A DNA stretch of 64,000 nt, taken from an uncultured Bacteroidota bacterium (GTDB lineage: Bacteria > Bacteroidota > Bacteroidia > Bacteroidales > VadinHA17). Made by a program: the position numbers and the translations under genes. The notes under the pieces were generated by a model. It made no database searches and had not been told where the DNA came from. It was given only the letters and a program-made list of their open reading frames with translations. The DNA lies in the NCBI GenBank assembly GCA_903844815.1, contig CAIMVD010000270.1:1-64000 (forward strand). Direction: 5' to 3'. Shown here piece after piece: positions 1-64,000 of this stretch. The number at the start of each line of letters is the position of its first letter. Position 1 is the first letter of the stretch.

Positions 1-1
1 G

Positions 2-79
2 GTTAATAAACCAGGAATTGTATATGTAGAAACTGGAAATAAGAAATATGGTTTGTCAGTCCGCTGTATCAAAGACTAG
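2..79 (+). CDS. C-terminal fragment of a FISUMP-domain-like protein (truncated by window edge)
   Basis: Frame 2 reads VNKPGIVYVETGNKKYGLSVRCIKD* ; the GLSVRCIKD ending resembles FISUMP domain C-termini. Confidence 0.6.
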   Translation, partial: VNKPGIVYVETGNKKYGLSVRCIKD

Positions 80-205
80 CAAATAAAATGAAGCGCAAAT
101 AACTACACACGACCTGCTCGTTTAGAATTAGACCCAAATATTTACATTTTGAAATAAGCTATTCTATTAATTTTTTGTAAAAAAGCTGTAAGCTTGATAA
201 CTAAT

Positions 206-1501
206 TCACTTACTGATCTTTATATGATTTTTGTTAAAACTTTCCAGTTTATAATAAGCTAGAAGAAAAGCAAAAACCGGAAAGAAAGTTATTCCTGCCA
301 GCCTGTTCAGCACTGTCTCGAACGTAAAAAAGACCACCATCATTATTATGAATAATCCCAGAAGAAGATTTCTTTCCGAAATTGCAGAATATACCATATA
401 TGATATGAGTGATAGAAATATCAGTATTCCTACAATCCCATTCTCAAGCAGGATTTCAAGAAACTGGTTATGAGCATTCAGGTTATCGTAATATCCGTCT
501 ACATAACCCCGTTTTTTAAATTCCTTTTTAAGTTCCTCTGAAGCATCGCCTGTCCCTACTCCGAGAATCAGATTAGATCCGATAACTCCAAAGGCAGATT
601 TCCAGATCAGGTATCTTGTATCTTTCGAAAATGTCCCAGTAACTCCTGAACTTGACAATTCTTCGATTGAATATTTAATACGATCATTAGTCTTAAGCAT
701 CACAACTGATCCCAAACCTGCAATTACAAGTACAATGACAATCAAAGATTTTGAAACCCTGCGGTAAAACTTGAGAACAAAGTATAAGGATAACACGATA
801 AAGCCTGCCATTACTCCTGCCCTAGAGGAAAGCAGATAAATAACAATTATAAAAACAAGAGCAGAAAATAACCATAAATATCTTTTGGAATGAGACAGAT
901 TCAAATCGAAAACTGATTCAAGGGAAATCAGGGCCGACAGTAATACGTACATTGAAAGATAAGAGGGATGCACAATTGAGGAAAGCCTTGCTCCCATAAA
1001 AAAATTCTCATAGGTGTACAGTTCATGATAAGCATTGAAGATCCACTTTCCGTCCTTATAAACGAGTGAATTGTGAAGGGCATTACAAAAACAGTATAAC
1101 AGGTAAAGAAAGACAGAAATACCAAATACACGTAATATCAGTTTTACATTCCCTTCAATCTTGCATCCCGGATAAAACAAGACCATCGGAAAAAGCAACA
1201 TTGAGAGCCTTTTAAAAATACGTTCAAAACCCGAATTAAGAGAGTTTGCTAATAATAACCCTCCTGTTTGCCATAGAAATAAGGAGAGAAATAACAAGAA
1301 GAGAATTGCAGGCTGATTTCCTTTGAAAGTAAATTTACTGAAACCCTGACGATTTTCAAAAATCCATAGTAACCCCCATAATATCATGAAGGGCGGTAAC
1401 CAATGAATATATAACGGCAGTACTACTATACACGACAAGCACGCATAAAATGTTAGTGACCCGTTAACAGAAAGCTCCTTAAACCTCATTTTTTTAATCA
1501 A
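206..1501 (-). CDS. O-antigen ligase / polymerase family membrane protein (Wzy-like)
   Basis: 431 aa, many TM segments; 'GVGTGDASEELKKEF...NLNAHNQFLEILLENGIVG' typical of the Wzy_C/O-antigen ligase family. Confidence 0.85.
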   Translation of the reverse strand: MIKKMRFKELSVNGSLTFYACLSCIVVLPLYIHWLPPFMILWGLLWIFENRQGFSKFTFKGNQPAILFLLFLSLFLWQTGGLLLANSLNSGFERIFKRLSMLLFPMVLFYPGCKIEGNVKLILRVFGISVFLYLLYCFCNALHNSLVYKDGKWIFNAYHELYTYENFFMGARLSSIVHPSYLSMYVLLSALISLESVFDLNLSHSKRYLWLFSALVFIIVIYLLSSRAGVMAGFIVLSLYFVLKFYRRVSKSLIVIVLVIAGLGSVVMLKTNDRIKYSIEELSSSGVTGTFSKDTRYLIWKSAFGVIGSNLILGVGTGDASEELKKEFKKRGYVDGYYDNLNAHNQFLEILLENGIVGILIFLSLISYMVYSAISERNLLLGLFIIMMVVFFTFETVLNRLAGITFFPVFAFLLAYYKLESFNKNHIKISK

Positions 1502-1536
1502 TAAGTGATAACAGCCATTTAAAACGGCCAGGCTGA

Positions 1537-1800
1537 TCAGAAATTGTTAAGAAATTCAGCAACCTGAACTATATCTGATTCAGTATGAGAAACCGATATT
1601 GGAAGACTCAGAGTCGTCGAATGTATTTCCTCTGAAACAGGGAAGCTCTGATCCTTCAGACATAACATTGCTTTTTGCCTGTGAGGGGGAACAGGATAAT
1701 GAATTTCAGTCACCTCCCCATTATCGAGGAGATATTTTTTCAAAATAAACTGCTACAAGATCCCGTTTGTGTTTGGTAATCCGGGTTCCAGAAGCACACA
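1537..1800 (-). pseudogene. C-terminal remnant of DegT/DnrJ/EryC1/StrS aminotransferase (FdtB-like)
   Basis: [14 protein letters not shown]...[34 protein letters not shown] aligns with the C-terminus of the intact aminotransferase at 27505-28587; upstream RITKHKRDL in another frame implies a frameshift; no N-terminal domain. Confidence 0.85.
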
Positions 1801-2042
1801 CCTGGATGGCGTATCAAGATGAAAAACCTCATCAAAACTGCCATTATTATTGTAGATCTTGCATTCGCCCTTAATACAAACTGCTGCATGTACTGTACTA
1901 TGATGCCTGTGCCCTCCCCTCACAGAACTATCAACACCTAGATATAGAAAACCCTCTGGATAGTGAAAGGAAGTACATCCTCAATCACAGTAAGGTTTCC
2001 CCTGCTATCTGTATGTGTCTCGAGATCTATTATATACGCCAT
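1785..2042 (-). pseudogene. Remnant of FdtA/QdtA-like sugar 3,4-ketoisomerase (cupin), frameshifted and 3'-truncated
   Basis: Minus strand reads ETHTDSRGNLTVIEDVLPFTIQRVFYI, then after an apparent 1-nt deletion GVDSSVRGGHRHHSTVHAAVCIKGECKIYNNNGSFDEVFHLDTPSRCVLLEPG; matches the intact cupin at 29334-29705. Confidence 0.85.
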
Positions 2043-2044
2043 AA

Positions 2045-3028
2045 TTATTTATTTATTTTCAGCACGTTATATCCGAGTTGTTCCTTCAAAAAGCTTTTGA
2101 CTCTCTCCTTTATTCCCTTCCCTCCGTACCTGAAATAGCCCGTTGAATATTCAGGAAATAAATCATGTAAAAATTGTTCCTTTTTTGCAATATTAATTGC
2201 ATAAACTGTATAAAAAAGTTCTCTAATATCCTCTGGAATTATATACCAACCTATATCGAAACTGTCGTCGCCAATAATTTTGACATACTGATAGTGATAA
2301 AAGACAACCTTGAATTCTGATCCTGAGCTCTTAAGCCTGCCATTGATAATATTCCCATCTCCCGAGAATGAATAGTTTGTAACATTCCAGGGGGCAACTC
2401 CTCCTCCATGATTTTGCAGAATATGCACATTATCGTAAATATCAGGCCATTCGTCAAGATATTTCTGATCCCCGAATTTACCATCCTCATACCTTGCATA
2501 GCACCATTCTATGCATTGGTTTTTCCATCTTTCGAGGACCTTAAGGCTGTTTTCTTCATTCGTAAAAGTCATAAACTGAACACAAAACCTTCCGGCTTTT
2601 TTCTCACCATGAAGCTTTGCCAGAATTGAAAACCTGTGCTCAGTAACAAGAACATTCCCTCCTGACGAAACAAGTTCATCTGTAAGAACTGAAGGATCAG
2701 ACCAGAAAATCAAGTCGGCATCGACGTAAGTGAATTCAGGCAAACCTTTAATCTTAATAAGGTGCCAGAGTACCGAAGGTGTCGATGTCCAGCAATATTC
2801 TGCCTTACTCCTGTTTCCTTTCACCTCTTTCAGTTCCTTATTCTCAAATTCTGAAAGAGGTACGACGGTAACATTTTTCAATTTTAGATGACTTAGGATA
2901 CTCCATGAAAGATCATCAAAGGCAAAAATAAACAGATGATATGAAGATGACCATTCTTCAAGAGATTCATGCATTAACAACCCACGTGAAAGATAAAACG
3001 AATCGAAAAGGGTACAGTAGTATCTCAT
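2045..3028 (-). CDS. Glycosyltransferase-like protein (GT-A fold, DxD-like 'YVDADL')
   Basis: 327 aa; homologous to 26495-27478 (shared YCTxFDxxYLxR, VEHRFS, DQKYLDxWPxxY motifs). Confidence 0.7.
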   Translation of the reverse strand: MRYYCTLFDSFYLSRGLLMHESLEEWSSSYHLFIFAFDDLSWSILSHLKLKNVTVVPLSEFENKELKEVKGNRSKAEYCWTSTPSVLWHLIKIKGLPEFTYVDADLIFWSDPSVLTDELVSSGGNVLVTEHRFSILAKLHGEKKAGRFCVQFMTFTNEENSLKVLERWKNQCIEWCYARYEDGKFGDQKYLDEWPDIYDNVHILQNHGGGVAPWNVTNYSFSGDGNIINGRLKSSGSEFKVVFYHYQYVKIIGDDSFDIGWYIIPEDIRELFYTVYAINIAKKEQFLHDLFPEYSTGYFRYGGKGIKERVKSFLKEQLGYNVLKINK

Positions 3029-3061
3029 TTATTTAAATGATTATCAGAATATTGAAAGCAA

Positions 3062-4726
3062 TCACTTTTTAATTCTGAAACCTGATTGGAGATTCCGCCC
3101 CCTGACTTCAATCTTTTCCAATGGATAAGGAACACATGGAATTTCTGTATCAAAACAGCCTCCTTCAGGTATCGGTACCTTGTATGAAAATCCTGAATTG
3201 AGTTCCCGTGTTTCAACCTTCCCGAAAGGAGCAGGAATTACCCATAAACGCGGAGAGCTGATTACCTCAACTGGAGTCATTATGCGCCGGCCAATAATAA
3301 TAATCAGGAATAAAAGAAGGCCCGCCCTCGATATGCTGTAGAAAAAATCCTTATTCCGCTTTAATGCTAATCCTGCAAGGTATGATAATGTAAGAGAAAA
3401 TCCGGTGAAGAGAAATCCGTATGCAAACCTGGGGTCAGGTGCCATTATGAACCAGAAAAGCAGACTGGCGAGGATCACAGCCTGTAATGCAGCCAACCTG
3501 TAATCCCCCCTGAAAATCATAATGCATGTAGCTACTACCGACAGCAGGTTAACAACCAGAATTATCTTGCTGTCTGAATTCAATGCTTTGAACCACAAAG
3601 GAGTCCATTCAGTGAATTTCATCTTTTCAACCTCCTGATAAGATACTGTGGAAACCTTCGCCCAGCCGCTGATTTCGCGCTTCATACTATTTGCCTCCTC
3701 AATAGGAATCTTCCAGTCAACATCGAAGATATCAACCTCAGGATATGGATAAACCGGATAACCCGATAAATAGTAATTTCTTATCAGAAAAGGAGAGAGT
3801 ACAAGAACTCCCAACATTACTGAGAGAAGTGCCTTTTTGAAAAAATCCCTTTGCATTACCAGGGGAAGTAACAAAAGGATAAAGAGGGAGCTAAGCTTAA
3901 ATGAAACTGTTGTGAATACAAGCAGATTTATTAAAATTACCCTTCTGAAATCAGGTTCCTCGTTTCGAAAATAAATCCCGGCAAGAATAGCAAAAAGGTA
4001 TAGGATAAATATTGAACAAATTATGTCCGGCGCCGGTGAATTCAGATCGGAAAGAAGAATGTACAGGCTGATAAGCAAAAGCAGCATAAAGAAAAGAGCA
4101 TGCCAGATTGCATTTTTCCTGAATTCACCCACTGCAAGAATTACAAGCTTTAATGAAAGAATCAGAAACAGAAAACCGTTAAGTGGAAAAATCAGGACCT
4201 CTCCTATTCTGAAGGTAAACATTCCTGAAACAACAAAGAACATGGAGTTGAAGGCCAGACGTCCATGGATATTACCGAGACCCGGAACAACAGCGAATTT
4301 CCTTACCCATTGAATAGATTGCGCATGATATGATTCGGTGTCACCAAGGGATATGCGACGGGCTACTGCCATTAAAATGAGAATGAAAATCGATAATAAA
4401 AAATAAAGTTCCGGTTTGCTGAAACTGCATTTATTGATCCAAAAATCACCTGCAAGTTTCCTAAACTGATCCCTTTTTATTACAATAATAATTATTGAGG
4501 CAACAGACCATATAATCAGAATTACAGTACCTACAGGAAACCATATTGACAGGAATCCCGTGATAACAGAAATCACCGCAAAACCGGTAAATATGAGCTC
4601 ATCCCATTCCGGTGTGCCATAAGAAGCCCCTCCCTTGCTATAATATCTAACTACAGCAAGGGTCAGATATCCTGTAACAAGAAAATTTAGTAAAGCAACC
4701 AGCCAGGCTAATAAAACAAGAATCAT
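3062..4726 (-). CDS. Polytopic membrane protein, LIC_10190-like / GT-C type candidate glycosyltransferase
   Basis: 554 aa, multiple TM; loop motif 'GDTESYHAQSIQWVRKFAVVPGLGNIHGRLAFNS'. Confidence 0.6.
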   Translation of the reverse strand: MILVLLAWLVALLNFLVTGYLTLAVVRYYSKGGASYGTPEWDELIFTGFAVISVITGFLSIWFPVGTVILIIWSVASIIIIVIKRDQFRKLAGDFWINKCSFSKPELYFLLSIFILILMAVARRISLGDTESYHAQSIQWVRKFAVVPGLGNIHGRLAFNSMFFVVSGMFTFRIGEVLIFPLNGFLFLILSLKLVILAVGEFRKNAIWHALFFMLLLLISLYILLSDLNSPAPDIICSIFILYLFAILAGIYFRNEEPDFRRVILINLLVFTTVSFKLSSLFILLLLPLVMQRDFFKKALLSVMLGVLVLSPFLIRNYYLSGYPVYPYPEVDIFDVDWKIPIEEANSMKREISGWAKVSTVSYQEVEKMKFTEWTPLWFKALNSDSKIILVVNLLSVVATCIMIFRGDYRLAALQAVILASLLFWFIMAPDPRFAYGFLFTGFSLTLSYLAGLALKRNKDFFYSISRAGLLLFLIIIIGRRIMTPVEVISSPRLWVIPAPFGKVETRELNSGFSYKVPIPEGGCFDTEIPCVPYPLEKIEVRGRNLQSGFRIKK

Positions 4727-4729
4727 ATT

Positions 4730-5458
4730 TTATGCTCTGAATAATCCATATTTTATTATACAGTAGATTGCTCCGAATCCATCTCTCCATCCAATTTTCT
4801 TTCCTTCTTCGTAACCCCTTCCATAATAGGAAATACCAACTTCATAAATCCTTATACCTGGAATCCTGGATATTTTAATCGTCACTTCCGGTTCAAACCC
4901 GAATTTATTCTCCTTAAGTTTTATCGACTTAAGCATGTGTGTGTTGAAGAGCTTGTAGCAGGTCTCCATATCGGTAAGGTTTAGATTCGAGAACATATTT
5001 GTAAGAAAGGTCAGAAATCTATTCCCGATTGAGTGCCAAAAGAAAAGAATCCGGTGTGGATTGCTACCCATGAAACGGGAGCCGTATACAACATCAGCAA
5101 AACCTGCCAGAACTGGTTTTAGAAGGTCATTATATTCACTCGGATCATATTCCATGTCGGCATCCTGAATAACAAGATATTCTCCCGTAGCGTCCGAAAT
5201 GCCAGTCCTGAGTGCAGCACCCTTGCCCATATTAACCGGATGCCGGAGACACCTGATATTCATTCCGGGGTTGTCATCGATGAATTGAACAATCGCTTCC
5301 AGGGTCTTGTCAGTAGAACAATCATTAACAATAATTACCTCCTTTTGAATACCTTTCACAAGTTCTACCTTTCCAATAGTGGTAAGTATCCTCGAGATGG
5401 TTGCCTCCTCGTTATAGACAGGAATAATTATCGAGAGAGTCGGAATTTTCATTTTCAA
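4730..5458 (-). CDS. Glycosyltransferase family 2 (dolichyl/polyprenyl-phosphate sugar synthase-like)
   Basis: LSIIIPVYNEEATISRIL...VNDCSTDKTLE...GKGAALRTGI...VIQDADMEYDPSEY. Confidence 0.85.
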   Translation of the reverse strand: MKMKIPTLSIIIPVYNEEATISRILTTIGKVELVKGIQKEVIIVNDCSTDKTLEAIVQFIDDNPGMNIRCLRHPVNMGKGAALRTGISDATGEYLVIQDADMEYDPSEYNDLLKPVLAGFADVVYGSRFMGSNPHRILFFWHSIGNRFLTFLTNMFSNLNLTDMETCYKLFNTHMLKSIKLKENKFGFEPEVTIKISRIPGIRIYEVGISYYGRGYEEGKKIGWRDGFGAIYCIIKYGLFRA

Positions 5459-5477
5459 TACAGACGCTTGTTTATTT

Positions 5478-7007
5478 CTAATTTAGCCCATATAAAGCAA
5501 AACGTGAAGTCTCAGTCAAGAGCCGATAATTCTGATTAAAATCAAGAACAGACGATTCGGCAAATCGATTTCTGAGACCCTTATCGAGAAAAATCAAGAG
5601 CCCTGGTGCCATACCTTTATTATCAAATAAGTTTCCGCTGAAGTAAGAATTCCAGCCTTCAACATAGACCTGGTTTGCCTCCAATTCGTCTTTCCTGACA
5701 AAGCTATATCCCGATAACCGGATATCACTTGTAACGGCCAGCCATGTTTTAAGTGAGACTGAAAGTTCATACGATTCAACCGGATCGGCAATAAGAAGCA
5801 CAGGTTTCTCTTTTACTGCTTTGTCAGAAATTGCTTCTAGCAGGATCCCTGTCTCTTTTCCGTCATTGGTGAATTCAGCAGCTGCAGTTCCGGCTGAAAT
5901 AAACTGTGGAACAAACACTAAAAATGAAGCAACGATTGCAGTTTTCCTTAATAATTGTGATTCAGTTTTAAAATTAACCAGAACAATAATTATGAGGTAG
6001 GCAAACCCGATGGTGGAAGGCAGGAGGTATCTCTCTTCAAGTCCGGTTGAGGAGTAAAGAATAAGGTTTGGGACAGCGATCAACAGCAGAAAAAAAACCG
6101 GTTCTGTCAATGATATCAAAAGCCCTTTCCAACCTCTGTATAAACCTATCAAGAAAAGAATTAATACAAATATCAGAGGAAACAGGTAGAGCTTTCCCAG
6201 GATAAGAAAAGAAAAAATCATGTTTTGAACCGTACTTCCTATACTCTGCCCTTCTGAGGCATAACCGGTTCCCACAAAAAGAAAGATATATGCAAGCCCC
6301 GCACCCACTGCAATGAGTGGTACCGACAGGTAAAGGTTTCTGAAAGCTGCCTTGTAAATATTTATGTTATTGTTCCTCGCATACATTGATACTTTTAAGA
6401 AAAGAATAGCCGGAACAACCAGGAGGAAACTCTCCTTTGTGAATGCTGCCAGAAGCAAAAACATGATGAATAGAATATTATGTTTAACAGTTCCGGAACT
6501 ATCAAAGGATAGTGACATGAACAGGAAAGAGAGACCAAGGAATGCCATGGCCAGACCTTCCCCCGGTCCCAGTCGCCAAAGTACAGCTGTTTGCGGGCCA
6601 ATAAAGATCACTGTAATAAATAATAAAGCGCCGGATAAGCTGAACCTTAGATTTCGGGCAGCCAGATAAAAGGATATCAGTGCGACAGCAAAAAGAAATC
6701 CGTGATATATGGACCACAGACGGAAATTGGTTCCAAATATTTTGGTCTCGGCAATCCTGTGAATTATATAAATGGGACGGAATCTTGTATTTCCTTTTAT
6801 ATCGTTCTTTAGCCACTCTCCTGCTACAGAAACCAAAGAATTAGTCTGTAATTCCTTGTCAATTGTCAGAACCTCATGATCATCAACAAAATGAAAGCCT
6901 GAGTTCATTGTTCCCGAAACCAGCAGGAAAACGAATACCCCCAGCGTAATAAGAGCTGAAACAGAAAACCCTGATCTTAGTCCTGGATTTTTTATCTTAA
7001 ATGTCAT
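5478..7007 (-). CDS. Polytopic membrane protein, candidate GT-C glycosyltransferase
   Basis: 509 aa, many TM; early acidic loop 'GFHFVDDHEVLTID' consistent with GT-C type enzymes; overlaps upstream GT2 by 4 nt. Confidence 0.5.
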   Translation of the reverse strand: MTFKIKNPGLRSGFSVSALITLGVFVFLLVSGTMNSGFHFVDDHEVLTIDKELQTNSLVSVAGEWLKNDIKGNTRFRPIYIIHRIAETKIFGTNFRLWSIYHGFLFAVALISFYLAARNLRFSLSGALLFITVIFIGPQTAVLWRLGPGEGLAMAFLGLSFLFMSLSFDSSGTVKHNILFIMFLLLAAFTKESFLLVVPAILFLKVSMYARNNNINIYKAAFRNLYLSVPLIAVGAGLAYIFLFVGTGYASEGQSIGSTVQNMIFSFLILGKLYLFPLIFVLILFLIGLYRGWKGLLISLTEPVFFLLLIAVPNLILYSSTGLEERYLLPSTIGFAYLIIIVLVNFKTESQLLRKTAIVASFLVFVPQFISAGTAAAEFTNDGKETGILLEAISDKAVKEKPVLLIADPVESYELSVSLKTWLAVTSDIRLSGYSFVRKDELEANQVYVEGWNSYFSGNLFDNKGMAPGLLIFLDKGLRNRFAESSVLDFNQNYRLLTETSRFALYGLN

Positions 7008-7939
7008 TCAATACTGCTTTCACTTATTATGTAATTAGGTCTCTTTTTTGATTCGATGAAAAGGTTACCCAGATATTCACCGATTATTCCCAGGATAATC
7101 AGCTGTATCCCTCCAATGAAAGTGACCATGAAGAACACCGATGTCCAACCTTCAACCGACCTGTCGGTAAAGAACTTGATATAGAGAGAATAAAAGCCGT
7201 ACAACAATGAAAAGAGAGCAAAAACGACTCCAATCAATGAAGAAATCCTTAGTGGTTTAATACTGAAGCCTGTAATTCCCGACAATGCGAGTGAGAACAT
7301 CTTCTTACCGGAATACCTTGTGGTGCCCCACACTCTTTCCTGCGGAGTATATTCAATGCCAGCCTGCCTGAATCCTAACCATTTTACCATTCCCCTGAAG
7401 AAGATTGCGTTTTCTCCAAAGCGTCGTAACTCCATCACTGCACGTCTGTCGAGAAGTCTGAAATCGGCCTCTCCCTGCTCAAAACTAATGTCGGAAAGTG
7501 AATTCATCAGTTTATAGAATGACCAACCTGTAACTCTCTTAAGAATAGATGTTCTGGATCCGTCTTTTCTTATAGTATATACAATGTCAAATCCCTCATT
7601 CCATTTCCTGACAAGTTCGGGAATAAGCTCAGGAGGATGCTGCATGTCACCATCCATTGTAATGATACAATTACCGGAAGCATACATAAGTCCGGCCCTC
7701 AGGGCATTCTGGTGACCAAAATTCCTTGAAAATGAGAGGAAATTGATCTTTTTATTTGTCGAATGAAGCTCCTTAAGAATTGCAAGGCTGTTATCGTTGC
7801 TTCCGTCATCTATAAACAGCAGTTCAAAATCAGGATAATCGTTTAAAATCCCAAGCAACTTATTTGCAATGATCTTCAGACAGCCCTCTTCATTAAAGAC
7901 GGGAATTATCACTGATACTTTGAAATTACTCTCCCTCAT
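7004..7939 (-). CDS. Glycosyltransferase family 2, GtrB/ArnC-like with two C-terminal TM helices
   Basis: VSVIIPVFNEEGCL...FIDDGSNDNS...NFGHQNALRAGL...TMDGDMQHPPELIPEL; C-terminal TM pair and GEYLGNLFIESKKRP. Confidence 0.9.
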   Translation of the reverse strand: MRESNFKVSVIIPVFNEEGCLKIIANKLLGILNDYPDFELLFIDDGSNDNSLAILKELHSTNKKINFLSFSRNFGHQNALRAGLMYASGNCIITMDGDMQHPPELIPELVRKWNEGFDIVYTIRKDGSRTSILKRVTGWSFYKLMNSLSDISFEQGEADFRLLDRRAVMELRRFGENAIFFRGMVKWLGFRQAGIEYTPQERVWGTTRYSGKKMFSLALSGITGFSIKPLRISSLIGVVFALFSLLYGFYSLYIKFFTDRSVEGWTSVFFMVTFIGGIQLIILGIIGEYLGNLFIESKKRPNYIISESSIE

Positions 7940-8011
7940 AAATATTTAAAATGAATCCCTGGTTTATCGAATATAATAATTTGTCTATTTCCCTTTTTTT
8001 ACCCCACTGAA

Positions 8012-8444
8012 GGGCATAGCCGTCAAGCTAAGGAGTCTGAAAACAGGTTGGGATTAGATAAGGCAAGATAACCAGATAATTAAGATGATATTAAGAGTAA
8101 AAACTCTCCCCTCCTCGGGATGACAAATTATTTGTGTGCATGAGGGGGGAAGGAAGCAGCGGCGATTCAATAGTAATTTTATCAGTCATCAACATTCAGG
8201 TGAATCGCCGCTGCTTCCTTCCCCCCTTGTCCTCCCAAAAACCCATGTCATCCTGAATTCTTCCGCTCAAAGAAATAAGTATTTAACCGAAATCTTTCAA
8301 GCGGAAGAATGAAGGATCTCTCAATTCTAAACAGATTACAGAAGTAATATACTAAGTAAAATGTGTATAAAGATTAGCTTCAAAAGGAGGGGAAATTTTT
8401 AATCCGCATTTCCAATTCCTATCTTAGCTTGACAGCTATGTCCC
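8012..8444. repeat. ~430-bp intergenic block bounded by near-perfect ~21-bp inverted repeats
   Basis: gggcatagccgtcaagctaag (8012-8032) versus cttagcttgacagctatgtccc (8423-8444); inverted with one mismatch and one 1-nt gap. Confidence 0.75.
8143..8227. repeat. Perfect 27-bp inverted repeat with 31-bp loop
   Basis: aggggggaaggaagcagcggcgattca (8143-8169) / tgaatcgccgctgcttccttcccccct (8201-8227). Confidence 0.95.
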
Positions 8445-8583
8445 ATGGGGGGGCTTTATAAGTAACAACCTATCAATAAATCATCTCAATTAAATTTTTG
8501 GGTAAAAGACAAGAGACCAAATTTAAATGATTCACTGGCACCAACCAAGCCAATCCCTTTCAAAAAACGGCAATGAAGGTTTC

Positions 8584-9381
8584 CTACTTCAACGAAAAAA
8601 TAAACCCTTTAAATTCCGACCGTATATTCGCTTTATCGAGTGCATCAAATTCCATAACCAGATCATAATCCCGTGTCAGTGCTGAGATAAATTTATCCTT
8701 ATTGAAAAACCTGCAGGGATAGCTGCCTGAATAGATCCGGGGATTTACCTTTTGAACTGTTATCCGGTCTTTCCCGCTGACGAACGGAGTCCTGTCGATT
8801 ATAATATACCTAATTCCAAGCAATTTTACCTTCTCGAGTATCAAAAACGGATCTTCGAGGTACTGCAAAACGCTTGAAAACAGCGCCACATTTACTTTGT
8901 AGGATTTGCAGCACTCGTCAATGGAATCGAAAAAATGAAGCCTTTCATCTTCAAAATGCTTCTTTCCTGATTTTACAAAACCCTGCTGTTCCACCACAGA
9001 CCAGTTGACCTCAGGAAGTGAATCAAGAAATTTCCTGTTCTGGTAATAGGCAGAGCCAAGCGAACCTCCGAAATCAAGAATATTGATTCTACCATTATTA
9101 AGTGCAGCCACCCACATCAAGGCTGCCAGAAGAGGGTAAGAGTATTGCACTTCATCAAATAGAAATGAATCCCTTTCGCAGGCGGCTTCTCCTGACTTGA
9201 CAAGCAGGGATGATTCTTCCACCTTTTTTAAAATTGCATCGGCATTATACCCTGAACAACTTGCACTTGCTTCGTTCCAGTTGGAATAGTTACCATGCCA
9301 GCCATAAAAAATTCCTGTAACCGCCCTGATTAAACTGCCGGGAAGTACTCGTTTTACAGCATTCCGTAAATTAAATTTCAT
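8584..9381 (-). CDS. TIGR04325-family putative methyltransferase
   Basis: GWHGNYSNWNEASASCSGYNADAIL...LDFGGSLGSAYYQNRKFL...SSVLQYLEDP characteristic of the family. Confidence 0.8.
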   Translation of the reverse strand: MKFNLRNAVKRVLPGSLIRAVTGIFYGWHGNYSNWNEASASCSGYNADAILKKVEESSLLVKSGEAACERDSFLFDEVQYSYPLLAALMWVAALNNGRINILDFGGSLGSAYYQNRKFLDSLPEVNWSVVEQQGFVKSGKKHFEDERLHFFDSIDECCKSYKVNVALFSSVLQYLEDPFLILEKVKLLGIRYIIIDRTPFVSGKDRITVQKVNPRIYSGSYPCRFFNKDKFISALTRDYDLVMEFDALDKANIRSEFKGFIFSLK

Positions 9382-9384
9382 AGC

Positions 9385-10611
9385 CTAGTTTAAACCCCTA
9401 ACAGTCAGTTCATTTTTAAGTATCTCGATAATTGTCTTGCACCGGGAGTCGACAGAATGTGATTTAAGAGTCCGTGTTTGTCCCGACACTGCTATTCGTC
9501 TTCTCTCAGAATCATTATCAAGAAGCCATTTAATTTTTTCGGCACACTCCTCAGAAGTATCATAGACAACAACTTCATTGCCAATATCAAAAAGGTCTTT
9601 GAGATTACTTTTATTATCTGTAAGAAGGCAGCTTCCGGCACCGGTGGCCTCGAAAAGACGCATATTTCCTGCATATTTACCCGCAACATCACCGTGGTTG
9701 TTAAGGACGATCCTTGAACAATTGAGAAGCTTATACATTTCAAACCCATATCTGGGCCCTCTGATATTCTTTCGGATAATCTCCGGATAAAAATTTACAG
9801 GATTATTGCCATAATGAAGAAGGCTCATAATCGCTTCAGGATTCTTAATACCAGCTTTTTTAAAAAGACGATTCAAATAAAATAAAAATTTCTTAACAAG
9901 TATCCTCAGGTTACTCTCCGTGTTGACAAAGAGTGAAATATTTATTCCCCTATTCAAAAGATCCTCCAGCAATGCAATCCTTTCATTATGATATCCTCCT
10001 CCATGAATCAGGGAACCGGTAAAAACAACCTCATTAAACGGGTAGCTGTCAAGGGTATCAATTTCAGTGAGGAGGTCAAGATCGAAACCATGGTATACAA
10101 GGTAAGATTTTATTCCCGCTTTTTCCAGATCAACCTTAAGCCCGGGGGTACAAGTAATAACCAGATCGAGCAATTTCAGCTTTTCAAGACCCTGTGGATT
10201 AATTGGGGCACAATGGTAACCGACAACGAGTTTAATGAAATCAACCTTTTTCCTTATCTTTTTCAGAAATTCTGGCTTTAAAAATCTAAGATCTTCGATC
10301 CACAGGACATCCGGCCGGAAGTGGGCGATTCTTTTGAGAATCATGTCTTCAGCATCAGAAATCCGCAACTGATATGCCTCCGCCCATTTTTTCTGTAACT
10401 TCCTGTCATTTACGATCATGCAGTCGACAGCTACCCCATTGCGGGAAAATGCCCTTGTATATGATGCTGCAAATTCAGTTGAATCGGAAAGCAATGCTTT
10501 ATAATGCCCATCATAGTCCATACCTGAGACCTCAGGGTATTTCGCGTAGAATTTCCTCAGGTACCCCGGATACATTGAACTTATTATCAGCAATCTGAAA
10601 CTCAGTATCAT
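9385..10611 (-). CDS. Glycosyltransferase (CgeB-like / glycosyl transferase group 1)
   Basis: 408 aa; VFTGSLIHGGGYHNERIALL...RLFEATGAGSCLLTDNKSNLKDLF...GNEVVVYDT. Confidence 0.7.
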   Translation of the reverse strand: MILSFRLLIISSMYPGYLRKFYAKYPEVSGMDYDGHYKALLSDSTEFAASYTRAFSRNGVAVDCMIVNDRKLQKKWAEAYQLRISDAEDMILKRIAHFRPDVLWIEDLRFLKPEFLKKIRKKVDFIKLVVGYHCAPINPQGLEKLKLLDLVITCTPGLKVDLEKAGIKSYLVYHGFDLDLLTEIDTLDSYPFNEVVFTGSLIHGGGYHNERIALLEDLLNRGINISLFVNTESNLRILVKKFLFYLNRLFKKAGIKNPEAIMSLLHYGNNPVNFYPEIIRKNIRGPRYGFEMYKLLNCSRIVLNNHGDVAGKYAGNMRLFEATGAGSCLLTDNKSNLKDLFDIGNEVVVYDTSEECAEKIKWLLDNDSERRRIAVSGQTRTLKSHSVDSRCKTIIEILKNELTVRGLN

Positions 10612-10623
10612 CTTTAATTCAAC

Positions 10624-11943
10624 TTATGAAACAACCTGTACTCCCTGAATATTTTTTTCATAATTCATCACGATTCGGAACATCATTGTCAATACAGCAA
10701 TATAGCAAACGATCTCAATCAGCACATAAATCTTCAAAAACTCCGTGAATTCAAAGTTCCTGAGCAACAATAAAGAAAGAATCGAAATAAAATAACAGAA
10801 TTGCCAGATACTGTAATATTTAATTTTCCGCATCGAAATGAAAATGCATGAAAATGACGACACAATAAAATTCAGTATAAATGACCAAACCATTATCCTC
10901 GATATTTCTCCCGAAACGCCCCAGTTCTGGCCAAAAACTATTTTGAAAAGCGGAATGCCAAACAGCATTATCACTACTAATTCAGCCAATGAGATCGCAA
11001 GTACAATCCAAAGTGTACTTTTCAGTTCGGAAATGAAACTCTTTTTTGAATTAAAACTGTCGGCTACTTGCTGAAGCAGCACACTTGAAATTGAAGATGC
11101 AACAAAAGCCAGCGGTATTGAAAGCACCATTTTTGTCAGATCAAAGTAACCCGCACTTTCCGATGAAAAGAATTTATTAATGAATACCGGAGGAAGGAAG
11201 AAACTGCAGGTACTCATTAATGCAGGGATAAGGTTATATCTGGGAAATTCAGAGTACCTGGAGGCAACATATTTTAGTTTATTTACGCTTACTAGTTTAA
11301 GAGAAAAACCGTTCCTGAAGGATTGAATAATCGTAGATATTGAATTGGCTGTCTGACCAGCAATATCGCTCAGAATAAGACCTGCGGGATTTTTAAAAAA
11401 GGCCAGCGTTACCTGCGAAAGGCCTTCGCTACCTCTCCTTATAAGCTTATTCGCAGATACTCCGGTGTATTTCTTTTTCCTGATCAGCCAGTAATTAAAT
11501 GACTGAGCAACATTATAAAGGAAGGCTCCAAGAGGAATAATATACAGAACCGAAGAAGTAAAGCCGGGTTTAAGATTTACAGCGCTCAGAATCTGTTTAC
11601 CAAAAAGAAGGAATACAATAAATACGACAAGAGTTATGCCCAGGTTAAAAACGAGAGATAGTGCAAGCAGGCTTGCTGAATCCTTATCCTTTCGGGGCAG
11701 GACAATTGCATCATCATAACGAAGCGAAGAGAACACCGCAATTATGCCTACCATGCTGAGATATACCGAATAGGTACCCCACATTTCTGCTGTGAACAGC
11801 CGGCGCAATAAAGGCTGAAGAAGAACCGATACTAATTGAGCCAGCACAGTACCCGATACAAGCACCGATGTATTGCGGATCAATTCTGATTTAAAAATGG
11901 TTCTTGGATTCACGTTGGGTAAAGATGTGGCTTTAAAAGTCAA
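10624..11943 (-). CDS. Oligosaccharide flippase / polysaccharide biosynthesis membrane protein (Wzx-like)
   Basis: 439 aa polytopic; N-terminal 'NTSVLVSGTVLAQLVSVLLQPLLRRLFTAEMWGTYSVYLS' typical of the family. Confidence 0.88.
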   Translation of the reverse strand: MTFKATSLPNVNPRTIFKSELIRNTSVLVSGTVLAQLVSVLLQPLLRRLFTAEMWGTYSVYLSMVGIIAVFSSLRYDDAIVLPRKDKDSASLLALSLVFNLGITLVVFIVFLLFGKQILSAVNLKPGFTSSVLYIIPLGAFLYNVAQSFNYWLIRKKKYTGVSANKLIRRGSEGLSQVTLAFFKNPAGLILSDIAGQTANSISTIIQSFRNGFSLKLVSVNKLKYVASRYSEFPRYNLIPALMSTCSFFLPPVFINKFFSSESAGYFDLTKMVLSIPLAFVASSISSVLLQQVADSFNSKKSFISELKSTLWIVLAISLAELVVIMLFGIPLFKIVFGQNWGVSGEISRIMVWSFILNFIVSSFSCIFISMRKIKYYSIWQFCYFISILSLLLLRNFEFTEFLKIYVLIEIVCYIAVLTMMFRIVMNYEKNIQGVQVVS

Positions 11944-12941
11944 CCCTTAGTGAATGGAACTTTCCTGTCGACACTAAGAGTTATGAGATAATATAAGACA
12001 AGGGTAAGGATAAACAGCGGAATCTGAAGTACTTTAATTTCCCGGTAAACAGCTATGAGTATAATGATTCCTATGTTTATTGCTATAAGAAAATAAATCA
12101 CTTTCTGGTGTGAATAACCAGCCTGGATTATCCGCTGATATACATGCTTCCTGTGGCCGGTACTTAATTTTTCTCTGTTTCTCCAGCGTCGGAAAAGAGT
12201 AAGTGTCGTATCAAACCAGAAAGGGGATGTTAACATAATCCAGTTAAGGATTGAAAAATCAAAGGTATTATGGAAATGAATACCCATTACAACTATTATA
12301 AATCCAAGCTGGGTGCTTCCGACATCACCCATGAAAATTTTCGCCTTGGGCCAGTTCCAGTATAAGAAACCCGATACGCAAAAGACAAGCAACAAATTCG
12401 CAAGGTTCCAGGTAAAAACAAACAAAACTGAACAAATAATAATAGCTTCAACCGAAGCAAATCCATCGACGCCGTCCATAAAGTTGAAAAGATTTATGAA
12501 CCAGACCATGCCGACAATCGCAAGAGGATAGATCAGGAACTGATAATCCGCTTCAAATCCGGGCAAAATAAGCGGCCTCAGTCCTCCCAGCAACCAGAAA
12601 GCCAGTACAGCAGTTAAAAAATGGACAAACAGCCTGACAGAGGGCTTAATATCAATTATATCATCAATAAAACTTACAATAGCCAGCAGGACTCCTGACA
12701 TTAATGCAAGGAAGAACTGCTTCTCAACGATGCCCGAGAAATATAAAACAATGAGACCTGTATACCAGGTAATTACTATAGCTATGCCTCCTCCAAAAGG
12801 CGTTGGTATATTATGAAGACTCCTTTCGTTAGGAAGCGCAACCATCTTTCTCCTGAGTGCATAGTTTTTTATCATCCATGTCAGAATGAATGACAATAAA
12901 CCAAGGAGAACAATCAGAATAAAAGACGTTAGAAAATTCAA
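11940..12941 (-). CDS. WecA/MraY-like undecaprenyl-phosphate sugar-1-phosphate transferase (GT4)
   Basis: NERSLHNIPTPFGGGIAI...SFIDDIIDI...NLFNFMDGVDG...KIFMGDVGSTQLGF...GHRKHVYQRI. Confidence 0.9.
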   Translation of the reverse strand: MNFLTSFILIVLLGLLSFILTWMIKNYALRRKMVALPNERSLHNIPTPFGGGIAIVITWYTGLIVLYFSGIVEKQFFLALMSGVLLAIVSFIDDIIDIKPSVRLFVHFLTAVLAFWLLGGLRPLILPGFEADYQFLIYPLAIVGMVWFINLFNFMDGVDGFASVEAIIICSVLFVFTWNLANLLLVFCVSGFLYWNWPKAKIFMGDVGSTQLGFIIVVMGIHFHNTFDFSILNWIMLTSPFWFDTTLTLFRRWRNREKLSTGHRKHVYQRIIQAGYSHQKVIYFLIAINIGIIILIAVYREIKVLQIPLFILTLVLYYLITLSVDRKVPFTKG

Positions 12942-12987
12942 GAAATGAACTGTATAAAGTATTTTCTGAAACAGTATAAGGATTCTT

Positions 12988-13860
12988 CTATTTTTCCGAA
13001 AGATATCCTTTGATCATCATTTTAAAACCCTGCTCAATTGTATAAGGGGGATCATATCCGAGAACCTCCCTTGTTTCCTCATTATCGAGAAAAAATGAGT
13101 TGTATAGCCTGTCAAAAATTCCCGGAAAGAATTTTACTCCTGAATTTATTACGAAATCAGGCAGACGGAACATTAATGGCCGGCGCTTCATAAAACAGGA
13201 AATAAGTTTAACCAGGTCAGTAGTGGATAAAGGTTTGTTGTCCATAGCCACAAACACCCCTGATGCTCTTAATTCGATTATTCTGTCGATGAAACCAACC
13301 AGATTTTCGACATAGGTATAATGCCTGTTGTTATCAACGCCACGAAAGGGAAGTAAAGGAACCCTTTCGATTAGTCTTACAAGTTTAAGAATATTAGCTC
13401 CAACTCCGGGCCCGTACACAATTGGCGTTCTGATTATTGAGACAATAAATTCCGGTGTCCCGAGCAGTCGCAATGCAATTTCCGCCTCAAATTTACTTTC
13501 TCCGTAAGGATCATCAGGGAAGCAGAGAGAATATTCGTTCCAGGGTTCAGTGCCAGGAATCCATTTTCCGTAAACTTTCACGGTACTTAAAAATATGAAC
13601 TGTCTTACACCCGATGCCCTGGCCTGCTCAGCCATCCTGATCGTAAGATCCCGATTGACCCTGAAGTATTCAGAAGCCGGAGTGGTATTCGATCGGTGAA
13701 CTATTGCAGCGAGATGCAAAACTGAATCAAAGCCACTGAAATCGATCGACTCAGGAAGATTTTCACGAAGGGAAATCTCATCGAATTCCTTGTATTTTGA
13801 GAACTTACGGAAATTGGTACCAATGAAGCTATTTGTACCGGTAATCAGTATTCGGGCCAT
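12988..13860 (-). CDS. NAD-dependent epimerase/dehydratase (SDR)
   Basis: ILITGTNSFIGTNF...LHLAAIVHRS...YGESKFEAE...RTPIVYGPGV. Confidence 0.85.
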   Translation of the reverse strand: MARILITGTNSFIGTNFRKFSKYKEFDEISLRENLPESIDFSGFDSVLHLAAIVHRSNTTPASEYFRVNRDLTIRMAEQARASGVRQFIFLSTVKVYGKWIPGTEPWNEYSLCFPDDPYGESKFEAEIALRLLGTPEFIVSIIRTPIVYGPGVGANILKLVRLIERVPLLPFRGVDNNRHYTYVENLVGFIDRIIELRASGVFVAMDNKPLSTTDLVKLISCFMKRRPLMFRLPDFVINSGVKFFPGIFDRLYNSFFLDNEETREVLGYDPPYTIEQGFKMMIKGYLSEK

Positions 13861-13896
13861 TTTAATTCAGATCTTGGTTGCACTGATTCAGGTTCA

Positions 13897-14685
13897 TCAG
13901 CGACTTGCGATTTTATCATGCTTTCTGCTACCGCCCAAAAACTCAAAAATCTTAAAAAAATATTTAAGGTAAATAAAGAAGTATCCTGTCCTGAGGCCAT
14001 TTTCCCTGCAGGCTCTCAGAATTTCACTGTTCAGGGTAATATTGCTTTTCAGCGATTTGTTGCTTACTCCTCCTCTGCGCATCGATACAAAGGGCATTTC
14101 TAAGTACTGAGATCTAAGCCTGTTCACATAAATGAACCGCAACAGAAGCTCAAAATCAGCTGCAATTTTATAATCCGGTTTATAATAGCCGAGCTTCTCA
14201 AAAAAATCCCTCTTAACATAAAAACTTGGATGAGCAGGCATAAAACCGAAGCGAAACCTTCCCGGACGAAAAGCTCCTGATGAATAATATCTTACAATTC
14301 TTGAAGTATTTTCGGAACTGACGAAAATAGCATCTCCATAAACAGCATCAATATCGTTTTCTATGAATGTTTCCGCCACTTTCGCAATTACCTGCCGGTC
14401 ATAAAATACATCATCTGAATTAACTATCCCTAAAATATCTCCTGTGGAAATAGCTATGCCCTTGTTAATTGCATCATAAATACCATTATCTGGCTCTGTA
14501 AGAAACTTTGAAATTTTCGAACCGTACGATTTTACAATTTCGACTGTACCATCAGTTGATGCCCCATCTATAACAATGTATTCAATATGCGGATATGTCT
14601 GACACATTACCGAATCAATAGTCCCTGAAATTGTAGCCGCACTATTATGTGAAACGGTAATTACCGTGATTACCGGATTATTCAT
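13897..14685 (-). CDS. Glycosyltransferase family 2
   Basis: ITVITVSHNSAATISGTIDSVMCQTYPHIEYIVIDGASTDGT...NSDDVFYD. Confidence 0.92.
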   Translation of the reverse strand: MNNPVITVITVSHNSAATISGTIDSVMCQTYPHIEYIVIDGASTDGTVEIVKSYGSKISKFLTEPDNGIYDAINKGIAISTGDILGIVNSDDVFYDRQVIAKVAETFIENDIDAVYGDAIFVSSENTSRIVRYYSSGAFRPGRFRFGFMPAHPSFYVKRDFFEKLGYYKPDYKIAADFELLLRFIYVNRLRSQYLEMPFVSMRRGGVSNKSLKSNITLNSEILRACRENGLRTGYFFIYLKYFFKIFEFLGGSRKHDKIASR

Positions 14686-14717
14686 TATGTGAAAGCAAAG
14701 TCAATAATATCAGTACG

Positions 14718-15314
14718 TTACTTATTTCGAATAATAGCCAGGAGTGTCAGAAGAATTATTTTACAATAGCTGTGAACATTCATTTCGTTTAAATAAGACA
14801 TATTCAGTTTAATCTTCAGGGGCATTATTTCTTCGATATATGTTTTTTCAGGATCGGGTGAAAGTGCCAGAAGTTTATTTTCATCTTTAAATCTGATTGA
14901 TGCGTAATCTGTTATCCCCGGTTTTACACTCAATACAATTTTCTGGTCATTATTATACAAATCGACATACTTTCGTACCTCAGGTCTTGGTCCGACAAAA
15001 CTCATGTTCCCCAATATTACATTTATCAACTGAGGTAACTCATCGATTTTGTATTTCCTGAGAAAATGACCTGTTCTGGTTATTCTCTTGTCGTTTGCTC
15101 CGACTGTTAAAAGTAATTTTCTGTCGGAATTAAGACCCATTGTACGGAATTTGAACAAGGTGAAATCCTTATTATTCTTCCCAACTCTTTTCTGTGTGTA
15201 GAAAACTCCTCCCGGAGTGTCCGTAATGATTAGAAAAGATACAATTATGAGAACCGGTAATAATATAATGATAGCCAGGATCGAAATAATTAAGTCAAAA
15301 AATCTAATCAACAT
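14718..15314 (-). CDS. Initiating sugar transferase (WcaJ/bacterial sugar transferase family)
   Basis: GVFYTQKRVGKNNKDFTLFKFRTM...ITRTGHFLRKYKIDELPQLINVILGNMSFVGPRPEVRKYV. Confidence 0.92.
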   Translation of the reverse strand: MLIRFFDLIISILAIIILLPVLIIVSFLIITDTPGGVFYTQKRVGKNNKDFTLFKFRTMGLNSDRKLLLTVGANDKRITRTGHFLRKYKIDELPQLINVILGNMSFVGPRPEVRKYVDLYNNDQKIVLSVKPGITDYASIRFKDENKLLALSPDPEKTYIEEIMPLKIKLNMSYLNEMNVHSYCKIILLTLLAIIRNK

Positions 15315-15353
15315 AGTATCAGATTATTATTAAAAATATTTTGTTACTAAAAA

Positions 15354-16229
15354 TCAAAGGCATATTGATTTTGCTCTCGAAGTAATTTCATTCATAAATG
15401 TTTCATCTGAAATAACAGATTCGAAACTTTTAAAATCGAATCTGCCGGCAATGTCATTAAGTTTCTGTTCTGTTTTCGAAATATTCAGGTAGTGTCTTAT
15501 ATGCCTGAGCAGGGGAAATGATAACCGCGGCTGATCTCCGTCGATATCACGCGGATGGATATACAAAATGAGAGGCCGATTGTGTTTCTGAATAATACCG
15601 GCCATTTTTAAAAAGAAAGTCAAGGGGAACATCCTTAAATATCCTCCACCAAAGCAAGAAAGCCTCAGAATACGAAAATCAACAATAGTCTGGGGAAATT
15701 CCAGAATTTCCCTGTCACCCAACTTAATAATTACAGGTTCCTTATCGAACTTATCATAATGCCCAAGCAATCTTTTCCCCGGGAAAATAGAAGAGTCATA
15801 TTTTATTCCATGCTCTGCCAATATGCTGAAAGCCCATTCGGTCTCCGGTGTTATTGAAAAACCCGGAGCCCTGTATCCAAGAACTTTTCTTCCCGAAATA
15901 TCTTCAATTACAGAGACCGCTTTGTATATATCTTGCCGGAACTCATCCGGAGTCTGGTTATAGATCATTTTATGGGCATAACCATGAGTTGCTATTTCGT
16001 GGCCACGTCGGAGTGATTCTTTTACAAGATCCGGGTGTTTTTCGGCGACCCAGCCAAGGAAGAAAAAAGTCGCTGTTACATTATTTCTCTCAAAAAGGTC
16101 CCATAATCTGGGAAGCACATGCTGCACCCTCTGCACGGCCCCATCCCAGCCTTCGAACGGGATGATATTGTCGAGACCTTCAGGAATATGAAACCACTCC
16201 TCTACGTCGACTGACATCACAGCATTCAT
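15354..16229 (-). CDS. Polysaccharide deacetylase (XrtA-locus/DUF3473 type)
   Basis: MSVDVEEWFH...NNVTATFFFLGWVAEKHPDLVKESLRRGHEIATHGYAHKMIY...YRAPGFSI...YIHPRDIDGDQPRL. Confidence 0.9.
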   Translation of the reverse strand: MNAVMSVDVEEWFHIPEGLDNIIPFEGWDGAVQRVQHVLPRLWDLFERNNVTATFFFLGWVAEKHPDLVKESLRRGHEIATHGYAHKMIYNQTPDEFRQDIYKAVSVIEDISGRKVLGYRAPGFSITPETEWAFSILAEHGIKYDSSIFPGKRLLGHYDKFDKEPVIIKLGDREILEFPQTIVDFRILRLSCFGGGYLRMFPLTFFLKMAGIIQKHNRPLILYIHPRDIDGDQPRLSFPLLRHIRHYLNISKTEQKLNDIAGRFDFKSFESVISDETFMNEITSRAKSICL

Positions 16230-16235
16230 ACCTTT

Positions 16236-16871
16236 TCAGTTCAGGTTTATAGTGACGAAGTAATCTCTGTCAATCCTTTCGATTGAATAAGACATTATTT
16301 CAAGTTGCGCCATTAAATCCTCAATATCCTTTCGATGGTACAAGCGAAGATAGCAACGGTTCCTGTAGCGGAGTTTTCTCTGAAAAGCGAGCACCCCCCC
16401 ATCAGCAGGAAAACTTATCATTACTTTACGGTTTGTAATATTTATCGCTCTCTCTATGACCAGTTCCGGATGTTCAAAATATTCCACGAAGCCCATCATT
16501 ATGGAATAGTCAAATTTTCGCCCCGGTTCATAGCCGAAAACATCCACAACTTCAAAGCGCAGGGAATTTTCGAGTCCTAGTTCTTTCGCATGTTCCTTTG
16601 CAAGACCGATCATTGGTTCCGAAAAATCAATCCCCAGGATCTCCCTTTCACCGGTCGTTGCCAGGGAAAAACAATAATGTCCCGGGCCGCAGCCGATGTC
16701 GATCACAGAGACATTTTCGGGTGGAATTATCTTCATGGTTTTATCAAAACGTATTTTCATTGCTCCACGGAACAATTTGTTGATGATACTATTGAACCAC
16801 GAGTTTCTGGTGCCGTAAATAGCATCAAAATCGGACGCATAACGGTCCCAGAATGATTTGTTTTCTTTCAT
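16236..16871 (-). CDS. Class I SAM-dependent methyltransferase
   Basis: VSVIDIGCGPGHYCFSLA...LGIDFSEPMIGLAKEHA. Confidence 0.88.
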   Translation of the reverse strand: MKENKSFWDRYASDFDAIYGTRNSWFNSIINKLFRGAMKIRFDKTMKIIPPENVSVIDIGCGPGHYCFSLATTGEREILGIDFSEPMIGLAKEHAKELGLENSLRFEVVDVFGYEPGRKFDYSIMMGFVEYFEHPELVIERAINITNRKVMISFPADGGVLAFQRKLRYRNRCYLRLYHRKDIEDLMAQLEIMSYSIERIDRDYFVTINLN

Positions 16872-19177
16872 TTGGATATTTTTGAAACCTTATCTGCCCT
16901 TTTATGAACAGAGTGGATGAAGAATGGAAGAATTGAAAAGAAACCCATTATCGGGGGATCGAAGGGGCTGCCACCGCTGAAAAACGAAAAGAAGAAGGTG
17001 ATGATAAAGAAAATAAAAAAGATAGGATATACTTTAATATACTTGATATAATAATAAAAAACCCTATACATGAAAAAACAAAAAAGAGAGAGTCCCAGAA
17101 TTCCGGAATAAAGAAGAACTGAAAGGAATGGATTATGTGGCCAGTCACTTTTTGTTCTGTCGTTAAGAAAACGAGCTCCATACCAGTTAATAAAACAATA
17201 ACCACCTCCAAACATCTTTTTACCAAAGCTATACTCTTCAAAGAATATCCTGGCAGCGAATCTCCACCTTTGCACTCTCATTTGAATAAAGCCAGCTGAT
17301 TCATCATCAGATGATTGAATTTTCATTTTTCCGGGTGCTAAATAAGTACTATCCTCCCTTACCAATTTTGAAATAAATAATCTGAAAGGATCCCGATCAG
17401 TAGTACTATTCGTTAAGTCAGCATGTGATTGTAAAATCCTTTTCGAAAAGAGCGGTCTGTTAACCGGCAAAATGAAATTAAGAAAAAATGAACCTTTCTT
17501 GAGCAAAGGCTGATCGCCTATATTAAAGATTTGATAATGACCTAACAAGTTGATTGTCGGATCAGATCCCTTGTAACAAATACTTTTATTAATTAAAAAC
17601 GAAGGATTTCCATATCCTTTATCATTATACTCTGTTTCAATCGATTTTTTGTATTTCAGAACATGCGGTGCAGAATTATCATTGCTTTCAGGGGTATTTA
17701 TAACAGGATGAGCAAATATTACGTAGCCCTTCATCGCAGAAAAATCTGTTTCTCCTAATTTGGCAATGTACAAATATGTCGGAAATTCCCCCTTTTTATA
17801 AGTGAAGTTCAAAGTCAGCTTCTGCCAGGTTCCTTTCTTTGACATGTCGTAGCTGACTCTTTGATAATCTTCACTCTCAGCTTCAAATGCCATCATAGCA
17901 TAGAATCCATCAAAATCCTCACTTACAAAACAATAAACTGTAGCTCCAGTTACTACTTCTTTTACAGCATTTTCGGAGCCTATCAAAGTATAAGCATATG
18001 CATTGCCCTCCCTGACACTGGCATTACATGTATTGTCGAGCATGTAACCTTTTGAACCTTCGGGTACTATTTCAACGTTAAAGCCTGTAAGGTGATTAAT
18101 TGTTTTATGAACTCTGGTACCCCAACCACTATCTGGATCATATGGATTATCCGATGGATTCCACATTAGCCGGTACAGGTCGGAAAAGGATATATTTAGA
18201 TTAAGAACCTGTGTGTATTCAAGAATATTTGAAGTCACAAGGTGAAATGATCCATTAATATTCCGTGAACCCATGGATCCAAAAAACTTGCTTTTAAACC
18301 GATAATCAGTTAAGAAAAGAAATGATCCTGAAAAAACAACCAGCAGAATTAGCGAAAACAGGAAATTTCCTGCTCCTACTTCAAAACTATTTTTAGAGTT
18401 ATTGCCGATGGAAACCTTTAAATATTTGATTATTATTATTCCTGTTGCAATAATAACAAGTATAAACAATAATACTATTCCTCTTTTGGAAGCAGACAAA
18501 ATAACATTCATCGTAAAGAATGCAAATAGAAAAATACTTGAGACTACTCCTGATTTTTTTAGAGGTTTCGGAGGATGGAAGAGTAAGATGATAAGCCCGA
18601 AGAAGATGGGAATAGATGCAAAATTATTATCAATATCAAGTGTTTCCCCTTTTTTTCCAATATAATCCAAATTAAGAGGAACAAAGTCCCTGAAGGAAAG
18701 GATATCAAAAATGACAAAAAAATTAAATATTGAGACGATAAATGCGAAAATAGCAATTAGAAAAAGCAGATTTTCGAGGTACTGCTTTAACTTATTTTCC
18801 GTATCAATAATTACAGATAGTACAATAAAAACAAAAAGCAAAAAAGAAGTACTGACCAGCTCCTTAAAAATAGTAAGAAAGATTTTATCAGTTAATACAA
18901 ATTGAAGCAAAGAGACCAGAAAAAGAAGTATCGGAATAAGATAATTGCGAAAAGAACCCCGAATTACAGGCATATTTATACTTCTGTGTTTTAACAGAAA
19001 AAAAACTGCAAGAAGAATAATGCATAAAAAAAACGGATACTTGAAGAAGGGTACTGCAGTTCTGAAAATAAATAAAAGTAAAACCAGATTAATCAACCAG
19101 ACTTCAAACAATATAGAGTCTTTGTTCTTAAGACATAAAAACTCATTAATGCTATATCTTTGGTCAATCAGATTCAT
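16868..19177 (-). CDS. Large O-antigen ligase/polymerase-like membrane protein with ~350-aa extracytoplasmic insertion
   Basis: 769 aa; TM-rich N- and C-termini, 'FGGGYCFINWYGARFLNDRTKSDWPHNPFLSVLLYSGILG' Wzy-like loop, interrupted by a soluble beta-rich-looking segment. Confidence 0.7.
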   Translation of the reverse strand: MNLIDQRYSINEFLCLKNKDSILFEVWLINLVLLLFIFRTAVPFFKYPFFLCIILLAVFFLLKHRSINMPVIRGSFRNYLIPILLFLVSLLQFVLTDKIFLTIFKELVSTSFLLFVFIVLSVIIDTENKLKQYLENLLFLIAIFAFIVSIFNFFVIFDILSFRDFVPLNLDYIGKKGETLDIDNNFASIPIFFGLIILLFHPPKPLKKSGVVSSIFLFAFFTMNVILSASKRGIVLLFILVIIATGIIIIKYLKVSIGNNSKNSFEVGAGNFLFSLILLVVFSGSFLFLTDYRFKSKFFGSMGSRNINGSFHLVTSNILEYTQVLNLNISFSDLYRLMWNPSDNPYDPDSGWGTRVHKTINHLTGFNVEIVPEGSKGYMLDNTCNASVREGNAYAYTLIGSENAVKEVVTGATVYCFVSEDFDGFYAMMAFEAESEDYQRVSYDMSKKGTWQKLTLNFTYKKGEFPTYLYIAKLGETDFSAMKGYVIFAHPVINTPESNDNSAPHVLKYKKSIETEYNDKGYGNPSFLINKSICYKGSDPTINLLGHYQIFNIGDQPLLKKGSFFLNFILPVNRPLFSKRILQSHADLTNSTTDRDPFRLFISKLVREDSTYLAPGKMKIQSSDDESAGFIQMRVQRWRFAARIFFEEYSFGKKMFGGGYCFINWYGARFLNDRTKSDWPHNPFLSVLLYSGILGLSLFCFFMYRVFYYYIKYIKVYPIFFIFFIITFFFSFFSGGSPFDPPIMGFFSILPFFIHSVHKRADKVSKISK

Positions 19178-19254
19178 ATACCGGAATGAAATATACGATG
19201 GGGCCCAATATGTTCAGGAGGATAATATTAGAAACGAATCATCATTTAATCTGT

Positions 19255-20460
19255 TTACAGGCTATTGTACGCTTCAGCTATAGCCTCGACAATAGTGATT
19301 ACCTGATCATCCGTTAATTGCGGATAAATAGGAAGGGAAATCTCACAGGAATAATTTTCACGGGATACCGGAAAATCCTCAATATCATAACCAAGGTTTT
19401 TAAATAATGTCAACATAGGCAGAGGGATGAAATGTACGTTCACCGAAATGCCCGTTTTAACGATCAACTCAATCATACGATCTCTTTTATTTTCATCGAT
19501 CCCTTTTATCCTCAATGCATATAAATGGGAGGATGAGGTTTTTTCATCATTATCCTGTGGTGGAATTTTTGCCCAGGAATATTTCTGAAACAGTTCGGAA
19601 TAAAGCCTGAAAATCCTTTTGCGTTCCGATAAGAGAAAGTCATATTTCTTAATCTGTGCCAGCCCGACAGCAGCACAGATATCAGGCATGTTAATTTTAA
19701 GCCCCTGCATAATAATATCGTATCGCCATCCACCGGCAATATTTTTGGTAAAAGCATCCTTAGTCTGTCCGTTAAGGGTCATAATCCTAAGGAACTTATA
19801 TTCATCACTATTATTGAATGAACCAGGAAGGTTTATACAAATTGCACCTCCTTCTGCCGTTGTCAGGTTTTTAACGGCATGTAAAGAAAAAATACCTATA
19901 TCACTACAGGCAATTGCGGGCTTTTTGTTCAAAATGGCTCCGAAAGAATGAGCAGCGTCTGAAATAACCAGAATACGGTTCAGTTTTTTTTGGTTTTCTG
20001 ATTCAGGATTGAACAAAGAAATTATTTTCTTCTCTTTAACCAGACTCATTATTTCCTCATAGTCACAAGGCCATCCTGCAATATCAACAGGAATAATTGC
20101 CTTTGTTTTAGGGGTGACTGCTTTTTTTATTGCATCAATTGAAATTACAAATTCATCATTTACATCCACCATAATCGGTTTCGCACCACAATGCAAAACA
20201 GCAAGCGCTGTTGCACTATAAGTATAAGCCGGAATAATTACTTCATCACCCTCTCTGATACCAAACCATTTTAATATCAGAATAGCTCCTGAGGTCCATG
20301 AATTCACACAAAGCACATCAGGGATACCTGTATATACTGCGATTAATTCTTCCAAAGCTTTTACCTTTGGACCTGTAGTTATCCATCCTGAATTAAGAGT
20401 GTCAATTACTTCCTCTATTACAGAATCGTCAATATAAGGAGGAGAAAATGGTATTATCAT
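19255..20460 (-). CDS. DegT/DnrJ/EryC1/StrS family aminotransferase
   Basis: MIIPFSPPYIDDSVIEEVIDTLNSGWITTGPKVKALE...SWTSGAILIL...EVIIPAYTYSATALA...FSLHAVKNLTTAEGG. Confidence 0.93.
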   Translation of the reverse strand: MIIPFSPPYIDDSVIEEVIDTLNSGWITTGPKVKALEELIAVYTGIPDVLCVNSWTSGAILILKWFGIREGDEVIIPAYTYSATALAVLHCGAKPIMVDVNDEFVISIDAIKKAVTPKTKAIIPVDIAGWPCDYEEIMSLVKEKKIISLFNPESENQKKLNRILVISDAAHSFGAILNKKPAIACSDIGIFSLHAVKNLTTAEGGAICINLPGSFNNSDEYKFLRIMTLNGQTKDAFTKNIAGGWRYDIIMQGLKINMPDICAAVGLAQIKKYDFLLSERKRIFRLYSELFQKYSWAKIPPQDNDEKTSSSHLYALRIKGIDENKRDRMIELIVKTGISVNVHFIPLPMLTLFKNLGYDIEDFPVSRENYSCEISLPIYPQLTDDQVITIVEAIAEAYNSL

Positions 20461-20466
20461 AATATT

Positions 20467-21066
20467 CTAAATTAACGTTTTAACCAATTTGTACATTTTC
20501 CTGTCAGGAAAAGCAATAAATTCATAAAATACTACATATCCCAGGCTCTTGTAAAAACTCACAACATCAGAATTATTATAAAAGTCAGTTGTCAGGGCCA
20601 TCTTTTTACATCCCCTATCCAAAGCTGCTTTCTCAGTAATAGCAAGCAGTATTTTCCCGATTCCCAAACCTTGCTTTCCAGGGTCTACGGCAATTGAATA
20701 AAGCTCGGCATAATCGCCATCATCTCGAGGATCATTCTTCTTTGATAAATTCAGAATTAACCTCAAAAGACTTCCTGGCTTCGTTACCAAAAGTTTCAAC
20801 CCGATGAAAAAAAATGAATTCAAATTTTGAATTATCAGACTTTTATTGAATCCCGATGACCTGGCAGTGGCTACAGAAAACCCAACCATAAGCCCGGTAT
20901 TATCGAATATCCCAAAACCAATTGAATCTCTGTGTTTCAGAAACGACTTGTAAAAGAATTTCAAAAAGCTTTCACCCAATCTGGTTAAGAAAAAAGTACT
21001 AAATGAAATTAAATGAATCCTGGTAATCTCATAAACATCAGTTTCATTTAGAGTCCTTGTTACCAT
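20467..21066 (-). CDS. GNAT family N-acetyltransferase
   Basis: ELYSIAVDPGKQGLGIGKILLAITEKAALDRGCKKMALTTDFYNNSDVVSFYKSLGY. Confidence 0.9.
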   Translation of the reverse strand: MVTRTLNETDVYEITRIHLISFSTFFLTRLGESFLKFFYKSFLKHRDSIGFGIFDNTGLMVGFSVATARSSGFNKSLIIQNLNSFFFIGLKLLVTKPGSLLRLILNLSKKNDPRDDGDYAELYSIAVDPGKQGLGIGKILLAITEKAALDRGCKKMALTTDFYNNSDVVSFYKSLGYVVFYEFIAFPDRKMYKLVKTLI

Positions 21067-21070
21067 CGTG

Positions 21071-22270
21071 TTATCGTGCTATTATTGATATAATTTTACT
21101 AAGATTAACCTTTCTCGACAAGTGGGCAACAGCAAATTTAATACCGTTCCTGCCGAATCTGTCAAGAACCCAACTATCCGATTTAAACATAATTCCCATT
21201 GCTTCTGCCAGTTTTTCCTCATTTTCAGGCTCAATTACTATACCACATCCAGCTTCTGAAATGCAGACTCCCGTATCACTTTCAGTTTCCACGCAGGCGA
21301 TTACAGGTTTACCAGAGAACAAGTAAGCTGCAAGTTTTGAAGGTGTTGCTGTAAGAGATATACCTTTTTTCAGAGGAAGAAGAAGTACAGCTGCATCCTG
21401 TTGAATCACATGAACCTTGTCGGATGGTGCATCAATGAAGTCAATATTTGCAGCAGGATAATTTTTTGAAGCTTTTACACAATCTGATTTCTTAGATCCC
21501 TCGCCCGCAATTATCAGCCTGCAATTCGTCAAACCGGCCTTACCAAAAGCGTGAATTAAAGTTTCCACACCGGCAGATGGACTAATACTGCCCAGAAACA
21601 TAAAAGTAAACAAAGAATTCGTAACTGACACCGATTTTGAGACATTCATGAAGTCCGAATCATTTTGCCAGTTCCTGACAACAAAAATTTTATCAGGGTC
21701 AATATTTCTTGTTTCCGATAAATAATCCTTCATATTTGAAGAAATTGCAATAATTTTAGTGCACTTCCTGAGGATGAATCTGTCAATAGGTAGAAAAACA
21801 GATAAAATAATATTTCTTATTATTCTTTTTTGTTTTCCCGCCAGCGATTCAGGATAGATATCCTGGATGTGAAGAACAAATGGTACTTTATGTCTCTTTG
21901 CTGCGATGGCAATAAACAATTGGGCAAATACAGGCCAGGTATTTGCATATACAACATCAATATTTTTATGATTCTTTATCAGATAACGGGAACTATGTAG
22001 TCCGAAACTGAAACTCTCTCTCATCCTGCCTAAGATATCAGATTCAGGATATGTATATGAATCAAGAACGACTTTTTTGAAATTTTGTAAATTGGTTTCC
22101 TCTTTGTTGAAATTATAACCGAATGGCCTGGTGGGCTTTGGACATACTACTGTCACATTATGACCAGCTTCCGCCAGTCCTTCAGAAATGTCAAAAGATA
22201 ATTTACTCGAGACAACAGGTTCAGGTGGAAAAACAATTGATACAACAAGTACATTCATGATATGGGACAA
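21071..22270 (-). CDS. Glycosyltransferase family 4 (WbuB-like)
   Basis: VLVVSIVFPPEPVVSSKLSFDISEGLAEAGHNVTVVCPKPTRPFGYN...FMFLGSISPSAGVETLIHAF...LAAYLFSGKPVIACVE. Confidence 0.88.
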   Translation of the reverse strand: MSHIMNVLVVSIVFPPEPVVSSKLSFDISEGLAEAGHNVTVVCPKPTRPFGYNFNKEETNLQNFKKVVLDSYTYPESDILGRMRESFSFGLHSSRYLIKNHKNIDVVYANTWPVFAQLFIAIAAKRHKVPFVLHIQDIYPESLAGKQKRIIRNIILSVFLPIDRFILRKCTKIIAISSNMKDYLSETRNIDPDKIFVVRNWQNDSDFMNVSKSVSVTNSLFTFMFLGSISPSAGVETLIHAFGKAGLTNCRLIIAGEGSKKSDCVKASKNYPAANIDFIDAPSDKVHVIQQDAAVLLLPLKKGISLTATPSKLAAYLFSGKPVIACVETESDTGVCISEAGCGIVIEPENEEKLAEAMGIMFKSDSWVLDRFGRNGIKFAVAHLSRKVNLSKIISIIAR

Positions 22271-22283
22271 AGTTAAACAATAT

Positions 22284-23420
22284 TTATTGTTTGTTCCAGA
22301 CTACTCTGTTAATGTAATCAACATATGAAATTATTATTCTTACAACCTTATCAGAAACGTTTGGCATTGAATAGTCGGCTACCAACCTGGTATTTCTTTC
22401 ATCGGTCCCTTGTTTTTTAAGCTGCTCCAACCCCTGTAAAATTCGCTCAGGATTAAAGCCAACCATCATTACTGCTGCTTCCTCCATCGCCTCTGGTCGT
22501 TCATGAGCTTCCCTCAGGTTTAGTGCCTTAAAATTAAGAATTGAAGATTCTTCGGAGATAGTACCGCTGTCTGATAAAACCGTAAGTGAATTAATCTGCA
22601 AATTATTGTAGTCGTTGAATCCCAACGGTTTAAGAAATATAACTTCATCGTTTACTTTTACATTCTTTGATTCGATCATTTTCCTCGTCCTCGGGTGAGT
22701 ACTAACTATTACTTTTAATTTATAACTGTTTGAAATAAGATTAAGAGCATCGATAAGTTGGCCGAATTTTCTATCATCATTAATGTTTTCCTCACGGTGT
22801 GCCGAAACAACAAAAAATTTACCTTTTTCGAGTCCCAGTCTTTGAAGGATATCTGATTTTCTGATTTCTGTCAGGTAATGATGGAGAACTTCAAACATTG
22901 GCGATCCTGTTTTTATCACCCTGTCAGGCGACAACCCCTCCCTGAGAAGATACTCTCTTGCAATATCGCTATATGTCAAATTTATATCTGAAATATGATC
23001 CACGATCTTTCTGTTAGTTTCTTCAGGCACTCTCTGATCGAAACACCTGTTTCCGGCTTCCATATGAAATATTGGAATATGTCTTCTTTTTGCAGGGATT
23101 GCACATAAACAACTGTTTGTATCTCCAAGTACTAGGAGGGCATCAGGATTAAGGCTTTCAAGCAACGGATCTATTTTTATCAGGATTTGTCCTATCGTTT
23201 CCATGGCCGAAATGCCTGCTGCATTGAGGAAATAATCAGGTTTCCTAAGTTTCAAATCTTCATAGAAAATCTGGTTTAGTTCATAATCGTAATTCTGTCC
23301 GGTATGGATTATGATATGTTCAACAGCATCAGACTGATCGAGTTTGGACATAATACATGAAAGCCTTATTATCTCTGGACGGGTACCCACAACAGTTACT
23401 ACCCTTAACTTTTTTAACAT
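22284..23420 (-). CDS. UDP-GlcNAc 2-epimerase-like (CapG/FnlC/WbjD type)
   Basis: RVVTVVGTRPEIIRLSCI...HTGQNYDYELNQIFYEDL...VLGDTNSCL...HMEAGNRCFDQRVPEETNRKIVDHISDINLTYS; adjacent to CapF and CapE. Confidence 0.88.
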   Translation of the reverse strand: MLKKLRVVTVVGTRPEIIRLSCIMSKLDQSDAVEHIIIHTGQNYDYELNQIFYEDLKLRKPDYFLNAAGISAMETIGQILIKIDPLLESLNPDALLVLGDTNSCLCAIPAKRRHIPIFHMEAGNRCFDQRVPEETNRKIVDHISDINLTYSDIAREYLLREGLSPDRVIKTGSPMFEVLHHYLTEIRKSDILQRLGLEKGKFFVVSAHREENINDDRKFGQLIDALNLISNSYKLKVIVSTHPRTRKMIESKNVKVNDEVIFLKPLGFNDYNNLQINSLTVLSDSGTISEESSILNFKALNLREAHERPEAMEEAAVMMVGFNPERILQGLEQLKKQGTDERNTRLVADYSMPNVSDKVVRIIISYVDYINRVVWNKQ

Positions 23421-23443
23421 TTGGGATTCAGTTAATAAAAATT

Positions 23444-24577
23444 CTACACTACTTCAAAAAATGTATCGGGATCCAGAGGATTGAAATGTTCATTTATCCA
23501 GAAAATGGTATAAACATCCTCATTCCCGATATTGGTTATATTATGTGTATACCAAACAGGCATGTCAACAAATGACGGACTTGCTCCATCAAGTTCAAAA
23601 ACCAATTTATCAGAGGACCCCAGTTTTCGGATTTCTATTTTTGCACGGCCCTTTATCACTGCAAACCTTTCAGCCTTTCGTGTATGAAAATGGTTGCCTC
23701 TGGTAATACCGGGCTTTGTGGTAGAAAAAGAGACTTGTCCCCCACTGCCAAGCTTCAGGATTTCCACGAATGTTCCCCTTTCATCCTCATTCTGTTTTAA
23801 ATGAAATGGGAAGAAGGATTTGTGATCAATATATGTTAAGAAAGTATTAAATAAATTCCTGTCAAATTCATTGTCCAGGTCAGGGATCATTCCTTTCTCA
23901 AAATATTGATCCCTGAATCTCTTTATCTTTTCAAGAAGCTCGGACACTTTTATTACAGCAGTGTGCGGAACTTCAACATGCGAACTCAATCCCTCAATAT
24001 CAGGGATGTCAGTTGATAACAAATCGAGTATAAAGTTCACAAGTTCAGAAACGTGTATCAATCTTAATTCTCCGTCTACATCGATCCCTGACTCTTCATA
24101 GTGGGATAATTGATGGCAGAATGTTGCAACAACTGAATTATAATACGGATGTCCGAATGGTCCAAATACATTGGGGATAATAAGGCCTGTAAATCTTCCT
24201 CCAGTATTCAGCGACCATTTTTCGAACAGTTCCCTTCCTTTCTTTTTTGACCTTCCATAAGGATTGTCCCTATCCTCCTGTGTTGAAGAAGAAAAAAGAA
24301 AATGAGGTAGAATGTTCAATGATTCACTTACCTCAATTATTTGCCTTACCAGCGAAATGTTTGTATCATAAATATACTTTGGATCGCCATGCCTGTTCAC
24401 TGCAGCAAGATGTATAATTACATCACATGATGATAGAAAAGCACTCAGTTTTTCCCTGTTTTGAAAATAACTGTCTTCAAACGGAATACGGGAATATTTG
24501 GCAGGGAATAGCCCGAGAGTATTATACAAATGAGTACCTACAAAACCTGCCTGACCAGTTATACCTACCTTTAGCAT
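23444..24577 (-). CDS. capF: CapF-like bifunctional SDR/cupin reductase (L-FucNAc pathway)
   Basis: N-terminal KVGITGQAGFVGTHLYNTL, C-terminal cupin 'EDERGTFVEILKLGSGGQVSFSTTKPGITRGNHFHTRKAERFAVIKGRAKIEIRK'. Confidence 0.9.
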   Translation of the reverse strand: MLKVGITGQAGFVGTHLYNTLGLFPAKYSRIPFEDSYFQNREKLSAFLSSCDVIIHLAAVNRHGDPKYIYDTNISLVRQIIEVSESLNILPHFLFSSSTQEDRDNPYGRSKKKGRELFEKWSLNTGGRFTGLIIPNVFGPFGHPYYNSVVATFCHQLSHYEESGIDVDGELRLIHVSELVNFILDLLSTDIPDIEGLSSHVEVPHTAVIKVSELLEKIKRFRDQYFEKGMIPDLDNEFDRNLFNTFLTYIDHKSFFPFHLKQNEDERGTFVEILKLGSGGQVSFSTTKPGITRGNHFHTRKAERFAVIKGRAKIEIRKLGSSDKLVFELDGASPSFVDMPVWYTHNITNIGNEDVYTIFWINEHFNPLDPDTFFEVV

Positions 24578-24586
24578 ATTAAGAAT

Positions 24587-25624
24587 TTATTCAAAATACT
24601 GATTGGAAGTGATTTCACCAAAAATATCTTTCCTGATAATGGGAAGTTTTAAGAGAAGCTTTTTTATTCCTTCTATGTCAAGAATATCTGTGTTATGTGA
24701 ATGGTATTCCTCATATGAAGAAACATCAGGAATTCCTTCGGAGAAATATTGTGCATAATTAAGGTCCCTGTTATCTGCAGGAATTCTGAAATAGTTGCCA
24801 AGGTCATTTGATCTAACCATGTCTTCCCTGTTGACGAGAGTCTCATACAGTTTTTCACCATGTCTTGTACCGATTATTTCTACTTTACTTTCCGAATTGT
24901 AAAGCTCAATAATGGCCATTGCGAGTGATCCGATAGTTGCAGCAGGCGCCTTTTGAATAAAAAGGTCTCCCGGTTGACCCTGTTTGAATGCAAAGAAGAC
25001 AAGATCTACCGCATCTTCAAGTGTCATCATAAATCTTGTCATGTTAGGATCGGTGACTGTCAGTGATTTCCCGGCTTTTATCTGTTCAATAAAAAGTGGA
25101 ATCACCGAGCCTCTGGAAGCCATAACATTACCATAGCGTGTTCCGCAAAACACTTGCGATGAAGTTTTATTATTCCTTGATCTGGCAATCATGACTTTTT
25201 CCATGAGAGCCTTTGACATTCCCATTGCATTGATTGGGTACGCTGCTTTATCTGTACTTAATACAACTACCCGGCTTACCCCATATTTTTCTGAGGCATG
25301 TAAAACATTATCGGTTCCAAGAATATTGGTTTTGACTGCCTCAACAGGAAAAAATTCACATGAAGGTACCTGTTTGAGAGCCGCAGCATGAAAAACAAAG
25401 TCTACTCCAGCCATTGTCCGTTCAATACTACTTAAATCACGAACATCTCCGATATAGAATTTTATCTTCGAATTGTTATAGACCCGTCGCATATCATCCT
25501 GTTTCTTTTCATCCCTGGAAAAAATCCTAATCTCACTGATATCACTGGTCAGCAGTCTTCTTAGAACTGCATTACCAAAAGATCCGGTTCCTCCGGTAAT
25601 CAGAAGAGTCTTGTCTTTAAACAT
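24587..25624 (-). CDS. capE: CapE-like UDP-GlcNAc 4,6-dehydratase/5-epimerase
   Basis: LLITGGTGSFGNAVLRRLL...IFSRDEKKQDDMR...FHAAALKQVPSCEFFPVEAVKTNI...STDKAAYPINAMGMSKALMEKV. Confidence 0.92.
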   Translation of the reverse strand: MFKDKTLLITGGTGSFGNAVLRRLLTSDISEIRIFSRDEKKQDDMRRVYNNSKIKFYIGDVRDLSSIERTMAGVDFVFHAAALKQVPSCEFFPVEAVKTNILGTDNVLHASEKYGVSRVVVLSTDKAAYPINAMGMSKALMEKVMIARSRNNKTSSQVFCGTRYGNVMASRGSVIPLFIEQIKAGKSLTVTDPNMTRFMMTLEDAVDLVFFAFKQGQPGDLFIQKAPAATIGSLAMAIIELYNSESKVEIIGTRHGEKLYETLVNREDMVRSNDLGNYFRIPADNRDLNYAQYFSEGIPDVSSYEEYHSHNTDILDIEGIKKLLLKLPIIRKDIFGEITSNQYFE

Positions 25625-25657
25625 TTTATTCTTTTTTTTTTAAATTGATACTACTAT

Positions 25658-26292
25658 TTAGGGTCTGCTAAGAAACTCAGCATATGTTATTAAGTTCAAC
25701 TAGTCTTAGCTTTAATAAGAATTCACCGAAGTCACTGTCTCTATGGATTCTTGGAACATAATGATACCGCTTGAGTGAATGTAATCCTGATGAAATACTA
25801 TTCATAAACTTAATAATAAGATACGGGAGTGCTGTCCTAGCCAGTTTGACCAGGTTCAGCACCAAAAAGATGCTGGCAATCCACGATTTACTTCTTCCTT
25901 TCAGCCTGGGTCTTATACTGTTTAACCTATTGCTTTGTGGATTTCTTTATCTGTCTTCTTCTTTTTTTGCGTCGTTTTCAGATATCTCTTCCATGCTACT
26001 TCCATGTATATCCTGTAGACAGGCTGTGGCATAAAAATTATCCGCCCTTTGTTTTTTCCATCAGTTACTATGGTACTAGATGGGCAAGAACGACCCATCT
26101 GTTTTAAGGATTTAATTGTCGATCGAAGGGTGTCTCAAAATTGTCAGGAGATAGCTGATTGGGACTGATCTACTGTGGCGTCGGCGCACGCTTTTCGGTG
26201 GTTCTCTTCATAGATCCTTTCACTGGTTTACTCAAAAATAAACATTATCACGTTATATATCAACTGTTAACCCTTTTTTCAGCAGACCCTAA
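25658..26292 (-). mobile_element. Degraded, internally deleted IS element (IS5/IS1182-type transposase remnant) with terminal inverted repeats
   Basis: Termini ttagggtctgctaagaaa (25658-25675) and ttttttcagcagaccctaa (26274-26292) are inverted repeats; minus strand reads QLSPDNFETPFDRQLNP*NRWVVLAHLVP* with in-frame stops. Confidence 0.75.
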
Positions 26293-26494
26293 TTAACAGG
26301 AAAATTTTAATTTGCATGCCTCATCCATTACATGAAAAATATTAGAAACAGGTCACTCCTCATTTGGTAAATCTATGAAAATATGAAGTTAAGGTGCTCT
26401 TTGAAGTAATCAACCAAAGTCGGCAGAGTTTTAAAAGTCCAATTGTATTCAAGGGCATTAAAAAAAAGATATCCCCCTATTTAAGATGGTTAAG

Positions 26495-27478
26495 CTATAC
26501 TTTAATCAAATCACCAAACAAGACCATCCTTAGATTACGAAAACAATTAATTATCAGTCTTTTTAGAGATATGTTCGAATATTTAGGATTTACCGTTTTC
26601 TTTGTAATATCTGAACCTAAGGATACTGACCGGAGTTTTTTAATATAAAATGAATAGATGTTTGATTTAATAGTTCTATTGGGTTTTACCAGATATGAGC
26701 TTATGGAAGTTGTAAAATATTTGTCCGATTTTTGTCGGAGTCCGGCAAAATGATAAAATATCAATTTATTCCCGTCAACTAATATAGTATCACCTTTTCT
26801 TTCAATTTTATAATTTCCTACATTCCAGCATGCAAGATTAACCCCTTTATTTTTTATTACAACAAGACCGGAATATTTTTGAGGCCATTTATCAAGATAT
26901 TTCTGATCAGCATATTTATCTCCGTCAAGATAATCAAAACACCAATCAATACATTGTTGCCTATACTCTTGCAGACATTCAATTCCCTGAATATCACGAC
27001 GATATGTTATCCAGGCAACATTAAAAATTCCCAGATTCAGAAATTTCCTTCCGTATTTTGAAAACCGGTGTTCTACAATTGCGAGTGACTTATCACCAAT
27101 TTCCTCAAAAATAGGCTCTGGTGATGAAAAAAACAAAAGATCAGAATCGAGGTAGGTAAGAAGATTTATATTGTCAAACTTATCGAATACATAGCAGCTT
27201 ATCGCCGGAGTACAGGTAAAATAATATTCAATAAGCGACCTGGTTTGTTTAACTGAGGAGATTGCTGTATCGTGAGCTTCGAGGTCACGATAACTTACCG
27301 GCACAACTGACTGTTGACCAAGGCTTAATATTGTCGCATAGGATTCATCATCCATGCAGAATGCAAATATCCTGAAGTCGGAACAAAATTCATTCATGGA
27401 ATCATGCATTGTAAGAAAACGAGCCAAGTAATTACGGTCAAAAATTGTACAATAGTTTCTCAACATAACCGACTTCAT
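26495..27478 (-). CDS. Glycosyltransferase-like protein (GT-A fold), paralog of 2045-3028
   Basis: 327 aa; RNYCTIFDRNYLARFLTMHDSMNE, 'TYLDSDLLFF', VEHRFSKYG, DQKYLDKWPQKYSG. Confidence 0.7.
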   Translation of the reverse strand: MKSVMLRNYCTIFDRNYLARFLTMHDSMNEFCSDFRIFAFCMDDESYATILSLGQQSVVPVSYRDLEAHDTAISSVKQTRSLIEYYFTCTPAISCYVFDKFDNINLLTYLDSDLLFFSSPEPIFEEIGDKSLAIVEHRFSKYGRKFLNLGIFNVAWITYRRDIQGIECLQEYRQQCIDWCFDYLDGDKYADQKYLDKWPQKYSGLVVIKNKGVNLACWNVGNYKIERKGDTILVDGNKLIFYHFAGLRQKSDKYFTTSISSYLVKPNRTIKSNIYSFYIKKLRSVSLGSDITKKTVNPKYSNISLKRLIINCFRNLRMVLFGDLIKV

Positions 27479-27504
27479 TTTTAGTAAAAAATAATACTGA
27501 GAAA

Positions 27505-28587
27505 TTAAAAAGAGTTTATGACTTCTGAAACTTTTAAAACATCATCAGGAGTATGAAAAGATGAAATAGGCAAACTCAATGTAGTAGAATGGATCTCTTC
27601 AGAAACAGGATAATTACCTGAAATTATTCCTTCCATGGCTTTTTGTTTATGAGGAGGGACTGGATAGTGAATTTCAGTTTTTATTTCGTGTTTAAGAAGA
27701 TATTCCCGAAGCAAATCCCTTTTAGTGTGCCTGATGTTAAAGATGTGATATACATCGTAGAAATCTTCTTCTACACGCGGTTTAATAATATCACTCTTCA
27801 GATTGGCCAGATAGATGTTTGCCAGATTGCGTTTATGTTGAGTTAGTTTTTCGAGTGATCTGAGTTTAATTAGAAGAAATCCTGCCTGTATTTCATCCAG
27901 TCGGGAATTCAAACCAACATATTCGTTGAAGTATTTTACCTTTGACCCGTAATTTCGCAAAAACCTTACTTTTTCGGCGAGTTCAGGTATGTCTGTAGTT
28001 ATAGCGCCTGCATCACCCAATGCACCCAGATTTTTGGTGGGATAAAAACTATGAGCCCCAAAATCCCCAAATGTTCCTGATATCTTACCCTTGAACATGG
28101 CTCCATGCGACTGGGCACAGTCTTCAATTAACCGAAGATCGTTTCTTTTACAGATTTCAACAATTTCATCCATCTGACAGCATTTGCCATAAAGATGCAC
28201 AACCATTATTGCCCTTGTATTAGGAGTAATTTTTTCCTCTATTTTTTTTGGGTCAATATTGTAGGTATTAATATCCGGTTCAACAAGTACTGGTGTAAGG
28301 TTGTTTTGAATTATTGAAAGAATTGTTGCAATGTAGGTATTTGAAGGAACAATCACTTCTGCTCCCGGTTTAAAATCAAAACATCTGAGTGAAAGGTTCA
28401 GTGCATCAAGACCTGATGCCAATCCTACACATTCATGTGAACCTAAATATTCCGAAAAAGCCTTTTCGAAAGAAACAACATTTTGCCCCAGGATATACCA
28501 GCCTGATTCCAGAATATTGCTGAATTTTTCTTTATATTCTTCAAAAAACGGTCTGTTAAGCCTGCCTAAATTTTCATATTCGATCAT
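27505..28587 (-). CDS. Sugar aminotransferase, DegT/DnrJ/EryC1/StrS family (FdtB/QdtB-like)
   Basis: [15 protein letters not shown]...[16 protein letters not shown]...[13 protein letters not shown]...EDCAQSHGA...[16 protein letters not shown]; start trimmed to [11 protein letters not shown]. Confidence 0.92.
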
Positions 28588-29278
28588 TTTCAAGATTATT
28601 TTGTGCAATTAATAAAAATAGGCTATTGTATCCAAGTTGAAATTCTTGTCTTATACGATAATGTTTTGACCAGATTCCAATAAAAGAGCTTTTTGATCTG
28701 GAGTATCCGCAGTCGATAAGTCTCTTTTTCCTGATTATGCTAAGAATGAAAGTTTTAAATTCACTAATGACGATTCTTGGACCAAGCAACTGGGCTGGCA
28801 GGAAAAAAATATACTTTACACCCTGTTCCCTTAGTTTTTCAAAAATAAAACTGAGCTGGGAATCCTTAAATTCTGTATCTATTCGTGGGAAAAGTACAAG
28901 TGTATTTTCATCAACAGGTAAGGCTTCATTTAAAATGTCAAGCTGAAGACAATCATCAAAAATGTTAAATTCTTTTAATCGTAAAACTGCAGGTGTATAG
29001 TCAGAAATTACAATCCGAAGGTCAGAGAATTTCTTAATTTGATATTCAAGTGCTGCTATCCCTGACCCCATAGAAAATATATTAACAAGTCCTAAACCTG
29101 AAGCTGTCTCCAAAATGTTTTTAACTGCAGATGAAGGCTCTGATGTATCTACTCTCTCAATATACTTATCCTTTGAATATGGAAGGTAATAGGAAGTCTC
29201 TGACTGATTATTCCTCAGTTGCTCCCAATCGAGAGCACTATAATCGTCGGAAAAAAAGGATCTGTGTTTTATTTTCAT
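28574..29278 (-). CDS. Uncharacterised protein with possible SAM-methyltransferase-like Rossmann fold
   Basis: 234 aa; '[54 protein letters not shown]' resembles a methyltransferase SAM-binding region; sits between FdtA-like and FdtB-like genes. Confidence 0.5.
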
Positions 29279-29333
29279 TCTTTAATTTAGTTTTTTTCTT
29301 CTCGTACTGAAAGTAATAAATATTAAATCCCGT

Positions 29334-29705
29334 TTAATTGTAGGGATCATATATATAATCATTGCTGTCATAAAATTCTGACGCCAAAACCATCAGTATA
29401 CAATCCTTTGAGAAATTATCCATCCAATGAAAATCTTCCGGTTGGAGAATAAGACACTCAGAAGGCGAATCAAGCAGATACTCCTGAAGAGGGGTGTTAT
29501 CACCCGATTTACTTAAAATTCTGCATTTACCCTGAATTGCAATGGCAGCCTGTACAGTTTTCTTATGGCGGTGATATCCACGTGAAGAGTTATCAACTCC
29601 ATATATGTAAAAAATCCTTTTTATTTCAAATGGGATAATCTTCTCAATAACGGTTAGATTTCCGCGTATATCGGTAAAGGTCTTCAAATTCATTAAACTA
29701 CTCAT
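29334..29705 (-). CDS. FdtA/QdtA-like dTDP-4-dehydro-6-deoxyglucose 3,4-ketoisomerase (cupin)
   Basis: LKTFTDIRGNLTVIEKIIPFEIKRIFYIYGVDNSSRGYHRHKKTVQAAIAIQGKC...LQPEDFHWM; likely start MSSLMNLK or MNLK rather than the longest ORF. Confidence 0.88.
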   Translation of the reverse strand: MSSLMNLKTFTDIRGNLTVIEKIIPFEIKRIFYIYGVDNSSRGYHRHKKTVQAAIAIQGKCRILSKSGDNTPLQEYLLDSPSECLILQPEDFHWMDNFSKDCILMVLASEFYDSNDYIYDPYN

Positions 29706-30780
29706 CTGACTTATCTTTGGAATTAACAAAATTAATTGCACTTATAAACCCTTCAGCCATTTGCTCCGGTTGCCTGTTTTCATTATAAAATCCGGCTGCT
29801 TTTTCACCCATTATTCTGTATTCATCCAGATGGCTGTTCATTTCACTTAATATTATCACTAATTCAGAATGGCTATTATACAAAACACCTGTTTCTCCAT
29901 TAACAATATTAAATATTTCGCCTCCTGTTATGGAGTTGCAGCTTGTAATAAACGGAACACCATATCCCATGCTTTTCAAAACGGAAAGACCTGCCTGGTC
30001 AGGCGATATCGTAGCAATGGCCGAGTGGAAATATATTTCAAGTTCAGAGTCATCATATATTGCACCACACAGCCTTATTTTTTCTTCGAGATTATTATCG
30101 ACAATCCATGACTGAATATTTTGAAATTCCTGACCATCACCAATTATAAAAAGGTTGGGAATATTAATATTGATGGCAATCGCTGATTTATATGCAAATA
30201 ATAACTCATAAATTCCTTTTTCACGATAAAGAGTTCCGATAAAAAGGATTGATTCCAATTTCTTTTTTGTGGTAATTGTTCTTTTAATACTCACAGTGTT
30301 GTTTGCAACAAAGAGACCTTCCCGGCGAAAACCATGATCAACATATTTGTTTATCGGATAGGAACTATAGAAAATCTGAGCATCTGCCCCTTTCATAAAA
30401 TAAAACCTTAAAAAGTCCCATTTAGTGTTCTGATCCAATCTGTTTTTGTATGAAGCCGATACCCCAATGCCCCAATAAATAAGTTTAAAATTCCTCCTTT
30501 TTCTCCCAAGCATCATGAGTGAGAGAAAATGAATGTCGCCCATTGCGATAACTACATCGAATTGACTACATGTATTGAAAAGATTATCAACAAAATAAAT
30601 AGGCCCGACTTTTCGACACCCAAGCGACATCTTCTTGAAAGAATAGGTTTCCTGCAATGGCTTACCCCAAAAGTAGATTACAGTAAGGTCAATCAGGTTG
30701 TTTTTCCCAATCAGATCATAAACCGGGATGTTATAGTGCGCAATATAATTTTGAATAAGCAGGACTTTGATTATTTTCAT
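29698..30780 (-). CDS. Glycosyltransferase family 4
   Basis: LFIGTLYREKGIYELLFAYKSA...LFIIGDGQEFQNIQSWI...ATISPDQAGLSVLKSMGYGVPFITSCNSITGGEIF. Confidence 0.87.
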   Translation of the reverse strand: MKIIKVLLIQNYIAHYNIPVYDLIGKNNLIDLTVIYFWGKPLQETYSFKKMSLGCRKVGPIYFVDNLFNTCSQFDVVIAMGDIHFLSLMMLGRKRRNFKLIYWGIGVSASYKNRLDQNTKWDFLRFYFMKGADAQIFYSSYPINKYVDHGFRREGLFVANNTVSIKRTITTKKKLESILFIGTLYREKGIYELLFAYKSAIAININIPNLFIIGDGQEFQNIQSWIVDNNLEEKIRLCGAIYDDSELEIYFHSAIATISPDQAGLSVLKSMGYGVPFITSCNSITGGEIFNIVNGETGVLYNSHSELVIILSEMNSHLDEYRIMGEKAAGFYNENRQPEQMAEGFISAINFVNSKDKSDE

Positions 30781-30797
30781 CTTTGTTGAAAAAGTAA

Positions 30798-31970
30798 CTA
30801 CCTGATTGTATAAAGTTTCCCAAGAACCAATCCGGTTAAAGGGGTTATGAAAGCATAATTTAGAAATGTCCCGTCAAGAAATGTAAGGAAGATCAATACA
30901 ATTCCTGAAACAGCCCAGACTGCATTTTCATAATTATCCGTCAGGATATAACTTCGTATGTGACGATAAATATAATAGAAATATGAAATAATAAATAAGA
31001 GTAACAGGAATATTCCCAGCATATATGACAATTCTATAAATGGAAAATCCATAAATAGTCCAGCGCCTTTATCCTGCAAGGTTCTTTTGCTTACAAAACC
31101 TCTGGGAAAAAGATATGATTTTATATCCGCAAAATAGCTTTTTATTACCTTGCTACGATATTGGTCACTTTCCTGAAATTTCCCAGTTATGAACTGTTCC
31201 GTTCTCGTAAATACTCTATAGTACAGTAATGGGGCCCTATCCTCAATATATTTTTCTATTTTTCCAAAACTTGCTATGACAACAAAAAGAAATAACGCAA
31301 TAACAAGAAAAGCCTTAAGTGACATTTTAATTTTTCTCTGGAAACGGAAAATCAATGATATAACCAACGTAATAACAAATATTAGTATCTGCCTTCTTAA
31401 ACCTGATGTTAACGAAAGAAATATACTGAGGATAAGTGAAATGTAAATAAATTTCTTGTTGCGACTAAGTATTGAAATCGAAATCAGAAGTGATAAAGAT
31501 ACCATATTACCATAAATGGCTATTGAGGCCTGTGAATAGGCTGAATTCGATAAGACGAAAAAACTATTTGCTGTCAGAATGCACCATCCAATAACCGAGC
31601 CTAATGATATTAGTAAAATATCAGTTAGTGCAGTTTCATTTTTGCCCTTGAATATCGCAAATGACAAGATCATGTATAAATAACCTCTTGCTGTTGATAC
31701 TATTGAACCTGTTTTAAAAGTATGTAGTAATAAACTTATGGCCAGAAGTATAAAGAAAAAAGGCAACAACCAAAGGATTGAGTTGTTAAATGACGTTAAA
31801 GCCAGTCTGCGTCGGAGTAAGAGGAATATTGGTATAAACAATAATTCAGGCAGGGCCAGGGGAAGCCCCAGAAAATCCATTGTTATCACAGATGAGACAG
31901 GAGAAAAAACCAGCATTCCCAATAGAAAAAGAAGAAACCTGGTATTGAATTCTTTCAGATTAAAATACAC
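30798..31970 (-). CDS. Polytopic membrane protein, Wzy/O-antigen polymerase candidate
   Basis: 390 aa, about 10 TM segments, located among glycosyltransferases and Wzx. Confidence 0.65.
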   Translation of the reverse strand: MYFNLKEFNTRFLLFLLGMLVFSPVSSVITMDFLGLPLALPELLFIPIFLLLRRRLALTSFNNSILWLLPFFFILLAISLLLHTFKTGSIVSTARGYLYMILSFAIFKGKNETALTDILLISLGSVIGWCILTANSFFVLSNSAYSQASIAIYGNMVSLSLLISISILSRNKKFIYISLILSIFLSLTSGLRRQILIFVITLVISLIFRFQRKIKMSLKAFLVIALFLFVVIASFGKIEKYIEDRAPLLYYRVFTRTEQFITGKFQESDQYRSKVIKSYFADIKSYLFPRGFVSKRTLQDKGAGLFMDFPFIELSYMLGIFLLLLFIISYFYYIYRHIRSYILTDNYENAVWAVSGIVLIFLTFLDGTFLNYAFITPLTGLVLGKLYTIR

Positions 31971-31988
31971 TTGATAATTGTTATAGTA

Positions 31989-33149
31989 TTAATTGAAAAC
32001 AGCTTCCTGAAATCTGGATATTGAATTATTGATTAAATAAGCATTGCCATCTATTCCATAAGGTGGCATCAGAATATGCTTATCAAGAATACCTGCAAGA
32101 AACACTGAATCATCAAAATGATACCGGAATCCTAAATCATATCTTCTTATCAATACTCCAATTAAACCCTCTGAAGGACCTATAACTGGAACATTAAACT
32201 GAGCAGAATACCCGAGTAAACCACTGCTTCTTGAGTTGATATTATATGGCATAACAATGTAATCTGAAACGGAACAAAGTGCCCCTAACAGTTCGTAGCT
32301 ACAGAATTTATCATAAATCACTACCTTAACTTCCGTCGAGAATGAAGCCAGTATACTATAAAAATCATTTCTGATATCATCATTTACTTTTCCTGCAAAA
32401 ATAAAACAGGCATTTTCAAGTGAATTACTCTTTAGCAGTTTTATAGCCTTCAGCAGTTCAAGAGTACCTTTACGGGCCGATAAGCCTCCGAAATGAAGAA
32501 AGATCTTTTTGTTTTCAACTATATTGTGAGTCTTTCTTAAATCCTCATGGGCGGCAATCCGAAGCGGAATAATAGGTTCCGGCAAACTCCTGAAGATGCC
32601 GGTTCTATATTTCCTGTTCAATAATCTGGAACTTGGCGCATCATTAAGCAAAAAAATTCTATCGAAAACCCTGAAACCTGTGAAGATTCTATACTTAAGA
32701 GCATCCTGAAACCTTTTAATTATACTATCAGTCCTGTAACTTCGGGTCATTATCGAATAAATGATCCCAGAGACTCTTACTTTATCAGTCAGAAAAACAG
32801 GGAGAAAGGGGAGAAAAACCATCAAAGAGATGAGAAAAATATGAGAAGCATGCTCTCTCTTAACATACATTTTCAATATTGAACATAATTCAAATGAAGT
32901 TCTGAATGAACCTGATTCAATCTTTAAAATCTGTACCCTGTCAATGAATACTACTTTAACATTTTTAAATTCCGGCCAAATGAAGTAATGCCTTACATAC
33001 TCAAAATCAGGATTTATTACAAAAATAAAAGTTTCTTCACTTTTTTCTCCTGCTCTGATATACAAATGATTAAGGTACTCCAAATGATGACCTGAAATTT
33101 CATGATCAAAAATAAGTGTCCTTTTTTCTGAGGATGGTTTCACTAGCAC
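31989..33149 (-). CDS. Glycosyltransferase (GT4-like)
   Basis: FDHEISGHHLEYLNHLY...FLHFGGLSARKGTLELLKAIKLL...DYIVMPYNINSRSSGLLGYSAQFNVPVIGP. Confidence 0.8.
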   Translation of the reverse strand: MLVKPSSEKRTLIFDHEISGHHLEYLNHLYIRAGEKSEETFIFVINPDFEYVRHYFIWPEFKNVKVVFIDRVQILKIESGSFRTSFELCSILKMYVKREHASHIFLISLMVFLPFLPVFLTDKVRVSGIIYSIMTRSYRTDSIIKRFQDALKYRIFTGFRVFDRIFLLNDAPSSRLLNRKYRTGIFRSLPEPIIPLRIAAHEDLRKTHNIVENKKIFLHFGGLSARKGTLELLKAIKLLKSNSLENACFIFAGKVNDDIRNDFYSILASFSTEVKVVIYDKFCSYELLGALCSVSDYIVMPYNINSRSSGLLGYSAQFNVPVIGPSEGLIGVLIRRYDLGFRYHFDDSVFLAGILDKHILMPPYGIDGNAYLINNSISRFQEAVFN

Positions 33150-33156
33150 TTAAACA

Positions 33157-34602
33157 TCATTTCATTTGCCCCGTTATCCTTTTTGGCTGTATCTTTGATA
33201 AGCTTAACCGTGACCTTTGACAGATATCGGCTAAACCTGTCCTTAAAAGATTAAAAAAGGAGGTGTTAAATTCCTGACAAACAAGCGTTGGCCATTTCCA
33301 GTAATTATACACAAGTTGAACAGATCCCTGTGATATAATTATTGACCACAAACCAAGACTTGTATACTTTATCAAAACCAGAGAAATCAGGACAATGAAG
33401 AAACCAGAAACAAGGTATTGCTTCATATAAGGGATTTCATTTTTTGTAACCAGAATAGCAGTAAAGTTTGTAAAGTTTACTTCTAAAAGATAAATCAGAC
33501 TTATTGGCCAAAGATACTTATTTTCAAGAAGATAAGTAGAAACATTTATCAAGGATAGTATTCTGTTTCCAAAGATATTTAAAACCAATATTCCACTAAT
33601 AAAAGTCAGCAGGGATATCGAATGCGCTATCCCGAATTTTCGCATCAGATTCCCCGTATCGTTCATAATTCTCATCTGATTAAATTCAGGCATATAGGCA
33701 TTAAAGAAAATCTGCGAGAATCCTGCTATAAATGTCAAACCGCTTAAAGATAATCCATAACTGGCAAGTGTGTTTAAATCAGTAAAACTAGTAACAAAGA
33801 ACAGAGCACTCTTGCTGATACAAAACGACCCAATAGCAACCAGGCCAACCTTATAGGTATTAGGCCATAAAATAGCCATTATTTCTTTTAGAGTACTATA
33901 TTTTGGTAAGGCATTTCGAAGTTCAGTCTTGAGATTTTTGTCATAAAAAAACAAAACTGAAAGAATAATTGTCAGTATGATTGTCGCTGAATTTCCAACT
34001 ATAAGAGCAATAAGTCCATACTTGAGATAAACTCCTATCCCCACAATAAGTATATAAGTGAAATTAGTTATAATCGTTATTATGTATGACTTACCAACCA
34101 ATCCCCTTCCTTGCAACAAAGGGTTATAAAACAGGAAAAACAGATTGATTACTGTCACAAGAACATAAAAAACCCAGATGATCATATATTTCCTGTGATC
34201 AGGAATATCACCAATTATGGAATTTATATAAATTGTACCTGCTATTAGCAGAATTACGAGCGCAATTGACGATATAATAAGATAAATTCTTTTAACTCCT
34301 CTTATAATAGATTTTAAGAGCCCATAATCTACTTTTCCCAAAGTACCTGATGAGAAGCCATTGCTTTTAAGTTCAGTAACACCGCTGAAAATATATGACA
34401 CACTTCGCATAATGGTAGGTGAAAAACCAAAATCAAGCAACAAAACAAAGGCCGAAATTGCACTGAATATATACCAGATACCGAGCTCATTCGACGGTAC
34501 CCAGATCAGGATCATTGGCAAAACAAGAACCCCGGAAGCTATTTTCAAAATCTGTGAAGAGTAACTTAAAAGGATATCTATTTTGCTTATTGTGATTTTC
34601 AT
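33157..34602 (-). CDS. Oligosaccharide flippase (Wzx-like)
   Basis: 481 aa polytopic; LLSYSSQILKIASGVLVLPMILIWVPSNELGIWYIFSAISAFVLLLDFGFSPTIMR. Confidence 0.87.
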   Translation of the reverse strand: MKITISKIDILLSYSSQILKIASGVLVLPMILIWVPSNELGIWYIFSAISAFVLLLDFGFSPTIMRSVSYIFSGVTELKSNGFSSGTLGKVDYGLLKSIIRGVKRIYLIISSIALVILLIAGTIYINSIIGDIPDHRKYMIIWVFYVLVTVINLFFLFYNPLLQGRGLVGKSYIITIITNFTYILIVGIGVYLKYGLIALIVGNSATIILTIILSVLFFYDKNLKTELRNALPKYSTLKEIMAILWPNTYKVGLVAIGSFCISKSALFFVTSFTDLNTLASYGLSLSGLTFIAGFSQIFFNAYMPEFNQMRIMNDTGNLMRKFGIAHSISLLTFISGILVLNIFGNRILSLINVSTYLLENKYLWPISLIYLLEVNFTNFTAILVTKNEIPYMKQYLVSGFFIVLISLVLIKYTSLGLWSIIISQGSVQLVYNYWKWPTLVCQEFNTSFFNLLRTGLADICQRSRLSLSKIQPKRITGQMK

Positions 34603-34661
34603 GAATTAGTATAAATAGCCAAAAACTTCCTTTACCAGTAATATAATAGTGTCAGACAGAT

Positions 34662-35612
34662 TCATTTAATGAAAACATCAAAAATCCAGGTCGAGACATG
34701 ATATCCCGATAATAAACCATTTTCATAATCTTTAAATGGCAACGTTAGCCATTCCTTGTTAACGAGCGGTTTATCCCTGTCAATAATCAGAAAATTATTA
34801 TTAAAGAATTCATACTCCCTAACCTTCTCATTTGTGGTTATAACCTTTGCCCCTGCTCCCATCGCCTCAAATATTCTCGTTGACAAACCCTTTTGTAATG
34901 GCTTCGGGATATCAAGAACTGCTGACGAACTCTTAACAATTCTTATCATCTCCTTATAATTCATTTTTCTAAACCGGAATAACTTCAATTTCTTCAGTGG
35001 AATCCCTTTCTTTAAAAAGGTTATAACACTAATATAAAAATGCAGGTATAACTTTATTCCGGGATTTTGTAACATGATTTCCTCTATGACTTTTAAACGG
35101 TCGGTATGGAAAATCCCAATGAAAAAAAGGTCATATTTTTTGGGTTTTTCCCCTAACGGCTCATCATCCGGGATGAAAAAAAATGGCCGGAAAACCAATC
35201 CGTATTTTTTGCTGTCATGTATATTGTAACTCAGGATCCGGTTAAAATATTGAAATGTATCCAACAAAGCAGGAAAAAGCCCGACATCGTCCCACAGATA
35301 CTGAATAAAAATTGAACCCGGATTGTTATGCCTCAGAAATCCGATAAACTCTTCAGGAATAAGATCAGCCCTTATGATCAGGACATAATCATATGGTCCT
35401 TTTATTCTTTCGTGTAGAACCTTGAAATATCGCTCTTTTAATTTATCATAAATCCTTGTGCTGCAAACTGCGGCAAACTTACTTATTGCACCAACAGGCT
35501 GACTGTAAAACAGATCTACTTTAGCCCTTTGAGATTCAATCCCTGACTTAATTATATCAGGATAACTGAAATATGGAGGCGAAATGAATAGTATTTTTTT
35601 ATCCTTCAGCAT
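34662..35612 (-). CDS. CgeB/DUF3880-like glycosyltransferase
   Basis: ILFISPPYFSYPDIIKSGIESQRAKVDLFY...KGLSTRIFEAMGAGAKVITTNEKVREYEFF. Confidence 0.72.
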   Translation of the reverse strand: MLKDKKILFISPPYFSYPDIIKSGIESQRAKVDLFYSQPVGAISKFAAVCSTRIYDKLKERYFKVLHERIKGPYDYVLIIRADLIPEEFIGFLRHNNPGSIFIQYLWDDVGLFPALLDTFQYFNRILSYNIHDSKKYGLVFRPFFFIPDDEPLGEKPKKYDLFFIGIFHTDRLKVIEEIMLQNPGIKLYLHFYISVITFLKKGIPLKKLKLFRFRKMNYKEMIRIVKSSSAVLDIPKPLQKGLSTRIFEAMGAGAKVITTNEKVREYEFFNNNFLIIDRDKPLVNKEWLTLPFKDYENGLLSGYHVSTWIFDVFIK

Positions 35613-35631
35613 TAAATCAGTGCTGGCAGGT

Positions 35632-36438
35632 TTAAAACATATGAAAAATCCTTAAAATTAACGAAGGCATCATCTTTACAAAACCTACAAAAAAAGACAA
35701 GATGTAAGAATTGAAGGGCGCATTCATTTCATTAAGTATGCCGAACCTGATTTTTATAAAGTTCCAACCGTATTTGATACCTGATCTCCTGTCATAAAAG
35801 TTCTCATCTATCCGGAATTTAAACAGATATTCCGGAATATTTGCGAACTTAATTCCTGCCTTAAGCGCCCTGCCCCACAACACATTGTCTTCCATAAGGA
35901 TAGTGTCAGTTGGATAAAGCCCTGCCTTCTCTATGAGGCTTTTCCTGTACATCACAGTCGGATGGGCAAAGGGCGTCCTTGTAAAATATCGCCTTCTTAA
36001 CTCCTCGTGCCTTACTGGCATCTTCCTGAAATGCAAATGGTTACCAGTCGTATCAATCTCTTCGTACCAGCTGCCCAGACAACCAATTCCGGGATTATCT
36101 TTCATGAACCGGCATTGACGTTCAAACCTCTCCGACCCCGATATATCATCGGCATCCATCCTCGCTATCAGCTTATAATTCTGTTCACTGAGGACAATCC
36201 CGAGCAGATAGTTCAGCGCCCTTGCCAGACCGCCATTTTCCTCCAGCCTGAAAATCCTTATCCTGTCATCAGTCAGTGATGAAAGAAAAGTATCCACATC
36301 CTGTTTTAAAGGCCCGTCAAAAACAATATAGAAATGAAACGCCGTAAATGACTGACCGAGTATACTATTCACAGACTCCTTAACAAATTCAAGCCTGTCG
36401 TTAAGGTAAACCGACATTATCACGGCGAGATCTGTCAT
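35632..36438 (-). CDS. Glycosyltransferase family 2
   Basis: LAVIMSVYLNDRLEFVKESVNSILGQSFTAFHFYIVFDG...ARMDADDISGSERFERQ. Confidence 0.9.
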   Translation of the reverse strand: MTDLAVIMSVYLNDRLEFVKESVNSILGQSFTAFHFYIVFDGPLKQDVDTFLSSLTDDRIRIFRLEENGGLARALNYLLGIVLSEQNYKLIARMDADDISGSERFERQCRFMKDNPGIGCLGSWYEEIDTTGNHLHFRKMPVRHEELRRRYFTRTPFAHPTVMYRKSLIEKAGLYPTDTILMEDNVLWGRALKAGIKFANIPEYLFKFRIDENFYDRRSGIKYGWNFIKIRFGILNEMNAPFNSYILSFFVGFVKMMPSLILRIFHMF

Positions 36439-36458
36439 GGACTAAAAGGCGAAAGTTG

Positions 36459-36563
36459 AAAGGCGTACTTCGACAAGCTCAGCAGTCATGGCGAAAGGAG
36501 TACTTCGGCAAGCTCAGCAGTCATGGCGAAAGGCATGCTTCGACAGGCTCAGCAGCCAAGGTG
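36459..36563. repeat. Three tandem 35-bp repeat units
   Basis: aaaggcgtacttcgacaagctcagcagtcatggcg (36459-36493), aaaggagtacttcggcaagctcagcagtcatggcg (36494-36528), aaaggcatgcttcgacaggctcagcagccaaggtg (36529-36563). Confidence 0.95.
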
Positions 36564-36578
36564 AAAAAAAAAATAAAC

Positions 36579-37640
36579 TTAATTTGGTTTTTGGATGCAA
36601 ACGGATTTGTAAAGTTCGTAATAATTAAACCCCATATGCGTTTCAGTGTATTTAACTCTAAATGCTGAATAGGCTGCTTCGGACTTTCCTTTTCCCTCGA
36701 CAGATGCAATATCCAGTGCTGCTGATAAGGAGTTGCAGTCAAATGGATCAAAGAATGTAACTTCATCCGGGGTAAACAACTCCCTGAATGCAGCTATACC
36801 CGAACATACAACCGGAACTTTTTCCCTGATGGCTTCAAGAACCGTCAATCCAAATCCTTCTGACAGCGATGCCGATATAAAAAAATCAAAGTGTCTGAAA
36901 TAGTTTGCTGCCTCCTTCCTGAATCCTGCAAAAAAACAACGATTGGAAATATCAAGTTTTTCGGCCAGTTCTTTCAGATTATCGAGTTCATTCCCATTGC
37001 CAATCACAACACAGGCGGAATCTGACCGGGCGGCAACAAGTTCAAGTAACAGTCGGGTATTCTTAAGTCTTGAAAGTATTGCAGCTGTGCCAATGACTTT
37101 TAATCCTCTGTTCCTGAAATGATCAATTCTCATTCTTATATCATGATCAGACTCTTCAAAGCTTACTTTTTCAGGTATTCCGTTATGAATAACTTTAAGC
37201 TTTCCTGAAGGAAACGACTTTGAATAATAGTTCCTGACCGAATTTGAAACACAAACAAGCTTATCGGCTTGTTTCCAAAATAAAAGCCATATTTTGCCAA
37301 AAACTACAGAATACAGCCTGTTACGTGTAAGTAAAAATTCCTCGGAAACCAGGCTGTGAATTGTCGAAATATGGCGTCTTATCCTTTTGCGGAAAAGAAA
37401 GGCGATCATATCGGGCCGTATCCCATTCGTATGGATTAAATCATAATCTTCAAACCGGAACCTGGAAAGGCTGAACTTCAGCCAGTGGTAATCGAATTCT
37501 TCTTCGTCTTCTTTTGGCTTGCCAAGGCAGTAGAGTTCAACTCTCAGATTTTCTATTCCGGATAATGAAGCAACCAGCGATTTCATTACAATCGACGGTC
37601 CAAGTAATACCGGACGGGTAATAATAATCGCAACTCTCAT
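36579..37640 (-). CDS. Glycosyltransferase family 4
   Basis: VAIIITRPVLLGPSIVMKSLV...KLVCVSNSVRNYYSK...VIGTAAILSRLKNTRLLLE...FFISASLSEGFGLTVLEAI. Confidence 0.92.
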   Translation of the reverse strand: MRVAIIITRPVLLGPSIVMKSLVASLSGIENLRVELYCLGKPKEDEEEFDYHWLKFSLSRFRFEDYDLIHTNGIRPDMIAFLFRKRIRRHISTIHSLVSEEFLLTRNRLYSVVFGKIWLLFWKQADKLVCVSNSVRNYYSKSFPSGKLKVIHNGIPEKVSFEESDHDIRMRIDHFRNRGLKVIGTAAILSRLKNTRLLLELVAARSDSACVVIGNGNELDNLKELAEKLDISNRCFFAGFRKEAANYFRHFDFFISASLSEGFGLTVLEAIREKVPVVCSGIAAFRELFTPDEVTFFDPFDCNSLSAALDIASVEGKGKSEAAYSAFRVKYTETHMGFNYYELYKSVCIQKPN

Positions 37641-37676
37641 CCTCCACTAAACTAGTATTGGTTAAAAGGAATGATT

Positions 37677-38810
37677 CTATTTCAGATCTGAAACGTAATT
37701 CCTGTAAACGGATTCAATACCTGCCTGCAATCCTGTTGTTTCAGTCCAACCGAGACTATTTATCTTACTTACATCCAGCTGTTTGCGAAATGTTCCATCG
37801 GGTTTTGATTCATCCCATTTCAGTATGCCGTCAAAACCGGTGATTCTCCTGATTGTTTCGGCCAATTCCTTTATAGTAAGATCCTTTCCTGTGCCAATGT
37901 TGATGTGGGTGTTCCTTATTTTGGGGCCCAGGGCACGGGGCTCAGAGCGAGGGGCAAGGAGCGCAGGGCACAGGGAAGAGAAATCAATGTTGTTCATTAC
38001 AAACAGGCAGGCGTCGGCAAGATCGTCAGCATAAAGGAATTCGCGGTAGGGTTTTCCTGTGCCCCAAAGGGTTATGATTGTGGAATTCGGATTGTGGATT
38101 TCGGATTGGCTAATGCCATACTTGCCTAATACTTTCAGAATTTCCTGTTCGGATGCTAATCCTGAAACACCTTCTACGGGACGTTTATCAAGATCGCTAC
38201 GCAAGGCCTGCCAGTCATTGTTCATAAGACATTTGCCAAGGTGCATCTTCCTGATCAGAGCGGGAAGAACGTGAGAGGTTTCGAGGTTGTAATTATCATT
38301 CGGCCCGAACAGATTGGTAGGCATCACCGAGACGAAATTCGTTCCGTATTGGATGTTGTATGATTCACACATTTTTATGCCGGCAATCTTGGCTATTGCA
38401 TAAGGCTCATTAGTGTATTCGAGTTCACCCGTAAGAAGATAGTCTTCTCTTATCGGTTGGGGGCAATCAGCAGGATAGATGCAGGAACTTCCCAGGAACA
38501 GGAGTTTTTTTACGCCGTGTATAAAACTCTGATGGATTATGTTATTCTGAATCATCAGATTTTCATAAATGAACTGTGCCCTGTAGGTATTATTCGAAAT
38601 TATTCCTCCAACCTTTGCTGCAGCCAGAAAAACATATTCCGGCTTTTTCCTTTCAAAAAAATCAGCGACAATTTTCTGATCTGTAAGATCATAGGGAGGA
38701 AAGGGAGAATAAATAAGGTTTGAGTAACCTCTGGCCGCTAATGCCCTTGTTATGGCACTTCCAACCATTCCGTTATGGCCCGCGACATATATCACTGAAG
38801 ATTTATCCAT
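37677..38810 (-). CDS. fcl: GDP-L-fucose synthase
   Basis: VIYVAGHNGMVGSAITRALAARGYSNLI...LFLGSSCIYPADCPQPIREDYLLTGELEYTNEPYAIAKIAGIKMCESYN...THINIGTGKDLTIKELAE. Confidence 0.95.
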   Translation of the reverse strand: MDKSSVIYVAGHNGMVGSAITRALAARGYSNLIYSPFPPYDLTDQKIVADFFERKKPEYVFLAAAKVGGIISNNTYRAQFIYENLMIQNNIIHQSFIHGVKKLLFLGSSCIYPADCPQPIREDYLLTGELEYTNEPYAIAKIAGIKMCESYNIQYGTNFVSVMPTNLFGPNDNYNLETSHVLPALIRKMHLGKCLMNNDWQALRSDLDKRPVEGVSGLASEQEILKVLGKYGISQSEIHNPNSTIITLWGTGKPYREFLYADDLADACLFVMNNIDFSSLCPALLAPRSEPRALGPKIRNTHINIGTGKDLTIKELAETIRRITGFDGILKWDESKPDGTFRKQLDVSKINSLGWTETTGLQAGIESVYRNYVSDLK

Positions 38811-38813
38811 TTT

Positions 38814-38855
38814 GAAGATTTCGGATTGCGGATTTTTGATTTCGGATTTGGGCGA
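38814..38855. repeat. gatttcggattgcggattt-type short intergenic repeat between fcl and gmd
   Basis: gaagatttcggattgcggatttttgatttcggatttggg; related words occur inside fcl at about 38082-38109. Confidence 0.8.
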
Positions 38856-38858
38856 TTT

Positions 38859-39917
38859 TCAGACTAATTCTGATCTTTTCTTTGCCTTTTCGAAATCCGA
38901 TTCGACCATCAGTCTGACCAGATCCCTGAAAGTTGTCTTTGGTTCCCATCCAAGCTTTTCTTTTGCTTTTGCGGGATCTCCGATCAGAAGATCTACTTCG
39001 GTAGGACGGAAATGACGTGAATCGATACCTATAACTTCTTTACCAGAGGACCTGAGTATCCCCTTTTCATTCAAACCTGATCCAATCCATACTATTTCCT
39101 CTCCAAGAACCATGAAAGCCTCTTCGACAAACTCACGTATTGAATGAGTCTCATTTGTTGCAAGAACATAATCGTCCGGTTCATCGGCCTGCAGTATTCT
39201 CCACATTCCCTCAACATATTCGGGGGCATATCCCCAGTCGCGCTTTGAGTCGAGGTTTCCCAGTAAAAGCTGGTCCTGCTGCCCAAGAACAATCTTTGAA
39301 GCAGCAACAGTAATTTTTCTTGTAACAAAGGTCTTCCCGCGTCTTTCACTTTCATGATTAAAGAGGATGCCATTGCTTGCGAAAACATTATACGCTTCCC
39401 TGTAGTTCACAACCACCCAGTAAGCATATAGTTTGGCAGCAGCATAAGGACTTCTGGGATAGAACGGAGTTTTCTCTGTCTGAGGAATTTCCTGAACCTT
39501 TCCATATAATTCAGACGTTGAAGCCTGATAAAATCTGGTCTTAACTCCTGCTTCCTTAATTGCGTCGAGGAAACGGAGCGTACCAACGCCATCCACTTCA
39601 GCAGTATACTCAGGTACCTCAAACGAAACCTGTACATGCGATTGTGCACCGAGGTTATAAATCTCGGTGGGCTTTATTTTCTCAACAAGACGGTTCAGAT
39701 TGCTCGAATCGGTAAGGTCACCATAATGAAGGAAGAATCTTTTGTTCAGATAGTCGGGATTATTGTAGATATGATCAATCCGGAAGGTATTGAACGAACT
39801 TGACCTCCTTATAATACCATGTACCTCATAACCCTTATCAAGCAATAGCTCAGTTAAATATGATCCATCCTGGCCGGTTATACCGGAGATCAGTGCGGTT
39901 TTTTTTGAATTTTCCAC
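38859..39917 (-). CDS. gmd: GDP-mannose 4,6-dehydratase
   Basis: [37 protein letters not shown]...[12 protein letters not shown]...[22 protein letters not shown]. Confidence 0.96.
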
Positions 39918-39942
39918 AACGGGGGCTTTTTAAATAGTTATA

Positions 39943-41112
39943 CTACATCCAATAATCCTTGATCCTGATCTTTACCCTTATTGAATTTGGAATATTCTTC
40001 TCACTGATAAAGACCAGATATCCTCCCCCGCCAGCCCCTGAGAGTTTCCAGGCCAGGGCTGTATCCCTGTAATTATCGATAACACGGGATATTTTATCGT
40101 TAAACATTCTTGGAAACATAGCCACCTGTGAATTAAAAGAAGAAAGGAATCCTTTTGAAAAGGTATCAATATCCTTGTTAATTAGTCCTTCCCAGGCAAG
40201 CTCTGCAGCAGATGTAAGGTTTTTTACATTTTCCGCGGTAATATTGGTTTCTTCAAGCACTACAAAGTCGGAGGGCCGTGGCCAAAGGGTAACCATATAC
40301 AGTCTTTCCTCGAGCCATTTAATAATTGAAATATCGGTTATAGTCTCAATTTTAGAAGGCCAGTACTTTCCGCTCTCATAATAGAATCTGTTTATTCCAG
40401 GCATTGCGATTCCGATTGAATCCTGTGAGCCGCTCACGTTTTCAGTACCCGGATCATTGTCGTACCTGAACAGAATCTTAGCAAGTTTCTCGGGATTTTC
40501 CATGGGAAGCTGATCATTCCACAGTTCAATGGCTTTCTTTCTGGTAGAAGTAGCCATGCCAGAACGCTCATTAAACTCAATAGTCGGCTCAATTGAAGTG
40601 GTTATAGCCCATCCGGGGTGAAACTTTGAAACATAGGGCTGGTCAATCCATGTTCCGGCCAGATCGATCCTGTATGGTATAGGAGTCTCTTTTCTCAGTG
40701 AAGTAGTTGAACGGGCCGGGAGATCGGCGTGTGGAATCCTTTTCAGGATTTTATATTCAATTTCCATATCCCTGCAGATCTGTTCCTTCTCAGGCGTATG
40801 GCCATCTTCATTTACAACCAGAATATCCGGACCGACCTCTTTAAGGTCGTCAAGAAAGTCAATAATGCCGCTTCCCCTGTTAATCTTCACATTATGAACG
40901 CAGGCCAGAGCCTGAAGCATGTATAAACGCTCTTCTTCCGAATTAATCGTATTTCGGCCTTTCAGGTCATATACGGTCCTGTCTGATCCAAGACCAACAT
41001 AAAGATCACCGAACTGCGAAGCTTCCTTCAGGAAGGCAATATGGCCCGAATGAAGAATATCGAAGCAGCCGCTGACAAAAACTTTTTTGCGGTTAGTTGT
41101 TGACATTTTCAA
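39943..41112 (-). CDS. Fused cytidylyltransferase-like + GHMP kinase-like bifunctional protein
   Basis: N-terminal 'KVFVSGCFDILHSGHIAFLKEASQFGDLYVGLGSD'; C-terminal 'PYRIDLAGTWIDQPYVSKFHPGWAITTSIEP...SGMATSTRKKAIELW...GSQDSIGIAMPGI...KLSGAGGGGYLVFI' GHMP signatures. Confidence 0.8.
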   Translation of the reverse strand: MKMSTTNRKKVFVSGCFDILHSGHIAFLKEASQFGDLYVGLGSDRTVYDLKGRNTINSEEERLYMLQALACVHNVKINRGSGIIDFLDDLKEVGPDILVVNEDGHTPEKEQICRDMEIEYKILKRIPHADLPARSTTSLRKETPIPYRIDLAGTWIDQPYVSKFHPGWAITTSIEPTIEFNERSGMATSTRKKAIELWNDQLPMENPEKLAKILFRYDNDPGTENVSGSQDSIGIAMPGINRFYYESGKYWPSKIETITDISIIKWLEERLYMVTLWPRPSDFVVLEETNITAENVKNLTSAAELAWEGLINKDIDTFSKGFLSSFNSQVAMFPRMFNDKISRVIDNYRDTALAWKLSGAGGGGYLVFISEKNIPNSIRVKIRIKDYWM

Positions 41113-41187
41113 ATTAGAAATTTAGATGAAAAATATATGAAATTAAGACTGTGCCTCAGCTATAGCCTTGAGAACATTAAGGCTTTA

Positions 41188-43149
41188 TCAACTTACCCTG
41201 GACTGTTCTGTGAATTCAAATCTGCTTGTATAACCCGGCACTATTTCTTTCATTTCGGCTATAAGCTGTTCCTCCGATAATTTATAAAGCGATCCGAGGA
41301 TCTGTTCTATTTTAGTAAGCAGGAAATCATCATCAGCCTCAGCTACCTGAGCAATACTTATCTTTGAATTATAGGTCTGAACTCTTGGTTCGTCGCCATT
41401 AAACAGCTCTTCAAATAACTTTTCCCCGGGGCGCAAGCCTACAAATTTTATTTTGATATCCTTATATGGCTGAAGTCCTGAAAGTAAAATCAGGTTTGTG
41501 GCTATATCGAGAATCTTTATAGGCTCACCCATATCGAAAACATAAATATGTCCTCCATTTCCCATGAACCCTGCCTCAAGAACAAGCTGGCATGCTTCAG
41601 GTATTGTCATGAAGAACCTTGTAATTTCCGGATCAGTGATCGTTACAGGACCTCCTTCAGCAATCTGTTTTTTGAAAAGGGGTATCACCGAGCCGTTCGA
41701 TCCGAGTACGTTCCCAAATCTTGTTGTTACAAATTTTGTGTCAGAAGATGAGTTTACAGAGACCGCCTGAGCCAGAAGTTCACAGATCTTCTTTGTAGCA
41801 CCCATGACATTAGTTGGGTTAACCGCCTTATCGGAAGAAATCATCACAAACTTCGCTACATGGTATTTCAGTGCAAGTTCTGCTATATTCTTAGTTCCGC
41901 CTACATTTACCCTGAAAGCCTCATGAGGATTGGCTTCCATCATAGGGACATGCTTGTATGCCGCAGCATGAAAAACAACTTCGGGACGGTGTTTACGAAA
42001 AATATAATCCATGCGCGGGCGATTAGTAACATCGCCTATTATCATTTCGTAATTACAACCCGGAAATTTTGATTTCAATTCATTATCGAGATAAAAGCAT
42101 GGTGTCTCAGCCTGATCGACAAGTATAAGTTGCTTATAATTGAATTTGGTAAGCTGCCGTACAATTTCCGAACCAATTGAACCTGCTGCTCCGGTAACCA
42201 TGATAGTCTTGCCACGAAGGCCTTCCGATATCCTTTCAAGGTCAAGTGTAATTGGATCACGGCCCAGAAGATCTTCGAACTGTACCTTCTTTAGCTGCTT
42301 TATCTGCAGGTTGCCATTCAGCCACTGGTCGAACGACGGAGTCTCAAGAATCTCGAGACCAAGGTTAATGACTGTCTGAACAACTTCTTTTAAGCCACTG
42401 GTTGAAAGGTCTTTTATCGCAAAAATGAACACCTTTATATCTTCTTCCTTAATAAACTCTTTAGTTAAGATATTTCTGGAGAATACAGGAAAACCATCTA
42501 CTTTTTTACCCTGAAGCTTTTTATCATCATCAATAAATCCTCTTAGCCTTAACTGACCGTTATGATCTCCCTCTATTACTCTCTTGACAAGCATTCCAAG
42601 ATCTCCGGAACCATAGATCAAAACGTTTTTCCGGTCATGGGAGCTTGAGGAGGCGAATTCATAGAACATTTTTACAAATACACGAAAGAAGAACAGACAT
42701 ACTGTAACCGCGCCAAAATGGATAAAAATTATTGAAAGTGGTACATTGAACAACTGACTCCATTCGTACTTTCTGCACAGGAGAGTTACAACAAAAAGCA
42801 CAATCAATGATGAAAAGTTGGTAAACAGAATTTTGTAGGTATCCCTGATAGTTGTGTGTCTGATCATCCCTGAGTAGGATTTAAAGATCAGCATAAAAAA
42901 GAAGTATACGGATAAAACTAACAGAGCCTGATTAAATGAGGTAGAGATATCGAAGGTATACATCTCGAAGTTGTACCTCAGCATATATGCAATCAGAAAA
43001 GAAAAATATACAGCTGCCATGTCAACGAGCAATACAAGCCATCGGGGAAGGGAATGATCTCTGTATAAGTTGAATAACCTGTCTTTCAATGATTCAATCA
43101 TATCCATGATATGTTTATGCGAAATTATGCAAAATTTTTGATTCTTCAT
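41188..43149 (-). CDS. Polysaccharide biosynthesis nucleoside-diphosphate-sugar 4,6-dehydratase (WbpM/PglF/CapD type)
   Basis: 653 aa; N-terminal TM helices, TIMVTGAAGSIGSEIVRQL...FHAAAYKHVPMMEANPHEAFRVNVGGTKNIAELA...SSDKAVNPTNVMGATKKICE. Confidence 0.93.
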   Translation of the reverse strand: MKNQKFCIISHKHIMDMIESLKDRLFNLYRDHSLPRWLVLLVDMAAVYFSFLIAYMLRYNFEMYTFDISTSFNQALLVLSVYFFFMLIFKSYSGMIRHTTIRDTYKILFTNFSSLIVLFVVTLLCRKYEWSQLFNVPLSIIFIHFGAVTVCLFFFRVFVKMFYEFASSSSHDRKNVLIYGSGDLGMLVKRVIEGDHNGQLRLRGFIDDDKKLQGKKVDGFPVFSRNILTKEFIKEEDIKVFIFAIKDLSTSGLKEVVQTVINLGLEILETPSFDQWLNGNLQIKQLKKVQFEDLLGRDPITLDLERISEGLRGKTIMVTGAAGSIGSEIVRQLTKFNYKQLILVDQAETPCFYLDNELKSKFPGCNYEMIIGDVTNRPRMDYIFRKHRPEVVFHAAAYKHVPMMEANPHEAFRVNVGGTKNIAELALKYHVAKFVMISSDKAVNPTNVMGATKKICELLAQAVSVNSSSDTKFVTTRFGNVLGSNGSVIPLFKKQIAEGGPVTITDPEITRFFMTIPEACQLVLEAGFMGNGGHIYVFDMGEPIKILDIATNLILLSGLQPYKDIKIKFVGLRPGEKLFEELFNGDEPRVQTYNSKISIAQVAEADDDFLLTKIEQILGSLYKLSEEQLIAEMKEIVPGYTSRFEFTEQSRVS

Positions 43150-43295
43150 CTATATTTTGTCCGGGAACTCCTTTTAAGTAAGGATATGGACAAATGGTTG
43201 CCTTCAAATATGACATGCTTTCGCCCCGTCAGTCACATAATACTATACTGTATTTGCCTGACTCTGTATTAATTACAATATTTTTGTAACAAATG

Positions 43296-44279
43296 TTACA
43301 AATTATTCCAAAACCATTTCACAGACTCTTCGAGTCCTTGTGCTACGTTAAGTACAGGCGAGTAACCAAGAAGGTCACTGGCCTTCTTAATGGAAGCCAG
43401 AGAGTGTGCTATATCACCGCCCCTTGTTGGTCCGTAAACCGGTTCAATAGTGAGGATCTCCCGGTCATAGCCGCCAGCAAGTTCCCTGATGGTAGAATAA
43501 AGCTGATTCAGAGTGGTACGTTCACCATGAGCTACATTGTAAACCTGATTAAGGGCATTCGGGTTTGTTGCTACAGCAGCCAGATGGTTAGCCTGTACTA
43601 CGTTGTCGATATAAGTAAAATCGCGTGAAACAGAACCGTCACCGTTAATAACGGGAACTTCATGTTTCATAAGCATTTTTACAAATTTTGGAATAACTGC
43701 TGCATACGCCCCGTCGGGTGCCTGACGCCGGCCAAATACGTTAAAATAACGCAGGCCCACAGTATCGATTCCATATGTCTTGTTAAAGTTTGAGGCAAAC
43801 AATTCATCTACGTACTTTGTAATGGCGTAAGGTGAGAGAGGGGATCCGATGACCTCCTCAACTTTCGGCAGATCGGGATGGTCGCCATAAGTAGATGAAC
43901 TGGCAGCATAAATAAACCTTTTTACTCCCGCTTCGTTCGAGGCGAAAAGCATCTTTACGAATCCTCCTATATTGACATCAGTTGAAGTAACCGGATCCTT
44001 GATTGAACGGGGAACCGAACCAAGAGCAGCCTCGTGATAAACTACATCAGCACCACTAACTGCCCTTTCACAATCCTCATAATTCCTGATATCGCCTTCA
44101 ATGAGAGTAAACCGCGGGTTATTTACAAAACCGGCCAGATTTTCACGCTTGCCGGTCGAGAAATTATCAAGGCATACTACCTGATTCCCGGCATCAAGCA
44201 GTGATTCAATCAGGTTCGAACCTATAAATCCTGCTCCCCCCGTAACCAGCACCTTGCTGTTCCTGAGTATCCGTTCCAT
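43296..44279 (-). CDS. UDP-sugar 4-epimerase (WbpP/TviC-like SDR)
   Basis: [40 protein letters not shown]...[30 protein letters not shown]...[10 protein letters not shown]. Confidence 0.92.
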
Positions 44280-44335
44280 AAGTTTTTTGTAATAAAATTA
44301 ATACTATCGTTTCCGAACCATGACATTACCAAGCC

Positions 44336-45496
44336 TCAATTTTCGAACATCAGGAGAACTTCCTTAAGGATGAATTCAGCAGCCTTTCCATCGCCGTAAA
44401 AACCCGGATATTCCAGCATAGAAAGTGAATCATACATATTATTAAACTCGTCAGTTATTTTAACCGGATCGGCATCAACCAGTCTGGCAGTTCCATTGTT
44501 TACAAGTTCAACCCATTCCGTCTCCCGCCTTAAAACCAAACAGGGCCGTTTGAAGAAATGAGATTCCTTTTGAACACCGCCTGAATCGGTTATTATCATT
44601 CGGCTGTTCTTTTCAAGAAGGATCATTTCAAGGAAGGAAACCGGAGGGATTATTTTTATCAGCTTGCTGCCGAATAATTCGCAATATAAACCGTAAAGAT
44701 TCTTTTTCAATGAAACAATGGTCCTGGGATGCAGTGGCATCACAAGGGTTATATTTCTTTCTTTGGCAAGCGATTCGAGTGTAATCAGAATATCATTCAA
44801 CCTCTCAAAATCATCCGTATTAGTATCCCGGTGTATTGTTACGAGTATGTAGTTATCTCTTTCCAGCCTGAGGTTGTCGAAGAAATCAGTCTTCTTCTTC
44901 TCTGCAAGCGCTGCAAAAAACTTTGAATTATCGTACATTATATCTCCTGTAAGATATATTTTAGGATTATCAATAGTATAGGGAGGGCTGTTTTCGGGCC
45001 TGAAGCCTTCATTCATAAGATTCTTGAAAGCGGCATGCGTTGGGGCAAACAGAAGCGTGGAAGAATGGTCGCTGACTATCCTGTTGAGTTCTTCCGGCAT
45101 TGTTTTATTGAATGATCTCAATCCTGCTTCAATATGGATGACCGGAAAATGAAGTTTCGATGCGGCTATTGCTGCTGCAAGCGTGGAATTTGTATCACCG
45201 TAAAGAATTATACAGTCGGGCTTTTCCTTAATAAGAATATCCTCAATACCCGATATCATAAGGGAAGTCTGCCTGCCATGACTGGCAGAGCCGACTCCGA
45301 GATTATAATCGGGTTTATTAATCTCAAGTTCCTCAAAAAAGACATCTGACATTTCCTTGTCATAGTGCTGTCCTGTATGTACAATTATTTCAGTTATCTG
45401 TCCGAAATAATGCTTTTTTATTGCTCTGCTGATAGCTGAAGCCTTTATAATCTGAGGCCTCGCGCCAACAATATTCAGAAGTTTTATATGCGACAT
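44336..45496 (-). CDS. Non-hydrolysing UDP-GlcNAc 2-epimerase family (WecB/WbpI-like)
   Basis: IKLLNIVGARPQIIKASAISRAI...HTGQHYDKEMSDVFFEEL...LYGDTNSTLAAAIAASKLHFPVIHIEAGLRSFNKTMPEELNRIVSDH. Confidence 0.93.
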   Translation of the reverse strand: MSHIKLLNIVGARPQIIKASAISRAIKKHYFGQITEIIVHTGQHYDKEMSDVFFEELEINKPDYNLGVGSASHGRQTSLMISGIEDILIKEKPDCIILYGDTNSTLAAAIAASKLHFPVIHIEAGLRSFNKTMPEELNRIVSDHSSTLLFAPTHAAFKNLMNEGFRPENSPPYTIDNPKIYLTGDIMYDNSKFFAALAEKKKTDFFDNLRLERDNYILVTIHRDTNTDDFERLNDILITLESLAKERNITLVMPLHPRTIVSLKKNLYGLYCELFGSKLIKIIPPVSFLEMILLEKNSRMIITDSGGVQKESHFFKRPCLVLRRETEWVELVNNGTARLVDADPVKITDEFNNMYDSLSMLEYPGFYGDGKAAEFILKEVLLMFEN

Positions 45497-45609
45497 TGAA
45501 CTGGTTGAATTATTCAGGCGTCAAAGATAGAAAAATAGAATCTTATTCAAATTCGAATCAGACCGGAAGAAATTTAACATTACAAATTTACAACCTGATT
45601 CCATGACTA

Positions 45610-47172
45610 CTATTTAGCATAATTGACGGCCCTTGTCTCCCTGATTACAGTTATCTTGATCTGACCGGGATAGGTCATCTCATTCTGTATCTTGCGCGCA
45701 ATCTCGAATGAAAGTCCTTCTGCTTCCTTGTCGTTAACTTTTTCTGCACCAACAATTACCCTAAGCTCCCTGCCTGCCTGAATAGCGTAAGTCTTCGTTA
45801 CACCAGGATACTGCAGAGCCAGGGATTCAAGTTCCTTAAGTCTTTTTATATATGATTCCACAACCTCGCGACGGGCACCGGGACGAGCGCCTGAAATCGC
45901 ATCGCAAACCTGTACTATCGGGGCTAGAAGGGTCGTCATTTCAGTCTCATCGTGATGAGAACCAATGGCATTGCATATCTCTGGTTTTTCCTTGAATTTT
46001 TCGGCAAGCTTCATTCCGAGTATTGCATGTGGCAATTCAGGCTCATCATCAGGAACTTTTCCAATATCATGCAGCAGGCCTGCACGTTTTGCCAATTTAG
46101 GATTTAGTCCGAGTTCCGCTGCCATTATAGAGCAGAGATTCGCTACTTCACGTGAATGCATAAGCAGGTTCTGTCCGTATGAGGAGCGGTATTTCATTTT
46201 ACCTATCATCCTTATCAGTTCCGGATGAAGCCCGTGAATCCCAAGGTCGATTGTAGTCCTTTTTCCTACCTCAAGAATTTCTTCCTCGACCTGTTTACGT
46301 GTTTTTTCAACCATCTCCTCAATTCTGGCAGGGTGAATCCTTCCATCTGTTACAAGCTGATGCAGGGCGAGCCTTGCAACTTCCCTCCTAACCGGATCGA
46401 ATGCTGACAGGACTATTGCCTCGGGAGTGTCATCAACTATAATCTCGACACCAGTGGCAGCTTCAAGGGCCCGTATATTCCTGCCTTCGCGTCCGATGAT
46501 ACGACCTTTCATTTCATCCGATTCAATATGGAATACGGTAACTGCATTTTCTATAGCATTTTCTGCGGCAACCCTCTGTATGGTCTGTACCACAATTCTT
46601 TTGGCTTCCTTGTTGGCAGTCATTTTAGCCTCATCGAGGATCTCGTTTATATACGACATGGCCCCGGTTTTGGCTTCCTCCTTGAGTGATTCAATCAGGT
46701 TGTTCTTGGCTTCTTCAGCAGAAAGCCCGGAAATTGTTTCGAGCTGTTCAACCTGTTGTTTATGAAATTTGGCGAGTTCTTCCGATTTCTTCTCGACCAT
46801 CTCAAGCTGTGAGGTCAGGTTATCACGTAAGGAATCAGTTTCGTTTTTCTTGCGTTGCAGTTCTTCAATTTTTTGAGAGAGTGTTAATTCCTTCTGTTTG
46901 ATCCTGTTTTCAGCCTGTCCTATCCTGCTGTTCTTTTCGTTAATTACCTTTTCATGTTCTGTTTTAAGCTGGAGAAATTTTTCTTTTGCCTGAAGGATCT
47001 TCTCTTTCCTGATCACCTCGGCCTCCGATTCCGCATCGCTGATTATCTTCCTGCTTTTATTTTTCAGGGCTACCTGCCAGATAAGGTATAAGGCAGCAAA
47101 GCCTAATACGAGCGCCGACAGCAGAATTACCAGCAGCAGCCCGTTACCCATGTTTCCTATCAATAATGTCAT
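45610..47172 (-). CDS. rny: Ribonuclease Y
   Basis: N-terminal TM + coiled coil, KH '[46 protein letters not shown]', HD domain '[21 protein letters not shown]'. Confidence 0.97.
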
Positions 47173-47202
47173 TATAAATCAATTATTAGCGTTAATATAA
47201 AA

Positions 47203-47362
47203 AAACCCGCAAAGTTCCTCCAGCTTTTATAAAACCCCATGTCTGAATGGCTGGAGCCACTAATCCAGTTCGAACGTCCACTGTCCCGCGTAGCGGGAGC
47301 CCGACGAATCGGGATGAGGCCTGTTCTACCTGCACTAAGGAGGACTCCAAAGTTTTAACTGT
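47203..47362 (-). ncRNA. ssrS: Candidate 6S RNA (ssrS)
   Basis: Minus strand: aactttggagtcctccttagtgcaggtagaacaggcctc...gtggacgttcgaactggattagtggctccagccattcagac...aaagctggaggaactttgcgggttttttt; terminal stem TCCTCC/GGAGGA, 6S-like motifs, T-tract end, between zapA and rny. Confidence 0.7.
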
Positions 47363-47434
47363 TGAGTTTCAAAAATGAATGAAGAAACAATGCGGGCAAA
47401 TCATTAATATTTTAAAGAACGTCATTTCTCTTTT

Positions 47435-47716
47435 TCACAGAACTGAATCTACTTTCTGAATCAGTTCCCTGAGGGCGTCGGGAAGATAATCTTTCTCGAG
47501 TTTTTCCTCTTCCTCCGTAAGCTTAATCACATACTGAAGGGCGGCCATTGCCAGAAAATCCTGTACATCCTTGTCAGTGTACTTCTGTTTGTACTGCAGG
47601 ACCTTCTCATTTATCATCCTGGCAGCCTTCCTGATCTTTTCCTCGTTTTCCCGTTCAACCTTCAATGGATAATACCTGTCGGCAACGTTTACCTTTATCG
47701 ATAGTTTATCATCCAT
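47435..47716 (-). CDS. zapA: Cell division protein ZapA
   Basis: SIKVNVADRYYPLKVERENEEKIRKAARMINEKVLQYKQKYTDKDVQDFLAMAALQYVIKL. Confidence 0.9.
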   Translation of the reverse strand: MDDKLSIKVNVADRYYPLKVERENEEKIRKAARMINEKVLQYKQKYTDKDVQDFLAMAALQYVIKLTEEEEKLEKDYLPDALRELIQKVDSVL

Positions 47717-47725
47717 TCTTATATC

Positions 47726-48025
47726 TTATCTGTTCAAAAGAGCAACACATCTGTCAATTTCCCGCACAAGTTCTGTAATCTTTCTCTTTGCCTCACCGGC
47801 GTTTTCGCCGCCGCTCAGCAATGCTCCCGTTAATTTAACTCTTTCATATTTCACTCCGAGAACCCTTATCTGCTCATCTTTCTCCTTCAGCACCGATTTC
47901 AATGCTTCATTTCCCTTTCTAAGATCCTCGGCTTCACTTTTCAGGTTGTTAAACCTGCTAATTAATTCATCCAGTTTCCTGTTAAGTACAATCAATTCTT
48001 CGTAACCCTGACCGGACATATACAT
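47726..48025 (-). CDS. Small coiled-coil protein upstream of zapA
   Basis: 99 aa heptad-rich: ELIVLNRKLDELISRFNNLKSEAEDLRKGNEALKSVLKEKDEQIRVLG. Confidence 0.75.
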   Translation of the reverse strand: MYMSGQGYEELIVLNRKLDELISRFNNLKSEAEDLRKGNEALKSVLKEKDEQIRVLGVKYERVKLTGALLSGGENAGEAKRKITELVREIDRCVALLNR

Positions 48026-48082
48026 TTCTTTACCACAAAATTAATATTGTTAACGATATTTTCAAAAATTTAACATAAATAC

Positions 48083-48113
48083 TTTGTCAAACTGGTTCAG
48101 AAGTTTAGTTTTG
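48083..48113 (+). promoter_or_regulatory. Bacteroidota-type promoter upstream of M23 peptidase gene
   Basis: TTTG (48083-48086) - 19 bp - TAGTTTTG (48106-48113), matching the TTTG/TAnnTTTG -33/-7 consensus. Confidence 0.6.
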
Positions 48114-48142
48114 CACCTCGTTATTAAAAAAATGTCACACTG

Positions 48143-49873
48143 ATGCTCTCCGGCAGACTATTAATTATTGCAATATTCCTCTTTAACAGCCTGAATTACT
48201 CACTGAAAGATAAATCAATTTTTATTTCTCCGGTAAAGATCCCGCTGCAATTCTCTTCTAACTTCGGAGAATTAAGAAAAGACCACTTCCATTCAGGGGT
48301 CGATATCAAAACGCAGGGTGTTACCGGAAAAGAAGTTCTGGCTGCGGCCGATGGCTTTGTTTACAGGATAAGCGTTTCGCCTGCAGGTTTTGGTAAAGCT
48401 CTTTACATTAAGCATCCGTCGGGTTATTCCACCGTTTATGGCCACCTCGGGCGTTTCAGTCCCGAAATCGAAGAGTACGTCAAAAACAGGCAGTATGATA
48501 ACAGGAGTTATCTGGTCAATCTCTATCCCGACAAAGATGAATTCCCCGTTAAGCAGGGAAATGTAATTGCCTGGTCGGGGAATTCCGGAAGCTCAGGGGG
48601 CCCCCATCTTCATTATGAAATCAGGAAATCGGATAATGAGTTTCCGGTTAATCCTCTTTTGTTTGAATTCGGATCGGGCGATAATATTGACCCGGTAATT
48701 GAAAGACTGGCCATATATCCCTCAGGGAAAAATACCCTTATAAACCGAAGCAACAGTACAAAGAAAATTAATGTTGCAGGCGGACATGGCAACTATTATA
48801 TCCCTGCAGAAAACACCATCACAATCAGCGGCCCTGCAGGATTTGGCATCAAGGCTTATGATCTGATGAACGACAGCTATAACAAATGCGCTGTCTACTC
48901 GATTGAATTCTCAGTCGACAGTATCATTCTGTTCAGGTACTCGATGGATGGCTTTTCATTTAATGAATCAAGGTATATTAACAGCCATACTGACTATGAA
49001 ACCTATCAGAAGGAGAAGATTTTTTATGAGAAGACCTTCGTCATGCCCAATGACAGGCTGAGTGTGTACAAGGATGTCGTAAACAGGGGAATTTTCAACT
49101 TTAACGACAACCGGATCCATCATGCTATTATTACAGTAACTGATATCCGGAAAAACACTTCGACACTTTCATTCAGGATAAAGTCAGAAACCGGAAAACT
49201 TCCTTCTGCCGGCAAACAGCCTGCAAAAGCAGATAAGATCACCGAAATAATGCCATTCAATAAAAGCAACAAGTATACTGCAAAAGACATAATTGTAAAT
49301 ATTCCGACAGGGGCACTTTACGATACTCTGTTCTTTGAATATAAAAAAGAACCCGCTCAGCAAGGGATGTATTCTGATCTGCATCAGGTGCACAACAGGT
49401 TTACCCCCCTGCACAAGGCGTATAATCTCTCAATAAAACCTACACGAATTCCTGCCGGCAAAGAGTCGAAACTAGTCATTGCAATGACAGGCATCGACCA
49501 GAAGAAATACGCCATAAGCAGCAAATGGTTGGATGGTTATATGACCGCAGATTTGCTCGCATTTGGCAGTTTCTTCATCAGCATTGATACTGTGGCTCCG
49601 GCTATTTCACCCGAGGGACTCGTAAAGGGAGCTAATCTTACAGGCAAAAAAGAACTGAATATAAGGATCACCGATGATTTCTCGGGAATAAAATCGTATG
49701 AACCAACAATAGATGGAAACTGGGCGCTTTTTGAATACGATCAGAAGAATAACCTGCTGACCTACAGGTTCGACGAAAAAAGGATTACCAGAGGTTCAAA
49801 GCACAAACTGCTGCTTAAAGTGACCGATAACAAAGATAATTCCAGGACTCTAAGTTCCTCGTTCACATGGTAA
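48143..49873 (+). CDS. M23 family metallopeptidase (LysM-less, secreted)
   Basis: FSSNFGELRKDHFHSGVDIKTQGVTGKEVLAAADGFVYRISVSPAGFGKALYIKHPSGYSTVYGHL...SGSSGGPHLHYEIR. Confidence 0.93.
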   Translation: MLSGRLLIIAIFLFNSLNYSLKDKSIFISPVKIPLQFSSNFGELRKDHFHSGVDIKTQGVTGKEVLAAADGFVYRISVSPAGFGKALYIKHPSGYSTVYGHLGRFSPEIEEYVKNRQYDNRSYLVNLYPDKDEFPVKQGNVIAWSGNSGSSGGPHLHYEIRKSDNEFPVNPLLFEFGSGDNIDPVIERLAIYPSGKNTLINRSNSTKKINVAGGHGNYYIPAENTITISGPAGFGIKAYDLMNDSYNKCAVYSIEFSVDSIILFRYSMDGFSFNESRYINSHTDYETYQKEKIFYEKTFVMPNDRLSVYKDVVNRGIFNFNDNRIHHAIITVTDIRKNTSTLSFRIKSETGKLPSAGKQPAKADKITEIMPFNKSNKYTAKDIIVNIPTGALYDTLFFEYKKEPAQQGMYSDLHQVHNRFTPLHKAYNLSIKPTRIPAGKESKLVIAMTGIDQKKYAISSKWLDGYMTADLLAFGSFFISIDTVAPAISPEGLVKGANLTGKKELNIRITDDFSGIKSYEPTIDGNWALFEYDQKNNLLTYRFDEKRITRGSKHKLLLKVTDNKDNSRTLSSSFTW

Positions 49874-49879
49874 AAAAAA

Positions 49880-49917
49880 TCCCGGAACCTGCAGGAAATT
49901 TACCTGCTGTTCCGGGA
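49880..49917 (-). terminator. Rho-independent terminator-like hairpin between convergent genes
   Basis: tcccggaac...gttccggga arms (49880-49888/49909-49917); on the minus strand followed by an 8-T tract. Confidence 0.75.
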
Positions 49918-49954
49918 AGGTTGTCAGATTGTTTGAAAATTATTCAAAAGAAGA

Positions 49955-50851
49955 TTAGTAAAGTTTTGACGGATATACGCCTTCGCTGATCATCTTATTT
50001 ATGCTGTCAACTACAAAAGGCTTATCCTCGCGGTAGGTAACTCCAAACCAATGTTCGTTGCTCATCAGTATCTGTATTGTAATCTCTCCGTTCTTAACGA
50101 ATTTATCGATCGAAGTAGGGATATCAAGCTCGGCTTTGGGATCCATTCCGTTTTTATCAATGAAATTCCTGAATTCGCCGCCAAGAAAGGTATAGCATGA
50201 AGGTTTGAAGCCCCAGAGGTTCATCGATACAACTTCATTTGCGGTGAAAATAAGATCTTTCCCGTCAGGCCCGGGAGCTTTTGCACCAGTCTCTGTTCTT
50301 TCGATCTGACGTGTTTCAACAATATCCTTAAGAAGTCCGTTTTCAACACCGCAAACGCCTCTGTTCACATGACCGTGCTCCGACAAGGTGTTTCCCATTT
50401 TATATCCAACGATGCAATAGTTGTTTGGGTCCTTATCGTCTACAAGAAAGTCGCGCAGTATCCTGAACGAATCAACACCATAATAGTCGTCAGCATTGAT
50501 GACGCCAAATGGTTCCTGAATTGCCTTCTCAGTTACGAGGATGGCATGGCTTGTACCCCATGGCTTTGTACGGTCCGGTGAAACCGTTACACCCTCGGGC
50601 AGGTTGGTTATTTCCTGGAAAACATAATCAACTTCGATTTTGCCCTTAAGCTTGTCAACAAAGCGTTCCTTAATCTGATCCTCAATATCGCGCCGTATAA
50701 CAAAAACTATTTTGCCAAATCCGGCACGTATGGCATCGTAGATTGAATAGTCAATTATTGTTTCCCCTGAAGGACCTACCTGATCGAGCTGTTTGTTACC
50801 GCCATAGCGCGTTCCCATTCCTGCTGCAAGAACTAATAAAGTTGGTTTCAT
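49955..50851 (-). CDS. Sugar-phosphate nucleotidyltransferase
   Basis: PTLLVLAAGMGTRYGGNKQLDQVGPSGETIIDYSIYDAIRAGFGKIVFVIRRDI...GVINADDYYG. Confidence 0.88.
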   Translation of the reverse strand: MKPTLLVLAAGMGTRYGGNKQLDQVGPSGETIIDYSIYDAIRAGFGKIVFVIRRDIEDQIKERFVDKLKGKIEVDYVFQEITNLPEGVTVSPDRTKPWGTSHAILVTEKAIQEPFGVINADDYYGVDSFRILRDFLVDDKDPNNYCIVGYKMGNTLSEHGHVNRGVCGVENGLLKDIVETRQIERTETGAKAPGPDGKDLIFTANEVVSMNLWGFKPSCYTFLGGEFRNFIDKNGMDPKAELDIPTSIDKFVKNGEITIQILMSNEHWFGVTYREDKPFVVDSINKMISEGVYPSKLY

Positions 50852-51037
50852 ATATTCTAAATTTTGATTATGTACAAGTATACAGAAAATTTTAGAAAAC
50901 TGTTATTCCTGAATAAAAATTTGTGTTGCATTACTCCATTGCAATATAGTTTTATCCTTAACTTGTGCCATCGGAATTATTAACGCCAGGGGGCGATCAA
51001 CAGACATAACATAGGGTAATAATTAAAAATATGAATC

Positions 51038-51784
51038 GTGAATTTTAAAGTTGAGATATGTGTCGACAGTCCGGAATCAGCTATTCTTGCACAATCAGCA
51101 GGAGCCGACAGAGTTGAATTGTGTGATAACCTGATTGAAGGCGGAACAACCCCTGGTTATGGGACAATTGTTACGGCAAGAAAAAATATCGATATCGGGC
51201 TAAATGTAATCATACGTCCCCGTGGAGGAGATTTCCTCTACAGCGACCTCGATTATGATATTATGCGCAGGGATATTGATTTTTGCGGAGAATGCGGAGC
51301 CAATGGCATAGTGATAGGGATACTGCGTGCCGACGGGACAATCGATGTGGAAAGGACTGCAATGCTCATCGAGATGGCTCACCCGATGGAGGTCACATTT
51401 CACAGAGCATTCGACATGATTCGTGACCCGTTTTCCGGACTGGAGGATGTAATAATTACAGGTGCAAACAGGATTCTTACTTCCGGACATAAAAACCAGG
51501 TTCCCGACGGGACTGAATTGATAAAGCAGCTTGTCGGCAAAGCTCATAACAGAATCATTATTATGCCAGGCGGCGGAATTAATATTTCAAACATCGAAAT
51601 GGTAGCCAGGTCAACGGGAGCCGGGGAGTTTCATTTTACAGGAAGAAAAACTATTGAAAGCTCTATGATTTTCCGGAAGGAAGGTATTTATATGGGCGGC
51701 CATCCTGATGTTCCGGAATTTTCACGTAAAGTTGCCGATCCCGGCATAATAAAAGGGGTAATAGAGATCCTCACTGCAATTTAA
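51038..51784 (+). CDS. cutC: Copper homeostasis protein CutC
   Basis: VEICVDSPESAILAQSAGADRVELCDNLIEGGTTPGYGTI...VIIRPRGGDFLYSDLDYDIM...VTFHRAFDM; GTG start. Confidence 0.95.
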   Translation: MNFKVEICVDSPESAILAQSAGADRVELCDNLIEGGTTPGYGTIVTARKNIDIGLNVIIRPRGGDFLYSDLDYDIMRRDIDFCGECGANGIVIGILRADGTIDVERTAMLIEMAHPMEVTFHRAFDMIRDPFSGLEDVIITGANRILTSGHKNQVPDGTELIKQLVGKAHNRIIIMPGGGINISNIEMVARSTGAGEFHFTGRKTIESSMIFRKEGIYMGGHPDVPEFSRKVADPGIIKGVIEILTAI

Positions 51785-51956
51785 AGTGTTCAGGTTATTT
51801 TTTAGTTACACAGAGAAGCACAGAGAAGCACAGTCCCGAGTACTCGGGAACACAGAGAGTCGCTGCCTCGTATTATCTCTGTGGCCCTCTGTGGTCCTCT
51901 GTGGTCCTCTGTGTAACTCTGTGTTAGTTCTTATTTAAACTTTGTCCTGAACACTC
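51783..51956. repeat. Long imperfect inverted repeat built from CACAGAGA/TCTCTGTG words, with central palindrome insertion
   Basis: agtgttcagg...ttagttacacagagaagcacagag...ctctgtggtcctctgtgtaactctgtg...cctgaacact; contains perfect 16-bp palindrome tcccgagtactcggga (51834-51849). Confidence 0.9.
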
Positions 51957-52052
51957 CTTAATATTTGGGTGTTTGGTTTAAAGCAGATATCTTTGGAATC
52001 ATTTATTTCAAATAAATTTAAATCATAGTTTATTATAAATTCAGTTATTAAT

Positions 52053-53741
52053 ATGAAAAAACTCGTTTCCCTGGTTCTCTTGATGATCCTGGCAGCCATG
52101 TTGCCGGAGCAGGTAACAAATGCCTGTACCAATTTTATCATAACAAAAGGCGCCTCAAAGGACGGTTCGGTAATGATCACATATTCTGCCGATTCACATG
52201 TACTTTACGGTGAACTTTATTACTGGCCTTCAAAAAACTGGCCTACAGGCACTTATGTCGACATTTACGAATGGGACACCGGCAAATACCTTGGTAAAAT
52301 ACCTCAGAAGGCTCATACCTATTCGGTTGTTGGAAATATGAATCAGCATCAGCTATCTATCGGTGAAACAACTTTTGGTGGCAGACCCGAACTGGCCGAT
52401 TCAACCGGCATTGTTGACTACGGATCACTTATTTACATGACATTGCAGAGGGCAAAAAATGCAAGGGAAGCCATTGTGAACTTTTCTCAGCTTCTTACAG
52501 ACTACGGGTATGCAAGTTCAGGCGAATCTTTTTCGATTGGTGATGCAAATGAGGCATGGATTCTTGAACTGGTAGGAAGAGGTCAGGGTAAAAAAGGGTC
52601 AGTCTGGGTTGCACGCCGCATCCCTGATGGCTATATTTCAGGCCATGCTAACCACCCCAGGATTACCACCTTCCCACTTGCTGACGGAGTGAAGTCAATA
52701 ACTTCAAAACAGTTTGATAAGATTAATAATCCTGAAGTAGAAACAGTCTATGCTTATGATGTAATAGACGTTGCCCGCAGCTACGGATGGTTTAAGGGAG
52801 AAGACAAGGATTTCAGTTTCAGCGATACCTATGCTCCCCTGGATTTTTCAGGTGCAAGGTTCTGCGAAGCAAGGGTCTGGTCTGGCTTCAATATGGTCAG
52901 CAGGGAGATGTCGAATTACCTCGATTATGCAATGGGTGAAAACCTCAGTAACAGAATGCCTCTCTGGATCAAGCCCGACAACAAGCTCGGACTTAAAGAC
53001 GTGATGGGAATGATGAGAAATTACTTTCAGGGAACACCGATGGATATGTCAAAAGACCTCGGAGCAGGCCCATACGGAAGCACAGTACGATGGAGGCCCA
53101 TGCAATGGAAGGTCGACGGAGTAAAGTATATTCACGAAAGGGCTATTGCGACCCAGCAGACTGGTTTTTCATTCGTTACCCAGAGCCGTTCATGGCTGCC
53201 AGATGAAATAGGAGGCATAAACTGGTTTGGTGTTGATGATACCTATTACACTGTATATTCCCCAATGTACTGCGGAATAACGAAGGTTCCTGAAACCTTC
53301 GCCGTAGGAAACGGAGATATGATGACTTTCAGCGATAATGCTGCCTTCTGGGTATTTAACCAGGTTACTAACTTTGCATATACCCGTACCAGCCTTCTTA
53401 TCGATGAACTTCAGGCAAAACAGAGTGAGCTGGAAGACGGTTACGTTGTAAAAACAGCCGAGCTTGATAAATCAGCCGCTGCCCTGTACAAAAACAGTCC
53501 GGCAAAAGCCGTTCAGCTCCTTACTGACTTTTCGGTGAAAGCAGGGAATACAACTGTTGCTGAATGGAAAGATCTATACAGATTCCTTTTCACAAAATAT
53601 GTCGACGGAAACGTGAAGACAAAGCAGGCAGTTCCCATAGGATATAACAGGGTCAATCCCAAGGTAAGCCAGCCCGGCTACAGCGAAGAATGGCTGAAGG
53701 CGATAGCAGGGAGCACGGGGGATAAGCTTAAGGAGAAATAG
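52053..53741 (+). CDS. C69 family dipeptidase, secreted
   Basis: Signal peptide then ACTNFIITKGASKDGSVMITYSADSHVLYGELYYWP; N-terminal nucleophile Cys motif of peptidase C69. Confidence 0.92.
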   Translation: MKKLVSLVLLMILAAMLPEQVTNACTNFIITKGASKDGSVMITYSADSHVLYGELYYWPSKNWPTGTYVDIYEWDTGKYLGKIPQKAHTYSVVGNMNQHQLSIGETTFGGRPELADSTGIVDYGSLIYMTLQRAKNAREAIVNFSQLLTDYGYASSGESFSIGDANEAWILELVGRGQGKKGSVWVARRIPDGYISGHANHPRITTFPLADGVKSITSKQFDKINNPEVETVYAYDVIDVARSYGWFKGEDKDFSFSDTYAPLDFSGARFCEARVWSGFNMVSREMSNYLDYAMGENLSNRMPLWIKPDNKLGLKDVMGMMRNYFQGTPMDMSKDLGAGPYGSTVRWRPMQWKVDGVKYIHERAIATQQTGFSFVTQSRSWLPDEIGGINWFGVDDTYYTVYSPMYCGITKVPETFAVGNGDMMTFSDNAAFWVFNQVTNFAYTRTSLLIDELQAKQSELEDGYVVKTAELDKSAAALYKNSPAKAVQLLTDFSVKAGNTTVAEWKDLYRFLFTKYVDGNVKTKQAVPIGYNRVNPKVSQPGYSEEWLKAIAGSTGDKLKEK

Positions 53742-53816
53742 TCGTGCAAGTCGTGCAAGTCATGTAATTAAGAAGGGACCTGCAAGACCTGCAAGACCTG
53801 CAAGACTGGCAAGACA
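53741..53816 (+). repeat. Short tandem repeats (gtcgtgcaa / acctgcaag units)
   Basis: gtcgtgcaagtcgtgcaagtcatg...acctgcaagacctgcaagacctgcaagactggcaagac. Confidence 0.85.
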
Positions 53817-53938
53817 ACCAGATAAAGTCAAAAGCCGTCGAAATATTTTTACAGATAATTCGGATTATCAAATTTTTATTTGTAAGTTTGCGACCGGATT
53901 TTTGAAACCAAATGTGAGATTACAAAATACTTTGCGAG

Positions 53939-54286
53939 ATGAATTTAATGAATATTGTTGAAAAAGAGTTTGCGGTAAAAAATGAATTCCCGAAATTCGG
54001 AGCAGGAGACACGGTTACTGTCCATTATAAGATTAAGGAAGGTAACAAGGAGAGAATTCAGCAGTACCGTGGCGTTGTAATGCAGCGCAGTGGCGCAGCT
54101 GTCAATGAGACCTTCACTGTAAGGAAAATGTCGGGTAATATCGGCGTTGAAAGAATTTTCCCGATTGCATCTCCCTTTATCGACAAAATAGAGGTAAACA
54201 AATATGGAAAAGTTCGCAGGGCAAGAATCTTCTACCTTCGTGACCTCACCGGTAAAAAAGCACGTATCCGCGAAAGGAAATTCTAG
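53939..54286 (+). CDS. rplS: 50S ribosomal protein L19
   Basis: [67 protein letters not shown]...[18 protein letters not shown]. Confidence 0.98.
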
Positions 54287-54306
54287 GATTTTTATGAAAT
54301 AGAAAA

Positions 54307-54336
54307 AAGCTGCCCCTTCAGGCGGCTTTTTTTATT
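54307..54336 (+). terminator. Rho-independent terminator after rplS
   Basis: aagctgccccttcaggcggctttttttt hairpin plus T tract. Confidence 0.8.
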
Positions 54337-54384
54337 CTTCTTTTCTCAATTTCATGTAACAATAGAAATCTTATTCTTTATGAT

Positions 54385-54480
54385 ACTCTGTGGATCTCTG
54401 TGCTTCTCTGTGGATCTCTGTGTCACAGGATTTAAGAACTAACACAGAGAACACAGAGGTTCACAGAGTTACACAGAGAT
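54385..54480. repeat. Second inverted repeat of the CTCTGTG/CACAGAG family
   Basis: actctgtggatctctgtgcttctctgtggatctctgtgtcac...aacacagagaacacagaggttcacagagttacacagaga. Confidence 0.9.
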
Positions 54481-54515
54481 CTTTTTAACTAAAATGTTTT
54501 ATATCTATAGTTAAT

Positions 54516-57452
54516 CTATTTGATATTTTTCAATAAATCATCACTCTTAACCTTTGCCTCATCGACCAGCTTTGTTGCCTGAACATCGGCTTCCTTAACC
54601 AGCTTATTCGCATTTGCATCGGCAGTCTTCCTTATGGCATCGGCTCCCTTCTGTGCAGCCATCTTTGTCAGGGTGTTTTTTGTTGATGCATCGTCGATAA
54701 GTTTCTGAGCCTGGACATCTGCCTCCTTACGCATTTTCGCAGCAGCATCTGCCGCTTCCTCGCGCATTGTCTGGCCTTTTGCCTCAGCTTCTTTTATAAG
54801 CCTGGCAGCTTCCGCCTGTGCTTCGGCCGATGCTTTCTCCTTTGCTTTATCTGTTGCAGTGCCTATTGCCTGGCCTACGGTCTCCTTAATTGCGGCCTTC
54901 TCCCCTTCCGACGCATTTGCCATTGACTTACCAAAGACCGGAGCAACAACGGGCTTGCTGAAAGTACCTGTTACTGAAACATTAACCTTAAGCACTTCGG
55001 AAGGCTTGAATGAAATCCCGAACGATGCTGCCTGGGCAGAGATATTATCGATCAGGGAGTTAACAGAACTTCCCAGGTCCGACCGTGGAATCTCAGTTTT
55101 TACGAAGTAGTTAATTGTCTGGTCAATACCCTGATCACCGCTGATATTCATCCTAAGGTTACCTGTTTTTACATCAAACGGATTGACATAGATTCTTCCA
55201 TTGTCGATCCTGAAACTCGCAGTTACGTTTTTGAAGACGTTATTATATTTATCACCAAGTTTAAGAACCTCTTTCATCTTATCGAAGGTTGCAGATTTCA
55301 CAAGAGCTATCTCATCAGACTGTACTTTGCCGGCGCCTGATATTGAATTTATTACAGGCATCATATCCTTACCCAGAAGACTCTGATAATCAAGTGTAAG
55401 ATTAATCTTTCCATCAATTCCCTGGGCTGCCGGAGCAAGCTTCTGAACCGAGTTAAAGGTATCGAATGCATCCTTGACGCCGATATTCTGAATACCGAAC
55501 GAGGCCTTCATAGTTGGTTTCAGGGTATCCCTGGTATCATAGTCGGCGTTCATTGAAATTAATCCGCCAAGAATATTCATTGCAGCATCCTTTACGCTTA
55601 GTATTCCGTTCCGTACTATAAGATGCCCCTTTACATTCCTGGCATTAATCTTATCGTAACGCAACTCATCGATCAGTGCGTCAAAATCAAAATCAAGGTT
55701 TTCAGGGACTTTTATAAGGGCCTGTGCAGTTTCATTTTCAGCGGGGGCAGGCGACGAAACATCAGCCGGAGCTTTTCCGGCTGGAGCATCGGCGGTTACA
55801 GTGCCCGCGCTTTTTACTTCAGAAGTACCCGATGACATAGCCGACATAATTTCGGTGACGTCAGTAACCCTTGATCGCAATGAAAGATTACCCTTTAAGG
55901 TTTTGTCGTTGAAAACGTATGGGATATAGTTTTCAAGCCGGCCGGTAAGTGCAAAATCGCTCTTCCCTCCCACGTTCATGCTTCCATTCGATAATGTCGC
56001 AAAAGCCGGAGTGAATCCGAAATCAGCACTATTAATTTTAACTTCGGGATATCCCGTCATTGCAACAAGCATATTTTTTATCCCCATCGTACCTGAGGCA
56101 CTGAATTTGTCATATTGACCTTTATCAATCATTGACATTCTTCCAGCCATTTGAACCGACATATCAATCAGTCCCGACAGGCTGATGCTATCCATTGGAA
56201 TTGCCTTCGACAGAGAAGCCAGGTCGATGCGTCCCTTCATTGAACCTTTTATATCCGGATCGCTCATGGGCGTTTTAAGATAAAGAGTCATGTCGAACGG
56301 ATTACCGGCAAGTTCCATGTGAAAGGGATCGATGGCAACTGTTGTCTTATCGTCGTCTGTTCCGTCATAATAGATCTCCGATTTGACATTTATATTCTTT
56401 AACTGTTCAGGAAGGGACGGATAGCTTATTAGTCCGTTGGATACTGAAAAGTTCAGGTTGACGTTTGGCAAAGTACTGTCGGCATCGCTATAAACCCCTA
56501 CGGCCTTGCCCGACAGGGCAAATTCGCCGCTGGTCGTGAGATCTTTATAATCGCTCATATATACTGAGGGAATTAGAGACATAAGCGATTTCAGATCCGA
56601 TTTTTCCGACTGGAACTCAATATTTGTGGTAATATCGTCGCCAGGCATATCGACGGTGCCCTTGAAATTGACTTTAAGATCATTTAGTGTGAGATAATCG
56701 TCTCCGAAGGTAAAGCTCCATTTATCGAGATTTGCATGCATATCGAGTTTTGCTTCAGCAACTGTCTTGTTAAGATATTTTACGCCATCCATGAGATAGG
56801 TGAATTCTCCTGAATTTGCCATAATCTTAAGTTCGGTCTCGCTGGCTGTCATATCGCCGCTCAGGGTAAGGCTAAAATCATTCAGCCAGGTTTTCATGGC
56901 AAGGCTCTCGTCAAAGTAGGTTACGGAGCTGTTTGTGACCACGACCCTCTTCAGGAGTACTTTCATGCCAGACGAAGCACCAACTGCAGGAGAGCTCACT
57001 GCAGGCGCTGATGTTGCAGGTGATGTTTCCGAAGTTCCGGCTGTTTCTTTCATTATGTCGTAGTTTGCCGATCCGTCGTTCAGATATCGTACATTCAGGG
57101 CTGCGTGGTCAATAATAACGGTTTTAATTTCATATCCCGATTTCTTAAAAAGGCTTGAGAGGTTAAGCACCATGTCGAACGAACTGATATCCGCAAGGGT
57201 ATCAGTTGAGAATTTATCCTTTCCGACCACTGAGAGGTTGGTGATTGAAAAAGTCAGGTTTGGAAAGTTACGGAAGAAGCCCAGTTTATAGTCACCGAAG
57301 GTAACAGTAGCGTTTACTGACTGGTTGACCAAATCAACGACCTTTGTTTTGATCTTGTCCTTGAACAGTATAGGTATGGCAATGAGCAGTATTAATAAGA
57401 GAATGACAACTCCTGCGAATATTTTTACGATTTTACCGGTGATATTTTTCAT
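54516..57452 (-). CDS. AsmA-like outer-membrane biogenesis protein with C-terminal coiled-coil repeat tail
   Basis: 978 aa; N-terminal TM, 'KIKTKVVDLVNQSVNATVTFGDYKLGFFRNFPNLTFSITNLSVVGKDKFSTDTLADI' AsmA/YhjG-like; C-terminal KEADVQATKLVDEA-type repeats. Confidence 0.88.
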   Translation of the reverse strand: MKNITGKIVKIFAGVVILLLILLIAIPILFKDKIKTKVVDLVNQSVNATVTFGDYKLGFFRNFPNLTFSITNLSVVGKDKFSTDTLADISSFDMVLNLSSLFKKSGYEIKTVIIDHAALNVRYLNDGSANYDIMKETAGTSETSPATSAPAVSSPAVGASSGMKVLLKRVVVTNSSVTYFDESLAMKTWLNDFSLTLSGDMTASETELKIMANSGEFTYLMDGVKYLNKTVAEAKLDMHANLDKWSFTFGDDYLTLNDLKVNFKGTVDMPGDDITTNIEFQSEKSDLKSLMSLIPSVYMSDYKDLTTSGEFALSGKAVGVYSDADSTLPNVNLNFSVSNGLISYPSLPEQLKNINVKSEIYYDGTDDDKTTVAIDPFHMELAGNPFDMTLYLKTPMSDPDIKGSMKGRIDLASLSKAIPMDSISLSGLIDMSVQMAGRMSMIDKGQYDKFSASGTMGIKNMLVAMTGYPEVKINSADFGFTPAFATLSNGSMNVGGKSDFALTGRLENYIPYVFNDKTLKGNLSLRSRVTDVTEIMSAMSSGTSEVKSAGTVTADAPAGKAPADVSSPAPAENETAQALIKVPENLDFDFDALIDELRYDKINARNVKGHLIVRNGILSVKDAAMNILGGLISMNADYDTRDTLKPTMKASFGIQNIGVKDAFDTFNSVQKLAPAAQGIDGKINLTLDYQSLLGKDMMPVINSISGAGKVQSDEIALVKSATFDKMKEVLKLGDKYNNVFKNVTASFRIDNGRIYVNPFDVKTGNLRMNISGDQGIDQTINYFVKTEIPRSDLGSSVNSLIDNISAQAASFGISFKPSEVLKVNVSVTGTFSKPVVAPVFGKSMANASEGEKAAIKETVGQAIGTATDKAKEKASAEAQAEAARLIKEAEAKGQTMREEAADAAAKMRKEADVQAQKLIDDASTKNTLTKMAAQKGADAIRKTADANANKLVKEADVQATKLVDEAKVKSDDLLKNIK

Positions 57453-57548
57453 AGCAATGATAGTTTACAGAAATCAACAAATTAGTAACCGAACAGTTTT
57501 GATTACGAGAATTAAAATTAATTATTATATCCGGGAAAAAAAATTTGT

Positions 57549-57556
57549 TATATTTG
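57549..57556 (+). promoter_or_regulatory. Candidate -7 element (TAnnTTTG) upstream of tRNA-Arg
   Basis: tatatttg matches TAnnTTTG; no clear -33 element seen. Confidence 0.35.
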
Positions 57557-57626
57557 CGCCTTCAAAATGGGTTTTAGCTTAATTGTCCCGGGAAATTGGG
57601 ATGGCTGCATACCATAAGAAAGTAAA

Positions 57627-57700
57627 GGACCTGTAGCTTAATTGGATAGAGCATCTGGCTACGGACCAGAAGGTTGGGGGTTCGAGTCCCTCCAGGTTCA
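57627..57700 (+). tRNA. tRNA-Arg (anticodon ACG)
   Basis: ggacctgtagcttaattggatagagcatctggctACGgaccagaaggttgggggttcgagtccctccaggttca; 7-bp acceptor stem with one G-U, TTCGAGTCC T-loop. Confidence 0.95.
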
Positions 57701-57778
57701 CTTCTGATTAAAATAGTCGGCAATAAATCAGCTGATTACAATTTCAAAAAACACTCCAAGTACTGTTTAAGTACGGTA

Positions 57779-57806
57779 GCCCCCCTCACCGGGGGCTTTT
57801 TCGTTT
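57779..57806 (+). terminator. Rho-independent terminator downstream of tRNA-Arg
   Basis: gcccccctcaccgggggctttttcgtttt. Confidence 0.8.
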
Positions 57807-57809
57807 TCT

Positions 57810-57875
57810 TGCTGAAACCGGACACCAATTCCTGAGTAAAGCGGACACTGCTTCGTGCTGAAAACGGACAGTAAG
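57810..57875. mobile_element. Possible solo IS21-like terminus (repeated CGGACA words)
   Basis: tgctgaaaccggacacc, taaagcggacact, tgctgaaaacggacagtaa: three related words in 66 bp with no associated transposase. Confidence 0.35.
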
Positions 57876-58065
57876 AATTTGCATGTGAGCATGGAGCCAC
57901 TATCGGGATATGATTTTTAAATATAAAATTTATGGAAGATTCATTATAAATTAGCATTTTCAATAAATGGAAAAACAATTACTATTGAAAGTTAACAACA
58001 ACCATAAAATCTTTTGTTGACGAATCTGTTTTGTACATTTCTTATTTTAAGTTGGAAGTCTGGTT

Positions 58066-60051
58066 ATGAAAAAAGTATTTAGAGTGAATGAAATCAGGTT
58101 AATCGTTGGCCTGGCGTTGACAGGCTTGTTGTGTGTTGCATATGCGGTGAAGGCTCCCGGAAACGACATTGTATTGAATGATGCAGATGATCAGGAAGTA
58201 GCCCCTCTTGTGTTACAGGCGCTTGACTATACGGAGAATCCTGTTGATATTCCGAATCCGGACAGAGGCGCCTATAGAGGCCGATGGCAGAATATATCGC
58301 CGAATTCGGTTAATGAGACTAATTCGCCTTTTGGTATTACGCCTGAAGTAGATCACCGGGTTCCTGTTGACGCAAATTCTGTGCTGTATCATGGGAGACA
58401 GGTGCCGCCTGTGGAAGGTGATGATATCGAAGAGACTCAATTTTATAATGGTGTTAATCAAAACGCTAACCCCTACGTTGACGGTACCGGGGTCTCGGCT
58501 CTTCCTTCAATATCATTTATGTGTTTTGACTTGTGTAACTTTTCGTCGAACGCCTTCCTCTCGGCGAAAGATGCTTTTGGTTACAAGGATGATGGATTGT
58601 TTGCAGACCCGGGCACCGGAGCAACAAGAACAGGAAAAACTCAACCCCTGACATCGTTTGCGCTTAATTATATGAGAGGCCTGCTTCAGAAGGTGAGAGA
58701 TGGCAACGGTGTAGCCTTTGTGAAATTTTCTTATGACGGAAACGGGTTTAATTATATTGAACCCCATAAGTATCCCAACCTGAATCTCACTGAAGGACTT
58801 ATACAGGGACCTGAGCCAACATTCGTAACTGATAATAATCCTTCGGAAATGTGTAATGTACCAGGTTCTGAGGACAAAAACTGGATCCAATATCATATCT
58901 GGCAGCTTAAACCCATTTTCAATGAATTCGAAGACATAATCATGTGTGTTAAAACGGGGATGCTTGGTCCATGGGGCGAACAGCACTCATCTGCTGAAGC
59001 TCAAAGTGTAAACGCTTATAAAATGCTTTTGGATGCATATCTCGACGCTGTTCCATCTTCGCGTGCGCTGTTAACACATGCCGGCGGATTTTTGGCATGG
59101 TATAACGAAACATATGGGACCACCTATACCTTTACTAAAATAGACGCCATGCCGGTTCCGCCAAAGGGTTCGCCGGAGGCGCGTTTTGGATTTTTCAACG
59201 ATAGTTATGCCGCTGGAAGCTGGACTGACAATGGCTCGCTCTCCGAAGGAGATGCTATGATCAATAGAAAATACGGTTTTAGTACTTATGATCGTTACAG
59301 AGTTATCACATGGCTTAATAAGCAAAACAAAATATGTCAGGGAGAAGGAGGAATAGGCGATAATGTTTTTGGCAATATGCCGGGTGCTATTATAGAGGCC
59401 CAACAACTCCGGACAACTGCTTTGAATATGAGACATGGTAGTTATTCCAGGTGGAATAATTTTATCTATAATTATACAAACGTAACCAGGCCGGTTCAGT
59501 TCCCAGCCAGCGAAGATGAAGTAGTGGGAAGGGCTTTTACGGGAGAAATTAAAACTGCAATCTTCGACCCTGTATATGATGGCAGAACCGGGCTGGAATA
59601 TTTCCGCGACAGAATGGGCTATCGGCTGGTTTTGCGTGAGGCAAAAGCAAGTGAATGGGTAAAGCAGAATGGTACCCTGAGGTTCGAAGGGAAGATCCAA
59701 AACGTCGGTTTTGGTAATGTTGTCAACCGAAAAAATGTGTCGGTAATTCTGAAACCTAAAACCGGTTCTGACTTTTACATTTCGCTTACAGGCCTCGACC
59801 CGGGGGATTGGCTGACAGATGAGAGTGGTAACGGCAGACCCGACAATGAAGCTTCATGGCGTGATTTAAACTTCTCGGTTAAAATGTCCGCATTTGGCAG
59901 CGTTCCTGACGGGGACTATGATATTTACATGAAGATAAATGATCCCAAAGAACAAAGCGCTAACAAGCGGTGTATACAGTTTGCGAATCACGATATCTGG
60001 AATACTTCACTTGGTGCAAACTTAATTGGTTCGACTAAAGTTACCCCCTAG
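58066..60051 (+). CDS. DUF4832/DUF4874-type secreted protein
   Basis: 661 aa; signal/TM N-terminus, 'NPVDIPNPDRGAYRGRW', 'CVKTGMLGPWGEQHSS', C-terminal 'LRFEGKIQNVGFGNVVNRKNVSVILK' typical of DUF4874+DUF4832 proteins. Confidence 0.75.
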   Translation: MKKVFRVNEIRLIVGLALTGLLCVAYAVKAPGNDIVLNDADDQEVAPLVLQALDYTENPVDIPNPDRGAYRGRWQNISPNSVNETNSPFGITPEVDHRVPVDANSVLYHGRQVPPVEGDDIEETQFYNGVNQNANPYVDGTGVSALPSISFMCFDLCNFSSNAFLSAKDAFGYKDDGLFADPGTGATRTGKTQPLTSFALNYMRGLLQKVRDGNGVAFVKFSYDGNGFNYIEPHKYPNLNLTEGLIQGPEPTFVTDNNPSEMCNVPGSEDKNWIQYHIWQLKPIFNEFEDIIMCVKTGMLGPWGEQHSSAEAQSVNAYKMLLDAYLDAVPSSRALLTHAGGFLAWYNETYGTTYTFTKIDAMPVPPKGSPEARFGFFNDSYAAGSWTDNGSLSEGDAMINRKYGFSTYDRYRVITWLNKQNKICQGEGGIGDNVFGNMPGAIIEAQQLRTTALNMRHGSYSRWNNFIYNYTNVTRPVQFPASEDEVVGRAFTGEIKTAIFDPVYDGRTGLEYFRDRMGYRLVLREAKASEWVKQNGTLRFEGKIQNVGFGNVVNRKNVSVILKPKTGSDFYISLTGLDPGDWLTDESGNGRPDNEASWRDLNFSVKMSAFGSVPDGDYDIYMKINDPKEQSANKRCIQFANHDIWNTSLGANLIGSTKVTP

Positions 60052-60165
60052 ATTTACATCGACAAAGGCGTAACCAAAAGAGCGATGCCGGCAACTGTGC
60101 TCATCCTCCCGTTGTAGCCAATGATAGTGCTGTACAATAATTTCGAACTTAGACAACCTATTCCG

Positions 60166-60228
60166 TTGCGGTGAAAAATAAATTAATCACCGCAAATATG
60201 CGGTGATTAATTCGTATATTTACCGCAC
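60166..60228. promoter_or_regulatory. Multi-half-site operator with perfect 14-bp-arm palindrome upstream of fic
   Basis: aattaatcaccgca-aata-tgcggtgattaatt (60181-60212) plus flanking tgcggtga (60167-60174) and taccgca (60221-60227). Confidence 0.7.
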
Positions 60229-60242
60229 AATAGTATTAGGTT

Positions 60243-61349
60243 ATGGAAAAATACATTTACGAGTACAAAAACTGGACAGATTTTTCGTGGCAGGACAAAG
60301 CCATAAATGTTGTATTTGGAGAGGTTCGACTTATGCAAGGTAAAATAATAGGGCATATGAACGCTTTGGGCTTTCTTGCTAAAGAAGAAGCCACTCTGGC
60401 AGCCTTAACTTTAGATGTTGTAAAATCTTCAGAAATTGAAGGCGAATTGCTCAATTATGACCAGGTACGTTCGTCCATTGCAAGGCGTTTGGGCATAAAC
60501 ACCGCAGGACTTGTAGCGAGCAGCCGCCACATTGAAGGCGTTGTAGAAATGATGCTGGATGCCACCCAACGATTCACTTTACCTTTAACCGAAAAACGTT
60601 TATTGGGTTGGCATGCAGCACTTTTTCCCACTGGGTTCAGCGGACCATACTTAATAGAAGTGGGAAAATACCGAACTGGCAAAATGCAAGTTGTTTCGGG
60701 TGCTATGGGCAAAGAAAAAGTACATTACGAAGCCGTAAAGCCCGAATTAGTAAAAACGGAAATGGACAAGTTTTTAGATTGGTTCAACAACGAAAACTGC
60801 CTTGACCCTGTTTTAAAAGCCGCTATTGCACACTTTTGGTTTATAATCATTCACCCCTTTGATGACGGAAACGGCAGAATTGGAAGAGCCATATCTGATA
60901 TGTTGCTTGCCTGTGCCGAAGGTAGTGGAGAACGTTTTTACAGTATGTCTGGCCAGATATCAGCTGAACGCAAACGCTATTACGAAGTATTGCAAAAAGT
61001 GCAACATAGTTCAGGTGACATTTCCGAATGGATAGACTGGTTTTTGCATTGTCTCAAAAATGCGATGCTCTCCGCAGAAAACACCACACAAAAAATATTG
61101 CGTAGAGCTAAGTTTTGGAAATTACACGAACACACATCCTTCAACGAACGCCAACGCTTAATGCTTAACAAACTCTTTGACGATTTTGAAGGAAAACTAC
61201 AAACTTCAAAATGGGCGAAAATTGTCAAAACCTCTACCGACACAGCCTTACGTGACATAAAAGACCTGGTAGAAAAAGGGATCCTGAAACAAACCCAAGA
61301 AGGAGGACGAAACGCAAACTACGAATTAGTAGACTTTAGTTTAGAATAA
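60243..61349 (+). CDS. Fic family protein (DUF4172 N-terminus, C-terminal winged-helix-like region)
   Basis: Core motif HPFDDGNGRIGRA; inhibitory-type 'EVVKSSEIEGELL...'-like helix (VKSSEIEGELLNYDQVRSSI); C-terminal TDTALRDIKDLVEKGILKQTQEGGRNANYEL. Confidence 0.93.
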   Translation: MEKYIYEYKNWTDFSWQDKAINVVFGEVRLMQGKIIGHMNALGFLAKEEATLAALTLDVVKSSEIEGELLNYDQVRSSIARRLGINTAGLVASSRHIEGVVEMMLDATQRFTLPLTEKRLLGWHAALFPTGFSGPYLIEVGKYRTGKMQVVSGAMGKEKVHYEAVKPELVKTEMDKFLDWFNNENCLDPVLKAAIAHFWFIIIHPFDDGNGRIGRAISDMLLACAEGSGERFYSMSGQISAERKRYYEVLQKVQHSSGDISEWIDWFLHCLKNAMLSAENTTQKILRRAKFWKLHEHTSFNERQRLMLNKLFDDFEGKLQTSKWAKIVKTSTDTALRDIKDLVEKGILKQTQEGGRNANYELVDFSLE

Positions 61350-61509
61350 TCACTGGCTTTGTTATACTCAGCAATAGCTTCGGCAAGCTCACCATGTTAT
61401 GCAAACAGGCACTTAATATTATCTTTTGCTTTGCTATCTTAGTACCTTATTAAACATGAAGAAAAATCCTTATTACATTTTTTAATTAATTGAAACAAAG
61501 CACCTCCTT

Positions 61510-63078
61510 ATGGGCGAAGAACAAAAACGTATTCTTAACCAGCAACTCTGGAACATTGCCAACACCCTCCGTGGTAAAATGGATGCCGATGAATTTCGCG
61601 ATTATATCCTGGGATTCATTTTCTATAAGTATCTGTCGGAGAAGATGGAATTATATGCAAACCAGATACTGAAGGAGGATAAAATAAGCTATCTCGACAT
61701 ATCCGAAGACAGTTCAAAAGGACAGGAATACCTCGAAGCCATTAAGGAAGAATCGCTTGAAAAACTTGGTTATTTTCTTCTGCCTTCGGAATTGTTTAAA
61801 CATGTTGCTAAACGGGGTAATGGTAACGGAAAGGAAGAGAGTAACTTCATCATAGAAGATATACAGAAAATCCTCATAAACATTCAGAACTCAACGATGG
61901 GTACCGACAGTGAGGATGATTTCGACCATCTGTTCGAGGACCTCGATTTGAACAGCACGAAACTTGGCAAGTCGGTTGAACAGAGAAACGAAGTAATCGC
62001 CAAGGTCCTGAGCCATCTCGACAAGATTGACTTCCAGCTCGAACAATCAAAAATCGATGTTCTTGGCGATGCATACGAATATCTTATTGGTCAGTTCGCC
62101 AGCGGTGCTGGTAAGAAGGCAGGCGAATTTTATACACCGCAACAGGCATCAAAAATCCTTGCCCGAATAGTTACCCTGGGCAAGACAAGAATAAAATCGG
62201 CCTATGACCCTACAGCAGGTTCCGGATCACTAATTCTCCGGCTTGGTAAAGAATGTGAGGTTCTGAAATTCTACGGACAGGAACTTAACCGTACCACTTA
62301 CAACCTGTGCCGGATGAACATGATACTTCATGACGTGCATTATTCCAGGTTTGATATAAGGCTTGAGGATACCCTCGAACACCCTCAGCACGCCAAACTC
62401 GATGCCGAGGCGGTTGTTGCAAATCCTCCCTTTTCAGCACAGTGGAGCGCCAATCAGCTGTTCATGACCGATGACAGGTTCAGCGAATATGGCAGACTGG
62501 CGCCATCATCAAAAGCTGATTTTGCTTTTATTCAGCATATGATATACCATCTAGCAGAAAATGGTGTTATGGCCGTTGTTATGCCTCATGGTGTTCTTTT
62601 CAGAGGTGGCGCCGAGGGACACATCAGAAAGTACCTTATTGAAGAGAAAAACTATCTCGATGCCGTTATCGGACTCCCTGCAAATATTTTCTACGGAACA
62701 TCAATCCCGACATGCATACTTGTATTCAAAAAATGCCGTGAACAACCCGATAACATTCTGTTTATTGATGCCAGCCAGCACTTTGAAAAGGTAAAAACAC
62801 AGAATTACCTTCGTGATGAGGATGTTGACCGGATACTCGATGTTTATGAAAAACGCATCGAAGTAGAAAAGTACAGCCGAACAGCCTCTATTGATGAGGT
62901 GAAGGAGAACGATTACAATCTGAATATCCCAAGGTATGTTGACACCTTTGAAGAGGATGAATCGATTGATATCTCGTCTATCGCTGATGATCTTAAAGCA
63001 TTGGAAACTGAAACTAAAGCTCTGGATAAGACTATAGCTGATTTTTGTCTGGAATTGAAAATAGAATCACCTTTTTAA
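61510..63078 (+). CDS. hsdM: Type I restriction-modification system methyltransferase subunit
   Basis: GEFYTPQQASKILARI...AYDPTAGSGSLILRLG...YGQELNRTTYNLCRMNMILHDV...VVANPPFSAQWS. Confidence 0.96.
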   Translation: MGEEQKRILNQQLWNIANTLRGKMDADEFRDYILGFIFYKYLSEKMELYANQILKEDKISYLDISEDSSKGQEYLEAIKEESLEKLGYFLLPSELFKHVAKRGNGNGKEESNFIIEDIQKILINIQNSTMGTDSEDDFDHLFEDLDLNSTKLGKSVEQRNEVIAKVLSHLDKIDFQLEQSKIDVLGDAYEYLIGQFASGAGKKAGEFYTPQQASKILARIVTLGKTRIKSAYDPTAGSGSLILRLGKECEVLKFYGQELNRTTYNLCRMNMILHDVHYSRFDIRLEDTLEHPQHAKLDAEAVVANPPFSAQWSANQLFMTDDRFSEYGRLAPSSKADFAFIQHMIYHLAENGVMAVVMPHGVLFRGGAEGHIRKYLIEEKNYLDAVIGLPANIFYGTSIPTCILVFKKCREQPDNILFIDASQHFEKVKTQNYLRDEDVDRILDVYEKRIEVEKYSRTASIDEVKENDYNLNIPRYVDTFEEDESIDISSIADDLKALETETKALDKTIADFCLELKIESPF

Positions 63079-63088
63079 TTATTTGTTT

Positions 63089-63925
63089 ATGAAAACAGAA
63101 GATATTAAACAGATGTTTACAATGTTCGAATCTGCTGCTTCAGAATTGGAAGGTATAGAGTGCTGGAGTGCCCGTGAATTGCAATTCTTACTTGGATATA
63201 GCAAATGGGAAAACTTTGAAAAGGTAATTCAGAAGGCAAGGGCAGCCTGCACTAATGCAGGTGAAGAGGTGGATTATCATTTTCCTGACGTCAGGAAAAC
63301 GATAACCATGCCCAAAGGTGCTGAAAAAGAAATAGATGATATCCTTCTTACCCGTTATGCATGTTACTTAATTGCACAAAATGGCGATAGCAGGAAAGAA
63401 GAAATAGCCTTTGCCCAGAACTATTTTGCGGTGCAGACACGTAAGGCTGAGTTGGTTGAAAAGCGTTTTCTGGAGTATGAGAGGGTTAAAGCCCGTGATA
63501 AGCTGAGTCATACGGAAAAACAACTTTCCGGAATTCTATACGAAAGAGGAGTTGACAATCAGGGTTTTGCCATAATAAGAAGCAAGGGGGATCAGGCACT
63601 TTTCAGGTTGAATACTCAGATGCTCAAGCGGAAAATGGGTGTGCCGGAGGGCCGGCCCGTAGCTGATTTCTTGCCAACTATTAGTATAAAAGCTAAGGAC
63701 CTCGCTGCTGAGATGACAGGCATTAACGTACAAAACAAGATTTTAAGAGGGCAGCCTAAAATTGAAAAGGAACATGTCGATAATAATTTAGCCGTGCGAA
63801 ATATGCTCACCCAGAGGGGGATTATTCCTGAGAATTTATCACCTGCTGAAGATGTGAAAAAACTTCAGCGAAAGCTTGAAGGCGACGAGAAAAAGGTATT
63901 GAAAGCTGCAAAGAAGAAGAAATAA
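63089..63925 (+). CDS. dinD: DNA damage-inducible protein D-like (DinD/BRO-N related)
   Basis: IECWSARELQFLLGYSKWENFEKVIQKARAACTNAGEEVDYHFPDVRKTITMPKGAEKEIDDILLTRYACYLIAQNGDSRKEEIAFAQNYFAVQTRKAEL; ATG at 63089 preferred over TTG 63083. Confidence 0.9.
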   Translation: MKTEDIKQMFTMFESAASELEGIECWSARELQFLLGYSKWENFEKVIQKARAACTNAGEEVDYHFPDVRKTITMPKGAEKEIDDILLTRYACYLIAQNGDSRKEEIAFAQNYFAVQTRKAELVEKRFLEYERVKARDKLSHTEKQLSGILYERGVDNQGFAIIRSKGDQALFRLNTQMLKRKMGVPEGRPVADFLPTISIKAKDLAAEMTGINVQNKILRGQPKIEKEHVDNNLAVRNMLTQRGIIPENLSPAEDVKKLQRKLEGDEKKVLKAAKKKK

Positions 63926-64000
63926 TGGAAATGCATTCAAAGATTCCGCAATTGCGTTTCTCAGAATTCGATTCTCAATGGGAAAACGTGCGATTGGGAG
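63925..64000 (+). CDS. hsdS: N-terminal fragment of type I restriction specificity subunit (truncated by window edge)
   Basis: TAATG overlap with dinD-like stop; reads MEMHSKIPQLRFSEFDSQWENVRLG, typical HsdS start. Confidence 0.85.
   Translation, partial: MEMHSKIPQLRFSEFDSQWENVRLG

Follow-up and report, generated by a model that had tools for sequence, protein, structure and literature searches.

A glycosyltransferase gene left beside decayed FdtA and FdtB genes in a Bacteroidota polysaccharide cluster

The stretch of DNA analyzed here, referred to as the window, comprises bases 1 to 64000 of the 64,829-base contig C270, which belongs to the genome of an uncultured Bacteroidales bacterium (6.4 Mb in 411 contigs, with a completeness of 97.8%). 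In its polysaccharide gene cluster, a genuine and recent pseudogene pair, psi-FdtA and psi-FdtB, stands beside an intact glycosyltransferase gene, GT1; a second cassette with intact FdtA and FdtB genes and its own glycosyltransferase, GT2, is found further along the same contig (Table 1).

Table 1. Features of the decayed module, its flanks, and the second cassette in the window
Feature	Position	Strand	Evidence or remark
O-antigen-ligase/Wzy-like gene	206..1501	-	Pfam PF04932; conserved downstream of the module among congeners
psi-FdtB C-terminal piece, 68 codons and stop	1537..1743	-	Pfam PF01041 (DegT), E 3.3e-6
psi-FdtB internal piece, in another frame	~1733..1783	-	tblastn with residues 246-266 of L078 FdtB
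psi-FdtA second piece, with the histidines of GHRH; lacks the C-terminal third	1784..1937	-	Pfam PF05523
psi-FdtA single-base frameshift	1938..1940 (approx.)	-	Creates an immediate in-frame stop
psi-FdtA N-terminal piece, 34 codons	1941..2042	-	82-91% identity to FdtA of the closest relatives keeping FdtA
GT1, 327-aa glycosyltransferase, first gene of the GT1-FdtA-FdtB module	2045..3028	-	Intact ORF
554-aa membrane protein	3062..4726	-	Upstream flank, common to L075
GT2, 327 aa, second (intact) cassette	26495..27478	-	33% identity to GT1
Intact FdtB-like aminotransferase	27505..28608	-	Pfam PF01041, E 8e-102
Orphan 234-aa ORF between FdtA and FdtB of the second cassette	28574..29278	-	Inserted
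Intact FdtA ketoisomerase	29334..29741	-	Pfam PF05523, E 1.6e-31 (29337-29741)

Three-frame translations of the minus strand at positions 1537 to 2042 were compared with the intact genes at 26.5 to 29.7 kb. Residues 13 to 46 and 38 to 101 of the intact 29.3-kb FdtA match two frames that break at about 1938 to 1940. The first of these, from 2042 to 1941, reads MAYIIDLETHTDSRGNLTVIEDVLPFTIQRVFYI; the second reads GVDSSVRGGHRH...CVLLEP, runs to about 1785, matches the Pfam FdtA family (PF05523, positions 1756 to 1923, E value of 2.5e-7), and is 69 to 73% identical to its closest orthologues. Alignment with four intact orthologues (L078, L079, L080, and L086) places the frameshift at an identical position, bearing out the proposal of the first-pass annotation that an FdtA-like cupin had lost one nucleotide near 1940. 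The same annotation had this cupin fused near 1785 to 1800 to the C-terminal end of an FdtB-like aminotransferase. The C-terminal end is indeed there: the last 69 residues of the intact 27.5-kb aminotransferase match positions 1743 to 1537 with 59% identity (tblastn E value of 1.5e-24), and the piece is 65 to 66% identical to FdtB of L078 and L079. An internal FdtB piece had been missed, however, and when joined with the C-terminal match it gives an E value of 9e-25 in tblastn with L078 FdtB as the query. There are accordingly two junctions, at about 1783 to 1786 and about 1733 to 1745, and two deletions, of about 0.84 kb and about 0.09 kb when measured on L078. The larger took the C terminus of FdtA together with the N-terminal two thirds of FdtB, and the smaller lies in the interior of FdtB; the loss is not of the middle of both genes, as first described, but of the FdtA C terminus and most of FdtB. 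Loss of an intervening gene, which had also been suggested, is rejected because FdtA directly overlaps the start of FdtB in intact orthologues. Whole-nucleotide alignment of the junctions was usable for the frameshift only, the sequences being too divergent beyond it, and microhomology suspected at the second junction was not confirmed in relatives.

The FdtA remnant, frameshifted as it is, stops before the WHKM segment seen in L078 and G275, and no continuous frame covers the barrel with its third active-site histidine, which is His95 in FdtA (PMC2943079). Only residues ~246 to 266 and 293 to 360 of L078 FdtB have counterparts in psi-FdtB; the segment with the PLP lysine (SFYPTKN) and the complete DegT fold, both present in the intact 27.5-kb gene, are lost. 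Given the frameshift, the loss of the FdtA C terminus, and the loss of the FdtB N-terminal and PLP segments, neither gene can therefore encode a working enzyme, and the FdtA remnant is to be regarded, from its sequence, as a pseudogene of the PF05523 family and not as a working member. Chance resemblance to FdtA and FdtB is excluded by the E values and by synteny. Decay of sugar-nucleotide genes is common in polysaccharide loci, and the psi-FdtA/psi-FdtB pair in itself is fairly ordinary gene decay of an already known kind.

The neighboring GT1 has no sequence match in Pfam, NCBIfam, or PDB and none to the GT8 sequence profile up to an E value of 10. Its AF2 model (pLDDT of 92.8) nevertheless has a predicted GT-A fold resembling GT8 structures, the top PDB matches in Foldseek being XXYLT1, glycogenin, LARGE1, and 3tzt (E values of 1e-8 to 3e-7), with TM-scores by query length of only 0.3 to 0.5. 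GT1 shares with these proteins a DxD metal-binding motif, D103-A-D105, both aspartates of which are among the 41 invariant columns in an alignment of 62 sequences, but its identity to them is about 11 to 19%. It is a separate sequence family and, lacking a GT8 profile match, is therefore called GT8-like here and not placed in GT8. All invariant residues are kept in GT1. It departs from the consensus at 4 of the 81 positions conserved at ≥90% (0 to 5 in its kin), carries C99F where 61 relatives are invariant, and has a somewhat long branch (0.57). GT1 may thus be drifting itself, although relaxation of the gene appears to be at most slight.

Relatives of GT1 are widespread; a single genome scan gave no fewer than 475 candidate stretches. 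Among the 80 database loci that match GT1 best, spanning Bacteroidota, Ignavibacteria, Campylobacterota, and others, 56 hold a three-gene block of a GT1-family gene, FdtA, and FdtB (GT-FdtA-FdtB in 47, FdtA-FdtB-GT in 9), and many of the remaining loci run off a contig end or were detected only in part. Because these loci were the best hits, genomes sampled evenly from the class were searched as well. Among these, with the window genome left out, FdtA is found in 22 of 23 genomes with GT1, within 1.5 kb in 17 of them, versus 47 of 173 genomes without GT1 (Fisher P value of 1.4e-10). From this linkage across loci and genomes, we infer that the FdtA/FdtB sugar is very probably transferred by GT1. 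A recurring acetyltransferase of the FdtC type is not seen in the GT1-FdtA-FdtB modules of the surveyed loci. Some loci depart in other ways: FdtB is split into two overlapping ORFs near GT1-family genes in L094 (4865 to 5954) and L122 (3108 to 4156), by frameshift or assembly error, and in L153 (7271 to 8365, minus strand) FdtB lies on the strand opposite GT1 and FdtA, an inverted module.

The window genome has two further FdtA/FdtB sets, one at 27.5 to 29.7 kb and the other on contig C362. The former corresponds to the intact relatives that the first-pass annotation had placed about 25 kb from the decayed ketoisomerase/aminotransferase pair with its intact glycosyltransferase, a description that holds. 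Its FdtA matches the FdtA structure 2pa7 (E value of 6.5e-28), and its aminotransferase has 5u1z, 7n63, and QdtB (3frk) as its closest solved relatives. GT2 had been taken as a member of the same family as GT1; the two are of equal length and related, but at only 33% identity, and GT2 is a lone long branch in the glycosyltransferase tree. Like GT1, GT2 has no match in Pfam or NCBIfam. The orphan ORF inserted in this cassette has no match in Pfam, PDB, or 61 congeners; on inspection its sequence looks Rossmann-like, possibly that of a methyltransferase, and its single-sequence model (pLDDT of 40) is unusable. The C362 set (L043, G000:C362:10000-29000, positions 8019 to 11385, minus strand) consists of an FdtA, an FdtA fused to a GNAT acetyltransferase, a Pfam-less 326-aa protein, and a DegT aminotransferase. 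Tandem FdtA sets like this one are also present in the genomes of L075, L077, and L078.

The same ketoisomerase and aminotransferase families act in two described pathways (PMC2943079): FdtA/FdtB/FdtC of Aneurinibacillus thermoaerophilus (dTDP-Fuc3NAc; PDB 2pa7 for FdtA) and QdtA/B/C of Thermoanaerobacterium (dTDP-Qui3NAc; PDB 3frk for QdtB). Unlike these, the operon here includes a GT8-like glycosyltransferase, and FdtA and FdtB of the window are pseudogenes. Solved structures from Campylobacter and Helicobacter include the ketoisomerases 5tpv and 7n67 and the aminotransferases 5u1z and 7n63, to the last two of which the intact 27.5-kb FdtB is closest. Helicobacter brantae and a Sulfurospirillum also have GT1-FdtA-FdtB modules, in a phylum different from that of the window.

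Where did the decayed pair come from? The three genes GT1, FdtA, and FdtB are intact at the same site in G275 and in L078 (the same locus as G265), with the ligase-like gene directly after FdtB. GT1 is immediately followed by intact FdtA and FdtB in the congeners G275, G265, G008, G019, G034, G015, G278, and G262; in most of them, the upstream genes match window genes at 8584 to 12941, and the O-antigen-ligase-like gene lies downstream wherever the contig reaches far enough. The same ligase-like neighbor is found in L032, L033, L075, L078, and L180. The window has this order and these flanks, GT1 being followed by psi-FdtA, psi-FdtB, and the Wzy-like gene, and its 554-aa membrane protein shares 49% identity, over 292 aa, with the product of the gene that precedes GT1 in L075. 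With intact orthologues at the same locus and the same flanks, the remnant is therefore in its ancestral place. The first-pass annotation had instead presented it as a decayed copy of the 27.5- to 29.7-kb cassette. The same two enzyme families are present in both, and homology is evident on alignment with 26495 to 29741, in the C-terminal end of the aminotransferase (59% identity) as well as in FdtA. However, the two segments of psi-FdtA are only 59% and 46% identical to the 29.3-kb FdtA, which ranks about 61st and 68th among the matches to the two pieces, versus 91% and 72% to the L075 orthologue (88 to 91% and 71 to 72% for L075 and L078). Cassettes of the FdtA-FdtB-GT2 type also occur in G008 and G009, and G008 holds both types intact on different contigs. 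Closer orthologues elsewhere and the coexistence of both types in G008 therefore indicate two ancestral modules and not a duplication, which is rejected on match ranks and synteny and seems very improbable. The difference in gene order relative to the glycosyltransferase, correctly observed in the first pass, has another cause: there are two ancestral architectures, GT1-FdtA-FdtB and FdtA-FdtB-GT2, the latter with the orphan gene inserted here. It is scarcely credible that the lesions are sequencing or assembly artifacts. The assembly is fragmented, and a single-base frameshift by itself could be an assembly error, but two deletions hardly could; they are separate, internal to a 64.8-kb contig, and bordered by intact genes on either side, and sister species have independent lesions in the same gene.

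Compared piece by piece, in identity or in changes by codon position, the remnant has diverged from intact orthologues to about the same degree as these have from one another. Changes in the remnant fall mostly at codon position 3, as in the first FdtA piece versus L075 (0.09/0.03/0.71 by codon position), and most of the divergence would thus have arisen while the genes were functional. As divergence hardly exceeds that among intact orthologues and retains the third-position bias, the inactivation is therefore recent.

FdtB has also disappeared from close relatives. In the GT1 tree, the window, L075, L076 (G010), L077 (G031), L078, and G275 form one clade with support of 99/99. FdtB is whole in L078 and G275 and absent in L075. 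An 11-residue N-terminal scar, MIEYENLYTVK (L032, 5066 to 5098), runs in frame into the ligase-like gene in G010, in whose assembly no FdtB orthologue was found; G031 instead carries genes for a dehydrogenase of the Gfo/Idh type and for an aminotransferase of 42% identity at this position. FdtA is whole throughout the clade except in the window, that is, kept in three of the four FdtB-loss lineages, and GT1 is intact throughout. A single loss shared by L075, G010, and G031 as a clade without the window is rejected (AU test P value of 0.007); because of this, and because FdtB of the window was alive until recently, FdtB was lost at least three times among these six species, unless regained by transfer. 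The N-terminal scar of G010 and the C-terminal scraps of the window are different events. A Gfo/Idh-type dehydrogenase paired with a second DegT aminotransferase is found repeatedly right before the ligase-like gene, whether or not an intact FdtB precedes the pair (L033, 11092 to 13224; L037, 7688 to 9891; L181, 8625 to 10769; L182, 8365 to 10560).

On the orthology, synteny, lesions, recent loss, and linkage of GT1 to FdtA/FdtB observed here, the best explanation is that the region is, in all likelihood, the recently decayed form of an ancestral three-gene operon, GT1-FdtA-FdtB. FdtA (3,4-ketoisomerase) and FdtB (3-aminotransferase) would have made a dTDP-3-amino-3,6-dideoxyhexose, and GT1 would have transferred this sugar, or an acylated form of it, to the growing polysaccharide. 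The frameshift and the two deletions then put FdtA and FdtB out of action, leaving GT1 and the downstream ligase-like gene intact. It is plausible that GT1 now has no dedicated donor pathway or shares one. Does it still act? Quite possibly it does, with its donor made in trans by FdtA/FdtB at 27.5 to 29.7 kb or by the C362 set. QdtB, a related aminotransferase, takes both C-4 epimers (PMC2943079), and with two other FdtA/FdtB sets in the genome, supply in trans is plausible. Another FdtA/FdtB set is present in three of four FdtB-less genomes versus two of eight FdtB-bearing ones, a difference that is not significant (P value of 0.22); the FdtB-less L075 and G031 hold a C362-like set, and G010 is without one.

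One might tentatively suppose, instead, that the whole unit is dying, the 3-amino-sugar branch having been given up and GT1 being intact merely for lack of time. The recent loss, the slightly long branch and C99F of GT1, and a second related glycosyltransferase with a complete cassette 23 kb away would fit this course, but the frame and all invariant residues of GT1 are intact, and the gene also survives the independent FdtB losses of L075, G010, and G031, which suggests use without an adjacent FdtB. A change of donor is improbable, though repeated loss of FdtB (at least three times) with GT1 retained, and usually FdtA too, would suit it: GT1, alone or with FdtA, would work after FdtB loss with another donor, such as a sugar made by a different aminotransferase or a 6-deoxy sugar without an amino group. 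The dehydrogenase and aminotransferase in the FdtB place of G031 and the missing orthologue in G010 point the same way. However, G034, G278, and G262 have the Gfo/Idh and aminotransferase pair next to an intact FdtB, which weakens the case for a dedicated replacement, and the window has lost FdtA too.

We found nothing specific in the literature on this glycosyltransferase with FdtA/FdtB or on fdtB pseudogenes. Beyond an ordinary pseudogene pair, the decayed operon draws attention to a series of independent losses of FdtB at one site and to a glycosyltransferase family that has no profile. In the survey, this family, for which Pfam has no model, is strongly linked in genomes to the synthesis of 3-amino sugars. 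Among the six species, FdtB is whole in L078 and G275, replaced in G031, gone from L075, and reduced to an N-terminal scar in G010 and to C-terminal scraps here; the series offers a way to test whether the aminotransferase is the exchangeable step of such pathways. A more general reading, doubtful at present, is that in this clade GT1 and FdtA, as a unit, have repeatedly shed their dedicated aminotransferase and that the GT8-like family serves 3-amino (or 3-keto-derived) 6-deoxy sugars, with the donor supplied in trans or changed; if this were true, the series would have gone furthest in the window.
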